Assembly: GCF_011250645.1 (NCBI RefSeq)
Contig: NZ_JAANNO010000002.1
Span: forward strand, 267,506 to 331,505
Length of the DNA stretch: 64,000 bases
DNA from: Motilibacter aurantiacus
Lineage (GTDB): Bacteria; Actinomycetota; Actinomycetes; Motilibacterales; Motilibacteraceae
Reading direction: 5' to 3'
The notes beneath the pieces are model-generated. The model worked only from the letters and a program-made list of their open reading frames with translations, was not told the DNA's origin and made no database searches. Numbering within the stretch: the stretch's first letter is position 1; each line of letters starts with the position of its first letter. Positions 1 through 64,000 of this stretch are shown here, one piece after another. The translations under genes were made by a program, and so were the position numbers.

Positions 1-542
1 CTGTAGGGCTGCTCGCTGTACGGCTGCTCGGCGTACGCCTCCTGCGCGGCCGGGTGCCCGCTGCCGGCGCCCCCGCGCTCGGCGATGTCGGCCAGCTCGG
101 AGCGACCCCGCAGCTTGTCCCGGCCGCGGGTGACGGCGGCCAGCGTCTTGGTCAGGGCCACCTCGAAGTTGGCCAGCTTGGCGTCGACGTAGTCGTCGGT
201 CTCGCGGCGCATCCGCTCGGCCAGCTCCTCGGCCTCGGCGACGATCTCGCGCGCCCGCCGCTGGGCCTCGGCCACGACCTCCTGCTGGCCGACGAGGCGC
301 TCGCGCTCGGCGTACGCCTCCTCGAGCACCTGCGCGGCCTGGCGCCGCCCGTCGTCGACGACGGCCTCGCGGTCCTCGAGCACGGCCTCGGCGTGGTGGA
401 GCTCCTCCGGAAGCAGCTCGCGGACCTCGTCGAGCAGGGCGAGGACCTCGCCGCGGTTGACGATGCAGGACGCCGACATCGGCATCGAGCGCGCCTCGGA
501 CACGAGGCCGGTGAGCTCGTCGAGCTTGCTCGTGACGTCCAC
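1..542 (-). CDS. Coiled-coil cell-division-type (DivIVA-like) protein, C-terminus beyond window
   Basis: About 180 residues are visible and the 3' end runs off the left edge. The protein is almost entirely charged alpha-helix: from about residue 25 to 130 it is rich in Glu, Arg, Ala and Gln with heptad-like spacing (for example QVLEEAYAERERLVGQQEVV), so a long coiled coil is likely. No catalytic motif is seen. The start is GTG at 540-542, preceded by a purine-rich AAAGGGAG ribosome site. It lies just downstream of coaD and is co-directional with it. In Streptomyces a gene annotated as cell division initiation or DivIVA-like sits in this place, which is the basis of the call; function beyond 'coiled-coil' is inference. 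Confidence 0.6.
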   Translation of the reverse strand, partial: MDVTSKLDELTGLVSEARSMPMSASCIVNRGEVLALLDEVRELLPEELHHAEAVLEDREAVVDDGRRQAAQVLEEAYAERERLVGQQEVVAEAQRRAREIVAEAEELAERMRRETDDYVDAKLANFEVALTKTLAAVTRGRDKLRGRSELADIAERGGAGSGHPAAQEAYAEQPYSEQPY

Positions 543-597
543 GGGCTCTCCCTTTCTGCGTGCGCCGGGGGTCGGGACGACTCCCGCCGGTGCCGGC

Positions 598-1101
598 TCA
601 GGACCGCCGGCCGCCGGACTGCAGGCGGGCGCGGAGCCGCTGCAGGACGAGGTCGGGGACGAGCCCGGTCACGTCACCACCGTAGGTGGCGACCTCCTTG
701 ACCAGGCTGGAGGACAGGTAGGAGTACTCGGGGTTGGTCGCGACGAAGACGGTCTCGAGCCCGGACAGCCGGTGGTTCATCTGCGCCATCTGCAGCTCGT
801 AGTCGAAGTCGCTGACGGCGCGCAGCCCCTTGACCACGACCGGGATGTCCCGCTCGCGGCAGAAGTCGACGAGCAGGCCGTGGAAGGACGTCACCTGCAC
901 GTTGCCGAGCCGGCCGACGACCTGGCGGAGCATCTCGATGCGCTCGTCGAGCTCGAACAGCCCCTTCTTGCTCGCGTTGACGAGGACGCCCACGGTGACC
1001 TCGTCGTAGAGGCGCGACGCCCGTTCGATCACGTCGAGGTGCCCGTTGGTCACGGGGTCGAACGACCCGGGGCACACGCATCGCCGCACGGACTGGCTCA
1101 C
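598..1101 (-). CDS. coaD: Phosphopantetheine adenylyltransferase
   Basis: CoaD transfers AMP from ATP to 4'-phosphopantetheine, giving dephospho-CoA, the penultimate step of CoA synthesis. The 167-residue product has the nucleotidyltransferase signature near its N-terminus (GSFDPVTNGHLD, with the T/H-x-G-H active-site pattern), the KGLRAVSDFDYELQMAQMN segment typical of CoaD, and the C-terminal S-S-S-L-V-K-E motif. Length is normal for the family (about 160). The frame stays open further upstream, but GTG at 1099-1101 is chosen: it has a strong GGAAGGAG site and overlaps the GNAT stop as GTGA, implying translational coupling. It is part of a leftward operon after recG, rsmD and the GNAT. Confidence 0.95.
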   Translation of the reverse strand: MSQSVRRCVCPGSFDPVTNGHLDVIERASRLYDEVTVGVLVNASKKGLFELDERIEMLRQVVGRLGNVQVTSFHGLLVDFCRERDIPVVVKGLRAVSDFDYELQMAQMNHRLSGLETVFVATNPEYSYLSSSLVKEVATYGGDVTGLVPDLVLQRLRARLQSGGRRS

Positions 1102-1709
1102 GGCTCCTTCCCGCCTCTGGTGGGGCCCACCTGGGACTGCGCGGGCGTGGCCGGCGCAGCCCCTGGCCCCACTCGGCTCGGGGCGGCCGCATCGTCGCAC
1201 AGCCCTGGGCCGAGCGCCTTCACGAGGTGCGTGAACACGACGCCGTCGAGGGCGGCCGGCTCCGTGCCCGCCGGCGCGTCGACGTAGCCGTGGCGCCGGT
1301 AGAGCCGCAGGTTCGCGGCGCTGCGCGCGCCGGTGAACAGCCGGATCTCGCGCACGCCGTCCGGCGCGACGCTCTCCGCGGCCGACAGCAGCGCTCCGCC
1401 GAGCCCCCTGCCCTGCAGGTCGGGGGCGACGACCAGCCGGCCCAGGTGGGCCACCGTGTCGTCCGCCTCGTCGAGGCGCAGCCGGGCGGCGGCCAGCAGG
1501 CGGCCCCCGGGGCCGCGCAGCCCGAACACCACGACCGCCGGGCCCTCGATCGCCGCGACGACGGCCGCCAGCGGCTCGGTCAGCGGGTTGATGTGCGGGT
1601 TGGAGTACGCCTGCGCCTCGGTGACGAAAGCGGCCCGCTGCAGTGTCAGCAGCTCACCGGCGTCCTCGGCGGCGAGCAGGACGAGAACCGCGCTTCCTGG
1701 AAGTGTCAT
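1098..1709 (-). CDS. GNAT-family N-acetyltransferase
   Basis: A 203-residue protein with the GNAT acetyl-CoA pocket: the Q/R-x-x-G-x-G/A signature appears as QGRGLGGALL at about residue 100, preceded by the beta4 strand HLGRLVVAP and followed by the late ARSAANLRLYRRHGY segment. The substrate cannot be read from sequence. Its ATG (1707-1709) overlaps the rsmD stop as ATGA and its stop overlaps the coaD GTG, so it is translated within the recG-rsmD-coaD chain. The last 30 or so residues are a low-complexity Pro/Ala/Gly tail outside the domain. Confidence 0.85.
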   Translation of the reverse strand: MTLPGSAVLVLLAAEDAGELLTLQRAAFVTEAQAYSNPHINPLTEPLAAVVAAIEGPAVVVFGLRGPGGRLLAAARLRLDEADDTVAHLGRLVVAPDLQGRGLGGALLSAAESVAPDGVREIRLFTGARSAANLRLYRRHGYVDAPAGTEPAALDGVVFTHLVKALGPGLCDDAAAPSRVGPGAAPATPAQSQVGPTRGGKEP

Positions 1710-2278
1710 TCGGCGAACTCGGCGTACCAGATCGTGCCTTCGCCGTAGCGGCGCTCCCGGCGCGGAAGGAACCCCGGCGGCCACGTGAACGGGCCTCCGC
1801 GCGTCTCCCGCTCCACGGCGGCCACCGCCCCGTCGGCGAGCCAGCCGTTGCGGGCGAGCAGCTCCAGCACCTCCGCCACGGCGGCATCGGCGACGGCGTA
1901 GGGCGGGTCGAGGAAGACCACGTCGTACGGCCCGCGCGCCGGGGGCGCGGGCGGGAGCGCGACGAGCCGCTCGACCGGGGCGCCGACCACCTGCGCGCCG
2001 GGCAGCCCGAGGGCCGCGACGTTGGAGCGGACGACCCGCTGGGCGCGCTCGGCCTTCTCGACGAGCAGGACGTGGGCGGCGCCACGGCTCAGCGCCTCGA
2101 GCCCGACGGCGCCGGACCCGGCGTACAGGTCGGCGACGTGCGCGCCGTCCAGGCCGCCGGTCAGCGCGGTCAGGGTGGAGAAGAGCCCCTCGCGCGCCCG
2201 GTCCGAGGTGGGCCGGGTGCCCGCCGGCGGGACCGCGAGCCGGCGCCCGCCCGCGGTACCGCCGACGACGCGCGTCAC
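1706..2278 (-). CDS. rsmD: 16S rRNA (guanine(966)-N(2))-methyltransferase
   Basis: RsmD methylates N2 of G966 in helix 31 of 16S rRNA using S-adenosylmethionine. The 190-residue product starts with the RNA-side segment [14 protein letters not shown], then has SDRAREGLFSTL, the SAM-binding motif DLYAGSGAVGLEALSRGA at about residue 50, and the catalytic DPPY motif at about residue 125. Length is normal. The ATG overlaps the recG stop by 4 bases (ATGA), and the gene is co-directional with recG and coaD, the usual actinobacterial arrangement. Confidence 0.95.
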   Translation of the reverse strand: MTRVVGGTAGGRRLAVPPAGTRPTSDRAREGLFSTLTALTGGLDGAHVADLYAGSGAVGLEALSRGAAHVLLVEKAERAQRVVRSNVAALGLPGAQVVGAPVERLVALPPAPPARGPYDVVFLDPPYAVADAAVAEVLELLARNGWLADGAVAAVERETRGGPFTWPPGFLPRRERRYGEGTIWYAEFAE

Positions 2279-4491
2279 GCCTTCTCCAGATAGTCGGCGC
2301 GCTCGGCGTCGAGCAGCTCGCGGACCGCGGACCGGAGCGCGGGGTGGGCGGCGAGCTCGGGGTCTGCCTCGACGACGGCCACCGCCTGCTCGCGGGCGGC
2401 CCGGATGACCTCCTCGTCGCGGACGACGGAGAGCGCGCGCAGGCTCGAGCGCTTGCCCGACTGGGTGGCGCCCAGCACGTCGCCCTCCCGGCGCTGCTCC
2501 AGGTCGATCCGCGACAGCTCGAAGCCGTCGAGCGTCGAGGCGACCGCGTCGAGCCGCTCCCGCGCCGGCGTGCCCGCCTCCGCGTCGGTGACGAGCAGGC
2601 AGATGCCGGGCGCCGACCCGCGGCCCACCCGGCCGCGCAGCTGGTGCAGCTGGGAGACGCCGAAGCGGTCGGCGTCCATCACGACCATGGCGGTCGAGTT
2701 CGGGACGTCGACGCCCACCTCCACGACCGTCGTCGCGACGAGCACGTCCACCTCACCGGCCGCGAAGCGGCGCATCACGTCGTCCTTGGCCTCCGGCGGC
2801 AGCTTGCCGTGCAGGACGTCGAGCCGGAGCCCGGACAGCGGCCCCTCGGCGAGCATCGGCGCGACGTCGAGCACGGCGAGCGGCGGCCGGCGCCCGGTGT
2901 CGTCCGGCTCGTCGCCGGTCGGCTCCTCCTCGTCCTTCTCCGCGCTCGAGCCGGCGCCGGCGCCGGCGGCGGCCTCCCCGATGCGCGGGCACACGACGTA
3001 GGCCTGGTGGCCGGCCGCGGCCTCCTCGCGCACCCGCGCCCACGCCCGCTCGAGGAAGTGCGGCTTCTCCCCGACCGGCACGACGTGGCTGGAGATCGGG
3101 GAGCGCCCGCGTGGCAGCTCGCGCAGGGTCGAGACCTCGAGGTCGCCGAAGACGGTCATGGCCACGGTCCGCGGGATGGGCGTCGCGGTCATGACGAGCA
3201 CGTGCGGCGGGTGCTCCGCCTTGCCGCGCAGGGCGTCGCGCTGCTCGACGCCGAACCGGTGCTGCTCGTCCACCACGACCAGGCCGAGGTCGAAGAAGGA
3301 GACGTTCTCCTGCAGCAGCGCGTGCGTGCCGACGACGATGCCGGCCGCGCCGCTGGCGACGTCCAGCAGCGCCTGGCGGCGCGCGGCCGTCGGCTGCGAG
3401 CCGGTGAGCAGCGCGACCCGGGTGCCGCGGTCGGCCCCGCCGAGCAGCCCGCCCTCGGCGAGCGGCCCGAGCATCGCCCGGATCGAGCGCGCGTGCTGCT
3501 GGGCGAGCACCTCGGTGGGCGCGAGCAGCGCGGCCTGGCCGCCGGAGTCGACCACGGTGAGCATGGCCCGCAGCGCGACGATCGTCTTGCCCGAGCCGAC
3601 CTCACCCTGCAGCAGCCGGTTCATCGGGTACGCCCGGGCGAGGTCGGCGCGCAGCTCCTCGCCGACCGCCTGCTGCCCCTCCGTGAGCGTGAACGGCAGC
3701 GCCGCGTCGAACGCGGCCAGCACCCCGTCGGGGGAGCCGGCCCGCGCGACGGCGGGCAGGGCGCGTACGGCCGCCCGGCGCTGGGCGAGCGCGACCTGCA
3801 GCACGAACGCCTCGTCCCAGCGCAGCCGCTGCAGCGCCCGCGTCACGTCGCCGCGGGTCTGCGGCCGGTGCACCAGCCGGAACGCCTCGCCGAGCGGGAC
3901 CAGCCCCTCCCCCACGAGCACGGCCTCCGGCAGGGGGTCCGGCGGGTCGCGCAACGAGTCGAGCGCCACCCGGACGCACTGGGCGATCTTCCAGCTGGGC
4001 AGCTGCGCGGTCGCCGGGTAGACCGGGATGAGCGCCTCCGCGAAGGCCGCGATGTCGTCGGCCCCCGCCTCCAGGTCGGCGTTGCCGTCCAGCAGCACGT
4101 AGTCCGGGTGCGCGAGCTGGCGCTGGCCGCGGAAGTCGCCGACCTTTCCGGAGAAGAGCCCGGTGCGGCCCTCCCGCAGCTCCTTCTCCCGCCAGTGCTG
4201 ATTGAAGAACGTGAGCTTGAGCCGCCCGACGCCGTCGGTCACCACGACCTCGAGCAGCGACCCGCGGCGGCCGCCGCGGGAGAACTGGCGGGAGGAGACG
4301 CGCTCGACCCGCGCCATCACGGTCACGTGCTCGTCGGGCTCGAGCCCGCGCAGGTCGGTCAGCTGGCCGCGCTCGGCGTAGCGGCGCGGGTAGTGCCGGA
4401 GCAGCTCCCCGACGGTGCGCAGCCCCAGCCCCTTCTCCAGCACGGCCGCGGTCCGGTCCCCGACCAGGGACTTCAGCGGGTCGTCGAGCAC
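2275..4491 (-). CDS. recG: ATP-dependent DNA helicase RecG
   Basis: RecG is a double-strand translocase that remodels stalled forks and branch-migrates Holliday junctions. The 738-residue product has an N-terminal wedge/OB region, then the SF2 motor: Walker [13 protein letters not shown] box [13 protein letters not shown], motif [12 protein letters not shown], and motif [15 protein letters not shown] Glu/Asp-rich low-complexity insert ([15 protein letters not shown]) lies between the two motor lobes; its effect is unknown. The start is GTG at 4489-4491, with a GGAG site 7 bases before it and 4 bases after the stop of the DAK gene. An in-frame start further upstream would overlap that gene and lacks conserved sequence. 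Confidence 0.95.
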
Positions 4492-4495
4492 TTCC

Positions 4496-6145
4496 TCACT
4501 CCACCCCGACGAGCAACGGCGTCCCGGGCAGGCCACCGGCCAGCACGACCACGTCCACGTCGGGCCGGGTCGCGGCAAGGTGGCCCTCGACGTGCCGCGC
4601 CAGCCCGGCGTCGCCGCCCTCGCCGTGCAGCAGGGTCACGGCCTCGCCCCCGCCCGCCAGCAGCCGGTCGACGACCTCGCACGCGACAGGGGCCAGGTCC
4701 GCGCCCACCACGGCGATGTCGGACTCCACGACGCCCAGCACGTCGCCCGGCCGGCAGGGGCCGGCGCTCGTGAGCCCCTCGGCCGCCGCGAGGGCGACCG
4801 CCCCGTGGCGCATGTGCCCGGCCGCGGCGGTCATGGAGACGACGTCGTCCTCGAAGCGGCGCGCGGCGTCGTGCACCGCCACGGCCGCGATGGCCTGCAC
4901 CGGCGAGCGCACGGGGACGACCGCGACGCGGAGCCCGGCCTTGCGCGCCTGCCGCGCCGCGGCCTCGGCCACGGCCAGCCCCTCCTCGCCCCCGGGGAGC
5001 AGGACGGCCTCCCGGCAGCCGGAGCCGCGGACCGCCTCCAGCAGCCGCTCCGTGCCGGGCCGCGCCCCCGGCGCCAGGCGTACGACGGTCGCGCCCTCAC
5101 CGGCCAGCAACGCCGCCAGCTCGTCCCCCTCGACGACGGCCACGACCGCCCGGTCCCGCGCTCCCGCGTCCTCGTGGGCAGCGGTGGCGGCGAAGGCGGT
5201 GACCCGGATCCGGTGCGGGCGGCCGGCGACGATGCCCGCCTCGACCGCCGCGCCCGCGTCGTCGGTGTGCACGTGCACGCTCCACAGCCCCTCGCCGCCC
5301 ACGACGACGAGCGACTCCCCCGCCGCGTCGAGCCGCTCGCGCAGCGCCGGGACCGCCGCGTCGTCGGCGTCGAGCAGGTACATGACCTCGTACGCCGGGG
5401 CGCCGTCCTCCGTCGCCTGTGCCGCCGCTCCGGCCACGGGCGGGACCGCCGGCCCCCTGGTCGTGAGCGCGAAGGGCGGGAGCGGGGTGCCCGTGACGGT
5501 GGCGGCCAGCGCGTCGAGCAGCAGGCAGACACCGGCGCCCCCCGCGTCGACGACGCCGGCCCGGCGCAACGCCTCCAGCTGGTCGCGGGTCCGGTCCAGC
5601 GCCTCGCGCGCCGCCGTGGCCGCCGCCCGGGCGACGGCCCCGAGGTCACGGTCGCGCGCGGCCCGTGCCGCGTCCGCCGCCGCCCGCGCGACGGTCAGCA
5701 TCGTCCCCTCGACCGGGTGGGCGACCGCGGCGTACGAGAGGTCCGTCGCCTTGCAGAGCGCCTCGGTCAGCAGGTCGGCGTCGGCGGCCCGGGTCTCCAG
5801 CGCCGCCTCGACGGCGAGCGTGCCGGCCACGCCGCGCAGCAGCTGGCTGAGGATGATCCCCGAGTTGCCCCGCGCCCCGACGAGCGCGCCACGGGCGAGG
5901 GCGCGCACGGTCTGGGCGAGCTTCGCGTCCGGGGGCAGGGCCGCCACGGCGTCGTGAGCGGCCTCCATGGTCAGGTAGAGGTTCGTGCCGGTGTCCCCGT
6001 CGGGAACCGGGTAGACGTTGAGCGCGTCGATCTCCTCGCGGGCGGCCCCGAGGGCGTCCAGGCTGAGGCGGCACCAGCGGCGCAGGGCGGAGGCGTCGAA
6101 GCCGGCGAGCGCCGGCTCGACCTGCGCGCTGTCTGCCTCGGCCAC
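4496..6145 (-). CDS. DAK/DhaL-domain kinase-like protein (FakA/YloV family)
   Basis: A 549-residue protein of the YloV/FakA family. The N-terminal DhaL domain carries the ADP-Mg loop [14 protein letters not shown] (about residue 40) and the [16 protein letters not shown] loop (about residue 100). The C-terminal half is a DegV-like/middle region rich in Ala and Val. In Firmicutes FakA phosphorylates fatty acids bound to FakB; that activity is not shown for actinobacterial members, and no degV/fakB gene is beside this one. The start is GTG at 6143-6145, with a GGAGGAGG site. It heads the leftward operon with recG 4 bases downstream. Confidence 0.85.
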
Positions 6146-6331
6146 CCGACCTCCTCCGGACCACTGGCGCCGTGTCGCGACGACGGCTGCCTCCCTGCCG
6201 CCGCAGGGTATCCGCCGCCGCCCGGCCGCACGGTTTCCCGACTTGCTGGCGCGTCCGCTACTCTGTGCAGGTTGCCCGGCGTCGTCCGGGACACCAATGA
6301 CCCCACTGAGCGACCTGACGGAGTGTTTCCC

Positions 6332-6517
6332 GTGGCAGCGAACTGCGACGTCTGCGGCAAGGGCCCGGGCTTCGGCAACAACATCTCTCACTCGCACCGC
6401 CGGACGCGCCGCCGCTGGAACCCGAACATCCAGACCGTGCGCGCGCTGGTGGGCAAGACGCCGAAGCGCCTCAACGTCTGCACCTCGTGCATCAAGGCGG
6501 GCAAGGTCGTCCGCTAG
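6332..6517 (+). CDS. rpmB: 50S ribosomal protein L28 (zinc-type)
   Basis: A 61-residue bL28 with the family signature [20 protein letters not shown] and [17 protein letters not shown]. It keeps both Cys pairs (CDVC near the N-terminus, CTSC near the C-terminus), so this is the zinc-binding C+ form; many actinobacteria also have a C- paralogue used when zinc is scarce. The start is GTG at 6332 with a GGAG site 8 bases upstream. It is a single-gene transcript: divergent from the DAK gene and closed by a hairpin right after its stop. Confidence 0.95.
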
Positions 6518-6533
6518 TACGGCGAGCTCTGAC

Positions 6534-6565
6534 AAGGGCCGGTCCCCCTCGGGGGGCCGGCCCTT
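6534..6565 (+). terminator. Intrinsic terminator of rpmB
   Basis: Hairpin with arms AAGGGCCGG-TCCCCC and GGGGG-CCGGCCCTT around a TCG loop, beginning 16 bases after the rpmB stop. There is no long T run, as is common in GC-rich actinobacteria. Confidence 0.75.
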
Positions 6566-6743
6566 CTCGCGTCTCCGGGAGGGGCCGAGGATCGGCACGG
6601 ACCCCCGCGACCGCGTGCAGCGGGCGATCGGCGTGCAGCATGCGGCAGCCCGGTGTCGTGGGGGCGACAGCAGACGCCGCGCGCCTCGCGCGACAGCCGG
6701 GAGCACCGGGCGGCACTGCCGTCCAACCGCCGCGCGAAGACCC

Positions 6744-7697
6744 TCAGCCGGCGTAGTGGTCCCACCCGAGCGTGCCCGGCAGCTCCCGCCCGTGCAGCAC
6801 GACCCCCGGCGAGCGGCCGGACGCGTCGAGCACCCGCCCGACCACCCGGGCCCCCTCCGGCAATCGTGCGCCGGCCGGTGCCGCGCCGGCCAGCGAGTGC
6901 TCCTCACCGCCGCCCAGCACCCACTCCCAGGGGTCGCCCCCGAGCGCCGACGCGCAGGACGCCAGGACCGCGACGTCGCCCTCCAGCGCCGCCGCGTCCA
7001 GCGCGAGCACGACCCCGCTCGCCTGCGCGACGTGGCCCAGGTCCTGCAGCAGGCCGTCGCTGACGTCGACGAGCGCCGTCGCCCCCGCGTCGGCGAGCGC
7101 CGGGCCGGCGGGGTACGGCGGGACCGGCACCCGGTGGACGGCGGCCAGCTCGGCGAAGCGCTCGAGCAGCGCTCGGTCGGCGGCCAGGTGCAGGGCCAGC
7201 CCGGCGGCCGAGCGCCCGAGCGACCCGCAGACGACGACGTCGTCGCCCGGACGCGCCCCGGAGCGCAGGACCGGTGCGCGGCCCTGCAGGTCCCCGAGCG
7301 CGGTCACGCTGACCACGACCTCCTCGGCCCGCACGACGTCGCCGCCCACGACGTACGCCCCCGCGACCGCGCACTCGGCGGCGAGCCCGTCCGAGAGGCC
7401 GGTGGCCCAGTCGGCCGGGAGCGCCGGCGGCGCGGCCAGCCCGACGACGATCGAGGTCGGCCGTGCGCCCATGGCCGCGACGTCGGCGAGGCTCTGCGCC
7501 GCCGCCTTGCGCCCGACCTCGGTGGCGGAGGACCAGTCGCGCCGGAAGTGGACGCCCTCGACGAGGACGTCGGTCGTGACGACGACCCGCCCGTCGGGGG
7601 CGGTGACGACGGCGCAGTCGTCCCCCGGGCCGACGAGGACCTCCGGGCCCGCCGCGAACCGGCGGGTGATCTGCCGGATCAGCCCGAACTCGCCCAA
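6744..7697 (-). CDS. thiL: Thiamine-monophosphate kinase
   Basis: ThiL phosphorylates thiamine monophosphate to the active cofactor TPP. The product (about 317 residues) has the family pattern in order: GEFGLIRQITRR, VGPGDDCAVV (Mg/ATP Asp pair), TTDVLVEGVHFRRDW, QSLADVAAMGA, VGGDVVRAEEVVV, VDVSDGLLQDLGHVA and the C-terminal GGGEEHSLAG. The start is uncertain: TTG at 7695-7697 begins just before the conserved LGEFGLI, while the next upstream in-frame start (GTG at 7811) would lie inside the divergent gene. It is not linked to the thiMED-tenA operon 22 kb away. Confidence 0.9.
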   Translation of the reverse strand: MGEFGLIRQITRRFAAGPEVLVGPGDDCAVVTAPDGRVVVTTDVLVEGVHFRRDWSSATEVGRKAAAQSLADVAAMGARPTSIVVGLAAPPALPADWATGLSDGLAAECAVAGAYVVGGDVVRAEEVVVSVTALGDLQGRAPVLRSGARPGDDVVVCGSLGRSAAGLALHLAADRALLERFAELAAVHRVPVPPYPAGPALADAGATALVDVSDGLLQDLGHVAQASGVVLALDAAALEGDVAVLASCASALGGDPWEWVLGGGEEHSLAGAAPAGARLPEGARVVGRVLDASGRSPGVVLHGRELPGTLGWDHYAG

Positions 7698-7802
7698 CCC
7701 GCCGACCGACGCGCCCGCTTGGGGCGCCGGGACCCCTTCGGTACCCTCGCCGTCAACTCGCCCTTGCCCGGTCAGCTCGGCTCCGTCCTCTCGGGAGGCC
7801 CC

Positions 7803-8036
7803 GTGGTCCACGCCTACATCCTTGTGCAGACCGAGGTGGGGCGGTCGGCGGCGGTCGCCAAGGAGATCCGCGAGGTCCCCGGCGTGGTCAGCGCCGAGGA
7901 TGTCATCGGCCCCTACGACGTCATCGTCCGGGCTCAGGCCGCCGACGTCGACGAGCTGGGCAAGCTCGTCGTCGCCCGGGTCCAGGGCGTCGAGGGCATC
8001 ACGCGGACCCTGACCTGCTCGGTGGTCAACCTCTGA
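7803..8036 (+). CDS. Stand-alone Lrp/AsnC ligand-binding (RAM) domain protein
   Basis: A 77-residue protein that is only the effector-binding/oligomerisation half of an Lrp/AsnC regulator (HAYILVQTEVG ... VSAEDVIGPYDVIVRA ... VQGVEGITRTLTCSVV). There is no helix-turn-helix, so it cannot bind DNA in the usual way; it could sense a small molecule or modulate full-length Lrp proteins by mixed oligomers. The GTG start at 7803 has a GGGAGG site. It is divergent from thiL and followed immediately by the DUF3515 gene. Confidence 0.85.
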   Translation: MVHAYILVQTEVGRSAAVAKEIREVPGVVSAEDVIGPYDVIVRAQAADVDELGKLVVARVQGVEGITRTLTCSVVNL

Positions 8037-8566
8037 GCGCCCCCGCCGACACCCCTCCGCCGGCGGCACCGCCGGCCCCGGAGGTACGCCGCCCCGCCCT
8101 CCTGCGGGCCGGGGCGGTCGTCGCGGCCACCGGCGCGGCGGTGCTGGCCGTCGCCGGCGTGACCACGGTGGCCCGCTCGCACCTCGGGCCGGCGCTGACG
8201 CCACCGCCGGTGTCGGCCGGGGAGCGCTCCACCTGCGAGATCGTCACCCGGCTGCTGCCACCCGAGCTCGGCGGCCTCGAGCGCCGCACGACCCGGCCGA
8301 CCAGCACGCTCACCGCGGCCTGGGGTGAGCCGGCGGTGACGCTGCGGTGCGGCGTGCGCGAGCCCGGGCCGACGGAGGACGACTGCTACGGCATCGACGG
8401 GGTCGACTGGGTCAGCGTGCCGGTGGACGACGGCGCGATCTTCGTCACCTACGGGCGCCGGCCCGCGGTCGAGGTCAAGCTGCCGGCGAACTACGACAGC
8501 CAGCCGTTGGCCGAGCTGTCCGACGCGCTCGAGCACCTGCCGCGCACGACCACCGGCTGCAGCTGA
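8033..8566 (+). CDS. DUF3515 family membrane-anchored protein
   Basis: The core matches the actinobacterial DUF3515 pattern: a Cys then LLPPELGGLERR, TSTLTAAWGEPAVTLRCGV, GIDGVDWV and RRPAVEVKLP. It has one N-terminal hydrophobic segment (LLRAGAVVAATGAAVLAVAG), then an exported domain. Start problem: upstream of GTG 8141 the frame stays open and encodes the membrane segment, yet contains no ATG, GTG or TTG. A CTG at 8033 overlaps the stop of the preceding gene as CTGA, mimicking the ATGA/GTGA overlaps used elsewhere here, so I place the start there; the conservative alternative is GTG 8141, which would cut the membrane segment in half. Function is unknown. Confidence 0.7.
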   Translation: MSAPADTPPPAAPPAPEVRRPALLRAGAVVAATGAAVLAVAGVTTVARSHLGPALTPPPVSAGERSTCEIVTRLLPPELGGLERRTTRPTSTLTAAWGEPAVTLRCGVREPGPTEDDCYGIDGVDWVSVPVDDGAIFVTYGRRPAVEVKLPANYDSQPLAELSDALEHLPRTTTGCS

Positions 8567-8570
8567 GCCC

Positions 8571-9677
8571 CTAGCGCAGGCCCAGCGGGCGCGCGGCCGC
8601 GGTCCGCAGCAGCCGGTCGACCAGGGCCGGGTAGTCCAGCCCGGTCGCGGCCCACACCTGCGGGAACGCCGACGCCGGGGTGAACCCGGGCATGGTGTTG
8701 ACCTCGTTGACGAGCACCCGCCCGTCGTCCGCGAGGAAGAAGTCGACCCGGGCCAGCCCCTCGCAGCCGAGCGCGTCGAAGGCCTGGACGGCCAGCCGTC
8801 GCACCTCGTCAGCGACCTCGGCGGGCAGGTCGGCCGGGACGTCGAGCGTCGCCCCACCGTCGACGTACTTCGCCCCGAAGTCGTAGAAGTCGTGCGCGGC
8901 GTCGACACGCACCTCGGCGACGACACTGGCCTCGGCCGGGCCGCCCGCCTCGCCCTCGAGCACGCCGCACTCGAGCTCGCGGCCCACGATGCCGGCCTCG
9001 ACGATGACCCGCGGGTCGTGCCGCCGCGCCTCCTCGACCGCTGCGTCGAGCGCGTCCCACGAGGTGACCTTCGTGATGCCGACGCTGGAGCCCGCCCGGC
9101 ACGGCTTCACGAACACCGGCAGCCCCAGCGCGCGCGCCCGGGCCCGCTCGGCCTCCGGGTCGCGGTCCCAGTCCCGCGGGGCCAGGACGACGTACGGCCC
9201 GACCTCGAGCCCGGCCGCCGAGAGCAGCGCCTTCATGTGGCCCTTGTCCATCGCGGCGGACGAGGCGAAGACGCCGCTGCCCACGTAGCGCACGTCGGCC
9301 AGCTCCAGCAGGCCCTGCACGGTCCCGTCCTCGCCGAACGGCCCGTGCAGCAGCGGCAGGACGACGTCGACCGAGCGCAGCGCCCCCGGCAGGCCGCCCG
9401 GCTCCTGCAGGACGAGCCCGCCGGTGGTCGGGTCCGGGGGCAGGACGACCGCGGTGCCGGTCTCGGGCACCTCGGGAAGCCGACCAGCGCTGATCTGCAG
9501 CCGCTCGGGGTCGTCGGCGGCGAGGGCCCAGCGGCCCTCGCGGGTGATGCCGACCGGGACGACGTCCCACGCGCTGCGGTCGATCGCCCGCAGCACGCAG
9601 CCGGCCGAGACGCACGAGATCGCGTGCTCGGAGCTGCGGCCGCCGAAGACGACCGCCACGCGGGGCAGCTTGCTCAT
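8571..9677 (-). CDS. ddl: D-alanine--D-alanine ligase
   Basis: Ddl makes the D-Ala-D-Ala dipeptide that ends the peptidoglycan stem. The 368-residue ATP-grasp protein has VVFGGRSSEHAISCVSA at the N-terminus, LPLLHGPFGEDGTVQG, PVFVKPCRAGSSVGITKV, EAGIVGRELECGVL, and the C-terminal VNEVNTMPGFTPASAFP with metal/ATP residues. A Tyr in the omega-loop region (FYDFGAKY) suggests the D-Ala rather than D-lactate specificity, as known for the family. The ATG at 9675-9677 is the first start consistent with the conserved N-terminus. Confidence 0.95.
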   Translation of the reverse strand: MSKLPRVAVVFGGRSSEHAISCVSAGCVLRAIDRSAWDVVPVGITREGRWALAADDPERLQISAGRLPEVPETGTAVVLPPDPTTGGLVLQEPGGLPGALRSVDVVLPLLHGPFGEDGTVQGLLELADVRYVGSGVFASSAAMDKGHMKALLSAAGLEVGPYVVLAPRDWDRDPEAERARARALGLPVFVKPCRAGSSVGITKVTSWDALDAAVEEARRHDPRVIVEAGIVGRELECGVLEGEAGGPAEASVVAEVRVDAAHDFYDFGAKYVDGGATLDVPADLPAEVADEVRRLAVQAFDALGCEGLARVDFFLADDGRVLVNEVNTMPGFTPASAFPQVWAATGLDYPALVDRLLRTAAARPLGLR

Positions 9678-9727
9678 GGGCGGCGACCCTACCGGCCCGG
9701 CGGATCGGGCTCTGGGAGGCTTGCGGT

Positions 9728-10852
9728 GTGAAGCGCAACCCTTCCCCCGCAACGATCGCCGTCTCCGCCGGCCGCCCGCCGCACGAGCCGGACGAGCCGC
9801 TGAACGTCCCCCTGACCTTCGCCTCGACCTACACCCAGGGCGGGGGGGCGGTCTACGGCCGCTTCACCAACCCCACGTGGGAGGCGCTCGAGGACGCGGT
9901 CGGCCAGCTCGAGGGCGGCATCGCGGTGGCGTACGGCTCGGGCCTGGCCGCGGTCTCGGCCGCCCTCGACCCGGTCCCGGTGGGCGGGACCGTCGTCGCG
10001 CCGCTGGGCTCCTACTCGGGCACCCTCGCGATGCTGCGGACGATGCAGACCCGCGGGCGCATCTCCGAGGTCCGGCTCGTGGACCCGGCGGACACCGCCG
10101 CGGTGACGGCCGCCGTGCAGGGCGCCGACCTGCTGTGGGTCGAGTCGCCGACCAACCCGCTGCTCGCCGTGGCCGACCTGCCCGCCCTCGTCGCGGCCGC
10201 ACACGCCGCCGGCGCCGTGACGGTGGCCGACGCGACGTTCACGACACCACTCGTGCTGCGCCCGCTGGACCTGGGCTTCGACGTCGTCGTGCACTCGGGC
10301 ACGAAGTACTTCTCCGGCCACAGCGACGCGCTGCTCGGGGTGCTCGTGAGCCGGGACGAGGCGCGCGTGGACGCGGCCCGGGCGGTGCGGACGACGTACG
10401 GCGCGGTGCCCGGAACGGCCGAAGCGTGGCTCGTGCTTCGCGGGCTCCGCACCCTTCACCTGCGCGTCGAGCGCAGCCAGGCCAACGCCGCCGAGCTCGC
10501 CGCCCGTCTCGAGGGCCACCCCGCGCTGGAGCGCGTCCGCTACCCCGGGCTCGCGAGCGACCCGGGCCACCGGCGGGCAGCCGAGCAGATGCAGGGGTTC
10601 GGCTCGATCGTCTGCATGGACGTACGCGGCGGCACCGCAGCCGCGGAGCAGCTGGTCTCCGCGTGCGAGCTGTGGACCCCTGCTACCAGCCTCGGGGGTG
10701 TCGAGTCGACCCTGGAGCGCCGGCGCCGGCACTCGGGCGAGTCGGCGGACGTGCCCGAGGGCCTCGTCCGGCTCTCGGTCGGGGTCGAGGACGTCGAGGA
10801 CCTCTGGGCGGACCTCTCCGCCGCGCTGCAGACGCTGACTAACGAAGGCTGA
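9728..10852 (+). CDS. PLP-dependent transsulfuration enzyme (cystathionine gamma-synthase/lyase family)
   Basis: A 374-residue Cys/Met-metabolism PLP enzyme. Seen: NVPLTFASTY, YGRFTNPTWEALE, the cofactor-phosphate region GSGLAAVSAAL, WVESPTNPLLAVADL, the DATFTTPLVLRPLDLGFDVVVHSGTKYFSGHSDALLG stretch (here split in mention: DATF...HSGTKYFSGH) with the PLP lysine, and TSLGGVEST. The C-terminal end differs from usual members: the expected SMTH-type segment reads TLERRRRHSGES. Synthase (metB) and lyase cannot be told apart from sequence alone. The GTG start at 9728 has a GGGAGG site. It is divergent from ddl and convergent with gpsA. Confidence 0.85.
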   Translation: MKRNPSPATIAVSAGRPPHEPDEPLNVPLTFASTYTQGGGAVYGRFTNPTWEALEDAVGQLEGGIAVAYGSGLAAVSAALDPVPVGGTVVAPLGSYSGTLAMLRTMQTRGRISEVRLVDPADTAAVTAAVQGADLLWVESPTNPLLAVADLPALVAAAHAAGAVTVADATFTTPLVLRPLDLGFDVVVHSGTKYFSGHSDALLGVLVSRDEARVDAARAVRTTYGAVPGTAEAWLVLRGLRTLHLRVERSQANAAELAARLEGHPALERVRYPGLASDPGHRRAAEQMQGFGSIVCMDVRGGTAAAEQLVSACELWTPATSLGGVESTLERRRRHSGESADVPEGLVRLSVGVEDVEDLWADLSAALQTLTNEG

Positions 10853-10867
10853 TACGCGAAGCGCGGT

Positions 10868-11866
10868 TCACCGCTCGGCTTTCGTGCTGCGGAGCATGAG
10901 CAGCCCGACGGCCTCCGGCGGCGCCGCGCCCTCGCGGACGACGCGCACCACCTGCTCGATGATCGGCACCTCCACGTGGTGGCGCCGGGCCAGCTCGAGG
11001 ACGGACTCCGCGGTCTTGACCCCCTCGGCGGTCTGGCCGGTGGCCGCGGAGGCCTCGTCCACGCTCATCCCGCGGCCCAGCCGCTCGCCGAGGCCGCGAT
11101 TGCGCGAGAGTGGCGAGTAGCACGTGGCGACGAGGTCGCCGAGGCCGGCCAGCCCCGCGAACGTCATGGGGTCCGCGCCGAGCTCGAGGCCGAGCCTGCT
11201 GGTCTCGGCGAGGCCGCGGGTGATGAGGCTCGCCTTCGCGTTGTCCCCGAGCCCCATCCCGGCGGCCATGCCCACGGCGAGCGCGATGACGTTCTTCACG
11301 GCGCCGGCGAGCTCGCAGCCGACGACGTCGGTGTTCGTGTAGGGGCGGAAGTATGGGGTGAAGCAGGCTTCCTGCAATCGCGCGGCGACCTGCTCGTCGG
11401 CGCAGGCGACCACCGACGCGGACGGCTGGCGGGCCGCGATCTCGCCGGCGAGGTTGGGCCCGGTCAGCACGGCGACCCTGTCGGCCGGTGCGCCGGTCAC
11501 GTCCTGCACCACCTCGCTCATGCGGCGGCAGGTGCCGAGCTCGACGCCCTTGGCGAGGCTGAGCAGGACCGCGGAGGAGGGCAGGTGGTCGCGCAGCTCC
11601 CCGAGCGAGGCGCGCAGCGTCTGGGCCGGCAGCGCCAGCACGACGGCCTCCGCACCGGCCAGGGCCCGTCGCGGGTCAGCCGTCGCGCGCACCTGCTCGG
11701 GCAGGCGGACGCCCGGCAGGTAGTCGGGGTTCTCGTGCGTCCGGTCGATCGCCTCGCAGAGCGCGGCGCGCCGGCCCCACAGGACGACGTCGGTGCCGGC
11801 GTCGGCCAGGACCTGGGAGAACGCGGTGCCCCAGGAGCCGCTGCCGAGAACGGCGACGTGGCTCAC
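10868..11866 (-). CDS. gpsA: NAD(P)H-dependent glycerol-3-phosphate dehydrogenase
   Basis: GpsA reduces dihydroxyacetone phosphate to sn-glycerol 3-phosphate for phospholipids. The 332-residue product has the Rossmann motif [70 protein letters not shown] with the catalytic Lys, and [20 protein letters not shown]. The GTG start at 11864-11866 overlaps the plsC stop as GTGA, so the two phospholipid genes are translationally coupled. Confidence 0.95.
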
Positions 11867-12597
11867 CCGGCCGCCCCGTCGGCGGCAGCCTTGCGCGGGT
11901 CGTACCGCTCGGCGGGCACCGGCTCCCCGCGCATCGCGGCCACCTGCGCCGTGAGGGCGTCGAGGATGCGGTCGGTCGCCTGCCGCAGGACGTCGGCCGT
12001 CATCGGCACCCCGCGCAGGTCGTCCAGCTGCACCGGCCGGCCCATCTGCATCTGCAGCGTGGGCCGCGGCCACACGCGCGGGCGCTTGGCGCCGGGCGGC
12101 AGCAGATCCTGCGCGCCCCACTGCGCCAGCGGAAGCACCGGCACGTCGGTCTGCAGGGCGAGCCGCGCCGCCCCGGTCTTCGAGGCCATCGGCCACATGG
12201 CGGGGTCCTTGGTGACCGTGCCCTCGGGATAGATGATCACGCACTCGCCCGCGCGGACCGCCTCCAGCGCCGCGTCGAACGCCTTGCCCGCGTGCCGGGA
12301 GTCGCGCTGGACCGGGATCTGGGCGGCGGTGGAGAGGACCCAGCCGATGACCGGCGTCGTGAAGAGGGTCGACTTGGCGAGGAAGCGTGGCCGCCGGCCG
12401 GCCGCATGCACGAAGTAGGCGACGGCTGTCGGGTCGGCGACGGAGACGTGGTTGGCGACGACGAGCACGCCGCCGGTGGGTGGGAGGTTCTCCTGCCCGC
12501 GCCAGGCCCGCCGGGTGAACGCCCGCAGCAACGGCACCAGCGTGACGACCGCCACCCGGTAGCCAGGGCCCTGCCAGTCCGGTCCGCCGCGCGTCAC
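11863..12597 (-). CDS. plsC: 1-acyl-sn-glycerol-3-phosphate acyltransferase
   Basis: A 244-residue PlsC-family acyltransferase that esterifies lysophosphatidic acid to phosphatidic acid. Signature motifs: NHVSVAD (HX4D catalytic pair) at about residue 50, then RFLAKSTLF, and YPEGTVTKD for phosphate binding. An N-terminal hydrophobic helix ([13 protein letters not shown]) anchors it at the membrane. The start is GTG at 12595-12597 with an excellent GGAGGAGG site. Operon with gpsA, which supplies its acceptor pathway. Confidence 0.92.
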
Positions 12598-12685
12598 TCC
12601 GCCTCCTCCACCTGCCGCCCACGTGCTGTCGTCACCGCCGCGGCGGCGCACAAGTCTCCCGTCCTGCGCGGCGCGCTGTCCACGC

Positions 12686-12737
12686 GGGGCCCGATGTCTG
12701 CGCATGCCAGACGTCTGCGCGGGCCCGATGTCTGCGC
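12686..12737. repeat. Three short direct repeats upstream of cofC
   Basis: The core GTCTGCGC occurs three times in 52 bases: inside two copies of GGGCCCGATGTCTGCGC and once as CAGACGTCTGCGC, which also holds the 10-base palindrome CAGACGTCTG (12708-12717). They lie in the divergent space between plsC and cofC. They could be regulator sites; no regulator is identified. Confidence 0.5.
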
Positions 12738-12797
12738 GACCCGCCCCCGCGCGGCGCGGCTGTCGCCGGCGCGCGCCCGCATGGAAGGATTCGCTGC

Positions 12798-13421
12798 GTG
12801 CGCAGCTGGGCCCTCGTCGTGCCGGTGAAGCCGCTCGACCGGGCGAAGAGCCGGCTCGAGCCCCCGCCGGGCGCGGACCGGCCGGGGCTCGCCCTGGCGT
12901 TCGCGCTGGACACGGTGCAGGCCGCGCGGCGCTGCGCTGCTGTCGACAGGGTGCTCGTCGTCTCGCCCGACCAGCGTGTCGCCGAGGCCTTCGCCGGCAT
13001 GGACGTCGCGGTCCTGACGGCCGCGCCCGACGGGATCAACCCGGCCCTGCAGGCGGGGTCCCGCAGCATGCTCGAGGCCGGTCACACCGGCCCGCTCGCC
13101 GCGCTGACAGCGGACCTGCCCGCCCTCCTGCCCGCCGAGCTGGAGGCCGCGCTCGACGCCGCGGCCACGCAGCCGCTGTCGTTCCTGCCGGACGCGGACG
13201 CGGTGGGAACCACCCTCTACTGCGCCCGGGAGCCGCGCGGCTTCGCCCCGGCGTACGGGGCGCGGTCGCGCGCGGCGCACCTCGCCGGCGGCGCGGCCGA
13301 GCTCGTGCTCGGCGGGGTCGACACCGTCCGCCGGGACGTCGACACGGCGGCGGACCTCGCATCGGCGCGTGCCCTCGGGCTCGGGCCGTGCACGAGCGCT
13401 CTGCTCACCCGGGCCGCGTGA
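12798..13421 (+). CDS. cofC: Phosphoenolpyruvate/2-phospholactate guanylyltransferase (coenzyme F420 synthesis)
   Basis: CofC/FbiD activates phosphoenolpyruvate (in actinobacteria) or 2-phospho-L-lactate with GTP for building coenzyme F420. The 207-residue product has the GT-A-like nucleotide-binding start VVPVKPLDRAKSRL, LVVSPDQRVAEAF, a GINPALQAG segment and the LTADLPALLPAEL Asp motif near residue 100, then the late PRGFAPAYGARSRAAHL. GTG start at 12798. The rest of the F420 pathway (fbiA, fbiB, fbiC) is not in the window. It is followed 4 bases later by a small cold-shock-like gene. Confidence 0.88.
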   Translation: MRSWALVVPVKPLDRAKSRLEPPPGADRPGLALAFALDTVQAARRCAAVDRVLVVSPDQRVAEAFAGMDVAVLTAAPDGINPALQAGSRSMLEAGHTGPLAALTADLPALLPAELEAALDAAATQPLSFLPDADAVGTTLYCAREPRGFAPAYGARSRAAHLAGGAAELVLGGVDTVRRDVDTAADLASARALGLGPCTSALLTRAA

Positions 13422-13425
13422 GCAC

Positions 13426-13668
13426 GTGAGCAGCGACGTGCGTGAGGAGCAGGGCACGGTGGCGGCGTACGACCGCGGGTCCGGGAGCGGCGCCGTCCTG
13501 CGTGACGACGGATCACGGGTCGCGTTCGACCGGACGGCGCTCGAACGGGCCGGGGTCCGCCTGCTGCGGGAGGGGCAGCGGGTCCGGATGCTCGTCGACG
13601 GCTCAGGGAAGCAGGTCCTGGCCCTGACCGCGGTCACGCTCCCGCTTCCTCCCGGGCTGCGCGACTGA
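13426..13668 (+). CDS. Small cold-shock-domain-like OB-fold protein
   Basis: An 80-residue protein whose spacing follows a cold-shock domain: GTVAAYDRGSGSGAVL corresponds to the GTVKWFN...KGFGFI strand, DDGSRVAFDRTAL to the DVFVHFSAI region, and LREGQRVRM to the EGQxVxF strand. The aromatic RNP residues of true CspA proteins are largely replaced, so nucleic-acid binding is not assured. GTG at 13426 starts 4 bases after the cofC stop. GTG 13418 would hit a stop after three codons. Confidence 0.65.
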   Translation: MSSDVREEQGTVAAYDRGSGSGAVLRDDGSRVAFDRTALERAGVRLLREGQRVRMLVDGSGKQVLALTAVTLPLPPGLRD

Positions 13669-13670
13669 GG

Positions 13671-13711
13671 CCGACGGGCCGGGGCCTGCGTCAGCGGCCC
13701 CGGCCCGTCGG
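13671..13711. terminator. Bidirectional terminator between the cold-shock-like gene and hup
   Basis: Perfect 16-base inverted repeat (CCGACGGGCCGGGGCC and its complement) with a 9-base loop, lying exactly between two converging stops. It can serve both strands. Confidence 0.85.
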
Positions 13712-13714
13712 GTG

Positions 13715-14512
13715 TCAGGCCTTCTTGGCGGCGCGCTTCGCCGTCGTCTTCTTCGCCGGGGTCGCGGCTGCCTTGGTAGCGGCACGGGCGGGCGAAGCCT
13801 TCTTCGCAGGTGCCGCAGCGGCCGTCTTGCGGCCGACGGCCTTGGTCGCCGTCGTCCTCGCCCCCGTGGACCTGGCCGCCGTCGTCTTGGTCGCTGTGGT
13901 CTTGGCAGCCGTCGACTTGGCCGCCGTCGACGTGGCGGCGCCACGCGCCGTCGTCTTCGTCGCGGTGGCGCGCGTGGCGGGCGCCTTGGTGGCCGTCGAC
14001 TTCGCCGCCCGGGCCGGGGCCTTGGTCGCCGCCGCCTTCGTCGCCGTGGACCGGGCCGGGGCCTTGGTGGCCGCAGCCTTCGCCGTCTTGGCGGCCGGAG
14101 CCTTGGCCGCCGTGCGCGACGCCGTCGTCTTCGCGGCCCCGCGCGCCGCCGGCGCCGGGGTCTCGGCCGCCGCCGCGCGGCCACGGGTGCTGGGAGCCGG
14201 CGGCGAGGTGGCGATCGGCGTCTTCGGGAGCTTCTTGGCCCCGCTGACGACCGCCTTCAGCTCCGTGCCGGGACGGAACTTCGGCACGGTCGTCTTCTTG
14301 ACCTTGACGCTCGCCCCGGTGGCGGGGTTGCGGGCAGTGCGCGCGGCGCGCTCGACGCGCTCGAAGACACCGAAGCCGGTGATGCCGACCTTCTCGCCCT
14401 TGACGAGCTGGCGCTGGATGACGTCAAGTACCGACTCCAGCGCATGCTGGGCCTGGCGCTTGTTGCCGTCATACCGGCCGGCCAGCTCCTCGATCAGCTG
14501 AGCTCTGTTCAC
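13715..14512 (-). CDS. hup: HU-family DNA-binding protein with histone-H1-like Lys/Ala tail
   Basis: A 265-residue nucleoid protein. Residues 1-92 are a standard HU fold: MNRAQLIEELAGR, then GEKVGITGFGVFERVERAARTARNP (read here as GITGFGVF and ARTARNPATG), VPKFRPGTELK. Residues from about 95 on are a tail made of short Ala/Lys/Thr/Pro units (KAPA, ATKAPAR, AAKT), about 170 residues. This is the actinobacterial HupS/Hlp/HupB architecture; in Streptomyces the same gene sits beside leuD. The tail is expected to bind DNA nonspecifically and alter compaction. A GGAGGGG site precedes the start. Confidence 0.95.
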   Translation of the reverse strand: MNRAQLIEELAGRYDGNKRQAQHALESVLDVIQRQLVKGEKVGITGFGVFERVERAARTARNPATGASVKVKKTTVPKFRPGTELKAVVSGAKKLPKTPIATSPPAPSTRGRAAAAETPAPAARGAAKTTASRTAAKAPAAKTAKAAATKAPARSTATKAAATKAPARAAKSTATKAPATRATATKTTARGAATSTAAKSTAAKTTATKTTAARSTGARTTATKAVGRKTAAAAPAKKASPARAATKAAATPAKKTTAKRAAKKA

Positions 14513-14656
14513 AGCTCCCCTCCGGGGGTGACGACATCAGGCTCTGTGCCCGATTTCCCGCTGACGGTAGGGGGCGAAACCGCTGCACACAACGACCGGC
14601 GCGGCGTTTCCCCTTGTGTCCTCGGGTTTTCGTCCCTCCGGAGGCCGCAAAACGGG

Positions 14657-15475
14657 CTAGCGGCGCCGGGCGAGCACGTCGAGGCGGACGTAGTCCTGGT
14701 CGTAGGACCCGTCCTCCCGGCGCAGCTCCTGAACGCAGCGCTCCTCAGCCTCTGCGGAGAAGGCGGCGGCGGCCGCGTCGTCCACGCCGGCCAGGTAGGC
14801 CGGGAGGACCTGGCTGCGCAGCCACAGCCGCAGCGCGTCGGCGTCGGCGAACGGGCGCCGCTGCCGGACCAGCCGGGCCCAGCCGTCGACGAGCGAAAAG
14901 CCCGCAGCGGCAAGGAGTACGCCGTAGTCCGCCGCCTCCGGGAAGTACCACCCGGCACCCGCGAGGCCGTGCTCACGGGCGACGGCGTCGAGCACCTCGC
15001 GCGGGCGCTCGATCTGACCGGCTCCGCCGAAATCCAGGCGCAGCAAGCCTTCGGGCCGGAGCACGGCGGCCATCTGCGACAGCACGAGCGGGTGGTCCGC
15101 GCCGTCGACCCAGTGCAGGGCAGCGACGCTGAGCACCGCGTCGAACGCGCCGCTGTCGCCGACGGCGGACGCGAGCTCCTGCGCCCGGGCCGGCACGAAG
15201 CGCAGGCCCGGGCGCGACCGGGCGCTCGCCACGGCGTACAGGGAGGGGTCGGGCTCGACGCCCACGACCTCGCCGCTGCCGGCAGGGGCGCCCTCAGGGA
15301 CGACGGCTCGCGCGACCCGCTCGGGAAGCTCACCGGTCCCGCACCCGACGTCGACGACACGCTTGCCCGGCCGAAGGCCCAGCGGAGCCAGGAACGTCGC
15401 GTCGAAAGCCCGGTGATGGGCGTTGGCGGCGGAGTACGTCGCCCCGTCCCAGCGGACCTGCGTCTGGCTGCTCAC
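14657..15475 (-). CDS. Class I SAM-dependent methyltransferase
   Basis: A 272-residue protein with SAM-binding motif I VVDVGCGTGELPERVA (about residue 40), the acidic end of strand beta2 VVGVEPDPS, motif FDAVLSVAALHWVDG and AAVLRPEGLLRLDFGG. The overall pattern resembles trans-aconitate methyltransferase-like enzymes, but the substrate is not readable. The GTG start at 15473-15475 is 10 bases after the leuD stop, so it is the third gene of a leuC-leuD-methyltransferase transcript. Confidence 0.8.
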   Translation of the reverse strand: MSSQTQVRWDGATYSAANAHHRAFDATFLAPLGLRPGKRVVDVGCGTGELPERVARAVVPEGAPAGSGEVVGVEPDPSLYAVASARSRPGLRFVPARAQELASAVGDSGAFDAVLSVAALHWVDGADHPLVLSQMAAVLRPEGLLRLDFGGAGQIERPREVLDAVAREHGLAGAGWYFPEAADYGVLLAAAGFSLVDGWARLVRQRRPFADADALRLWLRSQVLPAYLAGVDDAAAAAFSAEAEERCVQELRREDGSYDQDYVRLDVLARRR

Positions 15476-15485
15476 CGGATGGCGC

Positions 15486-16085
15486 TCAGCCCAGGACCGG
15501 CAGGGTGCGCGGCTTCCAGGAGGGCCGCGTCGCCTCGAAGACGTCGATCGCGTCGGCCTGGCGCAGCGTCAGGTCGATGTCGTCGAGGCCCTCCAGCAGC
15601 CGCCAGCGGCCGTAGTCGTCCACGTCGAACGGCGCGCTGAGGTCCCCGGCCGTGATGCGGCGCTGCTCGAGGTCGACCGTCACCGGCGTGGCGGGGTCGG
15701 CCTCGGTGATCTCCCACAGCCGCTCGACGACGTCCTGCTCGACCTGGGCGGTCAGCAGGCCGGCCTTCAACGAGTTGCCGCGGAAGATGTCGGCGAAGCG
15801 CGAGGAGATGACGACGCGGAAGCCGTAGTCGTTGAGCGCCCAGACGGCGTGCTCACGCGAGCTCCCGGTGCCGAAGTCCGGTCCCGCGACGAGGACGGTC
15901 GCCCCCGCCCGCTCGGGCTGGTTGAGCACGAACCCGGGGTCCTGGCGCCACGCGGCGAACAGGGCGTCCTCGAAGCCTGTGCGGGTGACGCGCTTGAGGT
16001 AGACGGCGGGGATGATCTGGTCGGTGTCGACGTTGCTCCGGCGCAGCGGGACCGCTGTGCCGGTGTGGGTCGTGAACGCGCGCAT
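15486..16085 (-). CDS. leuD: 3-isopropylmalate dehydratase small subunit
   Basis: LeuD is the swivelling subunit that completes the aconitase-type active site with LeuC, isomerising 2- to 3-isopropylmalate in leucine synthesis. The 199-residue product has the N-terminal [16 protein letters not shown], the [17 protein letters not shown] motif with the catalytic Ser/Arg loop, and NSLKAGLL. Length is normal. It follows leuC by 42 bases in the same direction. Confidence 0.96.
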
Positions 16086-16127
16086 GGCGTACTCCCGTCG
16101 AGAGAAACGAAGCTCAGGCTTTGGAGA

Positions 16128-17552
16128 TCAGGCGTCGACGAGCGCGGGCTCGTCGGCCAGATCGGCGGGCGCCGCCAGGTGCCCGGTGACCGCCGTCGCG
16201 GCAGCGACCTGCGGGGAGACCAGGTGCGTGCGTCCGCCCGCACCCTGGCGCCCCTCGAAGTTGCGGTTGCTGGTGGAAGCGCTGCGCTCCCCCGGCGCGA
16301 GCTTGTCCGGGTTCATCGCCAGGCACATCGAGCAGCCGGCACCGCGCCACTCGGCACCGGCGGCCGTGAACACCTCGTGCAGTCCCTCAGCCTCGGCCTG
16401 CAGGCGGACCTGCACCGAGCCGGGGACGACCAGCATGCGCACGCCGGACGCCACGCGGCGTCCCTGCAGGACCCCCGCCGCCGCGCGCAGGTCCTCGATG
16501 CGGCCGTTGGTACAGGAGCCCAGGAAGACCGTGTCGACGCGGATGTCGCGCAGCGGGGTGCCGGCCGTCAGGCCCATGTAGTCGAGCGCGCGCTCGGCGG
16601 CGACACGGTCCTGCTCGTCGGCGAAGTCCTGCGGGTCCGGCACGTTCGCCGACAGCGGCAGGCCCTGACCCGGGTTCGTGCCCCACGTGACGAACGGCGA
16701 GAGCTGCGACGCGTCGATGACGACCTCACGGTCGAAGACCGCGTCCTCGTCGGTGACGAGCGACCTCCAGTTCTCCACCGCGGCGTCCCAGTCGGCGCCC
16801 TGCGGGGCGTGCGGACGGCCCTTCAGGTAGGCGAACGTCGTCTCGTCCGGGGCGATCATCCCGGCGCGTGCACCGGCCTCGATCGACATGTTGCAGATCG
16901 TCATGCGGCCCTCCATGGAGAGCGCGCGGATGGCCTCGCCGCGGTACTCCAGGACGTGGCCCTGCCCGCCGCCGGTGCCGATCCTCGCGATGACCGCGAG
17001 GATGATGTCCTTCGCCGTCACCCCCTCGGGCAGCTGGCCCTCGACGGTGATCGCCATGGTCTTGAACGGCTTGAGCGGCAGGGTCTGCGTGGCGAGGACG
17101 TGCTCGACCTCACTGGTGCCGATGCCGAACGCCAGGGCGCCGAAGGCGCCGTGGGTGCTCGTGTGCGAGTCACCGCAGACCACGGTCATGCCGGGCTGGG
17201 TCAGGCCGAGCTGCGGGCCGATCACGTGCACGATGCCCTGGCTGGCGTCACCCATCGGGTGCAGCCGGACGCCGAACTCCTCGCAGTTGCGGCGCAGTGT
17301 CTCGACCTGGGTGCGCGAGACCGGGTCCGCGATCGGCTGGCCCAGGCCCGTCGTCGGGACGTTGTGGTCCTCGGTCGCAATGGTCAGGTCCGGACGGCGC
17401 ACCGGCCGGCCGGCGAGCCGGAGGCCGTCGAACGCCTGCGGGCTCGTCACCTCGTGCACGAGGTGCAGGTCGATGTAGAGCAGGTCGGGCTCACCTTCGG
17501 CACGCCGCACGACGTGCGACTCCCAGACCTTCTCCGCGAGGGTCGTCCCCAT
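16128..17552 (-). CDS. leuC: 3-isopropylmalate dehydratase large subunit
   Basis: A 474-residue aconitase-family [4Fe-4S] protein: [60 protein letters not shown] (cluster Cys) and [11 protein letters not shown] (two more cluster Cys). The frame continues upstream, but ATG at 17550-17552 ([15 protein letters not shown]) matches the conserved N-terminus and has an AGGAAGGGG site. It is divergent from the NdgR-type regulator; the shared intergenic palindrome suggests direct control. Confidence 0.96.
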
Positions 17553-17614
17553 CGCCAGCCCCTTCCTGAGCATCTTTCGCCTCGTCCGGCGTTTTCTGCT
17601 TCTTCGGCTTGCCA

Positions 17615-17640
17615 TCTCAGGACTTGAGACGGCAGTCTTG
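17615..17640. promoter_or_regulatory. Candidate NdgR/LtbR operator between leuC and ndgR
   Basis: The sequence holds two overlapping inverted repeats: TCTCA-N5-TGAGA (17615-17629) and TGAGAC-N4-GTCTTG (17625-17640). The second matches the arrangement seen upstream of leuB and ilvB. It ends 5 bases before the ndgR ATG and lies in the only promoter region for leuC, so it could give autoregulation plus leuCD control. Binding is inferred. Confidence 0.6.
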
Positions 17641-17644
17641 GTAC

Positions 17645-18355
17645 ATGGACAAGAGTAGCGGAGTCGGCGTCCTTGACAAGGCCGCCGTCGTCCTCGGCGC
17701 CCTCGAGGCCGGCCCGATGACGCTGGCCGGGCTGGTCGCGGCGACGGGCCTCGCCCGCCCGACCGCGCACCGGCTGGCCGTGGCCCTCGAGCACCACCGC
17801 CTCGTCGGCCGCGACCTGCAGGGCCGCTTCGTGCTCGGCCCGCGCCTCGGCGAGCTCGCCGCGGCTGCCGGCGAGGACCGGCTCGTGGCCGTGTCGGGGC
17901 CGGTGCTGACCCAGCTGCAGGAGTCGACCGGCGAGAGCGCGCAGCTCTACCGCCGGCAGGGCGAGGACCGCGTCTGCGTCGCCGCCGCGGAGCGCCCGTA
18001 CGGGCTGCGCGACACGATCCCGGTCGGCGCGACCCTCTCGATGCAGGGCGGGTCCGCTGCGCAGGTGCTGCTCGCCTGGGAGGAGCCCGAGCGCATGCAC
18101 CACGGGCTGCGCGAGGCGGTCTTCAGCGCGACCGCGCTCGCGGCCGTGCGCCGGCGCGGCTGGGCCCAGAGCGTCGGCGAGCGCGAGCCCGGGGTGGCGT
18201 CGGTCTCGGCGCCCGTACGCGGGCCCGGGGGGCGCGTCGTCGCCGCCGTCGGCGTCTCCGGCCCCATCGAGCGGCTCACCCGGCAGCCCGGGCGGGTGCA
18301 CGCACCGGCCGTGGTCGCGGCGGCCGCTCGGCTGACGGAGGCGCTGGCCCGCTAG
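17645..18355 (+). CDS. ndgR: IclR-family transcriptional regulator, NdgR/LtbR type
   Basis: A 236-residue regulator: N-terminal winged helix ([35 protein letters not shown]) and a C-terminal effector domain ([40 protein letters not shown]). The sequence is close to NdgR of Streptomyces and LtbR of Corynebacterium as I recall them, including the divergent position next to leuCD. Those proteins control leucine and other amino-acid genes. ATG 17645 is chosen because it begins the conserved [14 protein letters not shown]; an upstream in-frame start would cross the palindromic site. Transcript closed by the hairpin at 18454-18490. Confidence 0.92.
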
Positions 18356-18453
18356 GAATGGCAGGAGCCGGCGCGGGCCGGACGGGGTGTGGCGCTCGCC
18401 ACTCGTCGTCCGGCCGAGGCGCCCGGGTCGGGGACGCGGAGGCCCCGGCAACG

Positions 18454-18490
18454 CGGAAGGCCCGCTCCTCGATGAGGAGCGGGCCTTCCG
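18454..18490. terminator. Bidirectional terminator between ndgR and the tRNA genes
   Basis: Perfect 17-base inverted repeat (CGGAAGGCCCGCTCCTC and its complement) with a GAT loop, between the rightward ndgR and the leftward tRNA-Glu. Confidence 0.85.
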
Positions 18491-18495
18491 CTCTG

Positions 18496-18568
18496 TAGCC
18501 CCGACGGGATTCGAACCCGCGCTACCGCCTTGAGAGGGCGGCGTGCTAGGCCGCTACACAACGGGGCC
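18496..18568 (-). tRNA. tRNA-Glu (CTC)
   Basis: Cloverleaf on the minus strand: acceptor GGCCCCG paired with CGGGGCT (one G-U), anticodon loop CTCTCAA on a CCGCC/GGCGG stem giving anticodon CTC, and T arm GCGGGTTCGAATCCCGT. The 3' CCA is not encoded. It lies downstream of gltX, whose enzyme charges it. Confidence 0.95.
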
Positions 18569-18603
18569 ATACAGAACCCGGGACGCGAGCGCTCCGGGCG
18601 GAG

Positions 18604-18675
18604 CTGGGGTACCAGGACTCGAACCTAGACTAGCTGAACCAGAATCAGCCGGGCTGCCAATTACCCCATACCCCA
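18604..18675 (-). tRNA. tRNA-Gln (CTG)
   Basis: Minus-strand cloverleaf: acceptor TGGGGTA/TACCCCA, anticodon stem GCTGA/TCAGC with loop TTCTGGT giving anticodon CTG, and T arm with GGTTCGAGTCC. CCA is not encoded. The weak U-A first pair is typical of tRNA-Gln. In organisms with GatCAB it is first charged with Glu by GltX. Confidence 0.95.
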
Positions 18676-18887
18676 TGGAGTTGAGCCGTTCCCGGCTCGA
18701 CCACGGGAAGAACTGTACCCGACGGCCGTGGCGCTACGCGAACCCCATCCCCCACCGGGGGAGCGCCGGCGCGGGTCGGCCCCCGCCGCTCCCCCCGCCC
18801 GCGGCCGGCACGAGCGCGGGTCACCGCTCCGGGCTCGGGCAGCTGCCCGCGGGCAGGAGAAGCCGGCCAGCGGCCCGGTGGGTGCCC

Positions 18888-19625
18888 TCAGGGCCGGGTC
18901 GCGTCGGTACGCCCGCGTGCAACCAGCGCGGGCAGCTCGGCGAGGCTCTCGATCCGCACCACGCCCTCCGGCACCGCCCGGTCCGAGCGCGCCCGGTCGA
19001 GCCAGACGCCCACCAGGCCCGCGTCCCGGGCGCCGAGCGCGTCGGTGCGCAGCCGGTCCCCCACGTACGCCGTGGTGGCCGGGTCGGCTCCCAGGGCCTC
19101 GCAGCCGGCCAGGAAGACCGCGGGGTGCGGCTTTGCCGGCAGACCGCCCTCGGCGGGGCAGATGACGACGTCGAACCGCCCGCCGAGCCCGGCCCGCTCG
19201 AGCTTGGCCAGCAGGTTGGCCGTCTCGTTGTTGCTGACGACGCCCATCGGCACCCCGAGCGAGTCGAGCACGTCCACGGTGTCGTGGAAGACCTCGACGG
19301 CGGCGTCGAAGGCCGCGCGGTAGGCGTCGAACCAGGCGTCCAGCGCCGTGTCGTCCGCGAGCTCGGGCAGCCCCAGCCACGCGACGATGTCGCGCGCGCG
19401 CTCCCGGCGCTGCCCCGCCCAGGTCAGCTCGCCGGCGAGGTAGCGCGGGTAGTGCAGGTCCTCCAGCCGCTTCCACTCGGCCACGGCGGTCTGCCGGTCC
19501 GCGCCCGGAGCGATGTCGGCCAGCCGCGCCACGAACCCGCGCTCGACCGCCCCGGTGTGGTCGAGCAGCGTGTCGTCGACGTCGAAGAGCACGGCCTCGA
19601 GCGGCCGCGCCTCCCCCTCGCTCAC
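18888..19625 (-). CDS. HAD-superfamily hydrolase
   Basis: A 245-residue haloacid-dehalogenase-type phosphatase: motif [14 protein letters not shown], motif II VVSNNE at about residue 125, motif III lysine in [10 protein letters not shown] and motif [21 protein letters not shown] helical cap sits between motifs I and II. The substrate is not readable. Its GTG (19623-19625) overlaps the gltX stop as GTGA, so it is translated with gltX. About 210 bases before it, up to the tRNAs, hold no recognised feature. Confidence 0.88.
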
Positions 19626-21088
19626 GCCAGCGGGTCGAGCGCGGCGCGGATGCGCGCCAGGGAGCGCTCGCGGCCGAGCAGCTCGAGCGACTCGTACATC
19701 GGCGGCATGACCTTGCGCCCGGTGAGGGCCGGGCGCAGCGGCCCGAGCGCCTTGTTGCGGGAGAGGCCCAGTCCCTCCTGCAGCGCAGCGTTCAGCGCCC
19801 CCTCGATGGGGCCGGCGGCCCACTCCTGCACGGCCTCGAGGGCCTCGAGCGCGGCCCGCAGGACGTCCGCGTTCAGCAGCTTCGCGGCGTCCGGCGCGAC
19901 GGTCACGGTGTCGACGAAGAGGAACGCCAGCATCTCGGGCACCTGCTTGAGCAGGTTGACCCGCTCCTGCACGAGCGGGGTGGCAGCGGCCATCACGGCC
20001 CGCTGCTCCTCGGTGGGGGGAGACGAGACGTAGCCGTCGAGCGCGAGCTGGCGCAGTGCCCGCTCGGTGAAGTCCTCCGGGGCCAGCCGGCGGATCCACT
20101 GGCCGTTGATCGCCTCGCACTTCTTGAGGTCGAAGCGGGCCGGGTTCGCGTTGACGCGGGCGACGTCGAAGGCCTCGACCATCTCCTCCAGCGAGAAGAC
20201 GTCGCGGTCCTCGGCGATCGACCAGCCCAGCAGGGCGAGGTAGTTCAGCAGCCCCTCGGGGATGAAGCCCTCGTCCCGGTAGTAGCCGATGGAGGACTCG
20301 GGGTCCCGCTTGGAGAGCTTCTTGTTGCCCTCCCCCATCACGTAGGGCAGGTGCCCGAACAGCGGCGGCTCCCCGGTGCCGACCCCGATCTCGCCGAGCG
20401 CGCGGTAGAGCGCGAGCTGGCGGGGCGTGGACGAGAGCAGGTCCTCACCGCGCAGGACGTGCGTGATGCCCATGAGCACGTCGTCGACCGGGTTCACCAG
20501 CGGGTAGAGCGGCGACCCGTCGGCACGGACGATCACGTAATCGGGGATCGAGCCCGCAGCGAAGCGCACTTCGCCGCGTACCAGATCATCGAAAGCGAGA
20601 TCGGTGTCCGGCATCCGCAGGCGCAGGACCGGCTGGCGGCCCTCGGCGAGGTACGCAGCCCGCTGCTCGGCGGTCGTGTGCCGGTCGGCGTTGTCGTAGC
20701 CGAGCTTGGGGTCCTGGCCCGCCGCGCGGCGCCGCTCCTCGACCTCCTGCGGCGTGGAGAAGGACTCGTAGGCCAGCCCGGCCTCGAGCAGCCGCCGCGC
20801 GACGTCGGCGTAGACGTCCATCCGCTGGGACTGGCGGTACGGCGCATGCGGGCCGCCGACCTCCGGGCCCTCGTCCCAGTCGAGGCCGAGCCAGCGCAGC
20901 GTCTCGAGCAGGGCCTGGTAGGACTCCTCCGAGTCGCGCGCGGCGTCGGTGTCCTCGATGCGGAAGACGAACGTCCCGCCGGTGTGCCGGGCGTAGGCCC
21001 AGTTGAACAGCGCGGTCCGGACGAGCCCGACGTGCGGGTTGCCGGTCGGCGAGGGGCAGAAGCGGACTCTGACGGCCTGGTCAGTCAC
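19622..21088 (-). CDS. gltX: Glutamyl-tRNA synthetase
   Basis: A 488-residue class I synthetase: HIGH-type motif [11 protein letters not shown] at the N-terminus, [29 protein letters not shown], and the KMSKS-type loop [10 protein letters not shown], then a helical anticodon-binding domain. It charges tRNA-Glu and, where glnS is absent, also mischarges tRNA-Gln for GatCAB. GTG start at 21088, overlapping the preceding FAH gene by 8 bases. The tRNA-Glu and tRNA-Gln genes lie just downstream. Confidence 0.96.
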
Positions 21089-21866
21089 GGGCCACCACCC
21101 GGCTGCTCAGCGTCCCGATGCCCTCGATCGACACGACGACGTCGTCGCCGGGGACGATCGGGCCCACGCCGGCGGGAGTCCCGGTCAGGATCACGTCGCC
21201 GGGCAGCAGGGTGAACGCCGCGGACACCAGCGCCACGAGGTCGGCCACGCCGGTGAGCAGGTCGGAGGTACGCCCGTCCTGCCGGGTCTCTCCGTTGACC
21301 GTGCAGGTGATCGCCCGGTCGTCCTCCGGCGTCACGTCGGTCTCGATCCACGGCCCCAGCGGGCAGAAGGTGTCGAAGCCCTTGGCCCGGGCCCACTGCC
21401 CGTCCTTCTTCTGCAGGTCGCGGTCGGTCACGTCGTTCGCACAGGTGTAGCCGAGGATCACGTCCGCGGCGCGCTCGCGCGGCACCTCGCGGCAGAGCCG
21501 GCCGATGACGACCGCCAGCTCCGCCTCGTGGTGCACCTCGCCGTGCCCCGGCGGGAGGACGATCGCGTCGCGCGGCCCGGCCACGGACGTCGAGGGCTTG
21601 AGGAAGATCGGCGGCTCGGGCGGCGCCTCGCCCCCCATCTCGCGGGCGTGGTCGGCGTAGTTCTTGCCCACGCCGACGACCTTGCTCGGCAGCACCGGCG
21701 CGAGCAGGCGCACGTCCGAGAGCGGGGCCGGCTCACCGGCCAGCTGGAAGGGGGCGAACGGGTGCCCGGCGATGGCGGTGACCGACAGGGACGCGGGCTG
21801 CGCCGGGTCCCCGTCGATCACACCGAAGGACACCGTGTCGCCACGGGAGAACCTCGCGATGCGCAC
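21081..21866 (-). CDS. Fumarylacetoacetate hydrolase (FAH) family protein
   Basis: A 261-residue FAH-fold protein with [41 protein letters not shown] (metal-binding acidic residues), [14 protein letters not shown], and the C-terminal [10 protein letters not shown]. Family members include 2-hydroxyhepta-2,4-diene-dioate isomerases and oxaloacetate decarboxylases; the exact substrate cannot be inferred. The stop overlaps the gltX start by 8 bases, so this is the first gene of the FAH-gltX-HAD transcript. Confidence 0.88.
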
Positions 21867-21946
21867 AGCGGAAGGCTAGTCGACCCGCGTGTCCGGACCA
21901 CCGGCGCCGCCGATGAGTCAGCTCGCCGCCCGTCGTCACCTCCGGC

Positions 21947-22567
21947 GTGAGCATCGTGACCCGCATCCACAGCGTTCCCGTCGAGGTCGCCGACCAGGAC
22001 GCGGCGATCCGCTTCTACCGCGACGTCCTCGGCTGGGAGGTGCGCACCGACGTCGAGCTGTGGCCCGGCGCCCGCTGGGTCGAGGTGGCACCGCCGGGCT
22101 CGCCCGTCCTCGTCGCACTGGTCGCCGAGGGCAGCGGGATCCCCGTCGGGGTGCGCTACCTGACCGACGACGCGTCGGCGGCGCACGCGGCGCTCACGGC
22201 CGCGGGCGTGGCGCCGCACGAGGAGGTCCTGATCACCGGCTTCGCCCCGCCGGTGTTCACCGCGAGCGACCCGGACGGCAATCCGGTGATCCTGCTCGAG
22301 GGCGGCGGTGACGGCCCGCCGGGCACGCCGTCCGGGGCCCGCCCGGAGGGTCAGCCGGCCGGCTTCGCCGGGACCGGCTCCACGCCCGCCCGCAGCAGGC
22401 CGAACGACATCGCGTCGACCAGCGCCTCCCAGGAGGCCTCGATGATGTTCGCGGCGATCCCGACGGTCGTCCAGGTCTCGCCCGCGCCGTTGGAGGTCTC
22501 GATGAGCACCCTCGTCATGGCGCCGGTGCCGGTCCCGGTGCCCGCGTCGACGATGCGGACCTTGTAG
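21947..22567 (+). CDS. VOC-family (glyoxalase/bleomycin-resistance fold) protein, C-terminus antisense to cimA
   Basis: Residues 1-125 form one VOC domain: IHSVPVEVADQDAAIRFYRDVLGWEV, a central YLTDDASAAHAALTAAG, and TASDPDGNPVILLEGG with the metal-site Glu near the end. The VOC fold should end there, but the frame has no stop until 22567, adding about 75 low-complexity residues that run antisense to the last 217 bases of cimA. Either a real convergent overlap or a recent loss of the natural stop. GTG start at 21947 gives the conserved N-terminus. Substrate unknown. Confidence 0.75.
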   Translation: MSIVTRIHSVPVEVADQDAAIRFYRDVLGWEVRTDVELWPGARWVEVAPPGSPVLVALVAEGSGIPVGVRYLTDDASAAHAALTAAGVAPHEEVLITGFAPPVFTASDPDGNPVILLEGGGDGPPGTPSGARPEGQPAGFAGTGSTPARSRPNDIASTSASQEASMMFAAIPTVVQVSPAPLEVSMSTLVMAPVPVPVPASTMRTL

Positions 22568-23970
22568 TCCACGAGCGAGAACTGCTCGATGACCGGGTAG
22601 GCGTTGACGAGCGCCAGCCGCAGCGCCGCGTCGAGCGCGTTGACCGGGCCGTTCCCTTCCCCGGTGGCCACGTGCCGCTCCCCGGCGGCGTGGACCTTGA
22701 CGGTCGCCTCGGCGAGCGCCTGCTCCCCGCCACGCCCGTCCATGAGCGCGCGCCACGACTCGACCTCGAACCAGCAGCGGCGGGCGCCCTCGACCACCTC
22801 GAGCAGCAGCAGCTCGAAGCTCGCGTCGGCCACCTCGAAGGTGTAGCCGCGGGCCTCCATCTCCTTGACCCGCTCGGTGAGCCGGGTCTGCGCGTCGCGG
22901 TCGCTGGACAGGTCGTAGCCGAGCTCGCGCCCCTTGAGCTCGACGCTGGCCCGTCCGGCCATCTCGGACACGAGGAGACGCATGTCGTTGCCGACCAGCG
23001 AGGGGTCGACGTGCTGGTAGAGGTCGGGGTCCACCTTGATCGCGCTCGCGTGGAGGCCGGCCTTGTGCGCGAACGCGGAGGCGCCGACGTACGGCTGCCG
23101 GGCGTACGGAGGGACGTTGGTGATCTCACTGACCGCATGCGAGATGCGCGTGGACTCCTGCAACCCGTTGCCCGCAAGGAGTTTCATCCGACGCTTGAGC
23201 TCGAGATTGGCGACGATCGTGACGAGGTCGGCGTTGCCCGTGCGCTCGCCGTAGCCGTTGAGCGTCCCCTGGACGTGCGTCGCGCCGGCGTCGACCGCCG
23301 CGAGCGTGTTGGCCACCGCGCAGCCGGCGTCGTTGTGGCAGTGGATCCCGAGCTTGGCCGAGCTGGCGGCGAGCACCTCGCCGACCGCGTCCGCCACCTC
23401 GTTCGGGAGCATGCCGCCGTTGGTGTCGCACAGCGCGATGACCTCCGCACCGGACTCGGCCGCGACTCGCACGAACTCGACTGCGTACTTCGGGTCGTAC
23501 CGGTAGCCGTCGAAGAAGTGCTCGGCGTCGACGAAGACGCGTGTCCCCTCGGCGCGCAGGTGGTCGATGGTGTCGCGCAGCATCGCCAGCCCCTCGTCCG
23601 GCGTCGTGCGCAGCGCCTTCTCCACGTGCAGGGCGTGCGACTTCGCGACGAGGGTCACCACCGGCGTGCGCGCCTCGCGCAGCGCCGCGACGAGCGGGTC
23701 GTCGGGGGCCTTCGCCCCCGCCCGCCGGGTCGAGCCGAACGCTGCCAGCGCCGCATTGCGCAACGACAGCTCGGTCTGCGCGCGCCGGAAGAACTCGGTG
23801 TCCTTCGGGCTCGCGCCCGGCCAGCCGCCCTCGATGAAGCCGACGCCCAGGTCGTCCAGGTGGCGCGCGATCGCGAGCTTGTCGGCGACGGTCAGCGCGA
23901 GGCCCTCCTGCTGCGCGCCGTCGCGCAGGGTCGTGTCGTAGACGTGGAAGCCGTCGCTCGTCGGCGCCAT
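22351..23970 (-). CDS. cimA: (R)-citramalate synthase
   Basis: CimA condenses pyruvate and acetyl-CoA to citramalate, the threonine-independent entry to isoleucine. The 539-residue product belongs to the DRE-TIM family: VYDTTLRDGAQQEG, DLGVGFIEGGWPGASPKD (the citramalate/homocitrate-type signature rather than LeuA), LCDTNGGMLPNEVADAV, GIHCHNDAGCAVANTLAAV, GTLNGYGERTGNADL and HKAGLHASAI. The C-terminal LeuA-type regulatory dimer domain is present (LVDYKVRIVDAGTGTGAMTR region), the site of isoleucine feedback in known enzymes. ATG 23968-23970 follows a GGAAGGA site. An upstream leader peptide and attenuator supply the control. Confidence 0.92.
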   Translation of the reverse strand: MAPTSDGFHVYDTTLRDGAQQEGLALTVADKLAIARHLDDLGVGFIEGGWPGASPKDTEFFRRAQTELSLRNAALAAFGSTRRAGAKAPDDPLVAALREARTPVVTLVAKSHALHVEKALRTTPDEGLAMLRDTIDHLRAEGTRVFVDAEHFFDGYRYDPKYAVEFVRVAAESGAEVIALCDTNGGMLPNEVADAVGEVLAASSAKLGIHCHNDAGCAVANTLAAVDAGATHVQGTLNGYGERTGNADLVTIVANLELKRRMKLLAGNGLQESTRISHAVSEITNVPPYARQPYVGASAFAHKAGLHASAIKVDPDLYQHVDPSLVGNDMRLLVSEMAGRASVELKGRELGYDLSSDRDAQTRLTERVKEMEARGYTFEVADASFELLLLEVVEGARRCWFEVESWRALMDGRGGEQALAEATVKVHAAGERHVATGEGNGPVNALDAALRLALVNAYPVIEQFSLVDYKVRIVDAGTGTGTGAMTRVLIETSNGAGETWTTVGIAANIIEASWEALVDAMSFGLLRAGVEPVPAKPAG

Positions 23971-24033
23971 GGGCCTGGGTCCTTCCGGAACGGGGTGGTG
24001 CGCGTGCTGTGCTGGGCGGGACAACGAAGTGCC

Positions 24034-24100
24034 GGGAAAACGAAAAGACCCCCCGCGGATGCGAGAGGTCGGCGCGCTCGGCGAAAGATGCCGGGCGCGC
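24034..24100 (-). promoter_or_regulatory. cimA transcription attenuator
   Basis: On the minus-strand RNA, directly after the leader stop, an antiterminator-type hairpin (GCGCGC-C-CGGC pairing with GCCG-A-GCGCGC, 24072-24100) is followed by a 10-bp hairpin GACCUCUCGC/GCGGGGGGUC with loop AUCC (24047-24070; two G-U pairs) and a UUUUCGUUUU tract (24037-24046). This is the layout of a leader-peptide attenuator and nearly repeats the ilvB one. Confidence 0.75.
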
Positions 24101-24129
24101 TAGCCGATAATCGAGCGGCTGCGGAGCAT
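24100..24129 (-). CDS. cimA leader peptide MLRSRSIIG
   Basis: A nine-codon ORF (MLRSRSIIG, stop TAG) about 130 bases before cimA, ending in two adjacent isoleucine codons (ATT ATC) right where the antiterminator stem begins. Isoleucine is the end product of CimA, so stalling at these codons when Ile-tRNA is scarce would relieve termination. Position, codon content and RNA structure support it; expression is inferred. Confidence 0.75.
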   Translation of the reverse strand: MLRSRSIIG

Positions 24130-24202
24130 GGGGCCATCGTGCCACACCCCGGCCAGCGCCGTCCCCGGCTTGCCCGCACGGCCGCAAGCCCTCGACCCGG
24201 TC

Positions 24203-24253
24203 GGCAGGAGGCCCCCTTCCCCCTGATGGACGGGGAGAAGGGGGCCTCCTGCC
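24203..24253 (-). terminator. Terminator downstream of ilvE
   Basis: Strong hairpin: GGCAGGAGGCCCCCTT pairs with AAGGGGGCCTCCTGCC, extended by CCCC/GGGG around the loop. It lies 25 bases after the ilvE stop and separates ilvE from the cimA leader. Confidence 0.8.
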
Positions 24254-24278
24254 GGCACGTGGCGGGGCGGGGCGGCGG

Positions 24279-25373
24279 TCAGCCCAGGGAGACGGTGCGC
24301 ATCCAGCTGTGCTTGTCGGCCGCGACGCCGTGCTGGATGTCGAGCAGCGCCTGGCGCAGCCGGATCGTCACCGGGCCGGGCTCGCCGTCGCCCACCGTCC
24401 ACTCCCCCTGCGCCGACTTGACCGTGCCGACGGGAGTGATGACCGCGGCCGTGCCGCAGGCGAACACCTCGGAGATCTCGCCGCTCGCGTTGCCCTCGCG
24501 CCACTCGTCCGTGGAGATGCGGCGCTCCTCGACCTCGAGGCCGAGGTCCGCGGCGAGGGTGAGCAGGCTGTCACGGGTGATGCCCGGCAGCAGGGTCCCG
24601 GTGAGGGAGGGCATGACCAGACGCGCCGAGTCGCCGCTGCCGACGACGAAGCAGAGGTTCATGCCGCCCATCTCCTCGACCCAGCGGTGCTCCACCGCGT
24701 CGAGCCACACGACCTGGTCGCAGCCGTGCGCGGCGGCCTCGTGCTGGGCCACGAGCGACGCCGCGTAGTTGCCGGCGCACTTGGCCTCGCCGGTGCCCCC
24801 GGGCGCGGCACGGGTGTACTCGGTCGAGAGCCACACGCTGACCGGCTTCACCCCGCGCGGGAAGTACGCCCCCGCGGGCGAGGCGATGAGCAGGTAGAGG
24901 TACGCGGCGGCGGGCCGGACGCCCAGCCCGACCTCCGTGGCGATCATGAAGGGGCGCAGGTAGAGCGAGCGGCCCGCCTCTGCCGGCACCCACGCGGCGT
25001 CCTGGCGCACGAGCGCCTCGACCGACTCGAGGAAGAGCTCCTCGGGCAGCTCGGGCATCGCCAGCCGGCGTGCCGAGCGGTTCATCCGGCGCGAGTTCTC
25101 CTCGGGGCGGAAGAGCGCGACCGAGCCGTCCGGCTGCCGGTACGCCTTCAGCCCCTCGAAGATCTCCTGGCCGTAGTGCAGGGCCATGGTCGCCGGGTCC
25201 AGCTGGAGCGGGCCGTACGGGACGAGCTCCCCGTCGTGCCAGCCGCGGCCCTCGACCCAGCGCACGGTGACCATGTGATCGGTGAATACCCGGCCGAAGC
25301 CCGGGTCGACGAGGAGCGCCTCGCGCTCCGTCGCGGACAGGGGGCTGCTGGTGGGCTTCAACTCGATGGCCAT
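24279..25373 (-). CDS. ilvE: Branched-chain amino acid aminotransferase
   Basis: IlvE makes valine, leucine and isoleucine from their 2-oxo acids with glutamate. The 364-residue fold-type IV PLP enzyme has [45 protein letters not shown], the PLP-lysine segment [43 protein letters not shown] and [15 protein letters not shown] (phosphate-binding TAA). ATG 25371-25373 is chosen; the frame further upstream lacks conserved residues. Single-gene unit with its own terminator. Confidence 0.96.
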
Positions 25374-25430
25374 GAGGCAAACGGTAGTAGCCCCGGCCAC
25401 GACGTCCACCGGATACCACCAGATGGACGG

Positions 25431-26039
25431 TCAGCCCCCGCGCAGCTCGAAGGTCGCGCTCCAGTAGTCCCAGGCCTCGCGCCAGTCGCGCTCCTCCGCG
25501 GCCAGGGCGCGGGCCAGCGGCACCGCGAGCCGAGGGTCGGCGGACCGGGCGCGGTTCGCCCAGAGCCGCCGCCACGCCTCCTGCGCGCGCCGGCTCGGCA
25601 CGTCCGAGTCGAAGACGACGAAGCGCAGCATCTCCTCGACCGCTGCGTCCCACCGCCGCGGGTCGGCGGCCCAGTCGAGCTCGGCCGTCCGCTTCACGTG
25701 GGCGACGAGCGCGGCGATCGCGGCCGCGGCCTCGTCCCGGCTCTCCGCGGCGAGCCGGGCCTGCGCGCGCACCGCGGCCTCGAGCAGGAGGGCGGGGTCC
25801 GGGAGGTCAACGGCACCCGCGTCCCCGCCGCGCAGGCGACGGACGCGCTCCAGCAGACGGCCCCGGCGGCTGGCCGGTGGCGGCTCGGGCGGTGGCTGGA
25901 GCAGCCCGGCGATCAGCGCGCGGTGCGCCTCGAAACCGCGCGCCGGAGGCAGGTCGGCCTCTTCCGGGCGCGCCGCCGAGCGGCGGGCCAGCTCCTCGGC
26001 GAGCCGGGACCGCGCGTCCCGGAAGGGCGCTCGACGCAC
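25431..26039 (-). CDS. Hypothetical helical protein
   Basis: A 202-residue protein I do not recognise. It is rich in Arg, Ala and Trp, soluble, mostly helical, without signal peptide or membrane segment. A Pro-rich linker (QPPPEPPPASRR) at about residue 48 divides a basic N-terminal part from a C-terminal helical domain with repeated Trp and acidic/basic pairs (DWAADPRRW, EAWRRLWANR, DWREAWDYW). It lies between leuB and ilvE in the same direction, 26 bases after leuB, so co-transcription with leuB is possible. Codon use and GC-rich third positions look like a real gene. Confidence 0.6.
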   Translation of the reverse strand: MRRAPFRDARSRLAEELARRSAARPEEADLPPARGFEAHRALIAGLLQPPPEPPPASRRGRLLERVRRLRGGDAGAVDLPDPALLLEAAVRAQARLAAESRDEAAAAIAALVAHVKRTAELDWAADPRRWDAAVEEMLRFVVFDSDVPSRRAQEAWRRLWANRARSADPRLAVPLARALAAEERDWREAWDYWSATFELRGG

Positions 26040-26065
26040 GCCCTCCAGGGTGACACGAGCAGCGG

Positions 26066-27130
26066 TCAGGCGAGCCGGGAGAGCACGGCGTCACCGACTT
26101 GTGACGTACGCCGGGGCGAGCTGCCGCGCTCGGCGAGGTCCTGCTCCACCGCGTCCTCGACCCGTCGCGCCGCAGCCGGCAGGCCGAGGTGGTCCAGCAG
26201 CAGCGCGACGGACAGGATCGCGGCGGTGGGGTCGGCGATGCCCTGACCGGCGATGTCGGGGGCGGAGCCGTGGACCGGCTCGAACATGCTCGGCGACGTG
26301 CGGTCGGGATTGACGTTGCCGCTGGCGGCGAGCCCGATGCCGCCGGTGACGGCGGCCGCGAGGTCGGTGAGGATGTCGCCGAAGAGGTTGTCGGTGACGA
26401 TCACGTCGAAGCGCTCGGGCTTGGTCACCATGAAGATCGTGGCCGCGTCGACGTGCAGGTAGTCCACCGAGACGTCGGGGAACTCCTGCCCCACGCGCTG
26501 CACGGTCCGCGACCACAGGTGCCCGGCGTGCACGAGGACGTTGTTCTTGTGCACGAGGGTGAGCTGCTGGCGCGGGCGGGCCTGTGCCCGGGCGAAGGCG
26601 TCGCGCACGACCCGCTCGACCCCGAAGGCGGTGTTGACGCTGACCTCGTTGGCGACCTCTGCCGGGGTGCCGACCCGGATCGCGCCGCCGTTGCCGACGT
26701 ACGGGCCCTCGGTGCCCTCCCGGACGACCACGAAGTCGATCTCCCGGTCGCCGGCCAGCGGCGACGTCACCCCGCGGAAGAGCTTGGAGGGGCGCAGGTT
26801 CACGTAGTGGTCGAGCTCGAAGCGCAGCCGGAGCAGCAGCCCGCGCTCGAGCACGCCGCTCGGCACGGCCGGGTCGCCCACGGCGCCGAGCAGGATCCCG
26901 TCGACGCCGCGCAGCTCCTCGAGCACGCTGTCCGGCAGCGTCTCCCCCGTCGCGTGCCAGCGGCGCGCGCCGAGGTCGTACTCGACGACCTCGGCCCGCC
27001 GGCCCTCCGCGGCGAGCACGGCGTCCAGCACGCGGCGGGCCTCGGCGACGACCTCGGGGCCGATGCCGTCACCGGGGATGGCGGCGAGGCGCAGGGTCTG
27101 CTCGGGCTGCTGCACGGTGCTGTCGCTCAC
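26066..27130 (-). CDS. leuB: 3-isopropylmalate dehydrogenase
   Basis: LeuB oxidatively decarboxylates 3-isopropylmalate to 2-oxoisocaproate with NAD+. The 354-residue product shows [16 protein letters not shown], the substrate loop [63 protein letters not shown] (metal Asp residues) and [21 protein letters not shown] start at 27130. A -10-like TAGGCT lies only a few bases upstream, suggesting a very short leader or leaderless message, and the -35 overlaps a perfect palindrome. Confidence 0.96.
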
Positions 27131-27138
27131 GGGCGTGC

Positions 27139-27178
27139 AGCCTAACGGGTCGACCGCGCCTTGAGACAGTTCGTCTCA
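27139..27178 (-). promoter_or_regulatory. leuB promoter with overlapping palindromic operator
   Basis: Perfect inverted repeat TGAGAC-N5-GTCTCA at 27162-27178. Read on the minus strand, its inner arm GTCTCA is the -35, separated by 17 bases from the -10 TAGGCT (27139-27144). A protein bound to the palindrome would cover the -35, as expected for repression by an LtbR/NdgR-type regulator. The regulator assignment is inference. Confidence 0.65.
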
Positions 27179-27284
27179 CCATGTGGAGAGGAGAGCCCTC
27201 AAGGGGCCGGGTTTCCCCGCGGGCCGGCGTGGAGATCACTTCGATCACCGCAGGCTCCCGGCCTGCCCGACCACGGAGGGCCCC

Positions 27285-27365
27285 ATGAACACACGCACGA
27301 TCGCGATCATCGCGCTCGTCATCGCTGTCATCGTCGCCATCGCGGTCTTCACCAGCGTCCTGTGA
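27285..27365 (+). CDS. 26-residue single-span membrane peptide
   Basis: A tiny ORF with a clear GGAGGG site 4 bases before ATG: MNTRTIAIIALVIAVIVAIA then VFTSVL. Three polar residues and Arg are followed by an uninterrupted hydrophobic helix of Ile, Ala and Val, so it should span the membrane with the N-terminus inside. The Ile/Val-rich composition beside branched-chain genes is notable: 13 of 26 residues are Ile, Val or Leu. It is divergent from leuB across the shared palindrome and is closed by a perfect terminator. Function unknown; it is a small membrane protein or possibly a BCAA-sensing ORF. Confidence 0.7.
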   Translation: MNTRTIAIIALVIAVIVAIAVFTSVL

Positions 27366-27370
27366 CGGCG

Positions 27371-27412
27371 AAGGGGGTGCTGCCCGGGACACGTCCCGGG
27401 CAGCACCCCCTT
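27371..27412. terminator. Bidirectional terminator between the membrane peptide and serA
   Basis: Perfect 19-base inverted repeat (AAGGGGGTGCTGCCCGGGA and its complement) around a CACG loop, between converging genes, with T/A ends on both sides. Confidence 0.9.
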
Positions 27413-27429
27413 CGTCCGTCTGCTCGGGG

Positions 27430-29022
27430 TCAGCCCTCGAGGTCGACCGTCCGGCCGGAGACCGCCCCGATCTCCTGCACGATCGCCTCCAGCGTGTCCG
27501 CGGGCACGGCCGAGTCGACGGTGAGCGCGACGAGCGCGTCGCCGCCCTTGCTCCCCCGGCTCACCTGCATGCCGGCGATGTTGACCCCGGCCTCCCCGAG
27601 GACGCGGCCGATGGTGCCCACGACGCCCGGGCGGTCCTCGTAGCGCAGGAACGCCAGGTGCTCCGAGAGCGGCACCTCGACGTCGAGGCCGTCAACCTCG
27701 ACGATCTTCTCGACCTGACGCGGGCCGGTCAGCGTGCCCGACACCGACGTCTGCGACCCGTCGGCGAGCGTCCCGCGCAGGGTGACGAGGTTGCGGAAGT
27801 CCGGGCTCTCCGACGTCGTCACCAGGCGCGTCTCGAGCCCGCGCTCCTTCGCGAGCACCGGCGCGTTCACGTAGGTCACCTGCTCCTCGACGACCTCGCC
27901 GAAGATGCCGCGCAGCGCGGCCAGCTCGAGGACGCGCACGTCCTGCTCGGCGATCTCGCCCCGGACCTCGATGTCGAGCGACTGCGGGACGGCGCCGGCG
28001 AGCGCGCTGAACACGCGGCCGAGCTTCTCCGTCAGCGGGATGCCCGGGCGCACGTCCTCGGCGATGACCCCGCCCTGGACGTTGACCGCGTCAGGCACCA
28101 GCTCGCCGGCGAGCGCGAGCCGGACCGACTTCGCGACGGCGATGCCCGCGCGCTCCTGCGCCTCGTCCGTGGACGCACCGAGGTGCGGGACCCCGACGAC
28201 CGAATCCAATTGCATGAGCGGGGAGTCGGTCTTCGGCTCCTTGTCCCACACGTCGATGCCGGCGCCGGCGACCCGGCCCTCCGTGAGGGCGGTGTAGAGC
28301 GCCGCCTCGTCGAGGATGCCGCCGCGCGCGGCGTTGACGATGATGACGTTGGGCTTGACCTTGTGCAGTGCCTCGTCACCCAGCAGGCCGACGGTCTCCG
28401 GCGTCTTCGGCAGGTGAACCGTGATGAAGTCCGCCTCGGCCAGCAGCTCGTCGAGGCTGACCAGGCGCGCGCCGATCTGCGCCGCGCGGCCCGCCTGCAC
28501 GTAGGGGTCGTAGGCGATGACCTTCATGCCGAAGGCCGAGAGCCGCTGCGCGACGAGCACCCCGATGCGGCCGAGGCCGACGATGCCGACGGTCTTCTCG
28601 AAGAGCTCGACGCCGGTGAACTTGCTGCGCTTCCACTCCCCGGCCTTGAGCGAGGCGTGCGCGGCCGGGATGCGGCGGGCCACGGACAGCAGCAACGAGA
28701 TCGCGAGCTCGGCGGCCGAGACGATGTTCGACGTCGGTGCGTTGACGACCATGACGCCGGCCTGCGTGGCGGCCGGGACGTCGACGTTGTCCAGCCCGAC
28801 CCCGGCGCGCGCCACCACCTTGAGCTGCTTGGCGGCGGCGATCGCCTCGGCGTCGACCTTGGTCGCGCTGCGCACGAGGACCGCGTCCACGTCCGTGATC
28901 GCCGAGAGCAGCTCGCCACGGTCGGCCCCGTTGCAGGAGCGGACCTCGAAGTCCGGCCCGAGGGCCTCGATGGTGGCGGGCGAGAGCTCTTCAGCGAGAA
29001 GGACGACTGGCTTCTTGCTCAC
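27430..29022 (-). CDS. serA: D-3-phosphoglycerate dehydrogenase
   Basis: SerA oxidises 3-phosphoglycerate, the first step of serine synthesis. The 530-residue product is the long actinobacterial form: substrate/NAD domains with VGIVGLGRIGVLVAQRL (dinucleotide motif), VNAARGGILDEAAL, the His of GVPHLGASTDEAQERAG, an intervening ASB domain, and a C-terminal ACT domain starting near RYEDRPGVVGTIGRVLGEAG that binds serine in known enzymes. GTG start at 29022. It stands alone, convergent with the membrane peptide. Confidence 0.96.
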   Translation of the reverse strand: MSKKPVVLLAEELSPATIEALGPDFEVRSCNGADRGELLSAITDVDAVLVRSATKVDAEAIAAAKQLKVVARAGVGLDNVDVPAATQAGVMVVNAPTSNIVSAAELAISLLLSVARRIPAAHASLKAGEWKRSKFTGVELFEKTVGIVGLGRIGVLVAQRLSAFGMKVIAYDPYVQAGRAAQIGARLVSLDELLAEADFITVHLPKTPETVGLLGDEALHKVKPNVIIVNAARGGILDEAALYTALTEGRVAGAGIDVWDKEPKTDSPLMQLDSVVGVPHLGASTDEAQERAGIAVAKSVRLALAGELVPDAVNVQGGVIAEDVRPGIPLTEKLGRVFSALAGAVPQSLDIEVRGEIAEQDVRVLELAALRGIFGEVVEEQVTYVNAPVLAKERGLETRLVTTSESPDFRNLVTLRGTLADGSQTSVSGTLTGPRQVEKIVEVDGLDVEVPLSEHLAFLRYEDRPGVVGTIGRVLGEAGVNIAGMQVSRGSKGGDALVALTVDSAVPADTLEAIVQEIGAVSGRTVDLEG

Positions 29023-29089
29023 CGTGGGACTCCTGTGGCTAGAACCGGGGACGGCGCTGCGAACTCTACCGATGGCCTCGTGAAGCCGT

Positions 29090-29776
29090 TCACAAGATCG
29101 GCGGCTGCACGTCCGGGCAGGGCCAGGCGTCCCCGCGCCAGGCCGCGTCCCAGAAGAGGTACTCGTAGCGCGCGCTGCGCAGGTACGCGGCCCCCATGGC
29201 GGCGCGCACTCCCGGCGACGCCGCGTCGGCCAGGTCGTCCGCCAGCCGCTCGGCCTGCGTCACGGCCTCGGCGAAGGCGTCGGCGGCGTACGCCTGGACC
29301 CACGTCCGGTAGCGGCCGTCCGCAGGCACGAGCCGCTCGCACGCCAGGCCCACGTCCAGGTAGACCCGGAAGCACGGCAGGACGGCGGCCACGCCCACCT
29401 CCACCGGCTCGAGCGCGGCGGCCCGCAGCAGCCAGGAGACGTACGCGGTGCACGTCGGGGTGGGGACGTGGGCCGCCAGGTCGTCCGGGCCGATGCCGCG
29501 CTCGCCGAGCATCTGCGCGTGCAGCAGGCGCTCCGCGTCCGCGGCCCCGATCGCGGCCGCCGCGAGCTGCGTGACCCCGGGCCCGCCGGGCAGCCGGCTC
29601 GCGCAGCTCGCCAGCGCGCGGGCGTACTCCCCCAGGTAGGCCGAGTCGTCGAGCAGGTAGCGGTCGAACACCTCGGGGTCGAGGGTGCCGTCGGCGAGCC
29701 CGCGCAGGAACGGGTGGGCAAGGATCTCGTCCACGACGGGCTGGGCGGCCCGGCGCACGTCGGTGGACCAGCTCAC
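29090..29776 (-). CDS. tenA: TenA/thiaminase II family protein
   Basis: TenA hydrolyses aminopyrimidines from degraded thiamine so that the pyrimidine can be salvaged. The 228-residue helical protein has HPFLRGLADGTLDPEVFDRYLLDDSAYL (cited as GTLDPEVFDRYLLDD), the catalytic Cys in VLPCFRVYLDVG, and a C-terminal acidic ARYEYLFWDAAW region. GTG at 29774-29776 is chosen because it overlaps the thiD stop as GTGA; an in-frame GTG nine bases upstream is also possible. Last gene of the thiM-thiE-thiD-tenA operon, giving it a pyrimidine-salvage role. Confidence 0.9.
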   Translation of the reverse strand: MSWSTDVRRAAQPVVDEILAHPFLRGLADGTLDPEVFDRYLLDDSAYLGEYARALASCASRLPGGPGVTQLAAAAIGAADAERLLHAQMLGERGIGPDDLAAHVPTPTCTAYVSWLLRAAALEPVEVGVAAVLPCFRVYLDVGLACERLVPADGRYRTWVQAYAADAFAEAVTQAERLADDLADAASPGVRAAMGAAYLRSARYEYLFWDAAWRGDAWPCPDVQPPIL

Positions 29777-30576
29777 GCCGCCCACCAGCCCACGAAGTGG
29801 TGCACGGGGCCGCTGCCCGAGCCGACCCCGAGCCCGTCCGCGGCCCGCAGCGCGTCCGTGAGGTAGTCCTTCGACCGCTGCACCGCCTCGCGCATCGGCA
29901 TGCCCAGCGCCAGGCCGGCGGCGATGGCGGAGGAGAGCGTGCAGCCGGTGCCGTGCGTGTTGCGGGTGTCGACCCGGGCCGCGGTCAGCTCCAGGACGCC
30001 GTCCGCGTCGACGAGGACGTCGGTGCTGGACGGGCCTGCGAGGTGCCCACCCTTGACCAGAACGGCCGAAGAGCCCATCTGGCGAAGTGCGTTTCCTGCA
30101 TCTTGCATCTCGTCCTCCTCGATCGAGGGCCGGCGCAGCAGCGTCGCGGCCTCGGGCAGGTTCGGGGTGAGGACCGTCGCGAGCGGCACCAGCAGCTCGC
30201 GGATCGCGTCCACCGTCGCCTCGTCGACGAGCCGGTCCCCGCTCGTCGCCACCATCACCGGGTCCACGACGACCTGGGGCACCTCGTGCCGGACGAAGGC
30301 CTCCGCGACCGCGGCCACCACGTCGGCGCCGCCGAGCATGCCGACCTTGACCGCCCGGACGTCGAGGTCGTCGAGCACCGCGTCCAGCTGGGCGGTCACG
30401 AACTCCGCCGGGACGGGGAGCACTCCGGTCACACCCCGGGTGCTCTGCGCCGTCAGTGCGGTGAGCACCGCCCCGCCGTACGCCCCCATGGCCGAGAACG
30501 CCTTGAGGTCGGCCTGGATGCCGGCGCCGCCCGAGGGGTCCGAGCCGGCCACCGACAGCACGATGGCCGCCGTCAT
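29773..30576 (-). CDS. thiD: Hydroxymethylpyrimidine/phosphomethylpyrimidine kinase
   Basis: ThiD phosphorylates HMP and HMP-P to HMP-PP, the pyrimidine half of thiamine. The 267-residue ribokinase-fold protein has SVAGSDPSGGAGIQADLKAF, KVGMLGGADVV, VVDPVMVATSGDRL, TPNLPEAATLL, LVKGGHL and the ATP-site NTHGTGCTLSSAIAAGLALG. ATG 30574-30576 overlaps the thiE stop as ATGA. Confidence 0.96.
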   Translation of the reverse strand: MTAAIVLSVAGSDPSGGAGIQADLKAFSAMGAYGGAVLTALTAQSTRGVTGVLPVPAEFVTAQLDAVLDDLDVRAVKVGMLGGADVVAAVAEAFVRHEVPQVVVDPVMVATSGDRLVDEATVDAIRELLVPLATVLTPNLPEAATLLRRPSIEEDEMQDAGNALRQMGSSAVLVKGGHLAGPSSTDVLVDADGVLELTAARVDTRNTHGTGCTLSSAIAAGLALGMPMREAVQRSKDYLTDALRAADGLGVGSGSGPVHHFVGWWAA

Positions 30577-31220
30577 CGGCCCTCCTCCCTGGCCGCCAGC
30601 GCCGCGTCCACGGACTCGCGCACGGCGCGGGCCGCGGCGCGCGGGTCGGCCGCCGCCATCACCGCGGACACCACGGCGACGCCGGCGGCCCCGGCCGTGA
30701 CGGCCTCGCCCGCTCGGGCCGCGTCGATGCCCCCGATCGCCACGACCGGCAGCCGGTTCCGTCCGGCGGCACGGGTGACGGCTTCGAGCCCGATGCCCGG
30801 CCCGGCGTCGGGCTTGGTGGCGGTCCCCCACACCGGGCCCACCGCGACGTAGTCGAGCGCCTCCTCCTCACCGGGCAGCAGGTCGCGCCCGGCGTACGTG
30901 CTCACCCCGAGCGGCACCCCCGGCCCGAGCGCCGCGCGCGCGTCGACAGGGGCGGCGTCGGCCCCGCCCACGTGCGCGCCGAGGCCGAGCGCCCGCGCGA
31001 CCTCGACGTCGTCGTTGACGACGAGCGGCACGCCGGTGCCCTGCAGGACGGCGAGCAGTCGCCGGGCGACCGCTTCGAGCGCCGCCGGGCCGGCCGTCTT
31101 GTCACGCAGCTGCACGATCGTCACCCCACCCTCCACCGCGGCCGCGACGGTGTGCTCCACCGGGCGGGCGCCGCCGAGGCCCGGGTCGGTCACCAGGTAG
31201 ACGCGCAGGTCCGGGGTCAT
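30573..31220 (-). CDS. thiE: Thiamine-phosphate synthase
   Basis: ThiE joins HMP-PP to the thiazole phosphate, giving thiamine phosphate. The 215-residue TIM barrel has YLVTDPGLGG, VTIVQLRDKTA, LVVNDDVEVARALGLGAHVG, YVAVGPVWGTATKP and VVAIGGIDAA (phosphate-binding loops). It ends in an AAARAVRESVDAAL helix. ATG 31218-31220 overlaps the thiM stop as ATGA. Confidence 0.96.
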   Translation of the reverse strand: MTPDLRVYLVTDPGLGGARPVEHTVAAAVEGGVTIVQLRDKTAGPAALEAVARRLLAVLQGTGVPLVVNDDVEVARALGLGAHVGGADAAPVDARAALGPGVPLGVSTYAGRDLLPGEEEALDYVAVGPVWGTATKPDAGPGIGLEAVTRAAGRNRLPVVAIGGIDAARAGEAVTAGAAGVAVVSAVMAAADPRAAARAVRESVDAALAAREEGR

Positions 31221-32071
31221 GCGCTGGCTCCGGGCTGCTCGGCGCGGACGAGGGCGCCGTCGGCCAGGCCGGCGGCGTCGAGGGCCCACAGCTCGTCGAG
31301 GAGGGCGGTACGCAGGGAGGCCGGCCCCCGCGCGTCGCGGCCCGCACGGGTGCCGGCGGCGGCGAAGACCGCGCAGGCGGCGACGGCGGCCACCAGCGGG
31401 TCGGGCTCGACGGCCAGGAACGCCGCGGTGACCGCGGTGAGCGAGCAGCCGACGGCGGTGACCCGCGGGAGCAGGGCGGAGCCGCCCTCGACCCGCACCA
31501 CGCGGTCGCCGTCGGTGACGACGTCGACCTCCCCGGTACAGACGACCACGCAGCCCCGCTGGGCGGCCAGCCCGCGAGCCGCCCCGACGGCGTCCTCGAC
31601 GGCGTCCCCGGAGTCGACCCCCTTGCCGGCGCTGCGCCGGGCGTCCACCCCCGCCAGGGCGGCCAGGGCCAGGACCTCGCTCGCGTTGGCCCGGACGACG
31701 GTGGGCCGCCGGGTCAGCAGGTCGGCGCTGAGCTCGTTGCGCAGCGCGGTCGCGCCCACCGCGACGGGGTCGAGCACCCACGGGCGCCCGGCGGCGACCG
31801 CCGCCTCCGCGGCCAGCGCCATCCCCTCGGCCCAGCGCGGGGACGGCGTGCCGATGTTGACCGAGAGCGCGGCAGCGATACCGGCGAACTCGCCCGCCTC
31901 GCTCGGGTCGTGGACCATCGCCGGCGAGGCGCCCACGGCGAGGACCGCGTTGGCGGCGATGTCCATGGAGACGTAGTTGGTGATGCTCTGCACGAGCGGG
32001 GCGCCCGCCCGCACGGCGTCCAGCGCGCGGACGACGTCGGGCAGGCCGATCGATGACTGTGGTGCGTTCAC
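31217..32071 (-). CDS. thiM: Hydroxyethylthiazole kinase
   Basis: ThiM phosphorylates the salvaged thiazole alcohol. The 284-residue product has PLVQSITNYVSMDIAANAVLAVGASPAM, VLDPVAVGATALR, RANASEVLALA and the conserved-Cys phosphate loop VTAVGCSLTAVTAAFLA. GTG 32069-32071 is preferred over TTG 32104: it has a GGGAGGG site in the right place, and the first 11 codons of the longer form would lie in a hairpin. First gene behind the TPP riboswitch; with tenA and thiD the operon looks built for salvage. Confidence 0.94.
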   Translation of the reverse strand: MNAPQSSIGLPDVVRALDAVRAGAPLVQSITNYVSMDIAANAVLAVGASPAMVHDPSEAGEFAGIAAALSVNIGTPSPRWAEGMALAAEAAVAAGRPWVLDPVAVGATALRNELSADLLTRRPTVVRANASEVLALAALAGVDARRSAGKGVDSGDAVEDAVGAARGLAAQRGCVVVCTGEVDVVTDGDRVVRVEGGSALLPRVTAVGCSLTAVTAAFLAVEPDPLVAAVAACAVFAAAGTRAGRDARGPASLRTALLDELWALDAAGLADGALVRAEQPGASA

Positions 32072-32082
32072 GGTGACGTTCC

Positions 32083-32098
32083 CTCCCGCCTGCGGGAG
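32083..32098 (-). promoter_or_regulatory. Hairpin covering the thiM ribosome-binding site
   Basis: Minus-strand RNA CUCCCGC-AG-GCGGGAG folds on itself, and its 3' arm contains the GGGAG that would pair with 16S rRNA ahead of GTG 32071. It can act as the expression platform of the TPP riboswitch by blocking translation. Confidence 0.6.
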
Positions 32099-32133
32099 AG
32101 CCAAAGGCGCACCGGGGGCGGCGCGCGCGTCGG

Positions 32134-32209
32134 GCTCCCTGCGCCGGCATGACCCGGATCAGGTTCGGCGGGTGTGCTCTCAGCCCCTCGGAGAGGGGCA
32201 CCCCGGCCG
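32134..32209 (-). ncRNA. TPP riboswitch (THI element)
   Basis: Minus-strand sequence carries the conserved THI-box elements: GGGGUGCCCC, then the CUGAGA pyrimidine-binding core (in GGGGCUGAGAGCACACCC), then CCGAACCUGAUCCGGGUCAUGCCGGCG. It lies about 60 bases before thiM and is expected to repress thiM-thiE-thiD-tenA when TPP is high. Confidence 0.95.
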
Positions 32210-32281
32210 ACTGCTTGCCCGGTCACGCTACCGCCATCCGCTGCGCCCGCGCCGGGCCGTCCGCGGCGACGCCGTCCTCGG

Positions 32282-32340
32282 GGCCCTCAGCCCCACCTCT
32301 GCACCGCTGCGGAGGTGCAGAGGTGGTGCTCAGAGGGCCG
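32282..32340. terminator. Long hairpin downstream of the diguanylate cyclase
   Basis: Nested inverted repeat: GGCCCTC/GAGGGCC outside and CCACCTCTGCAC/GTGCAGAGGTGG inside. It lies 65 bases after the cyclase stop and upstream of the riboswitch, so it probably terminates the cyclase message. The 300 bases from 32105 to 32404 hold only this and the riboswitch. Confidence 0.65.
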
Positions 32341-32404
32341 AGGTGCTCGCGCCGGGCGCGCTCGCCGGCGCCGGCGCCTGTGGGACGTGGCGGCCCGTGC
32401 CGGC

Positions 32405-33463
32405 TCAGCTCGCGCGTACGCGGCGGCGCTTGTGGGCGTAGAGGTCGCCGTCCGCGCGGGCGATCCACTCGGCGAGCCCCTCGCCCTGCCACTGCGCGAC
32501 CCCGGCGGTCCAGCGCGCGCCCGGCAGCGCGTCGCGCAGCCGCTGGAGAACCTCGACCGAGTCGCCCTCGGCGGTGTCCGGCATCAGCAGCACGAACTCG
32601 TCGCCCCCGTAGCGGCCCAGGACGTCGGACCGGCGCAGCGCCCCGCTCCAGGCCGCCGCCAGCCCGGCGAGGACGCGGTCGCCCACGGCGTGGCCGTCGC
32701 GGTCGTTGACGCCCTTGAAGTCGTCGAGGTCCAGCACGGCCAGGGTCAGCGGCTCCCCGCGCCGCAGCGCGCAGCCCATGAGCCGCTCGGCCGCACCGGC
32801 GAAGGCGACCCGGTTGAGCAGCCCGGTCAGCTGGTCACGGTCGGCCTGCCGCCGCAGCCGCTCGACGAGCGACTGCAGGACCAGCGCGACCCCGCCGACC
32901 GAGACGGTGACGAACCCCCACGTCTGCAGGGCGGAGGGCGCGTCGCACACCCCCAGCCCGGCCGCGAAGCCGCCGGCCATCACCGCGAGGTGGGCCAGTG
33001 CCCCCCGCCGGGAGTGGAACCATGCCGTGAACAGGGCGATCCAGACGTAGCCGAAGGCCGTGACGACGGTGCCGGCGGGGGTGGTGGAGCAGGCGATGCA
33101 GACGCTGACCATCACCGAGACCAGCGCCAGCACGGTGTGCAGGACGATGGCGGGGACGACGTCGCTGCACCGGCGCAGCGCCGCCGCGGCCGCCAGGCCG
33201 GCGCCGCCCAGGGTCACCGCGAGCCCGGTGGGAGCGGTGGCGCTGAACGGCATCGCCGCGTTCCCCAGGCAGACCACGGCGGCGAAAAGGCAGGCCTGGG
33301 CGAGCGTGCGCGCCTCGCTCGGCGCGGGACGTCCCCATGCCACCGGCACCCCCTGCGCGACCATCCCGCGACCGTCCGCCCCTTCGTCCTGCTGTCGGGC
33401 CTCCGCCGTCGGATCACCGGAACCGCCGGCGGCTGCGGCGAGGAAGTCCTTGCGAGCGGGCAC
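32405..33463 (-). CDS. Membrane-bound diguanylate cyclase
   Basis: A 352-residue protein with about six hydrophobic spans in residues 50-205 (for example LAQACLFAAVVCLGNAAM, VVPAIVLHTVLALVSVMVSV) and a C-terminal GGDEF domain: DQLTGLLNRVAF, LDLDDFKGVNDRDGHAVGD and an intact active site RYGGDEF. An inhibitory I-site RRSD lies five residues before GGDEF, so product feedback is expected. It would make cyclic di-GMP from GTP. The membrane part is not a recognised sensor. Single gene, leftward; start GTG 33463. Confidence 0.93.
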   Translation of the reverse strand: MPARKDFLAAAAGGSGDPTAEARQQDEGADGRGMVAQGVPVAWGRPAPSEARTLAQACLFAAVVCLGNAAMPFSATAPTGLAVTLGGAGLAAAAALRRCSDVVPAIVLHTVLALVSVMVSVCIACSTTPAGTVVTAFGYVWIALFTAWFHSRRGALAHLAVMAGGFAAGLGVCDAPSALQTWGFVTVSVGGVALVLQSLVERLRRQADRDQLTGLLNRVAFAGAAERLMGCALRRGEPLTLAVLDLDDFKGVNDRDGHAVGDRVLAGLAAAWSGALRRSDVLGRYGGDEFVLLMPDTAEGDSVEVLQRLRDALPGARWTAGVAQWQGEGLAEWIARADGDLYAHKRRRVRAS

Positions 33464-33545
33464 AGCCTAGAGCGAACGAACCAGATCGGGGAGGCAAATG
33501 CTTGGCCAATAGCGGGACACCGGATGGCCGCAGCCCCGAACGCAG

Positions 33546-33582
33546 CGCGGGGGAGCACGCCTTGTGGGCGTGCTCCCCCGCG
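33546..33582 (-). terminator. Terminator downstream of ilvC
   Basis: Perfect 16-base inverted repeat (CGCGGGGGAGCACGCC and its complement) with a 5-base loop, starting about 20 bases after the ilvC stop. Confidence 0.85.
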
Positions 33583-33602
33583 TTCCGCGGTCTTCGCCCT
33601 GG

Positions 33603-36987
<3,385 letters not shown>

Positions 36988-37068
36988 CTGCTCCACCTTC
37001 CTGGGCTGGGGGTGTGGCGTGTCGGGCTGGGGGATGCGCGGGCGAAGGGCTAGCTGCGCCTGGGGCAA

Positions 37069-37136
37069 ACAAAAACCCCCCGGCCCTGGTGGGCGACGAG
37101 GGGTAGCGCGCTCGGCGGGAAATCAGCCGGCGCGCT
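37069..37136 (-). promoter_or_regulatory. ilvBNC transcription attenuator
   Basis: Minus-strand RNA after the leader: hairpin AGCGCGCCGGC/GCCG-A-GCGCGCU (37105-37136) with one bulged A, which overlaps the leader stop; then a terminator ACCCC...GCCC-ACCA-GGGC...GGGGU (37075-37105) followed by UUUUUGUUU. The two structures share the ACC/GCGCGCU junction, so they can exclude each other. Confidence 0.8.
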
Positions 37137-37164
37137 GTACGAGTACGAGAATTCGGGACTGCAC
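37123..37164 (-). CDS. ilvB leader peptide MQSRILVLVQRAG
   Basis: A 13-codon ORF (GTG start, TGA stop) with five consecutive branched-chain codons, Ile-Leu-Val-Leu-Val. It resembles the ilvBNC leader peptide described in Streptomyces. It ends inside the 5' arm of the antiterminator hairpin. It controls ilvBNC by ribosome stalling when any branched-chain aminoacyl-tRNA is low. Confidence 0.85.
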   Translation of the reverse strand: MQSRILVLVQRAG

Positions 37165-37176
37165 ACGAGCATCGTG

Positions 37177-37230
37177 CCCCACGCCGGGCACACCTGTCCA
37201 CCCGTTTCGCATCGTGAGACGTCCGTCCCA
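37177..37230 (-). promoter_or_regulatory. Candidate ilvB promoter and NdgR-like site
   Basis: Minus-strand TGGACA (37195-37200) and CACGAT 18 bases later form a plausible promoter just before the leader peptide. A TGAGAC-N4-GTCCCA inverted repeat (37215-37230, one mismatch) lies upstream of the -35 and matches the leuB and ndgR/leuC sites. Confidence 0.5.
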
Positions 37231-37252
37231 CGCCCACCCCTCCCCCGCTGTT

Positions 37253-37317
37253 CATGCACGGGTCGGCCGTTTCTCCACAGGCCTCGAGCGTGTGGAGAAG
37301 TGACCGACCCGTGCATG
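37253..37317. terminator. Nested hairpin downstream of ilvD
   Basis: Outer 14-base perfect arms CATGCACGGGTCGG and complement, inner arms CTCCACA/TGTGGAG. It lies 32 bases past the ilvD stop and upstream of the ilvB promoter, so it probably ends the ilvD message and insulates ilvBNC. Confidence 0.75.
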
Positions 37318-37348
37318 ATCAGCGCCAGGGGAAGGGGAAGCGAGGGCG

Positions 37349-39070
37349 TCAGTTGCAGACCGCGCCCTGGGCCGCGGAGGTGACGAGCTTGGCGTACTTG
37401 GCCAGCACGCCGCGGGTGTAGCGCGGGGGCAGCGGCTCCCAGCCGTCCTTGCGGGCCTCGAGCTCGGCCGGGTCGACGAGGATGTCGAGGGTCGCGTTCT
37501 CGACGTCGAGCCGGATCCGGTCGCCGTCGCGGACGTACGCGATCGGGCCGCCGTCGACCGCCTCGGGGGCGATGTGGCCGACGCAGAGGCCCGTCGTGCC
37601 GCCGGAGAAGCGGCCGTCGGTCATGAGCAGCACGTCCTTGCCGAGGCCCGCGCCCTTGATCGCGCCGGTGATCGCGAGCATCTCGCGCATGCCCGGGCCG
37701 CCCTTGGGGCCTTCGTAGCGGATGACGACGACGTCGCCGGCCTGGATCGTGCCGTCCTCCAGCGCGTCCATCGCCGCGCGCTCGCGCTCGAAGACGCGAG
37801 CGGTCCCCTCGAACACCGCGGTGTCGAAGCCGGCCGACTTCACGACCGCGCCCTCGGGCGCGAGCGAGCCGTGCAGGATCGTGATGCCGCCCGTCGCGTG
37901 GATCGGGTCGGTGATCTTGCGGATCACCTCGCCGTCGGCCGAGGGGGCGTTCAGCTCGGCGAGGTTCTCGGCCATGGTGCGGCCGGTCACGGTGAGCGTG
38001 TCGCCGTCGAGCAGGCCCGCGTCGAGCAGGGTCTGCATGACGACCGGGATGCCGCCGATGCGGTCCACGTCCACCATCACGTGCCGGCCGAACGGCTTGA
38101 GGTCGCCGAGGTGCGGGACCTTCGCGCCGATGCGGGCGAAGTCGGCCAGGGTCAGGTCGACCTCGGCCTCGTTCGCGATCGCGAGCAGGTGCAGCACCGC
38201 GTTGGTGGAGCCGCCGAGCGCCATGACGACGGCGATCGCGTTCTCGAACGCGGGCTTGGTGAGGATCTGGCGGGCCGTGATGCCCTGGCGGAGCAGGTCG
38301 ACGACCGCCTCGCCGGACTTGCGGGCGAACCCGTCGCGGCGCCGGTCCGTGGCCGGCGGCGCGGCCGAGCCCGGCAGCGACATGCCGAGCGCCTCCGCCG
38401 CGGCGGCCATCGTGTTGGCGGTGTACATGCCGCCGCAGGCCCCTTCGCCGGGGCAGATGGCGCGCTCGATCGCGTCGACGTCCTCACGCGACATCAGCCC
38501 GCGGGCGCACGCCCCGACCGCCTCGAAGGCGTCGATGATCGTGACCTCGCGGTCCGAGCCGTCGGAGAGCTTGGCCCGCCCCGGGAGGATCGACCCGGCG
38601 TACAGGAAGACCGACGCGAGGTCGAGGCGCGCCGCGCCCATGAGCATCCCGGGCAGCGACTTGTCGCAGCCGGCGAGCAGCACCGAGCCGTCGAGCCGCT
38701 CGGCGCCGAACACCGTCTCGACCGAGTCGGCGATGACCTCGCGCGACACCAGCGAGAAGTGCATGCCCTCGTGGCCCATCGAGATGCCGTCGGAGACCGA
38801 GATGGTCCCGAACTCCATGGGGAAGCCGCCGCCGGCGTGCACGCCGTCCTTGGCCGCCTTCGCCAGGCGGTCGAGCGACAGGTTGCAGGGGGTGATCTCG
38901 TTCCAGGAGGACGCGACGCCGATCTGCGGCTTGGCGAAGTCCTCGTCCCCCATCCCGACGGCGCGGAGCATGCCGCGCGAGGCCGTCGCCTCCAGCCCGT
39001 CGGTGACCACGCGGCTGCGCGGCTTGATGTCCGGAGTAGCGGGGCGCGGAGCCTGAGTCTCGGCAGTCAC
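37349..39070 (-). CDS. ilvD: Dihydroxy-acid dehydratase
   Basis: IlvD dehydrates 2,3-dihydroxy-3-methyl acids to the 2-oxo acids of valine/leucine and isoleucine, using an Fe-S cluster. The 573-residue product has [14 protein letters not shown] (cluster Cys), [21 protein letters not shown] (cluster Cys), [21 protein letters not shown] (cluster Cys), [16 protein letters not shown] and the C-terminal [22 protein letters not shown]. Start GTG 39070. It is transcribed separately from ilvBNC, in the same direction. Confidence 0.96.
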
Positions 39071-39181
39071 AGCACATCCTGTCTCTCACGGTGCCGGCGG
39101 CTTCGGCACCCGAACGATGTTACGTACGGGTGACGCCCCCAGGGGCGGGCCGCCGAGTGCTGAGACGCCGAGCCCGGCGGG

Positions 39182-40081
39182 TCAGCCGACGCCGAGCGGC
39201 ACCGGGCCCCGGGAGGGCACCGCCCGAGGCGGACGCGGCCGCGGGGAGCCGGGCGAGCCCGGGCGCGGCGGGCCGACGGCCACCGTGACGGGGACCGGGA
39301 CGGAGCCGGCCCCCGGGCCGGGCAGGCGCACGGTCACCGGCGCGGTGGAGCCCCCCTCCAGGGGCAGGACCGCCGCACCGTCCCAACCGGACAGCTCCTC
39401 CCACGCGAGCCGCCCGCGGCCGCCGTTCTGGTGCGGGTCGACGCGCCGGGAGGCCTCGGCGACCGGGGTGCCCGGGGGCCCGACGACGAGCAGTGCCCGG
39501 CCGAACACAGGCGTCGGCAGGATCACCGCCCACCCGGCGGGGCCGGAGCGCGTGGGGCGCAGCGTCGTCCGCGACCAGCGCCCCCGCGAGGGCTGGTACG
39601 CAACGACGCCCTTGCCTGCCGGCGGGCCGGGCTCGACCGCGAGCAGCGCCTTGGTCCCCGCCACGGTGCCGGCCCAGACGAGGACCGTCCCCGGCTCGTC
39701 GGCGAGCAGCGCCTCCGCCTCCCGGGCGGACGGCGAGCCGGGCGCCGCGAGCGCGCCGGACAGGTCCCCGCGCAGCGGCCATTCGCGGACGGGCAGCAGC
39801 GACGGGTCGCTGGGGCCGGTCCGGGTCGACCGTGCGTCGCGCTCGTCCCCACCGGCCAGGTCGGCCAGCACAGCCGCGCCCAGCAGCGCGACGACCAGTG
39901 CGGCGGCCGCCTGCCGGGCGAGCCGGGCCCGCCGCGAGGGAACGTCCCCGCCCCGGCCGGCCGGGCCGCCGGCCAGCTCGTCGGGCGACGGGACGGGGCC
40001 CGGCTCGCCCTCCTCGCGGACCGGGCCCACGGCGCCGAACCGCGCGCCGCCGGCCGAGGCTGCGGCGCGCCTGCCCCTCAC
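39182..40081 (-). CDS. Unknown single-span membrane protein of the VWA operon
   Basis: A 299-residue protein I do not recognise. After a basic N-terminus of about 60 residues there is one hydrophobic span (AAAALVVALLGAAVLADLAG), then an exterior domain of about 150 residues with beta-type alternation (GTVLVWAGTVAGTKALLAVEP, AVILPTPVFGRALLVVGPPG) and a Pro/Gly/Arg-rich end. Topology is N-in/C-out by the positive-inside rule. GTG 40079-40081 overlaps the VWA gene stop as GTGA. Last gene of the four-gene unit 43303-39182; function unknown. Confidence 0.65.
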   Translation of the reverse strand: MRGRRAAASAGGARFGAVGPVREEGEPGPVPSPDELAGGPAGRGGDVPSRRARLARQAAAALVVALLGAAVLADLAGGDERDARSTRTGPSDPSLLPVREWPLRGDLSGALAAPGSPSAREAEALLADEPGTVLVWAGTVAGTKALLAVEPGPPAGKGVVAYQPSRGRWSRTTLRPTRSGPAGWAVILPTPVFGRALLVVGPPGTPVAEASRRVDPHQNGGRGRLAWEELSGWDGAAVLPLEGGSTAPVTVRLPGPGAGSVPVPVTVAVGPPRPGSPGSPRPRPPRAVPSRGPVPLGVG

Positions 40082-41034
40082 GCGTCCACGGAGTCCGACG
40101 GGCGCGACGGCGACGGGCTCGGCGCAGCGGGGGCTCCGCCGGTGGGGGCCGGCGCGGGCGTCGCCCCGCGAGGCGCCTGCTGCCCGGGAGCGGGGGCCGC
40201 GGGAGCGCCCGGGGCCGCCGGAGCTGACGGGCTCGACGGCGCGGACGGGGCCGCGGGCGGCGCGCCCGCCAGACGCTGCCCGGTCAGCCCGGCGATCACC
40301 CGGGCGTACGTCAGCCCGATGTCGGCGGCGCTCGAGATGGGCGTCACGTGCACGTCGGCGAGCTCGGGGCTCTCGAGCACCGGGGAGCGCTCCGGCCCCT
40401 TGGGGTTGAGCACCCAGGTCTGGGTGATGCCCGCGGCCGCGAGGGCCGCGTCGAGCTCGGCCGGGTCGTCCTGGAACTCCCCGTCGCTGATGGCGAGCAG
40501 CGCGGTGGCCGCGCAGGACCGGCCGTCGAACGCAGCGCCCAGCGCGTCCGCGGCGGTCCGGGCGACGGTCTGCCCGGTGCCGACGGCCACCTCGCCGGGC
40601 GCGAGGGCGGGCGCGCTGCCCACCGGCGTGGGCGCCAGCGTCAGCAGCGCCTCGTCGGTGAACACCGCGAGCGCCACCTCGTCGTCGCCGGGGAGGTTCT
40701 GCCGCAGCCAGGGCAGCAGCTCGTCGGTCGCCTGCCGCCGGATGGGCTCGACCTGGTCCATCGAGGAGGAGGTGTCGCTGGCGATGGCGATGCAGAGCCG
40801 CCCGTCGAGGGTGCGCTCCCCCTCGAGGTACGTCCCGCCCAGCGCGCCGGGGCCGGCGGCCGCCGCCTGCGGGGCCGGGTCGTCCTCGAGCAGCTGCGGG
40901 ACGCCCCACCCGGCGAGGGCCGCGAGCGGGACCAGCAGGAGCAGCAGCGGCACTCTGCGGTCGCTCGGCAGGCCCGGGTAGCGCGCGCCGGGAAAGCTCG
41001 GCCGGGTCGGGATCCCCCGGCGCCAGATCGGCAT
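40078..41034 (-). CDS. Membrane-anchored von Willebrand factor A-domain protein
   Basis: A 318-residue protein: one N-terminal transmembrane helix (VPLLLLLVPLAALAGWGVP), then a VWA-type fold. The MIDAS metal motif is visible as DTSSSM (DxSxS) at about residue 90, a second loop at the AATALLAISDGE strand supplies the late Asp, and VALAVFTDEALLTL fits a core strand. The last 70 residues are an Ala/Pro/Ser-rich tail, probably wall-spanning or a linker. ATG 41032-41034 shares one base with the previous stop (TGATG). VWA domains usually mediate metal-dependent protein contacts; the partner is unknown. Confidence 0.75.
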   Translation of the reverse strand: MPIWRRGIPTRPSFPGARYPGLPSDRRVPLLLLLVPLAALAGWGVPQLLEDDPAPQAAAAGPGALGGTYLEGERTLDGRLCIAIASDTSSSMDQVEPIRRQATDELLPWLRQNLPGDDEVALAVFTDEALLTLAPTPVGSAPALAPGEVAVGTGQTVARTAADALGAAFDGRSCAATALLAISDGEFQDDPAELDAALAAAGITQTWVLNPKGPERSPVLESPELADVHVTPISSAADIGLTYARVIAGLTGQRLAGAPPAAPSAPSSPSAPAAPGAPAAPAPGQQAPRGATPAPAPTGGAPAAPSPSPSRPSDSVDA

Positions 41035-42482
41035 CAGGCCCCCGTGTCGCGCTCGCCGGAGGCGGCCCGGTCGACGTCGCGCTCGGCGCGCGGCGGCTGC
41101 GGCCGCTCGGCCTTCGGCCGGCCCAGATGTCCGCGCACGGTGCGCAGCAGCTCGGTCCGCAGGTCGATGACCTGCCCGTCCTCGACCGGCGGCCGGCGCT
41201 CCTCCCAGGGACGGGTGCTGCTGGCGGCCCGGCGCGGGCTGTCCTCGTCGCGCGAGGTCGGCATCGGGGCCTCCGGCGCCTGCAGCAGCTCCTCGACGGG
41301 AGCCGCGTAGACCGGCGCCCGCACCTCGGCGTAGTCGAAGATGCCGCTGTCGTCCGGGGAGGCCTTGTAGGCGTCGAGCAGGCCCTTGACCCGGCCGAGC
41401 TGTCCGCGCGCCGCGCGCCAGTCCTGGTGGGCCTGGACCTGCGCCTGCCGCTTGCCGGACAGCCGCTCGGCCTTGGCGTGCCGCCGCAGGGCGCCGGTCA
41501 GCACCCGCTGGGCGGCCCGGTCGCGCCGCTCGGCGCGCTCGAACTCGGCGGCCTTCGGGACGGCCTGGTACGCGGCCAGCCCCGCCGCCCCGGCCAGCTC
41601 GGCCAGGACGAGCCCGCCGAACATCAGCGCCGAGGAGAGCCGGGAGGTGTCGTCGTCGAGCGGCTCGAAGGCGCCGACGGCCATGCCCTTGAGGCTGACG
41701 CCCACGACGAGGCCGATCGCGGCCAGCACCAGGGTCGGCAGCACGGCACGGGCGAAGACGGTCCGCTTGCGCCGGGCCAGCCCCTCGACGTCGCCCCCGC
41801 CCGCCGACAGCCAGCCGGACACGAGCAGCTTGGTGCCGATGACGAACACCGGCGCGAAACCGATGGGCAGCAGGTACGACTCCAGCGGCGGCACGTCAGC
41901 CACCGCGAGGATCTGGTTGATCGTGAAGTAGCTCGCCGCCATGAGCAGCGCGGTGAAGAACAGCGACGTCACCGGCCGCATCGGTCGGACTACCGTCGGC
42001 GTCTCCAGCAGCTGCTGGCGGCGCTCCTGCGCCTCGGCCGTGGCCCGCAGCAGGGCGAGCTCGGTGTGCGCGGCGGCCTTGGCCGCGGTGGCGGCTCGGG
42101 TCAGCCGGCGGATGTCCGGCCGGGTGAGCATGGAGCCGTGGATGCTGCGGCCGAGGCCGCCGGCCAGCCGGATCGCCGCCGACTTGGTCAGCGGCGGCTG
42201 GCCGCCGGGCTTGCGCAGGCCGACGCCGGGCCGCCCGGCAGGGCCGCTGGCCGGGCCGCCGTAGGCGCCGTTGGCCGGGCCGCCGTAGGGCGCTGTGCCG
42301 GGCGCTGTGCCGGGCGCCGTGCCGGGCGCCGTGCCGGGCGCTGAGCCGGGGCCGGGGTACGGCCCGCCGACGGGCGCCCCGCGCGGCGGGACGGCGCCCG
42401 CGCGCGGGTCCGGAGGCGCGAAGCCCCGTGGGTCGTACGGGCCGCGGTCGCCCCGGCTCCGGGCCGTGCCGTCGTCACTCAC
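41034..42482 (-). CDS. Multi-span membrane protein with Pro/Gly-rich repeat N-terminus
   Basis: A 482-residue protein not recognised. Residues 1-90 are Pro/Gly/Ala-rich and include four GTAP units. Residues 105-165 are a charged helix (TRAATAAKAAAHTELALLRA). Four hydrophobic spans follow (LFFTALLMAASYFTINQIL, YLLPIGFAPVFVIGTKLLV, VLPTLVLAAIGLVVGVSL, LMFGGLVLAELAGAAGLAAY). The rest is a cytosolic, strongly charged helical region (AEFERAERRDRAAQRVL) with a disordered tail. Central gene of the VWA operon, likely the membrane platform. ATG 42482 follows a short gap of 41 bases after the lipoprotein gene. Confidence 0.65.
   Translation of the reverse strand: MSDDGTARSRGDRGPYDPRGFAPPDPRAGAVPPRGAPVGGPYPGPGSAPGTAPGTAPGTAPGTAPYGGPANGAYGGPASGPAGRPGVGLRKPGGQPPLTKSAAIRLAGGLGRSIHGSMLTRPDIRRLTRAATAAKAAAHTELALLRATAEAQERRQQLLETPTVVRPMRPVTSLFFTALLMAASYFTINQILAVADVPPLESYLLPIGFAPVFVIGTKLLVSGWLSAGGGDVEGLARRKRTVFARAVLPTLVLAAIGLVVGVSLKGMAVGAFEPLDDDTSRLSSALMFGGLVLAELAGAAGLAAYQAVPKAAEFERAERRDRAAQRVLTGALRRHAKAERLSGKRQAQVQAHQDWRAARGQLGRVKGLLDAYKASPDDSGIFDYAEVRAPVYAAPVEELLQAPEAPMPTSRDEDSPRRAASSTRPWEERRPPVEDGQVIDLRTELLRTVRGHLGRPKAERPQPPRAERDVDRAASGERDTGA
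42289..42348. repeat. Five tandem 12-base repeats within a coding region
   Basis: Five copies of GGCGCYGTGCCG-type units (last copy GGCGCTGAGCCG) encode the GTAP repeats near the N-terminus of the multi-span protein. The copies are nearly identical, so copy number may vary by slippage without a frameshift. Confidence 0.85.
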
Positions 42483-42523
42483 GAGGCGGTCCTCCTACGC
42501 AAAGGGTCGGGGCGGGCGGGAGG

Positions 42524-43303
42524 TCAGACGTAGGACTGGCTGGACACCTCGGGCGACGGGACGCCCGAGCCGCGCAGCCACTCGGCCCACTCGTCGATGG
42601 TCTTGGCGGTGCGCTCGGTCGTCCAGGGGGCGCCGTCGACCGCCCCGATGCCGTGCATCTGCACGCCGCTGAACGCGGACAGGTCGACCTTCACGGCCTG
42701 CTCGGGCAGGCCCGCTCCGTCGGTCAGCATGACCGCGTCGCGCGGGGAGCCGTCCGGGGCGAGCGGGGTGCTCTGCGCGACCGCGAGCCAGCCGCCGACG
42801 ATGCTGGTGCCGGGGGCGGACGGGGCCGGCTGGGCGCGCGCCGCCGTGAGCTGCGTCCAGAGCTCGGCCGCAGCCTGCTGGGCCACGTAGCGCTGCTTCT
42901 GCGCCAGGGCGGCCTCGTTGTTGTGCGCCGGCAGCAGGTTCGAGCACGCGAACACGGTCTGCGCCCCGGACGCGGTGCCGGTGAAAGTGATCACGCGCAG
43001 CGCCCGCGACTGCTCGACGGCGTTCGCGACCACGGCCTCGATCTGCGGCTTGATGCGGGCCTCGGCGGACGTGGAGTTCCAGTACGACCCGGACTGGTCG
43101 ATGGCGACGGTGATCTCGCCCTTCGCCGCCTCGTCGGCCGTGAGCAGGGGCTCGAGCCTGTCCGGGCAGGCACCGGTCCCCGCCGCCGCGGCGGCCGGCG
43201 CGTCGCCACCGCCGTCGGGCCCACCGCCGTCGGAGCCGCCGCAGCCGGCGACGGCGAGCCCGGCGAGCAGCACCAGGGGCAGCCCTCGGCGCTTGAGGAT
43301 CAT
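42524..43303 (-). CDS. VWA-like lipoprotein
   Basis: A 259-residue lipoprotein: signal MILKRRGLPLVLLAGLAVAGC with lipobox LAVAGC (Cys 21), then a Gly/Ala/Pro linker. The globular part has the three MIDAS elements of a VWA domain: DQSGS at about residue 70, the Thr of APGTSIVGG, and the Asp of VMLTDGAG. An extra segment ALRVITFTGTASGAQTVFACS forms a core strand. ATG 43301-43303 has a GGAGG site 7 bases upstream; the longer frame would bury the signal peptide. First gene of the four-gene operon; expected on the outer face of the membrane. Function unknown. Confidence 0.75.
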   Translation of the reverse strand: MILKRRGLPLVLLAGLAVAGCGGSDGGGPDGGGDAPAAAAAGTGACPDRLEPLLTADEAAKGEITVAIDQSGSYWNSTSAEARIKPQIEAVVANAVEQSRALRVITFTGTASGAQTVFACSNLLPAHNNEAALAQKQRYVAQQAAAELWTQLTAARAQPAPSAPGTSIVGGWLAVAQSTPLAPDGSPRDAVMLTDGAGLPEQAVKVDLSAFSGVQMHGIGAVDGAPWTTERTAKTIDEWAEWLRGSGVPSPEVSSQSYV

Positions 43304-43507
43304 GCAAGGACCTCCGAGGTCGAACTTCCGAGCAACAGGGACCGGTCCCGGCACCCCGGGACGCCACCGCCAGGACGAAAGCCCCTCTTCAGGCTACGTC
43401 GCCGCGTCGACAACCGCCCTTTTCCCGATCGGGTGGAGATCGACGATCCCCGCCGGCCTCGAAAGTCAGCAGAAAAGCGGAGCCGGCCTGCCCGGCTGCT
43501 CGGCGCC

Positions 43508-44221
43508 TCATTCGGCGCGCAGCCGGACGTGCTCGCGCACCCGTGCGTCGAGCCGGGCCGCGTGGGCGCCGCGCCAGTAGACGCGTGCGCACTCCGAGCA
43601 CCGGGAGAACTCCTCCTGGGTGCGTCGCGTTCCGGGCTCGAGGCGGTCGAGGACGTCGCCCTTGGCCACCGGGGCAAGAGCCCCGTTGCAGACCGTGCAG
43701 CGGGTGTAGGGCTCGAGCGGTAGCCCGAAACGGTCGAGCACGTCCGCGAGCTGCTCGTCGGGCCGCGCCCCGCGCACGTACGCCGCGCGTCGCAGCGCCC
43801 GCCGGCGCAGCAGCCCGCGGTCCTGGGTGAGCAGCAGCCGGTCCTCCGCGCCGGCCTGCGCGACGAGCGCCGGGTCGTCCGCGTCGTTGGCGTACGCCGC
43901 GTCCACCCCCAGCAGCCGTAGCCGCCGCGCGAGCGCTCCGAGGTGCACGTCGAGCAGCAGCCGGGGCGGGCCCTCGAGCGGCTGCGGCCGCGGACGGGCG
44001 AGGACCTCCACCTCGTCGCCCGCGGCCAGCCGCCGCCCGGGCGGGGCCGGCATGCCGGCCAGCCGGAGCTCCCCCACCTCGGTGAGGGGCACCCCGGCGG
44101 CCTGCACCGCGTGCCCCAGCGAGGCGGTGGGGTCGGCCGCCACGTCCACGTCGACCATCCCGGCCCGGGCCCGCGCGGGCAGGAAGAGCCGCAGGGCCGG
44201 GGTGACGAGCAGGCGGGCCAC
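43508..44221 (-). CDS. Ubiquitin/MoaD-fold plus Mut7-C PIN-type RNase domain protein
   Basis: A 237-residue protein with two parts. Residues 1-80 look like a ubiquitin/ThiS-type beta-grasp domain (LRLFLPARARAGMVDVDV, ending in an AAGDEVEVLARP strand). Residues 85-237 are a Mut7-C domain: LLLDVHLGALARRLRLLGVDAAYAND (PIN-like acidic start), LLLTQDRGLLRRR, and a zinc ribbon CTVC...CSEC. This Ub-Mut7C architecture is known from actinobacterial genomes and is thought to act in RNA metabolism. GTG 44219-44221 chosen as the first start before the conserved beta strand, 11 bases after the dehydrogenase stop. Confidence 0.82.
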   Translation of the reverse strand: MARLLVTPALRLFLPARARAGMVDVDVAADPTASLGHAVQAAGVPLTEVGELRLAGMPAPPGRRLAAGDEVEVLARPRPQPLEGPPRLLLDVHLGALARRLRLLGVDAAYANDADDPALVAQAGAEDRLLLTQDRGLLRRRALRRAAYVRGARPDEQLADVLDRFGLPLEPYTRCTVCNGALAPVAKGDVLDRLEPGTRRTQEEFSRCSECARVYWRGAHAARLDARVREHVRLRAE

Positions 44222-44232
44222 CGGCGGCGGGG

Positions 44233-45132
44233 TCAGTACTGGCCGGAGATGACGTTGCGCAGCGGCCGGCCGTCGGCCCAGCGGGCCAGCTGGTCCGAGA
44301 CCAGCGCGCGGGCACGCGGCCCCATGGCGGCCGTGCCGCCGCCGACGTGCGGGGTGAGCAGGAGGCCGGGCGCCTCCCACAGCGGGTGGCCGGGCGGGAG
44401 CGGCTCGGGGTCCGTGACGTCGAGCGCGGCCCGCAGCCGGCGGCTCGAGAGCTCGGCCAGCAGGGCGCCCGTGTCGACCACCGGGCCGCGGGCCATGTTG
44501 ACCAGCAGGGCCCCGTCCTTCATCCGCCGCAGCATCGCCGCGTCGACGAGCCCGCGGGTGGCCTCGGTCAGCGGCACCAGCACCACCACCGCGTCGGCCA
44601 GCGGCAGCAGCTCCGGCAGCCGGCCCAGGTCCGCGACGCCCTCCCGGGCCCGGCGTGCGACACGCAGCACGTCGACCTCGAAGCCGGCCAGCCGCCGCTC
44701 GACCGCCTCGCCGATCGCGCCGTACCCGAGGATCAGGACCGTGCGGTCGGCGAGCCCGAGGGTCGACGTGGGCTCCCACCGCCCGGCCGCCTGGCTGTGG
44801 ACGTACGCCGGCAGGTCGCGCTGAGCGGCGAGCAGGAGCGCGACCGCCAGCTCGGCCGTCGACGCGTCGTGCACGCCCCGGGCGTTGCACAGGGTCACGT
44901 CCTCGGGCACCAGCCCGCGCACCCCCTCGACGCCGGCGCTGAGCGTCTGCACGACCCGCAGGCGCGGCATGTGCGCCAGCAGGGACAGCCCCTCGGTGCC
45001 GCGGCCGTAGGGCAGGACGTAGAACTCCACGTCCTCCAGGCCCGTCGACGGCGGAGGAGCGTCCGCGCCCCACACCTGCGCGTCGACGCCGGGCGGGACG
45101 TCCACGCCGGACAGGCTGAGCAGTGCGCGCAT
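44233..45132 (-). CDS. D-2-hydroxyacid dehydrogenase family protein
   Basis: A 299-residue NAD(P)-dependent D-isomer 2-hydroxyacid dehydrogenase: VQTLSAGVEGVRGLVP, CNARGVHDASTAELAVALLL, dinucleotide motif VLILGYGAIGEAVERRLAGF, VVLVPLTEATRGLV, LVNMARGPVVDTGAL, and the catalytic region DVTDPEPLPPGHPLW...LTPHVGG with the His. The N-terminal domain is short for the family. Substrate not known. ATG at 45130-45132; divergent from the sugar dehydrogenase pair. Confidence 0.88.
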   Translation of the reverse strand: MRALLSLSGVDVPPGVDAQVWGADAPPPSTGLEDVEFYVLPYGRGTEGLSLLAHMPRLRVVQTLSAGVEGVRGLVPEDVTLCNARGVHDASTAELAVALLLAAQRDLPAYVHSQAAGRWEPTSTLGLADRTVLILGYGAIGEAVERRLAGFEVDVLRVARRAREGVADLGRLPELLPLADAVVVLVPLTEATRGLVDAAMLRRMKDGALLVNMARGPVVDTGALLAELSSRRLRAALDVTDPEPLPPGHPLWEAPGLLLTPHVGGGTAAMGPRARALVSDQLARWADGRPLRNVISGQY

Positions 45133-45191
45133 GGGGGGGACGCTACCCAGGTGACGGTTGGACAGCGGAGAGCGACGGGTACAGGCCCGGC

Positions 45192-46283
45192 ATGCGCCTT
45201 CCCCCTCCCGTGCGTGCCCCGCTGGCCGGCGCCCTCGCCGCCGGCCTCGCGCTCCCGCTGACCGCGGCGACGCCCGCGGCCGCCGGCCCGGCCGCGCCCG
45301 CCCGCCCTGCCGCGGTCGCCGCGTCGGCCACCGTGACGGGGACGGTGGCGACCGGCCTCGCCAGCCCGTGGGGGCTCGCGATCCTTCCCGACGGGTCGGC
45401 GGTCGTCTCCTCGCGGGACGAGGGGACCGTCTGGCGCGTCCCGCGCGGCGGGGGCGAGCCGCGGCGCGTCGGGTCGGTGCCGGGGTCCGTGCACTCCGGC
45501 GAGGGCGGGCTGCTCGGCCTGGCGCTGCACCCCGGCTACCCGCGGCAGCCCTGGCTGTACGCCTACACGACGACCGCCTCGGACAACCGCATCGTGCGGA
45601 TGCGGTTCGACGGCAGCAGTCTCGGCGCCACCCAGGTCGTGCTGCGCGGGATCGGGAAGGCCGGGAACCACAACGGCGGCCGGATCGCGTTCGGCCCCGA
45701 CGGGATGCTCTACGCCGGCACCGGTGATGCAGGGGCGCCTTCCCGTTCACAGAACCGTAGTTCACTGAATGGCAAGATCCTGCGCATGACGCCGACGGGT
45801 GGGGTGCCGGCGGGCAACCCGTTCCGGGGCTCGCTCGTGTGGAGCCTGGGACACCGCAACGTCCAGGGCCTGGCCTGGGACTCCCGAGGCCGGATGTGGG
45901 CATCGGAGTTCGGTCAGAACACCTGGGACGAGCTCAACCGCATCGTCAAGGGGAAGAACTACGGCTGGCCGAGGGTCGAGGGCCGGGCCGGGCGGCGCGG
46001 CTTCGTCGACCCGGTGGCGCAGTGGAGCCCCGCCGTCGCCTCCCCGTCCGGCATCACCGTGGCCGCGGGAGCCGTGTGGGTCGCCTCGCTGCGCGGGCAG
46101 CGGCTCTGGCGGGTCCCGGTCGGCGGCGGCACGCCGCGTGCCTACTTCGCCGGGACGTACGGCCGGCTGCGCGCCGTCGCCGTGGCACCCGGGGGCCGGC
46201 TGTTTCTCATGACGAACAACACCGACGGCCGCATCGCCCCGCGCTCCGGCGACGACCGCCTGCTGCGCGTCAAGGTGACGTGA
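45192..46283 (+). CDS. Secreted PQQ-type sugar dehydrogenase (GDH/sorbosone dehydrogenase family)
   Basis: A 363-residue six-bladed beta-propeller with a Sec-type signal (LAGALAAGLALPLTAATPAAA). Family signatures: LASPWGLAILPDGSAVVSSRD, EGGLLGLALHPGYPRQPWLYAY, NHNGGRIAFGPDGMLYAGTGDAG, NGKILRMTPTG, WSLGHRNVQGLAWDSRGRMWASEFG and ELNRIVKGKNYGWP. These are the PQQ/Ca-binding and active-site (His) blocks of soluble aldose dehydrogenases, though many actinobacteria lack PQQ synthesis, so cofactor use is uncertain. ATG 45192. Followed by a paralogue. Confidence 0.88.
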   Translation: MRLPPPVRAPLAGALAAGLALPLTAATPAAAGPAAPARPAAVAASATVTGTVATGLASPWGLAILPDGSAVVSSRDEGTVWRVPRGGGEPRRVGSVPGSVHSGEGGLLGLALHPGYPRQPWLYAYTTTASDNRIVRMRFDGSSLGATQVVLRGIGKAGNHNGGRIAFGPDGMLYAGTGDAGAPSRSQNRSSLNGKILRMTPTGGVPAGNPFRGSLVWSLGHRNVQGLAWDSRGRMWASEFGQNTWDELNRIVKGKNYGWPRVEGRAGRRGFVDPVAQWSPAVASPSGITVAAGAVWVASLRGQRLWRVPVGGGTPRAYFAGTYGRLRAVAVAPGGRLFLMTNNTDGRIAPRSGDDRLLRVKVT

Positions 46284-46339
46284 GAGTTCCGTGACATAGC
46301 TCGCGGTGTCACGACCGTGCCGCCGGGTAGGCGCGCCTC

Positions 46340-47506
46340 ATGAGCCGACGCCGCCGCGACGTACGAGCCCTGACCGCCTTCACCGCGCTCGCCCTGACGC
46401 TCTGCGCGTGCGGTGGCTCGGGCGACGAGGACGAGGCGGCGCCGGTACCGGCCGCGTCACCCCCCGGGTCGTCCGAGCCGACGTCCGAGCAGAGCACGCC
46501 GGCCGCGGCCCCCTCCGCCACGGCACCCGGCCCGGACGCGCGCGCCACCGTCACCAACACGCTCGCGACCGGGCTGGACACGCCGTGGGGCATCGCGTTC
46601 CTGCCCGACGGGTCGGCGCTCGTGTCGCTGCGGGACAGCGGGGAGGTCGTGCGGGTGCCCGCCCAGGGCGGGGACGTCGAGCAGGTCGGCGAGGTCCCGG
46701 GAGTCTCCTCGGGCGGGACCGCGGAGGGCGGCCTGCTCGGGATCGCGCTGCACCCGGACTACCCGAGCCAGCCGTGGCTCTACGCCTACTACACGACCGG
46801 CGACGAGAACGTCCTGTCCCGGATGCGCTACACCGACGGCGCCCTCGGCAGGCCGCAGGAGCTGCTGGACGGGGTCGACGCCGCGGCCTACCACAACGGC
46901 GGGCGCATCGGGTTCGGCCCGGACGGCATGCTGTACGTCGCGACCGGGGACGGCACCGACCGCGACAGCGCCCAGGACCCCGACGACACGAACGGCAAGA
47001 TCCTGCGGCTCACGCCCGAGGGCGAGCCCGCGCCGGACAACCCCACGCGCGGGTCCGCGGTCTACAGCTCCGGCCACCGCAACATCGAGGGCATCGCCTG
47101 GGACGAGGCGGGGCAGCTGTGGGCCAGCGAGTTCGGCGACCAGACGTGGGACGAGCTCAACCGGATCGAGCCGGGCGCGAACTACGGCTGGCCGCAGCAG
47201 GAGGGCGAGGGCGGCGGGTCCGGGCTCGTCGACCCGTTCGTCCAGTGGTCGACCGACGAGGCCTCCCCCGCGGGCGTCGCGATCACCGGCGGCGCCGCCT
47301 ACGTCGCCTCGCTGCGCGGAGAGCGGCTGTGGCAGGTCCCGCTCGACGGCGGCGAGCCCAGGGCGCTGTTCACCGGCGACCACGGCCGGCTGCGGACCGT
47401 CGTGCTCGCCCCCGACGGGAGCCTCTGGCTGACGACGAGCAACAACGACGGCCGCGGCAACCCCGGAGTGGACGACGACCGCATCCTGCGGGTCACGCTG
47501 TCCTAG
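46340..47506 (+). CDS. PQQ-type sugar dehydrogenase paralogue, lipoprotein
   Basis: A 388-residue paralogue of the preceding gene, but anchored: signal MSRRRRDVRALTAFTALALT with lipobox TLCAC, then a 50-residue Pro/Ser/Ala linker. The same blocks are present: LDTPWGIAFLPDGSALVSLRD, EGGLLGIALHPDYPSQPWLYAY, YHNGGRIGFGPDGMLYVATGDG, NGKILRLTPEG, SGHRNIEGIAWDEAGQLWASEFG, NRIEPGANYGWP. The tandem pair gives a soluble and a membrane-bound version. Start ATG 46340, 57 bases after the first stop. Confidence 0.88.
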   Translation: MSRRRRDVRALTAFTALALTLCACGGSGDEDEAAPVPAASPPGSSEPTSEQSTPAAAPSATAPGPDARATVTNTLATGLDTPWGIAFLPDGSALVSLRDSGEVVRVPAQGGDVEQVGEVPGVSSGGTAEGGLLGIALHPDYPSQPWLYAYYTTGDENVLSRMRYTDGALGRPQELLDGVDAAAYHNGGRIGFGPDGMLYVATGDGTDRDSAQDPDDTNGKILRLTPEGEPAPDNPTRGSAVYSSGHRNIEGIAWDEAGQLWASEFGDQTWDELNRIEPGANYGWPQQEGEGGGSGLVDPFVQWSTDEASPAGVAITGGAAYVASLRGERLWQVPLDGGEPRALFTGDHGRLRTVVLAPDGSLWLTTSNNDGRGNPGVDDDRILRVTLS

Positions 47507-47534
47507 GGGGCGGCAGCGGCGGCAAGATGGGCGG

Positions 47535-48077
47535 GTGACCGAGACCGCCGCCCCCGCCTCGTCCTTCGTCGCCCTGCTCGGTGAGCAGGTGCGCAACGAG
47601 TTCACCGCCAGCCAGCAGTACGTCGCCATCGCGGTCTGGTTCGACGCGCACGACCTGCCCCGGCTCGCTGCGCACTTCTATCGGCAGGCCGGCGAGGAGC
47701 GGAGCCACGCGATGATGATGGTGCGCTACATGCTCGACCGGGACATCCCGGTCGCGATCCCCGGCGTGGACGCCGTCGTCAACGCCTTCGGCGAGCCGCG
47801 CGAGCCGATCTCCCTCGCGCTGGAGCAGGAGAAGGCCGTCACCGGCCAGATCGAGACGCTGTTCAAGGCCGCGCGCGCGGAGGGCGACGTGATCGGCGAG
47901 CAGTTCATGCAGTGGTTCCTCAAGGAGCAGGTGGAGGAGGTCGCGTCCATGTCGACGTTGCTCACGATCGCGGACCGGGCGCGCGACGACTGGTTCAAGA
48001 TCGAGGACTTCCTGGCCCGGGAGACCGTGGGCGACGGCGGGGTCGACGCCGACGCGCCACCCGTTGCCGGCGCCTGA
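47535..48077 (+). CDS. Ferritin
   Basis: A 180-residue four-helix ferritin: NEFTASQQYVAIAVWFDAHDL (ferroxidase Glu in helix A), GEERSHAMMMVRYMLDRD (ExxH of the dinuclear site), VTGQIETLFKAARAEGD and FMQWFLKEQVEEVASM in helix D. This resembles non-haem BfrB-type ferritins of mycobacteria that store iron as a 24-mer. GTG 47535; ends with a hairpin. Location after two secreted sugar dehydrogenases suggests no operon link. Confidence 0.93.
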   Translation: MTETAAPASSFVALLGEQVRNEFTASQQYVAIAVWFDAHDLPRLAAHFYRQAGEERSHAMMMVRYMLDRDIPVAIPGVDAVVNAFGEPREPISLALEQEKAVTGQIETLFKAARAEGDVIGEQFMQWFLKEQVEEVASMSTLLTIADRARDDWFKIEDFLARETVGDGGVDADAPPVAGA

Positions 48078-48099
48078 CCGACTGCCGGGCGGTGCACGT

Positions 48100-48127
48100 G
48101 AGGTGCACTACTGATGTGGTGCACCTC
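48100..48127 (+). terminator. Terminator downstream of ferritin
   Basis: Perfect 9-base arms GAGGTGCAC/GTGCACCTC, 10-base loop, starting 23 bases after the ferritin stop. Confidence 0.7.
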
Positions 48128-48245
48128 GCGCTTCCCGGAGGCGTGGGCGGCCGTCTCGAGAGGTGACAAGCCGACGACAACAGGACGGCAAGTGGGGCCG
48201 GGCAGCGTGTACGGCGTACCCGAACCGACTCGCAGGAGCACCGCC

Positions 48246-49349
48246 ATGCGCCGCACCTCCGGCCAGCACCGCCCCGCCCGCTTCCGCAGGCTCGCCCTCG
48301 CCCTTCCCGTCCTGGCCGCGGCCGTGGGCGCGACGCCCTCGCCCGCGTCCGCCGCCGGCCAGGGCTGGATGGACGGCAAGTCCGACGCCGACACGATCAT
48401 CGACTGCATCACGCAGAGCACGGCGACCGGAACGAGCGCCAACGCAGGAATGCTCGTCGACCCGGACCGGATACCCGCGGTCGGGGAGCGCTTCTGGGTG
48501 CGCGTCTACGCCGGCCTGGTCGGGCTGCCTTGTCACGGCAAGAGCGCGATGCTGCCGGAGTTCATCCCGCCGACGGGAGTGGAGTTCGCGGTCGACGACG
48601 CGAACCCGATCACCTACGGCATCGCCCCGGTCGGCCAGCAGCCGACGATGAGCCCGACCGGCCTCGTGTTCGACTACGGCGTCAACGGCGGCCTGCTGGT
48701 CGGCGTGAAGAGCGCTGACCACCCGAACGGCGGGCCGTTCATCCTCAACCGGGACGCGGGGATCCTCGAGATCCGCGTGCCGATGGTGGCCACCCGGGCG
48801 CTGAAGGGCAAGGCGACGCAGGAGCCCGAGTGCGAGGACCGCCGCAAGGGCCGTGCCCCGTGCAAGGTCGACCAGGCCGGCGACCACCTCCAGGTGGCTG
48901 TGACCGTCGAGGACAGCGGCGACAAGCAGTACGTCATCCCCTACGTCGGCCTCTTCGCCAACCCGGCCGCCGCCCCTGCTCCGGCGCCTGCCCCGGCCCC
49001 CGGGCCGGCCCCGGCCCCGGCTCCCGCCCCGGCTCCGGGCGCGCCCGGCGGTGGCAGCGCGCCGGCGAAGGCGAAGTCGTCGGTGTCGGTGGCCTGGAAG
49101 CTGCCGCAGCGCGGCCAGCGCACGGCCGTCGTCACCGTCCGCTCCGCGTCCCGGCCGACCGGCACCGTGACCGTGCTCGACGGCCGGCGCGTGGTGAAGA
49201 AGGTGACGCTGACGGCCGCCCGTCGCGGCAAGGTGACGGTGAAGCTGCCGGCCCTGACGAAGGGCAGGCACGTCCTGACGGTGAAGTACTCCGGCAGCGC
49301 GACCGTGCTGCCGTCGGCCTCCCGAGCGCGCAGCATCACCCTGCGCTGA
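48246..49349 (+). CDS. Secreted protein with Ala/Pro linker and bacterial Ig-like domain
   Basis: A 367-residue exported protein not matched to a named family at the N-terminus. Signal peptide residues 1-36 (RLALALPVLAAAVGATPSPASA). The N-terminal domain (about residues 37-240) has several Cys (IIDCITQS, GLPCHGKS, EPECEDRR, RAPCKVDQ) that could form disulfides. Then an APAPAPAPGPAPAPAPAPAP linker of about 25 residues, and a C-terminal Ig-like (Big_3-type) domain VAWKLPQ...TVTVLDGRRVVKKVTLTAARRG...HVLTVKYSGS. ATG 48246 has an AGGAG site 8 bases upstream. Probably a surface or cell-wall-linked protein. Confidence 0.78.
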   Translation: MRRTSGQHRPARFRRLALALPVLAAAVGATPSPASAAGQGWMDGKSDADTIIDCITQSTATGTSANAGMLVDPDRIPAVGERFWVRVYAGLVGLPCHGKSAMLPEFIPPTGVEFAVDDANPITYGIAPVGQQPTMSPTGLVFDYGVNGGLLVGVKSADHPNGGPFILNRDAGILEIRVPMVATRALKGKATQEPECEDRRKGRAPCKVDQAGDHLQVAVTVEDSGDKQYVIPYVGLFANPAAAPAPAPAPAPGPAPAPAPAPAPGAPGGGSAPAKAKSSVSVAWKLPQRGQRTAVVTVRSASRPTGTVTVLDGRRVVKKVTLTAARRGKVTVKLPALTKGRHVLTVKYSGSATVLPSASRARSITLR

Positions 49350-49381
49350 GACGGGCCGGCCGGGGTCGTCCCGTCGGAGGA

Positions 49382-49426
49382 GCAGGCGGCGCCGGGTGTC
49401 GTCACCGGACACCGGGCGCCGCCTGC
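49382..49426. terminator. Terminator after the secreted protein gene
   Basis: Perfect nested repeat: GCAGGCGGCGCC/GGCGCCGCCTGC outside and GGTGTC/GACACC inside, 33 bases past the stop. Confidence 0.8.
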
Positions 49427-49840
49427 CGGCGTCAGCTGTCGACGGCGTTCTCGTCCAGTCGGCCGGCCCGGTCCGGGCCTGCGCCGGGCTGCGCTCACGA
49501 GCCGGTCGGCGGCAGCGCGGGGTCGTGCGGATGCTGGATAAGGTCCCCGACCCTCGCACCGCCGAGCCCGACCGACGGGACCCCCTGGCCCGGGCGCTCG
49601 CCCGGTCACTGCCCGCGCTTCCCGGTGCCGCGTTCTGCTCGTCCTGTCCGCTCATGGTCGCGGGGTACCCGGACAGGCGGCCCCGAACGGGCGCGTCCCA
49701 GGAGCATCGCGCCGCCCTGCTCGGCTCCCGGTCCGGCGCCGGGGCCGGGGCCGGACGGCGAGCCCCGGCCCACCCAGCGCGATGACCACCCCGCAGCACC
49801 CTGTCGGGAGGCGCCGCGCGACAGCCGGAGCGGGTGAGCG
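49427..49840. other. Gap without recognised gene between secreted protein and gatB
   Basis: About 410 bases. Open frames exist on both strands but are short, arginine/proline-rich GC shadows without a ribosome site or conserved sequence. No promoter for a known gene is expected here because both neighbours end into this gap. Confidence 0.6.
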
Positions 49841-51352
49841 CTAGTGGTCGACCCCGATGCGCTCGAGCAGCAGCTCGCGCACCCGGGCGGCGTCGGCCTG
49901 GCCCTTCGTGGCCTTCATGACCGCGCCGACCAGCGCGCCGGCCGCCTGGTGCTTGCCCCCGCGGACCTTCGCGACCACGTCGGGGTTGGCGGCGAGCGCC
50001 TCCTCGACGGCCGCGGTGAGCGCCCCGTCGTCGGAGACGAGCTTCAGGCCACGCTTCTCCACGACCTGCTCGGGCGTCCCCTCGCCGGCGAGCACCCCCT
50101 CGAAGACCTGGCGCGCGAGCTTGTCGTTGAGCTCGCCCGCCTCGACGAGGGACTGCACCGTCGCGACCTGCGCCGGGGTCACCGCCAGCGCGTCGAGCTC
50201 GACGCCCTGCTCGTTGGCCCGGCGGGCGAGCTCGGTCAGCCACCACTTGCGGGCGGCACCCGGCGCCGTGCCCGCGGCGACGGTCTGCTCGATCAGGTCG
50301 AGCGCACCGACGTTGAGCACATCACGCATCTCCAGATCGCTGAAGCCCCATTCGGCTTGCAGGCGCGGACGACGGACCGCGGGCGGCTCGGGCAGCGCGG
50401 CCTGCAACTCCTCCACCCAGGCGCGGTCGGGCGCGACCGGCACGAGGTCGGGCTCCGGGAAGTAGCGGTAGTCCTCCGCCTGCTCCTTGCTGCGGCCGGC
50501 CGTGGTGACGCCGGTGTCCTCGTGCCAGTGACGGGTCTCCTGCGTGACCTTGCCCCCCGCGTCCAGGATCGCCGCGTGCCGGGAGATCTCGTAGCGAACG
50601 GCCCGCTCCACCGAGCGCAGCGAGTTGACGTTCTTGGTCTCGCTACGAGTCCCGAAAGGAGCTTCAGCGGACGGCCTGAGCGACACGTTCAGGTCCGCGC
50701 GCAGCGACCCCTGCTCCATGCGTACGTCCGAGACCCCGAGCGAGCGCAGCAGGTCGCGCAGATGGGCGACGTAGGCCCGGGCGACCTGGGGGGCGAGCGC
50801 GCCGGTGCCCTCGATCGGCTTCGTGACGATCTCGATGAGCGGGATGCCCGCGCGGTTGTAGTCGACCAGGGAGTGGTCCGCGCCGTGGATCCGCCCCGTC
50901 GCACCACCCACGTGGAGCGACTTGCCGGTGTCCTCCTCCATGTGCGCGCGCTCGATCGGGATGACGAACTCGCGCCCCTCGACCTCCACCGTCGTCGCGC
51001 CGTCGAAGCAGATCGGCTCGTCGTACTGCGAGGTCTGGAAGTTCTTCGGCATGTCCGGGTAGAAGTAGTTCTTCCGGGCGAAGCGGCACCACTCAGCCAC
51101 GTCGCAGCCGAGCGCGAGGCCGATCCGCACGGCCGACTCGACCGCCTTCTGGTTGAGGACCGGGAGCGAGCCGGGAAGGCCGAGGCAGATCGGGCAGGTC
51201 TGGGTGTTGGGGTCGGCGCCGAACGCGGTCGAGCACCCGCAGAACATCTTCGAGGCGGTCGACAGCTCGACGTGGACCTCGATGCCCATGACGACGTCGT
51301 ACGCCGCCACCGCCTCGTCGTAGGGGACCAGGTCCGCTCCGGTCGTCGTCAT
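49841..51352 (-). CDS. gatB: Aspartyl/glutamyl-tRNA(Asn/Gln) amidotransferase subunit B
   Basis: GatB is the tRNA-binding and kinase subunit that phosphorylates Glu/Asp on tRNA before amidation. The 503-residue product shows [36 protein letters not shown] (zinc Cys), [74 protein letters not shown] and a helical tail/YqeY domain. ATG 51350-51352 overlaps the gatA stop as ATGA. Confidence 0.96.
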
Positions 51353-52878
51353 GCCTTCTCCTCGGGCAGCGCGGGGGCCTGGGCGAGCAGCGGGCCGCCC
51401 CATCGGTCGGTGAGGGCCGCCTCGACGGCCGCCCCGACCCGGTAGAGCCGGTCGTCCGCCATGGCCGGGGCCATGACCTGCAGCCCGACCGGGAGGCTGT
51501 CGTCCGGCGAGAGGCCGCACGGCAGCGACATCGCCGCCCCGCCGGCGAGGTTGGACGGGATCGTGCAGAGGTCGTTGAGGTACATCGCGATCGGGTCCTC
51601 GAGCTTGCTCCCGAGCGGGAACGCCGTCGTCGGCGTCGTCGGCGAGACCAGCACGTCGACCTGCTCGTAGGCCTGCTCGAAGTCGCGGGAGATCAGCGTC
51701 CGGACCTTCTGCGCGGAGCCGTAGTAGGCGTCGTAGTAGCCGCTGGACAGCGCGTAGGTGCCGAGCATGATGCGCCGCTTCACCTCCGGCCCGAAGCCGG
51801 CCGCGCGGGTCAGCGCCATGACCTCCTCGGCACTGTGCTCGCCGTCGTCCCCGACCCGCAGCCCGTAGCGCATCGCGTCGAAGCGGGCGAGGTTGCTGGA
51901 CGCCTCGCTGGGCGCGATGAGGTAGTAGGCCGACAGGGCGTACTGGAAGTGCGGGCAGGACACCTCGGTGACCGTCGCGCCGAGCTCGCGGAGCAGGTCG
52001 ACGGCCTCGGAGAAGCGCTGCTCCACCCCGGCCTGGTAGCCCTCGCCCGACAGCTCGCGGACGACGCCGACGCGCACCCCCTCGAGCCGGCCCTGCGCCC
52101 CCTCGAGGGCGGCCGCGACGACCGGCGGGAGCGGCGCGTCGATCGAGGTGGAGTCGAGCGGGTCGTGGCCGCCGATGGCCTCGTGCAGCAGGGCCGCGTC
52201 GAGGACGGTCCGCGAGCAGGGCCCGGCCTGGTCCAGCGAGCTGGAGAAGGCGACGAGGCCGTAGCGGGAGACACCGCCGTACGTCGGCTTGACCCCCACC
52301 GTGCCCGTGACCGCGCCCGGCTGCCGGATCGAGCCGCCGGTGTCGGTGCCGATGGCGAGCGGCGCCTCGTACGCCGCCACCGCCGCCGCGCTGCCGCCGC
52401 CGGAGCCGCCGGGGATGCGCCCGAGGTCCCACGGGTTGCGCGTCGCGCCGTAGGCCGAGTGCTCGGTCGAGGACCCCATGGCGAACTCGTCCATGTTGGT
52501 CTTGCCGAGGATCACGACGCCGGCTGCCCGCAGCCGCGCCACGACGGTCGAGTCGTACGGCGGGCGCCAGCCCTCGAGGATCTTCGAGCCGCACGTCGTG
52601 GGCACGCCGCGCTGGGTCATGACGTCCTTGAGCGCGAGCGGCACGCCGGCGAGCGGGCCCAGCTCCTCGCCCCGGGCGCGCTTCTCGTCGACCTCGCGAG
52701 CGGCGGCGAGCGCGCCCTCGGTGTCCACGTGCAGGAACGCGTGGACCGCCCCGTCGACCGCGCCGATCCGGCCCAGGTGCGCCTGCGCGACGTCGACCGC
52801 GCTCGCCTCCCCTCGGGCGATCACGCCTGCGGTCTGCGCCGCGGTCAGCCGGGTGAGCTCCGTGGCCGTGTCCGTCAC
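51349..52878 (-). CDS. gatA: Glutamyl-tRNA(Gln) amidotransferase subunit A
   Basis: GatA is the glutaminase subunit that supplies ammonia. The 509-residue amidase-signature protein carries the Ser-cisSer-Lys triad: Lys in [12 protein letters not shown], cis-Ser in [12 protein letters not shown], Ser nucleophile in [14 protein letters not shown], with [10 protein letters not shown] and GLQVMAP blocks. GTG 52878 overlaps the gatC stop as GTGA. Confidence 0.96.
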
Positions 52879-53174
52879 GCCTCCTCCCCGAGGATGCGCG
52901 GGACGCGGAAGCGCGACTCCTCCTGCGCCGGGGCGCCGCTGAGCGCCTCCTCGGCGGTCAGGCTGCGGTGCGTGCGGTCCGGTCGCGTCACGTTGACCAG
53001 CGGGAGCGGGTGCGACGTCGGCGGGACGTCCTCCCCGGCCACCTCGGTCACCCGGGCGACGGCGTCGAGGATGGCGTCGAGCTGGCCCGCGTAGTGCTCG
53101 AGCTCTTCCTCCGGCAACTGCAGGCGGGCGAGCCGGGCGAGGTGCGCGACCTCGTCCCGAGTGATGGACGACAT
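52875..53174 (-). CDS. gatC: Glutamyl-tRNA(Gln) amidotransferase subunit C
   Basis: GatC holds GatA and GatB together. The 99-residue product has the family pattern [25 protein letters not shown]...[11 protein letters not shown] and the late PLVNVTRPD...[14 protein letters not shown] 53172-53174 starts the conserved MSSITRDEV; an in-frame ATG nine bases earlier is possible. First gene of gatC-gatA-gatB, fully coupled by overlaps. Confidence 0.95.
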
Positions 53175-53440
53175 GGGCGTCATCCTAGGCGGGCGGCCTG
53201 CGGCGGGGCGGTGGGCGCGGGCGGGCCGGCTCCGGCCCCGGAGCCGGCAGGGCCCACGACGGCGCCCGTGCCGTCACCAGGGCCGCGTCCGGGCACGGCC
53301 TCCGGGACGACAGCAGCACCGTCGTCGCCGAGCCCGTCGAGCGCCCGGCCCCGCCACCTTCGCCCCCGCGGCCCACCTCTGGGCCCCTGCAGCCGGTCGG
53401 AGGTGGGGCTACGGGTGCCGAGGTCGACCTGCGGCGCGCC

Positions 53441-56640
<3,200 letters not shown>

Positions 56641-56671
56641 CGGCCAACCCTACGGAGGACCGCCCGCGGGC

Positions 56672-56702
56672 TCGACAGCTCTAGAGCGACTGCACGTAGA
56701 GT
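56672..56702 (+). promoter_or_regulatory. Candidate promoter with palindrome for the MFS gene
   Basis: TCGACA (56672-56677) and TAGAGT (56697-56702) form -35/-10-like boxes 19 bases apart, with the ATG only 8 bases after the -10 (leaderless-type). The perfect palindrome GCTCTAGAGC (56678-56687) sits in the spacer, a position where a repressor would block polymerase. Confidence 0.4.
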
Positions 56703-56710
56703 AACCCCGA

Positions 56711-58099
56711 ATGTTCTCTAAGTACTCGGCGTCGACGGCGAGCCGGGCCACCCGCAGGAGCGGACGGCGACGGCGGCAGACGGCCGTCCGGGGCCTGCTC
56801 CGCCGCCCGGCCTTTCGCGCCCTCCTCGCGGCGCGACTGGCAGCCGCTCTCGCGACCGCCGCGGCCCCGCTGCTGCTCGCCTTCACCGTCCTGGACATCT
56901 CCGGCAGCGCCGCGACGCTGGGCCTGCTGCTCGCCGCCCGGTCCGCCCCGCAGGTGCTCCTGCTGCTCGCGGGCGGCGTCGTGGCCGACCGCTTCCCGCG
57001 CCGCCGGGTCGTCCTCGCGGCGACCGCCGTCAGCGTGCTCACCCAAGCGGGGATCGCGGCCATGCTGTTCGCGGGGCCGGGCTCGCTCGCCCTGCTGGCC
57101 GTGCTCGAGGCCGTCGCGGGGGCGGCGTCGGCGTTCCTCTTCCCGGCGAGCGAGGCCCTGACCCCGCAGACGGTCCCGCCCGACCGGCTCCGCGAGGCCA
57201 ACGCGGTCCTGCGGATCGGGGCCAACCTGGCGTTCACCGGCGGCGCCGCGGTCGCCGGCGTGCTCATCGCCGCCGTGGACCTCGCCTGGGGGTTCGCCGG
57301 CTCGGCCGCGGCGTACGCGCTGGCCTGGGCCTGCCTCGCCCGGATGCGCGTCGCGCCGGCCACCGCCACCCCCGGGCCCAGCTTGGTCGCGGACCTGCGG
57401 GCGGGCTGGCGCGAGTTCGCCCGCCGGCGGTGGCTGTGGGTCGTCGTCGCGGAGGCCTTCGTGGTGAACGCGGCCCTCGCCGGCGCCTGGATGACCCTCG
57501 GGCCGGTGATCGCCCAGGACACCGTGGGCCGGGCCGGCTGGGGCCTCGTCGCCGCCGCCCTGACCGTCGGCATGGTGCTGGGAGGCGTGCTCGCCCTGCG
57601 GCTGCGCGTCCCGCGCATGCTCGGGCTCGGGGTGGCCGCGACGCTGCTCGTCGCGCCCGCCCTGCTGGTGCTCGGGCTGGCGCCCGGGCTCGCCGCGCTG
57701 ATGGCCGCCGCCCTGCTCGCGGGCGTCGGCAGCGAGGTGTTCGAGGTCGCCTGGCAGGTGTCGCTGCAGGAGAACGTGCCCGACGGGACGCTCAGCCGGG
57801 TCTACTCCTTCGACCTGCTCGGGAGCCTGGCCGCGGTCCCGCTGGGGCAGGCGCTCGCCGGCCACGCGGCGGACATGACCTCACCGCGGGCGACCGCGAC
57901 CGTCGCCGCCCTCGCCGCGGGGGCCGCCGCGCTGGCCGCGCTCGCCGTCCCTGACGTGCGCCGTCTCGAGCGCCGGGACGTGACGCCGCCGCCGGGTCAG
58001 CCCGCCGACCGCCCCGCCTGGGTGGCTCCGGAGGCCCGGGCGGCCGGAGCGCCCGCCCCGCTGATCGTGGCCGACCCGAGGACCCGGGTCGAGCTGTAG
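56711..58099 (+). CDS. MFS transporter (exporter type)
   Basis: A 462-residue protein with about 12 hydrophobic spans and the motif-A loop [15 protein letters not shown] between spans 2 and 3, typical of the drug/siderophore exporter branch (MFS_3). The second half keeps [33 protein letters not shown], a segment seen in that branch (cited as [14 protein letters not shown]). Substrate unknown. ATG 56711 begins after a leaderless-type promoter. Its last 103 bases overlap the end of mnmA on the other strand. Confidence 0.85.
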
Positions 58100-59118
58100 A
58101 GCACGACCGCCTGGCCGGGGGCCACGCCGCGGACCGGGGCGTCGAGCCGCACGACGAGCCGGCCCTCCTCCGGGTACGCGGTGGCGGGCACGGCGTCCCC
58201 GTGCGCGCGCACCTGGGCCGCGCAGCGGAAGGCCCCGGCCGGGACGGGGCCGGGCCAGCGCGGGCGGACGCCGACCAGCTCGGTCACGTCCAGCGCCTCG
58301 GCGGGGCCGACCACCACCCGGTTGGAGACCGGGGAGATCTCGAGGACGTAGCGCGGGCGGCCGTCGGCCGCGGGGCGCCCGATGCGCAGCCCGCGCCGCT
58401 GCCCGACGGTGAACGCGTAGGCACCGGAATGGGCGCCGACCACGGCCCCGGTCTCGTCGACGACCTCGCCCGGCGCGTCTCCCAGACGTTCGCGCAGGAA
58501 GCCGGCGGTGTCGCCGTCGGAGACGAAGCAGATGTCGGTGCTGTCGGGCTTGTCGGCCACGGCCAGCCCGCGCCGGGCCGCCTCTGCGCGGACGTCGGCC
58601 TTGCGGTCGGCGCCGAGCGGGAACATCGCCGCGGCGACCTGGCCGGCGTCGAGCACGCCGAGCACGTAGGACTGGTCCTTCTCCACGTCGACCGCGCGGT
58701 GCAGCTCGGGGCCGTCCGGGCCGTCGAGGACGCGGGCGTAGTGGCCGGTGCAGACGGCGTCGAAGCCGAGCGCGAGCGCCTTGTCGAGGACGGCCGCGAA
58801 CTTGATCTTCTCGTTGCAGCGCAGGCACGGGTTGGGCGTGCGGCCGGCGGCGTACTCGTCGAGGAAGTCCTGCACGACGTCCTCGGCGAACCGCTCGGCG
58901 AGGTCCCACACGTAGAACGGGATGCCGAGCACGTCGGCGGCGCGGCGGGCGTCGCGGGCGTCCTCCGGGGTGCAGCACCCGCGCGAGCGGCCCGAGCGGT
59001 CCGGAGCGCCGGACGCCAGGGCGAGGTGGACGCCGGTGACCTCGTGGCCCGCGTCGAGCGCCCGGGCGGCGGCGACGGCGGAGTCGACGCCGCCGGACAT
59101 GGCGGCCAGGACGCGCAC
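57997..59118 (-). CDS. mnmA: tRNA-specific 2-thiouridylase
   Basis: MnmA makes 2-thiouridine at wobble position 34 of tRNA-Glu, -Gln and -Lys. The 373-residue product shows the PP-loop [32 protein letters not shown] with the first catalytic Cys, TGHYARV, KDQSYVL, and DICFVSDGD with the second Cys, then [14 protein letters not shown] and [13 protein letters not shown] 59118 begins one base after the desulfurase stop. Its sulfur source is likely the neighbouring cysteine desulfurase. Confidence 0.95.
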
Positions 59119-59119
59119 G

Positions 59120-60346
59120 TCAGGCCCCGGCCGGCACGGCGCCGGCGACGCGCTCGCGAGCGGAGGAGCGCCCCTGGCCGGCGCTGCCCGCGCGCCGCGC
59201 CCGCTCCACGACGGGGGCTAGCGCGGCGACCGCGGCCTCGACGTCGCCCGGGGTGGAGGTATGACCGAGGCTGAAGCGCAGCGAGCCGCGCGCCCGCTCC
59301 TCCGCCACCCCCATGGCGAGCAGCACGTGGCTCGGCTGCGGGACGCCGGCCGAGCACGCCGACCCGGTCGAGCACTCGATGCCGCGCGCGTCGAGCAGCA
59401 GCAGCAGGGAGTCCCCGTCGCAGCCGGGGAAGGACAGGTGCGCGATGCCGGGCAGCCGGCCCTCCGGCGAGGGGTCGCCGTTGACCAGGGCGTCGGGGAC
59501 CTGCTCCAGGACCCCGCGGACGAGGTCGTCACGGAGCGCGGCGAGCCGGGCGGCGCGCTCGGGGCGCTGCTCGACGGCCAGCGCGGCGGCGGCGGCGAAG
59601 GCGGCCACGGCTGGGGTGTCGAGGGTGCCGGAGCGGACGTCGCGCTCCTGCCCGCCGCCGTGCAGCAGCGGCACGAGCGGGACGCCGCGCCCGAGCAGGA
59701 GCGCCCCGACCCCGATGGGCCCGCCGAGCTTGTGGGCGGTGACGGTCATCGCGGCGAGGCCGCTGTCGGCGAACGACACCGGTAGCTGCGCGGGCGCCTG
59801 CACCGCGTCCGAGTGCACCGGGATCGCGTGCTCGGCGGCGAGCGCCACGACCTCGCGGACCGGCTGCACGGTGCCGACCTCGTTGTTGGCCCACATGACG
59901 CTGATCAGCGCCACCGAGGCCGGGTCGCGCGCGACGGTCGCGGCCAGCGCCGGGAGGTCGAGCCGGCCCGTCCCGTCGACCGGCAGCAGCTCGACGACCG
60001 CGCCCTCGTGCTCGGCCAGCCAGGCGGCGGCGTCGAGGACGGCGTGGTGCTCCACCGCGCTGACGAGCACGCGGCGGCGGCGCGGGTCTGCCCGGCGGCG
60101 CGACCAGTACAGCCCCTTGACCGCCAGGTTGTCCGCCTCGGTGCCCGAGGAGGTCAGCACGACCTCGCTCGGGCGGGCGCCGAGCGCCGACGCCAGCTGC
60201 TCGCGCGACTCCTCGACGACCCGGCGTGCCCGTCGGCCCGCAGCGTGCAGGGACGAGGCGTTGCCGACGGTCGGGAGCAGCGAAGCCATCACCGCGACCG
60301 CCTCCGGCAGCATCGGCGTCGTGGCTGCGTGGTCGAGGTATGCCAT
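59120..60346 (-). CDS. Cysteine desulfurase (IscS/NifS family)
   Basis: A 408-residue PLP enzyme: [78 protein letters not shown], the PLP lysine in [13 protein letters not shown], and the catalytic Cys in [10 protein letters not shown]. The C-terminal tail is low complexity. ATG 60344-60346. Coupled to mnmA in the same order as in many actinobacteria, so its main task is probably tRNA thiolation and general sulfur supply. Confidence 0.92.
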
Positions 60347-60357
60347 CGCTGCCGAGT

Positions 60358-61569
60358 CTAGGCGCCGTCGTGGCCGTCGCCCCTGCTGGACCGTCGCGAC
60401 GACAGCAGCCGGGCGTAGAGCCCCTCGGTCGCCGCGAGCATCGCCGGCAGGCCGTAGCGCTCCTCCAGCGCCCGGGGCACGGGGTGGCGGCCCCCGTCGG
60501 TGCCCGCGCCGTCCAGGGCGGCCGCCAGGGCGGTGCGCAGAGCGTCCTCCTCGTCCGCGGGCGCGAGCGCGCCGGGGACATGGGTGGCCCACTCCGGCCG
60601 CAGACCGTCGTCGTCGAGCGCCGGGCACTCGGCGTAGACGACGGGGAGCCCGTTGGCCAGGCCCTCCACGATCGCGATGCCGAACGTCTCGTCCCGGGAC
60701 GGGCTGGCGAGCACGTCGAAGGCGTTGAGCAGCCGTGGCACGTCCCGCCGGGGGCCGAGCAGGCGGACCTGCGCGGAGACGCCGAGCTCGTCCGCGACCT
60801 CGACGAGCCGGTCGTGCAGCGCCCCGTGGCCGGCGATCACGAGGTACGCCTCTGGCCGCGCGTGCAGCAGGGGCGCGACGGCGCGCAGCAGCGGCTCGAA
60901 CCGCTTGACCGGGTCGAGCCGGCCGACCGCGCCGATGACCCGTGCCGCGGCCGGGAGCCCGAGGTCCTCGCGCGCCTGCCGGCGCAGGGTGGCGTCGTAG
61001 GCGAGCGCCGGGAAGTCGACCGCGTTGTCGATGACCGTGACCCGTCGCTGGTCGACGCCCCACTCCCCGAGCCGCTCGCGCGTGGTCGCTGAGACCGCGA
61101 CGGTGTGGGTGGCGAGCCTCTCGAGGGCCCGGTAGGTCGCGCGCAGGGCCGGGGTCTTCGGCCGCCCCTCGAGCATGTCGGCCATGATCGAGTGCTCGGT
61201 CGAGACGACCACCGGGACCCGGGCCAGGCGCGCGGCGAGGATCCCGAAGAGCTGCGCGCTCAGCAGGTGGACGTGCACGACTTCCGGACGGGCCCTGCGC
61301 AGCAGCCGCGCGAGCCGCAGCACCGCCGTGCCCTTGGCCACGCCCTCCATGCCGAGCAGCTCGACCTGCGCCCCGCGGGCCGCCATCCGGTCGCCGATCT
61401 CGCCCGTGAGGTACAGGCACACCGCCCGCGCCTGCGTGCTGCCGCGGGTGACGAGGTACTCGATCTGGTTCTCCGCGCCGCCGGGAGCCAGGCCGGGCAC
61501 CACGTGGACAACGCGCAGCGGCGCGCCCGTGCCCGGGGCGCGCACCGGCGCGGGAGCTTCCGCCGTCAC
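60358..61569 (-). CDS. Glycosyltransferase family 4 protein (gene 1)
   Basis: A 403-residue GT-B glycosyltransferase: VVHVVPGLAPGGAENQIEYL (acceptor side, GGAE motif), VVHVHLLSAQLFG, VVVSTEHSIMADM, and the donor domain with VIGAVGRLDPVKRF, LGPRRDVPRLLNAFDVLASPSRDETFGIAIVEGLANGLPVV (cited as SPSRDETFGIAIVEGL, the EX7E region). GTG 61569 overlaps the next gene's stop as GTGA. Sugar and acceptor unknown; probably surface polysaccharide or glycolipid. Confidence 0.88.
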   Translation of the reverse strand: MTAEAPAPVRAPGTGAPLRVVHVVPGLAPGGAENQIEYLVTRGSTQARAVCLYLTGEIGDRMAARGAQVELLGMEGVAKGTAVLRLARLLRRARPEVVHVHLLSAQLFGILAARLARVPVVVSTEHSIMADMLEGRPKTPALRATYRALERLATHTVAVSATTRERLGEWGVDQRRVTVIDNAVDFPALAYDATLRRQAREDLGLPAAARVIGAVGRLDPVKRFEPLLRAVAPLLHARPEAYLVIAGHGALHDRLVEVADELGVSAQVRLLGPRRDVPRLLNAFDVLASPSRDETFGIAIVEGLANGLPVVYAECPALDDDGLRPEWATHVPGALAPADEEDALRTALAAALDGAGTDGGRHPVPRALEERYGLPAMLAATEGLYARLLSSRRSSRGDGHDGA

Positions 61570-62771
61570 GCGGCCTCCTCGTCGGGCGCCCGGTCAGCAG
61601 CGCTCGCCTTCACCGAAGAAGAGTTCGCCGCATTCTGCTTCCGAAGGACCGGCGCCCGGCGCGGAGCGGCGGCGACCTCCCGGTAGATGCGCTCCAGCGC
61701 GTCGGCCGCCGTGTCCCACGTCGGCAGGTCGACCTGCCGGGACGTGCGGGGCTTGCCCATGGCGGCGGCGAGCAGGCCGGCCGCCTGCTCGGGAGTGGCA
61801 CCCGGGGCGATGCCGTCGACGAGCCCGTCCTCGACGAGGTCGGCGACCCCGGCGATGTCCGTGCCGACGACCGGGACGCCCAGGGTGAGCGCCTCCATCA
61901 CCGCGACGGGGTGCGCCTCGTAGTCGGAGAACGTCGCGAAGACGGAGGCCTCCGCGAGGCTGCGTGCCATCGCGCCCCGGTCACCCGGGGGGACGGAGCG
62001 GATCTCGACGGCCTCGGCGACGCCGAGCTGCTCGGCGAGCGCCCGCAGCTCCGGCTCGTAGGGCCCGGCGCCGAGGACGTGGACGTGAGCCTCGGGGACG
62101 AGCCGCCGCAGCGCGGGCAACGCGGCGATGACCCGGTGATGGCCCTTGTAGCGCTCGAGCCGCCCGCTGGAGACGACGCGGCCCGCGACGGGGCGAACGC
62201 CGGCAGGCACCTCGGGAAGCGACCCGCCGTTGCGGACCACCGCGATCCGCTCCTCGTCGAGGCCCGTGGCCTTCGCGAAGAGGCGCCGCTCGAACCGGCT
62301 GACCGCGACCAGCCGGTCGGCGCGCCGCAGCAGCGGCGCGATCGCCCTCCACTGCGCGTCCCGGACCGCGTTGCGCGCAGCGGAGGAGTTGCCTCCGGTG
62401 TGGAACGTCACGACGAACGGGACCCGCGCGGACAGCGCCGCGAGCATCCCCAGCGGCGGCACGGCGGTGTGCACGCCCTGCACGTGCACGACGTCCCAGC
62501 CCCCCGTCCGCACGACCTGCGCCAGGCCGGGGGCGACGTAGTAGTCGCGCTCGGCCGGCCAGGCACGCCGGCGTACGACGTCGAACCCCTCGACCTGCTC
62601 GAGCCGCGGACGCGAGCCGGTGCGGTCCGAGGCCGCGACCGTGAGGTCGACCCCCGGGCGCGCCGCCAGCCGCTTGCCCACCTCGTGGACGTGGGTCTCG
62701 ATGCCGCCGAGGTCCGGCAGGTAGCGCGCGGCCAGCTGCAGGACGCGCAACGGCCGGTCCGCCCCGCCCAT
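61566..62771 (-). CDS. Glycosyltransferase family 4 protein (gene 2)
   Basis: A 401-residue GT-B enzyme: LQLAARYLPDLGGIETHVHEVG, DVVHVQGVHTAVPPLG, VVTFHTGGNSSAARNAVR, LVAVSRFERRLF, donor domain VVSSGRLERYKGHHRVIAAL and EASVFATFSDYEAHPVAVMEAL (E-x7-E). The DYEAHPVAVMEAL form is typical of PimA/GtfB-like GT4 enzymes. It shares one base with the family-2 gene (TGATG) and overlaps GT4 gene 1 by four bases. Together they form a three-gene glycan cluster. Confidence 0.88.
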   Translation of the reverse strand: MGGADRPLRVLQLAARYLPDLGGIETHVHEVGKRLAARPGVDLTVAASDRTGSRPRLEQVEGFDVVRRRAWPAERDYYVAPGLAQVVRTGGWDVVHVQGVHTAVPPLGMLAALSARVPFVVTFHTGGNSSAARNAVRDAQWRAIAPLLRRADRLVAVSRFERRLFAKATGLDEERIAVVRNGGSLPEVPAGVRPVAGRVVSSGRLERYKGHHRVIAALPALRRLVPEAHVHVLGAGPYEPELRALAEQLGVAEAVEIRSVPPGDRGAMARSLAEASVFATFSDYEAHPVAVMEALTLGVPVVGTDIAGVADLVEDGLVDGIAPGATPEQAAGLLAAAMGKPRTSRQVDLPTWDTAADALERIYREVAAAPRRAPVLRKQNAANSSSVKASAADRAPDEEAA

Positions 62772-63835
62772 CAGACCGCCACGTCCCCGCGGCCGTTGAC
62801 GCGCGTGGTCGTACCGCGGGCGGCAGGCACCTCCCGCGCGGTGAGGTCGATCAGGTGCGAGCGCACCTCGGCGTCGTCGAGCTCGTCCACGTCGGCCTCG
62901 TCCATGGACTTGATCTCGGTGAGCTCACGGGCCACGACGCCCGCGGTCACGACGAGCTCGTCGGCGGGCGTGGGCAGCGGCGTCGGGGCCGGGCGCGCGG
63001 CGGCGGCACCGAGCGCGCGGACGCGGGCGCCGCTGATCACGTCCCGCTTCTCGATGGCGATCGTGCGCAGCACACGCAGGCCGTCGGAGACGGCGTTGAG
63101 GTTGCTGCTGCCGAAGAGCCGCTCGGACTCGAAGGACGCCACCTCCGCGATCTGCAGCCCGGCCGTGTGGACCCGGATGTTGATCAGGGTCTCGACCTCG
63201 AACCCGTCGCCCCAGCGCTTCTCCGCGGCGGCCTCGCCGGGCTCGCCCGGGTCCAGCGCGAGCACCGGGAGGATGCGGCGCCAGAAGGCGTTGTAGCCGT
63301 AGCAGAGGTCGCTGTAGCGGGTGCCGTGGACGGAGTTGGTGAGCAGGTTGAGCGCCTTGTTGCCCAGGCTGCGGACACGCGTGATGTCGCTGGACCCGCC
63401 GCCGGGGTTGAAGCGGCTGCCCTTCGCGTAGTCCGCGCCGGCGACGAGCGCGTCGACGTAGAACGGGATCTCGCCGGGGTCCATCGAGCCGTCGGCGTCG
63501 ATCATCACGATGATGTCGCCGGTGGCCGCGTGGAAGCCGCACGCGAGGGCGTTGCCCTTGCCACGGCGCGTCTGCGTCACGACGCGGACGTCCGGCCACA
63601 GGCTGCGCGCGACATCGACGGTGTCGTCGACCGAGTTGCCGTCCACGAGGACGATCTCCGTGACGCCGCCGGGCATGTGCTTGGCGAGCCACGGCAGGTT
63701 GCGCGCCTCGTTCATCGCAGGCACGACGACGCTCACGGTCGGGCCGTCCGGGTCGAGGTCGCGGCGGGCCGCTGTCACCAGCACCTTCATGCTCGATAGC
63801 GCGGACATCCGCTCGTCGTGGTCAGGCACGTGCAT
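62771..63835 (-). CDS. Family 2 glycosyltransferase
   Basis: A 354-residue GT-A enzyme with VSVVVPAMNEARNLPWL, VLVDGNSVDDTVDVARSL, RRGKGNALACGFHAATGDIIVMIDADGSMDPGE (cited as IIVMIDADGS, the DXD metal site) and GADYAKGSRFNPGGGS; the 3' part resembles dolichyl-phosphate-mannose-like or polyprenyl-phosphate glycosyltransferases (RVRSLGNKALNLLTN). The long C-terminal Pro/Asp tail is extra. ATG 63835 (MHVPDHDERM) is chosen; ATG 63808 is an alternative, and the frame is open to 63958. The last 165 bases of the window hold nothing recognised. Confidence 0.82.
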   Translation of the reverse strand: MHVPDHDERMSALSSMKVLVTAARRDLDPDGPTVSVVVPAMNEARNLPWLAKHMPGGVTEIVLVDGNSVDDTVDVARSLWPDVRVVTQTRRGKGNALACGFHAATGDIIVMIDADGSMDPGEIPFYVDALVAGADYAKGSRFNPGGGSSDITRVRSLGNKALNLLTNSVHGTRYSDLCYGYNAFWRRILPVLALDPGEPGEAAAEKRWGDGFEVETLINIRVHTAGLQIAEVASFESERLFGSSNLNAVSDGLRVLRTIAIEKRDVISGARVRALGAAAARPAPTPLPTPADELVVTAGVVARELTEIKSMDEADVDELDDAEVRSHLIDLTAREVPAARGTTTRVNGRGDVAV

Positions 63836-64000
63836 CCCCCTGGGGCTGGTCGGTATCTGCGGGCGAGAGCTCTCGGCGGGCGCCGTCCCCCGGCTGCCCT
63901 CGTCGGCACCGGGGAGGCGACGTCGCGCGCGACGCTGCGCAGCGAGGAGAAGCCCCACAGAGAGATTCGGAGCCGACCGCGGGGTGGATGGGGGCTCTTC

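Follow-up and report, generated by a model that had tools for sequence, protein, structure and literature searches.

A conserved isoleucine-codon leader and intrinsic terminator upstream of cimA, a probable transcription attenuator in Motilibacter aurantiacus and other Actinomycetota

We analysed a stretch of 64,000 nucleotides from Motilibacter aurantiacus (hereafter the window), the minus strand of which carries a set of genes comprising ilvB, leuB, ilvE and cimA. CimA is the first dedicated enzyme of one isoleucine-making pathway, and the closest named relative by this protein is Motilibacter deserti (94% identity). A search for a biosynthetic ilvA, which would offer a second route to 2-oxobutyrate beside cimA, returned a homologue of 275 bits, which is under the cut-off of 379. 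Elsewhere in the window, a TPP riboswitch (RF00059, 62.6 bits) is located at 32133-32208 on the minus strand. The features considered here are the following.

22351-23970, minus strand: cimA, citramalate synthase, the presumed regulated gene (TIGR00977 equivalog, 604 bits against a cut-off of 450)
24037-24070, minus strand: intrinsic terminator, a 10-bp stem followed by UUUUCGUUUU (folding; the stem covaries in relatives)
24072-24100, minus strand: hairpin P1 (folding; covariation in relatives)
24100-24129, minus strand: leader ORF MLRSRSIIG, ten codons from ATG to TAG (sequence; comparable ORFs in relatives)
24106-24111, minus strand: putative sensor codons ATT ATC, Ile-Ile (sequence and codon counts)
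24136-24141, minus strand: promoter-like -10 element CACGAT, within TGTGGCACGAT, 6 nt upstream of the leader ATG (sequence)
24202-24254, minus strand: long hairpin lacking a U-tract, in the ilvE-cimA intergenic region upstream of the leader (fold)
37123-37164, minus strand: related ilvB leader MQSRILVLVQRAG, with the same P1-terminator layout as at cimA (R1 model, 25.3 bits)

A preliminary description of this DNA had proposed that the gene is cimA and that it is preceded by an ORF, MLRSRSIIG, with two adjacent isoleucine codons and by a 10-bp terminator with UUUUCGUUUU. All three proposals were borne out: the family search agrees on the gene, the ORF occupies 24129-24100 of the minus strand (ATG CTC CGC AGC CGC TCG ATT ATC GGC TAG), and folding places the terminator after it, at 24070-24037. 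The G of the leader stop codon TAG is the first base of the P1 5' arm, and the hairpin comprises 10 bp with one internal mismatch, pairing 24100-24090 with 24082-24072. One nucleotide further on (24072 to 24070) the terminator begins, with an uninterrupted stem formed by 24070-24061 and 24056-24047 and then UUUUCGUUUU at 24046-24037. The element lies about 130 nt upstream of cimA and has a fold z-score of -2.37, with 3 of 200 shuffles folding equally well. The short distance between CACGAT and the ATG suggests a leaderless or nearly leaderless transcript, and the motif [CT]ANNNT is found 4-11 nt upstream of an in-frame start in 67 of 71 relatives. The long hairpin at 24202-24254 probably ends the ilvE transcript, so that cimA would be driven by the leader's own promoter.

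We built a covariance model, R1, from 51 elements, among them the Motilibacter element in the window. At this site R1 scored 71.3 bits (E = 7.3e-16 in the 4.6-Mb genome), and the next match in the genome reached 14.2 bits. Across 80 named cimA loci, a non-random sample picked by CimA similarity that also supplied 50 of the 51 training sequences, the element was found upstream of cimA in 78 of the 79 loci that include upstream sequence, representing more than 20 genera (Nocardioides, Kribbella, Kineosporia, Actinomadura, Microbispora, Knoellia, Cellulosimicrobium, Phycicoccus and others). The sole locus without an R1 match among these 79 was that of Nocardioides sp. Root240 (L020). Short Ile-Ile ORFs occupy the equivalent place in most of the 80 loci; conservation of these codons, set in advance as a point on which the preliminary description could fail, extended to their position, frame and codon identity.

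In addition, we searched 396 genomes sampled independently from the phylum at E <= 0.001, and 62 of them contained an R1 match. In the same class as Motilibacter, 27 of the 29 sampled genomes with cimA carry the element, in all 27 cases at cimA, and the same-class genomes of this sample that lack cimA gave no R1 match. The upstream sequence of the two exceptions, G198 and G367, shows no leader and has a promoter-like element directly upstream of cimA itself. The distribution in other classes is patchy, with a plausible Ile-run leader upstream of cimA in about 6 of the 40 regions sampled, and the weakest matches of the phylum search, such as L149 and L151, look like chance. Some R1 matches come from a genus whose ilvB leader, MRTRILVLGKRVG, is identical to the published IlvL of S. 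lividans, so that these genomes are probably Streptomyces; their cimA leaders resemble VSSFVMIIGSRRAGPQ. The S. lividans attenuator list does not include cimA (PMC8079986). As a separate observation, four loci from other classes (L197, L198, L185 and L190) have Ile-run leaders upstream of cimA that end in IIIRPLP or IIIIGSLP before the stop codon. In two of them, L197 and L198, a long hairpin that lacks a U-tract is made up of the codons following the isoleucine run; this is a second architecture of Ile leader at cimA.

Among the unpaired positions of the element, the isoleucine codons show the strongest conservation, and they are held in a fixed register to P1: ATY ATY NNN is followed by either TAG or a sense codon, and that by CGCG. 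Two leader shapes share this register: in one, exemplified by Motilibacter, the stop codon lies right at P1, and in the other translation would continue through the P1 5' arm (IIGWRAG followed by a stop), so that IIG-TAG in Motilibacter corresponds to IIG-TGG in the read-through shape. Codon usage in the leaders is also unusual. AUU makes up 74 of 168 leader isoleucine codons (44%) versus 13 of 1156 (1.1%) in cimA genes, and the 106 isoleucine codons of six genes in the window are all ATC, with zero ATT. At least one non-ATC isoleucine codon was present in 66 of 71 leaders, where 2.0 would be expected (P = 8e-60, a value that is indicative only, since the sequences are related). AUU and AUC are decoded by the same tRNA; for this reason, part of the bias could favour RNA unfolding instead of sensing.

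The related leader upstream of ilvB, recovered by R1 in a separate scan of the window (element at 37158-37068), allowed a comparison within one genome. Here the preliminary description had contrasted isoleucine-only codons at cimA with mixed codons at ilvB, and the same-genome leader MQSRILVLVQRAG upholds that distinction. Leaders of ilvB in other genomes match R1 at up to 46.9 bits, and the ilvB leaders seen were those at 37164-37123 of the window and in L126-L148 and L199-L218. Within branched-chain runs, isoleucine accounts for 168 of 225 codons in cimA leaders, a fraction biased upward by the selection of these leaders for two adjacent isoleucine codons, versus 24 of 154 in ilvB leaders. 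The latter favour GUA (40/70 versus 12/927 in ilvB genes) and CUU (25/60 versus 33/710). In four genomes (L120, L121, L124 and L127) a leuB-like gene is preceded by an Ile-run leader of this family, for example VIIIE, RIIIV or IVIIR before the stop codon, and cimA follows on that strand some 2-4 kb further downstream. Outside the host class, R1 matches include leucine-codon leaders, NGLLLR before a leuA-like gene and HLLLIWPR before a leuS-like gene (L150 and L141, respectively); the labels leuB, leuS and leuA here are our reading of the protein sequences. Judged by these sequences, the putative sensing codons track the downstream gene: isoleucine for cimA and leuB-cimA, mixed codons for ilvB and leucine for leuA and leuS. 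This bears on the idea that the leader senses a general slowdown of translation or growth state, with the isoleucine codons acting merely as slow codons. Rare codons such as AUU, or GUA and CUU in the ilvB leaders, would slow any ribosome; however, if speed alone counted, rare codons of any other amino acid would be just as suitable, and amino-acid identity follows the gene across the family, which makes this reading very improbable.

Both helices of the element are supported by covariation. In a structure-fitted alignment with 91 distinct sequences for P1, changes on both sides were found in 9 of 10 P1 pairs, and in the same kind of alignment in 6 of 8 terminator pairs, far exceeding shuffles and slid controls; in an unfitted alignment, 6 of 10 P1 pairs still showed changes on both sides. 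In 68 of 70 sequences the spacing between P1 and the terminator is 0 or 1 nt. The strong conservation and covariation of the two helices and the near-invariant GCGC core carried by P1 might also be expected of a ligand-binding riboswitch or protein-binding RNA in which the ORF is incidental. Against this, the P1 and terminator loops vary in length and sequence among relatives, the most conserved unpaired positions are the isoleucine codons themselves, and no Rfam family, T-box or other, matched the element at its curated threshold; we regard a ligand- or protein-binding RNA as the least probable of the alternatives. Rfam matches at a lax threshold were all sub-threshold and fell mostly on the hairpin between ilvE and cimA.

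The preliminary description had also placed an antiterminator between the ORF and the terminator. The structure meant is presumably P1, which is real, but P1 and the terminator do not overlap and are compatible with each other. With a ribosome mask on the first isoleucine codon, the second or the stop codon, the terminator retained a probability near 1 in nearly all of 71 sequences, the exceptions being a few lower values and L052, whose terminator is incomplete in the extract. When masked folding was applied to a transcript still lacking the terminator 3' arm, no helix captured the 5' arm, and a covariation scan of all column pairs revealed no third helix, the isolated extra pairs failing to stack. 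Two further pairings, one joining the 3' strand of P1 to the 5' strand of the terminator and the other joining the P1 loop to the terminator's 3' strand, appeared plausible by eye in single sequences and were not conserved. In the same masked folding, P1 was largely formed with a ribosome on the first isoleucine codon and masked with a ribosome on the stop codon. The leader resembles trp/his-type attenuators in that its Ile-Ile codons specify the end product of a route that CimA begins, and differs from them in that a mutually exclusive antiterminator was sought and not found, for which reason we do not file it as a classical trp-type attenuator. Antitermination may take a kinetic or steric form.

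On this evidence, cimA is very probably under the control of an isoleucine-specific, ribosome-mediated transcription attenuator; translation of the leader, stalling, termination and the response to isoleucine are what we infer from its sequence. Transcription would probably start at or beside the leader ATG. With ample Ile-tRNA, a ribosome would clear AUU-AUC and reach the stop codon, which lies beside P1 in Motilibacter and, in some relatives, within the P1 loop; the terminator would then form and transcription would end before cimA. When Ile-tRNA is scarce, the ribosome would stall on the AUU/AUC pair, at a fixed distance upstream of P1, and RNA polymerase would read through into cimA. An alternative is that the leader acts on cimA translation, by reinitiation or by masking of the ribosome site, as might be imagined for the few distant lineages in which Ile-run leaders (the IIIRPLP and IIIIGSLP types) are associated with a hairpin and no U-tract. 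In Motilibacter and the main family, however, a U-run intrinsic terminator with a covarying stem separates the leader from the gene, and the leader-to-cimA distance differs several-fold among relatives, so that we consider translational control very improbable.

Within the attenuator reading, the least certain part is the switch step: because no competing base-pairing antiterminator was found, how a stalled ribosome prevents termination is something we infer. Our leading idea is that P1 would form when the ribosome stalls at isoleucine and be masked when it sits at the stop codon, and that P1, once formed flush against the terminator base, would hinder terminator closure. P1 is taken as the ribosome-sensitive part because its masking by ribosome position parallels the logic of ilvB1 in M. 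tuberculosis. The opposite sign is possible, with P1 aiding termination and the stalled ribosome blocking P1.

We read the cimA leader as a new cimA member of the known actinobacterial ilvB-type family of branched-chain leaders. It has a short in-frame ORF of branched-chain codons immediately upstream of a hairpin and a U-run intrinsic terminator between the ORF and the first gene, and a relation in sequence and structure is apparent in that R1 detects ilvB leaders. The ilvB (ilvBNC) elements of Streptomyces, Mycobacterium and Corynebacterium likewise combine a branched-chain-rich short ORF with a hairpin and an intrinsic terminator, and the peptide ends (RAG/RVG) are similar in the two groups. 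The cimA leaders differ in their target gene, in the narrowing of the codons to isoleucine and in that most stop right at P1 rather than inside it.

In the M. tuberculosis ilvB1 attenuator, replacement of the LVVI codons by alanine abolished induction, disruption of the terminator mitigated a vulnerability phenotype, and a stalled ribosome allows the antiterminator to form, while one at the stop codon masks it (PMC13236596). That system shares with the cimA leader its branched-chain codons, its terminator and the stop-codon masking logic; its codon and terminator dependence is experimental, and the mutually exclusive antiterminator and terminator reported for it contrast with the lack of an overlapping antiterminator in our analysis (PMC13236596). 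The Corynebacterium ilvB-II motif similarly comprises P1 and a P2/terminator with an in-frame uORF across P1, but is confined to ilvB, has mixed codons and was proposed to form an antiterminator between the P1 loop and the terminator stem (PMC10272879). Streptomyces leuS, trp and trpS leaders also encode end-product codons, mostly with a terminator, and concern other amino acids and genes (PMC1262725, PMC8079986). PMC1262725 cites work on the S. coelicolor ilvB leader in which replacement of candidate codons was without effect; by analogy, this result would count against codon sensing at the cimA leader. Published actinobacterial leader lists cover ilvB, leuA, leuS, trp, trpS, cys, alaS, thrS and metN, with no cimA (PMC1262725, PMC8079986), and a non-exhaustive search of the accessible literature found no description of cimA with a leader or attenuation, in agreement with the preliminary description, which knew of none.

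More broadly, and only tentatively, there may be a phylum-wide family of branched-chain leaders built on a shared P1-terminator chassis, whose specificity would be reset by swapping a few rare codons (isoleucine for cimA; isoleucine, leucine and valine for ilvB; leucine for leuA and leuS). Such leaders would switch without a base-pairing antiterminator, a ribosome-sensitive hairpin flush against the terminator deciding whether it closes.

In Actinomycetota, the cimA leader appears to be a strongly conserved and so far undescribed point of control for the citramalate route to isoleucine, and one that extends to Streptomyces-type genomes used in antibiotic production. In addition, the leaders of cimA, ilvB, leuB-cimA, leuA and leuS form a natural series with a constant chassis and changing sensing codons, which makes the switch step of actinobacterial attenuators directly testable and bears on the conflicting reports over whether the codons of the ilvB leader matter.

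Follow-up and report, generated by a model that had tools for sequence, protein, structure and literature searches.

A four-gene Motilibacter operon encoding two VWA proteins, with a three-gene core seen in a second lineage

We analyzed a 64,000-nucleotide stretch of the Motilibacter aurantiacus genome (hereafter, the window), in which a compact operon encodes two VWA proteins with MIDAS residues, a membrane protein and a fourth protein found only in Motilibacter (Table 1). The first three genes, g1, g2 and g3, form a tightly packed core that is seen in two lineages. In our best reading, the set is a variant of extracytoplasmic VWA systems, so far undescribed in the libraries and literature that we searched. 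Extracytoplasmic VWA proteins are common in bacteria, and their partners are mostly unknown. The minimal set of one platform protein and two VWA proteins, kept together across distant lineages and either wholly present or wholly absent, offers a clean system for finding out what the MIDAS domains of bacteria bind and whether these domains pass a signal into the cell.

Operon layout and genomic site

Table 1. Features of the operon and its upstream region (window positions).
Feature	Position	Strand	Description
g1	42524-43303	-	VWA lipoprotein, full MIDAS pattern; ATG start after GGAGG
g2	41034-42482	-	Probable four-span membrane protein; GTG start
g3	40078-41034	-	Membrane-anchored VWA protein, N-terminal single span
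g4	39182-40081	-	Single-span protein, ~200 outward residues, no known family
Intergenic stretch before g1	43304-43507	-	Terminator-like pattern, blocks kept in M. deserti, GGAGG
12-base tandem repeats in 5′ part of g2	42276-42359	-	No counterpart in M. deserti

The four genes run leftward from 43303 to 39182 as one tightly packed unit, and their junctions read exactly as the first-pass annotation had claimed: a 41-base gap separates g1 from g2, g2 and g3 overlap by 1 base (TGATG), and g3 and g4 overlap by 4 bases (GTGA), an arrangement that may couple their translation. Third-position GC lies between 0.95 and 0.97 in g1-g4, and dN/dS against M. deserti is 0.19 for g1, 0.12 for g2, 0.22 for g3 and 0.37 for g4, suggesting that all four are real genes. 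The comparison with M. deserti further indicates that the four genes are under purifying selection, with the strongest constraint on g2 (92% identity) and the weakest on g4; the flanking ilvD and Mut7-C genes gave dN/dS values of 0.09 and 0.28, respectively.

The block is flanked by housekeeping genes and sits inside an amino-acid region. By Pfam, the flanks include ilvB, ilvD, Mut7-C, 2-hydroxyacid dehydrogenase, GSDH and ferritin genes, and a GGDEF product is also among the neighbors; two further reading frames are presumably ilvN and ilvC. In M. deserti (NZ_JAANNP010000002.1), the whole block is found at the corresponding site, with the Mut7-C gene on one side and ilvD on the other. A terminator-like pattern occurs right after the Mut7-C gene and before g1 (two further such patterns fall within genes), blocks before g1 are conserved in M. 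deserti, including the GGAGG ahead of the ATG, and ilvD has its own conserved upstream block, which together suggest that the operon probably forms a transcription unit of its own. Conservation between the two species points to a likely promoter for the operon in the stretch before g1 (43304-43507), where no match to the sigma-70 consensus was found.

The same junction differs in related genera. In another genus of the same family (G002), the dehydrogenase and ilvD genes are spaced by ~80 bases (78 when counted from the stop codon to the nearest ATG in frame), and neither Mut7-C nor g1-g4 is present between them. A further genus (G003) carries one long opposite-strand reading frame at the site (L075:9773-11773), which shows no similarity to g1-g4 and resembles what we take to be a TolB-like and fibronectin-like secreted protein, suggesting that the junction may take in accessory genes. 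Genome searches found no full-length g1, g2, g3 or g4 in G002, G003 or G004; the last gave weak partial matches only, involving the start of the lipoprotein or generic VWA proteins. We conclude that the block is accessory; either its gain in Motilibacter or its loss from related genera would fit.

The Mut7-C RNase gene that precedes the operon (window 43508-44221) encodes a protein whose N terminus carries a ubiquitin-like domain (Pfam PF01927, PF14451). This gene shares the operon's presence and absence at the site, being missing from the dehydrogenase-ilvD junction in both G002 and G003. Elsewhere in the flank, window 45123-47506 holds a pair of neighboring genes, similar to each other, that encode secreted dehydrogenases of the GSDH type (the first of the pair was found by the Pfam scan), followed by the ferritin gene.

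Two VWA proteins, a membrane protein and g4

The lipoprotein encoded by g1 has the lipobox LAVAGC and the MIDAS residues D69-Q-S71-G-S73, T166 (in GTSIV) and D195 (in TDG). The MIDAS positions are kept in all three aligned copies, with S71 replaced by Thr in L023 (the locus outside Motilibacter that is described below), and the lipobox cysteine, Cys46 and Cys120 are conserved in the same 3/3 copies. By sequence, g1 has no Pfam match, and a profile search found no convincing solved relative. An AlphaFold2 model made from three sequences (mean pLDDT 47) was compared with the PDB by Foldseek, giving a best E of 2.2e-5 and the Bat-type protein 4jdu as top match. The best 50 of 586 matches were VWA or I-domain entries or proteins with such a domain. 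In VIA, the top row was a GATOR1-KICSTOR chain (Z 10.9), and the vWFA2 domain of collagen VII aligned over 153 residues (Z 10.1, rmsd 3.6). Comparison with viral structures (BFVD) again returned VWA-type proteins, a result that we gave no weight. Together with the motifs, this low-confidence model supports the presence of a VWA domain in g1, in agreement with the earlier assignment of a lipoprotein with a full MIDAS pattern. A similarity to mitochondrial OSCP (E 0.016) was taken as helix composition.

The second VWA protein, g3, carries D87-T-S89-S-S91 and D184 (in SDGE), and the aspartate and serines of the DxSxS motif and Asp184 are invariant in all four aligned rows. Its MIDAS Thr is T153 or T156: one alignment gives T153, and the four-row alignment gives T156 in three of its rows and a position shifted by one residue in the remaining row. 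Each of the four copies has one N-terminal span with basic residues ahead of it. When the four-row profile was compared with the PDB, it matched BatB (3ibs) at 1.5e-8 and the Bat-type protein 4jdu at 1.5e-7. These matches and the conserved span bear out the membrane-anchored VWA protein (DTSSSM) that had been proposed, and by profile g3 appears to be of the Bat type. The L023 copy matches Pfam VWA_2 at 2.3e-4, which is under the curated cut-off, and the window copy has no Pfam match. A Pro/Ala-rich tail is present only in the two Motilibacter copies and absent from L023. Between g1 and g3, no similarity was detectable by comparison of their profiles, both of which are shallow.

The product of g2 defines a family of membrane proteins for which neither Pfam nor NCBIfam has a model. 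It had been described as a four-span protein with a repeat N terminus. The repeat is there and the four spans are probable, but a simple hydropathy cut-off is exceeded by three spans per protein, a different three in the two lineages. The fourth span comes from combining the alignment, a low-confidence model and the loop charges, the loop after span 2 being basic. The model has helices at 102-116, 124-159, 170-194, 204-225, 236-270, 278-340 and 345-374; its mean pLDDT is 42, with only ~311-370 averaging 65 or more, so it does not establish the fold. Taken together, these data suggest that g2 probably has four spans, with the N and C termini inside and a long helical cytosolic part after span 4. 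The N terminus is proline-rich and variable, and its PGTA-type repeats, which are encoded by 12-base tandem DNA units, have no counterpart in M. deserti, indicating that the repeat is not essential.

As annotated, g4 encodes a single-span protein of no known family. The span is N-terminal, and the window copy has a second, weaker hydrophobic stretch that is absent from the M. deserti copy. Among 60 relatives searched, g4 had no homologue outside Motilibacter, and it had no match in L023, where the gene after g3 runs the opposite way. The gene is thus a local addition, found only in Motilibacter. Kelch-like matches in the PDB, to designed Kelch proteins, covered ~30 residues, with no stretch passing alone, and were set aside.

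Recurrence of the three-gene core

A profile search with g1 found one full-length relative beyond the genus (E 1.1e-19), in genome G223 of another family (f18). The 7.8-kb contig that carries it (L023) encodes counterparts of all three core proteins (the VWA lipoprotein, the membrane protein and the anchored VWA protein) in the window's order, and both of its core junctions are 4-base stop-start overlaps. Identities to the window proteins are 32% for g1, 31% for g2 and 37% for g3. Searched by tblastn against this contig, the three gave E values of 8e-20, 2e-14 and 4e-23, each pair being significant alone. The MIDAS aspartates and the cysteine pairs are common to the two lineages. As the lipoprotein abuts the contig start, the start codon and upstream region of L023 g1 lie beyond the established sequence. 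Conservation outside close relatives, which the first-pass annotation had left to be checked for all four genes, was therefore found for g1-g2-g3, in one genome of another family, and not for g4.

On the opposite strand of L023, within ~2 kb downstream of the core, lies a frame with TIR (below the Pfam cut-off) and WD40 domains (L023:4770-6521). It may be interrupted, since a WD40-like reading goes on in other frames past the stop.

Full-length g1 was found in 1/35 genomes of family f18 and in 1/396 genomes phylum-wide, the latter being the window's own (M. deserti and G223 were not among the matches). Among 393 genomes of the class, three had full-length g2 (the window's own, M. deserti and G223), and the same three had full-length g3, each at more than 390 bits. 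The other 58 of the 61 genomes that matched g3 scored at most 38.1 bits and were dropped, judged by score, as generic VWA proteins or chance. These presence counts are lower bounds, since most searches scored few candidates per genome (as few as 6 in the class searches for g2 and g3, and all in the 35-genome family search), and the searches overlap in genomes. A scan of public genome contigs from 84,980 species with two short g2 peptide patterns, which reaches close relatives only, yielded 46 pattern matches and one relative, M. deserti.

For g1, only full-length matches were kept (the window's own, M. deserti and G223). We dropped N-terminal-only matches as lipoprotein-signal matches in 3/5 cases (5/60 genomes), 8/11 cases (11/296) and 9/11 cases (11/245). 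Three loci that were inspected (L008, L010 and L015) read as solute-binding lipoproteins, and the remaining partial g1 matches were judged by the stretch matched. One g1 match with two internal stops (G355, 20.7 bits) was judged chance, and at a g2 match in G666 (20.6 bits) the reading frames bear no resemblance to g2.

Phages gave no relative of g2 or g3, and viral contigs gave none of g1, g2 or g3. Plasmid records had no match for g1 or g2 (window and L023 copies), for L023 g3 or for g4. The window g3 has a solo relative (29% identity) at L035:13758-14552, on the conjugative plasmid pYYL1.1 of Rhodococcus ruber, and this relative had no match in any other plasmid record. The two share the anchored VWA protein, including a C-terminal TGQ-L motif. 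They differ in that the 28.5 kb analyzed around the plasmid copy contains none of g1, g2 and g4 at detectable similarity, and in that transposase genes follow this copy. The lack of detectable g1 or g2 suggests that g3 can exist outside the trio.

Relation to known systems and candidate functions

The set matches no named system in the libraries searched (Pfam, NCBIfam, PADLOC and PHROGs), as had been supposed at the outset. No window protein or tested homologue reached a curated cut-off in Pfam or NCBIfam. PADLOC returned 0 families at E 5 for the four window proteins and a single match for four homologues (g2 of L023, E 0.024), and PHROGs returned a single match for the window proteins (E 0.19); neither match is significant. 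A literature search with thin coverage of subscription papers found no description of this gene set.

Like g3, BatA and BatB (Bacteroides aerotolerance) and Borrelia BB0172 and BB0173 are membrane-anchored extracytoplasmic VWA proteins with a DxSxS MIDAS. To our knowledge, g2 has no Bat counterpart, and g1 is a lipoprotein, unlike the Bat, BB0172 and BB0173 proteins. Bat systems are described with an adjacent MoxR ATPase, and the spans of BB0173 are placed at residues 7-25, 57-77 and 310-328, so that the VWA domain lies between spans on both sides (PMC5700661); in contrast, g3 has one span before the VWA domain and none after. We recognized no MoxR ATPase, DUF58 or BatD gene at 32.4-48.1 kb (seven genes by Pfam, the others by reading). 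The MoxR-VWA ternary and GAP1-N2 conflict systems likewise have VWA proteins in actinobacterial accessory operons, and some GAP1-N2 neighborhoods contain a pair of VWA genes, in firmicutes, or encode a VWA protein bound to the membrane, in actinobacteria (PMC7159879). Compared with the systems as described there, the window VWA proteins are small, with no fused effector domain seen, and no MoxR, GTPase, tubulin, FNIII, GAP1 or VMAP gene was recognized in the operon or the neighborhood read.

We hypothesize that the products of g1, g2 and g3 assemble into a single complex of the cell envelope, which would bind a ligand on the outer side of the membrane, and we put the probability of this at roughly one half. 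The shared gene order and stop-start overlaps, the homology of all three proteins in the two lineages and the strong constraint on g2 speak for it; against it, the core is seen in one genome beyond Motilibacter, g3 also occurs solo on the Rhodococcus plasmid, and the models of g1 and g2 are weak. In such a complex, g1 would be lipid-tethered and g3 held by its one span, both turning a metal-binding (MIDAS) VWA face outward. The g2 protein would be the platform, with four spans, the last of which continues into a long helical hairpin in the cytosol; this hairpin could relay a ligand-bound state to the inside or serve to hold partners there. The two dissimilar VWA domains could capture a ligand jointly or bind each other's partner, and g4 would be an outward add-on peculiar to Motilibacter. 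A surface complex with two outward VWA domains on one platform had been proposed from the start; its outward topology (signals and spans) and both VWA assignments stood, and the complex itself keeps the even odds given above. A bolder version, which we regard as rather unlikely, is a so far undescribed, mobile three-protein actinobacterial envelope machine, in which two dissimilar outward MIDAS-VWA domains (one on a lipid tether, one on a span) would jointly act on a four-span transducer and serve contact-dependent sensing or conflict without a MoxR-type ATPase.

Envelope stress and secretion, both raised in the first-pass annotation, gained no evidence. What we gained for phage defense, raised with them, is circumstantial (patchy occurrence and the TIR-WD40 gene near the core in L023), and PADLOC gave no match of note. 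Framed as a conflict or anti-phage module, in which VWA sensors facing outward or lying in the membrane would be coupled to a membrane effector with four spans, this idea draws on the patchy distribution, on the site that lacks the block in one related genus (G002) and holds a different reading frame in another (G003), on the TIR-WD40 frame within ~2 kb on the other strand in L023, and on the g3 homologue of the conjugative Rhodococcus plasmid, which has a CHAT-domain gene ~9 kb away. We nevertheless consider such a module unlikely, as PADLOC found none for the four window proteins and only E 0.024 for one of four homologues, no known effector domain was seen, viral contigs held no g1, g2 or g3 relatives and phages none of g2 or g3, and the block lies within a housekeeping amino-acid region.

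Less likely still is a Bat-like envelope protein-maturation system, in which the VWA proteins would aid the assembly or stability of other membrane proteins. Both VWA proteins lean toward it, g3 being nearest by profile to BatB and a Bat-type protein and g1 having Bat-type 4jdu as its top Foldseek match, but no MoxR ATPase, DUF58 or BatD was recognized among the neighbors, and g3 is without the span after the VWA domain that is described for BB0173 (PMC5700661). We give the lowest weight to an adhesin or attachment complex on the cell surface that, like VWA pilins, would act on other cells or external surfaces. Among the VIA rows of g1 are two streptococcal pilus proteins with VWA domains, PilB (Z 10.0) and PitA (Z 9.7), but equal Z values are reached between VWA folds and many unrelated proteins; the Pro/Ala-rich tail of g3 could span the cell wall but is missing from the distant copy (L023).

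Apart from these readings of the operon, the pYYL1.1 record is annotated with NYN, CHAT, TPR, MBL-fold and CHAP genes in the stretch that precedes the lone g3 homologue (L035:1-14552), and these genes might be an accessory or conflict cluster.
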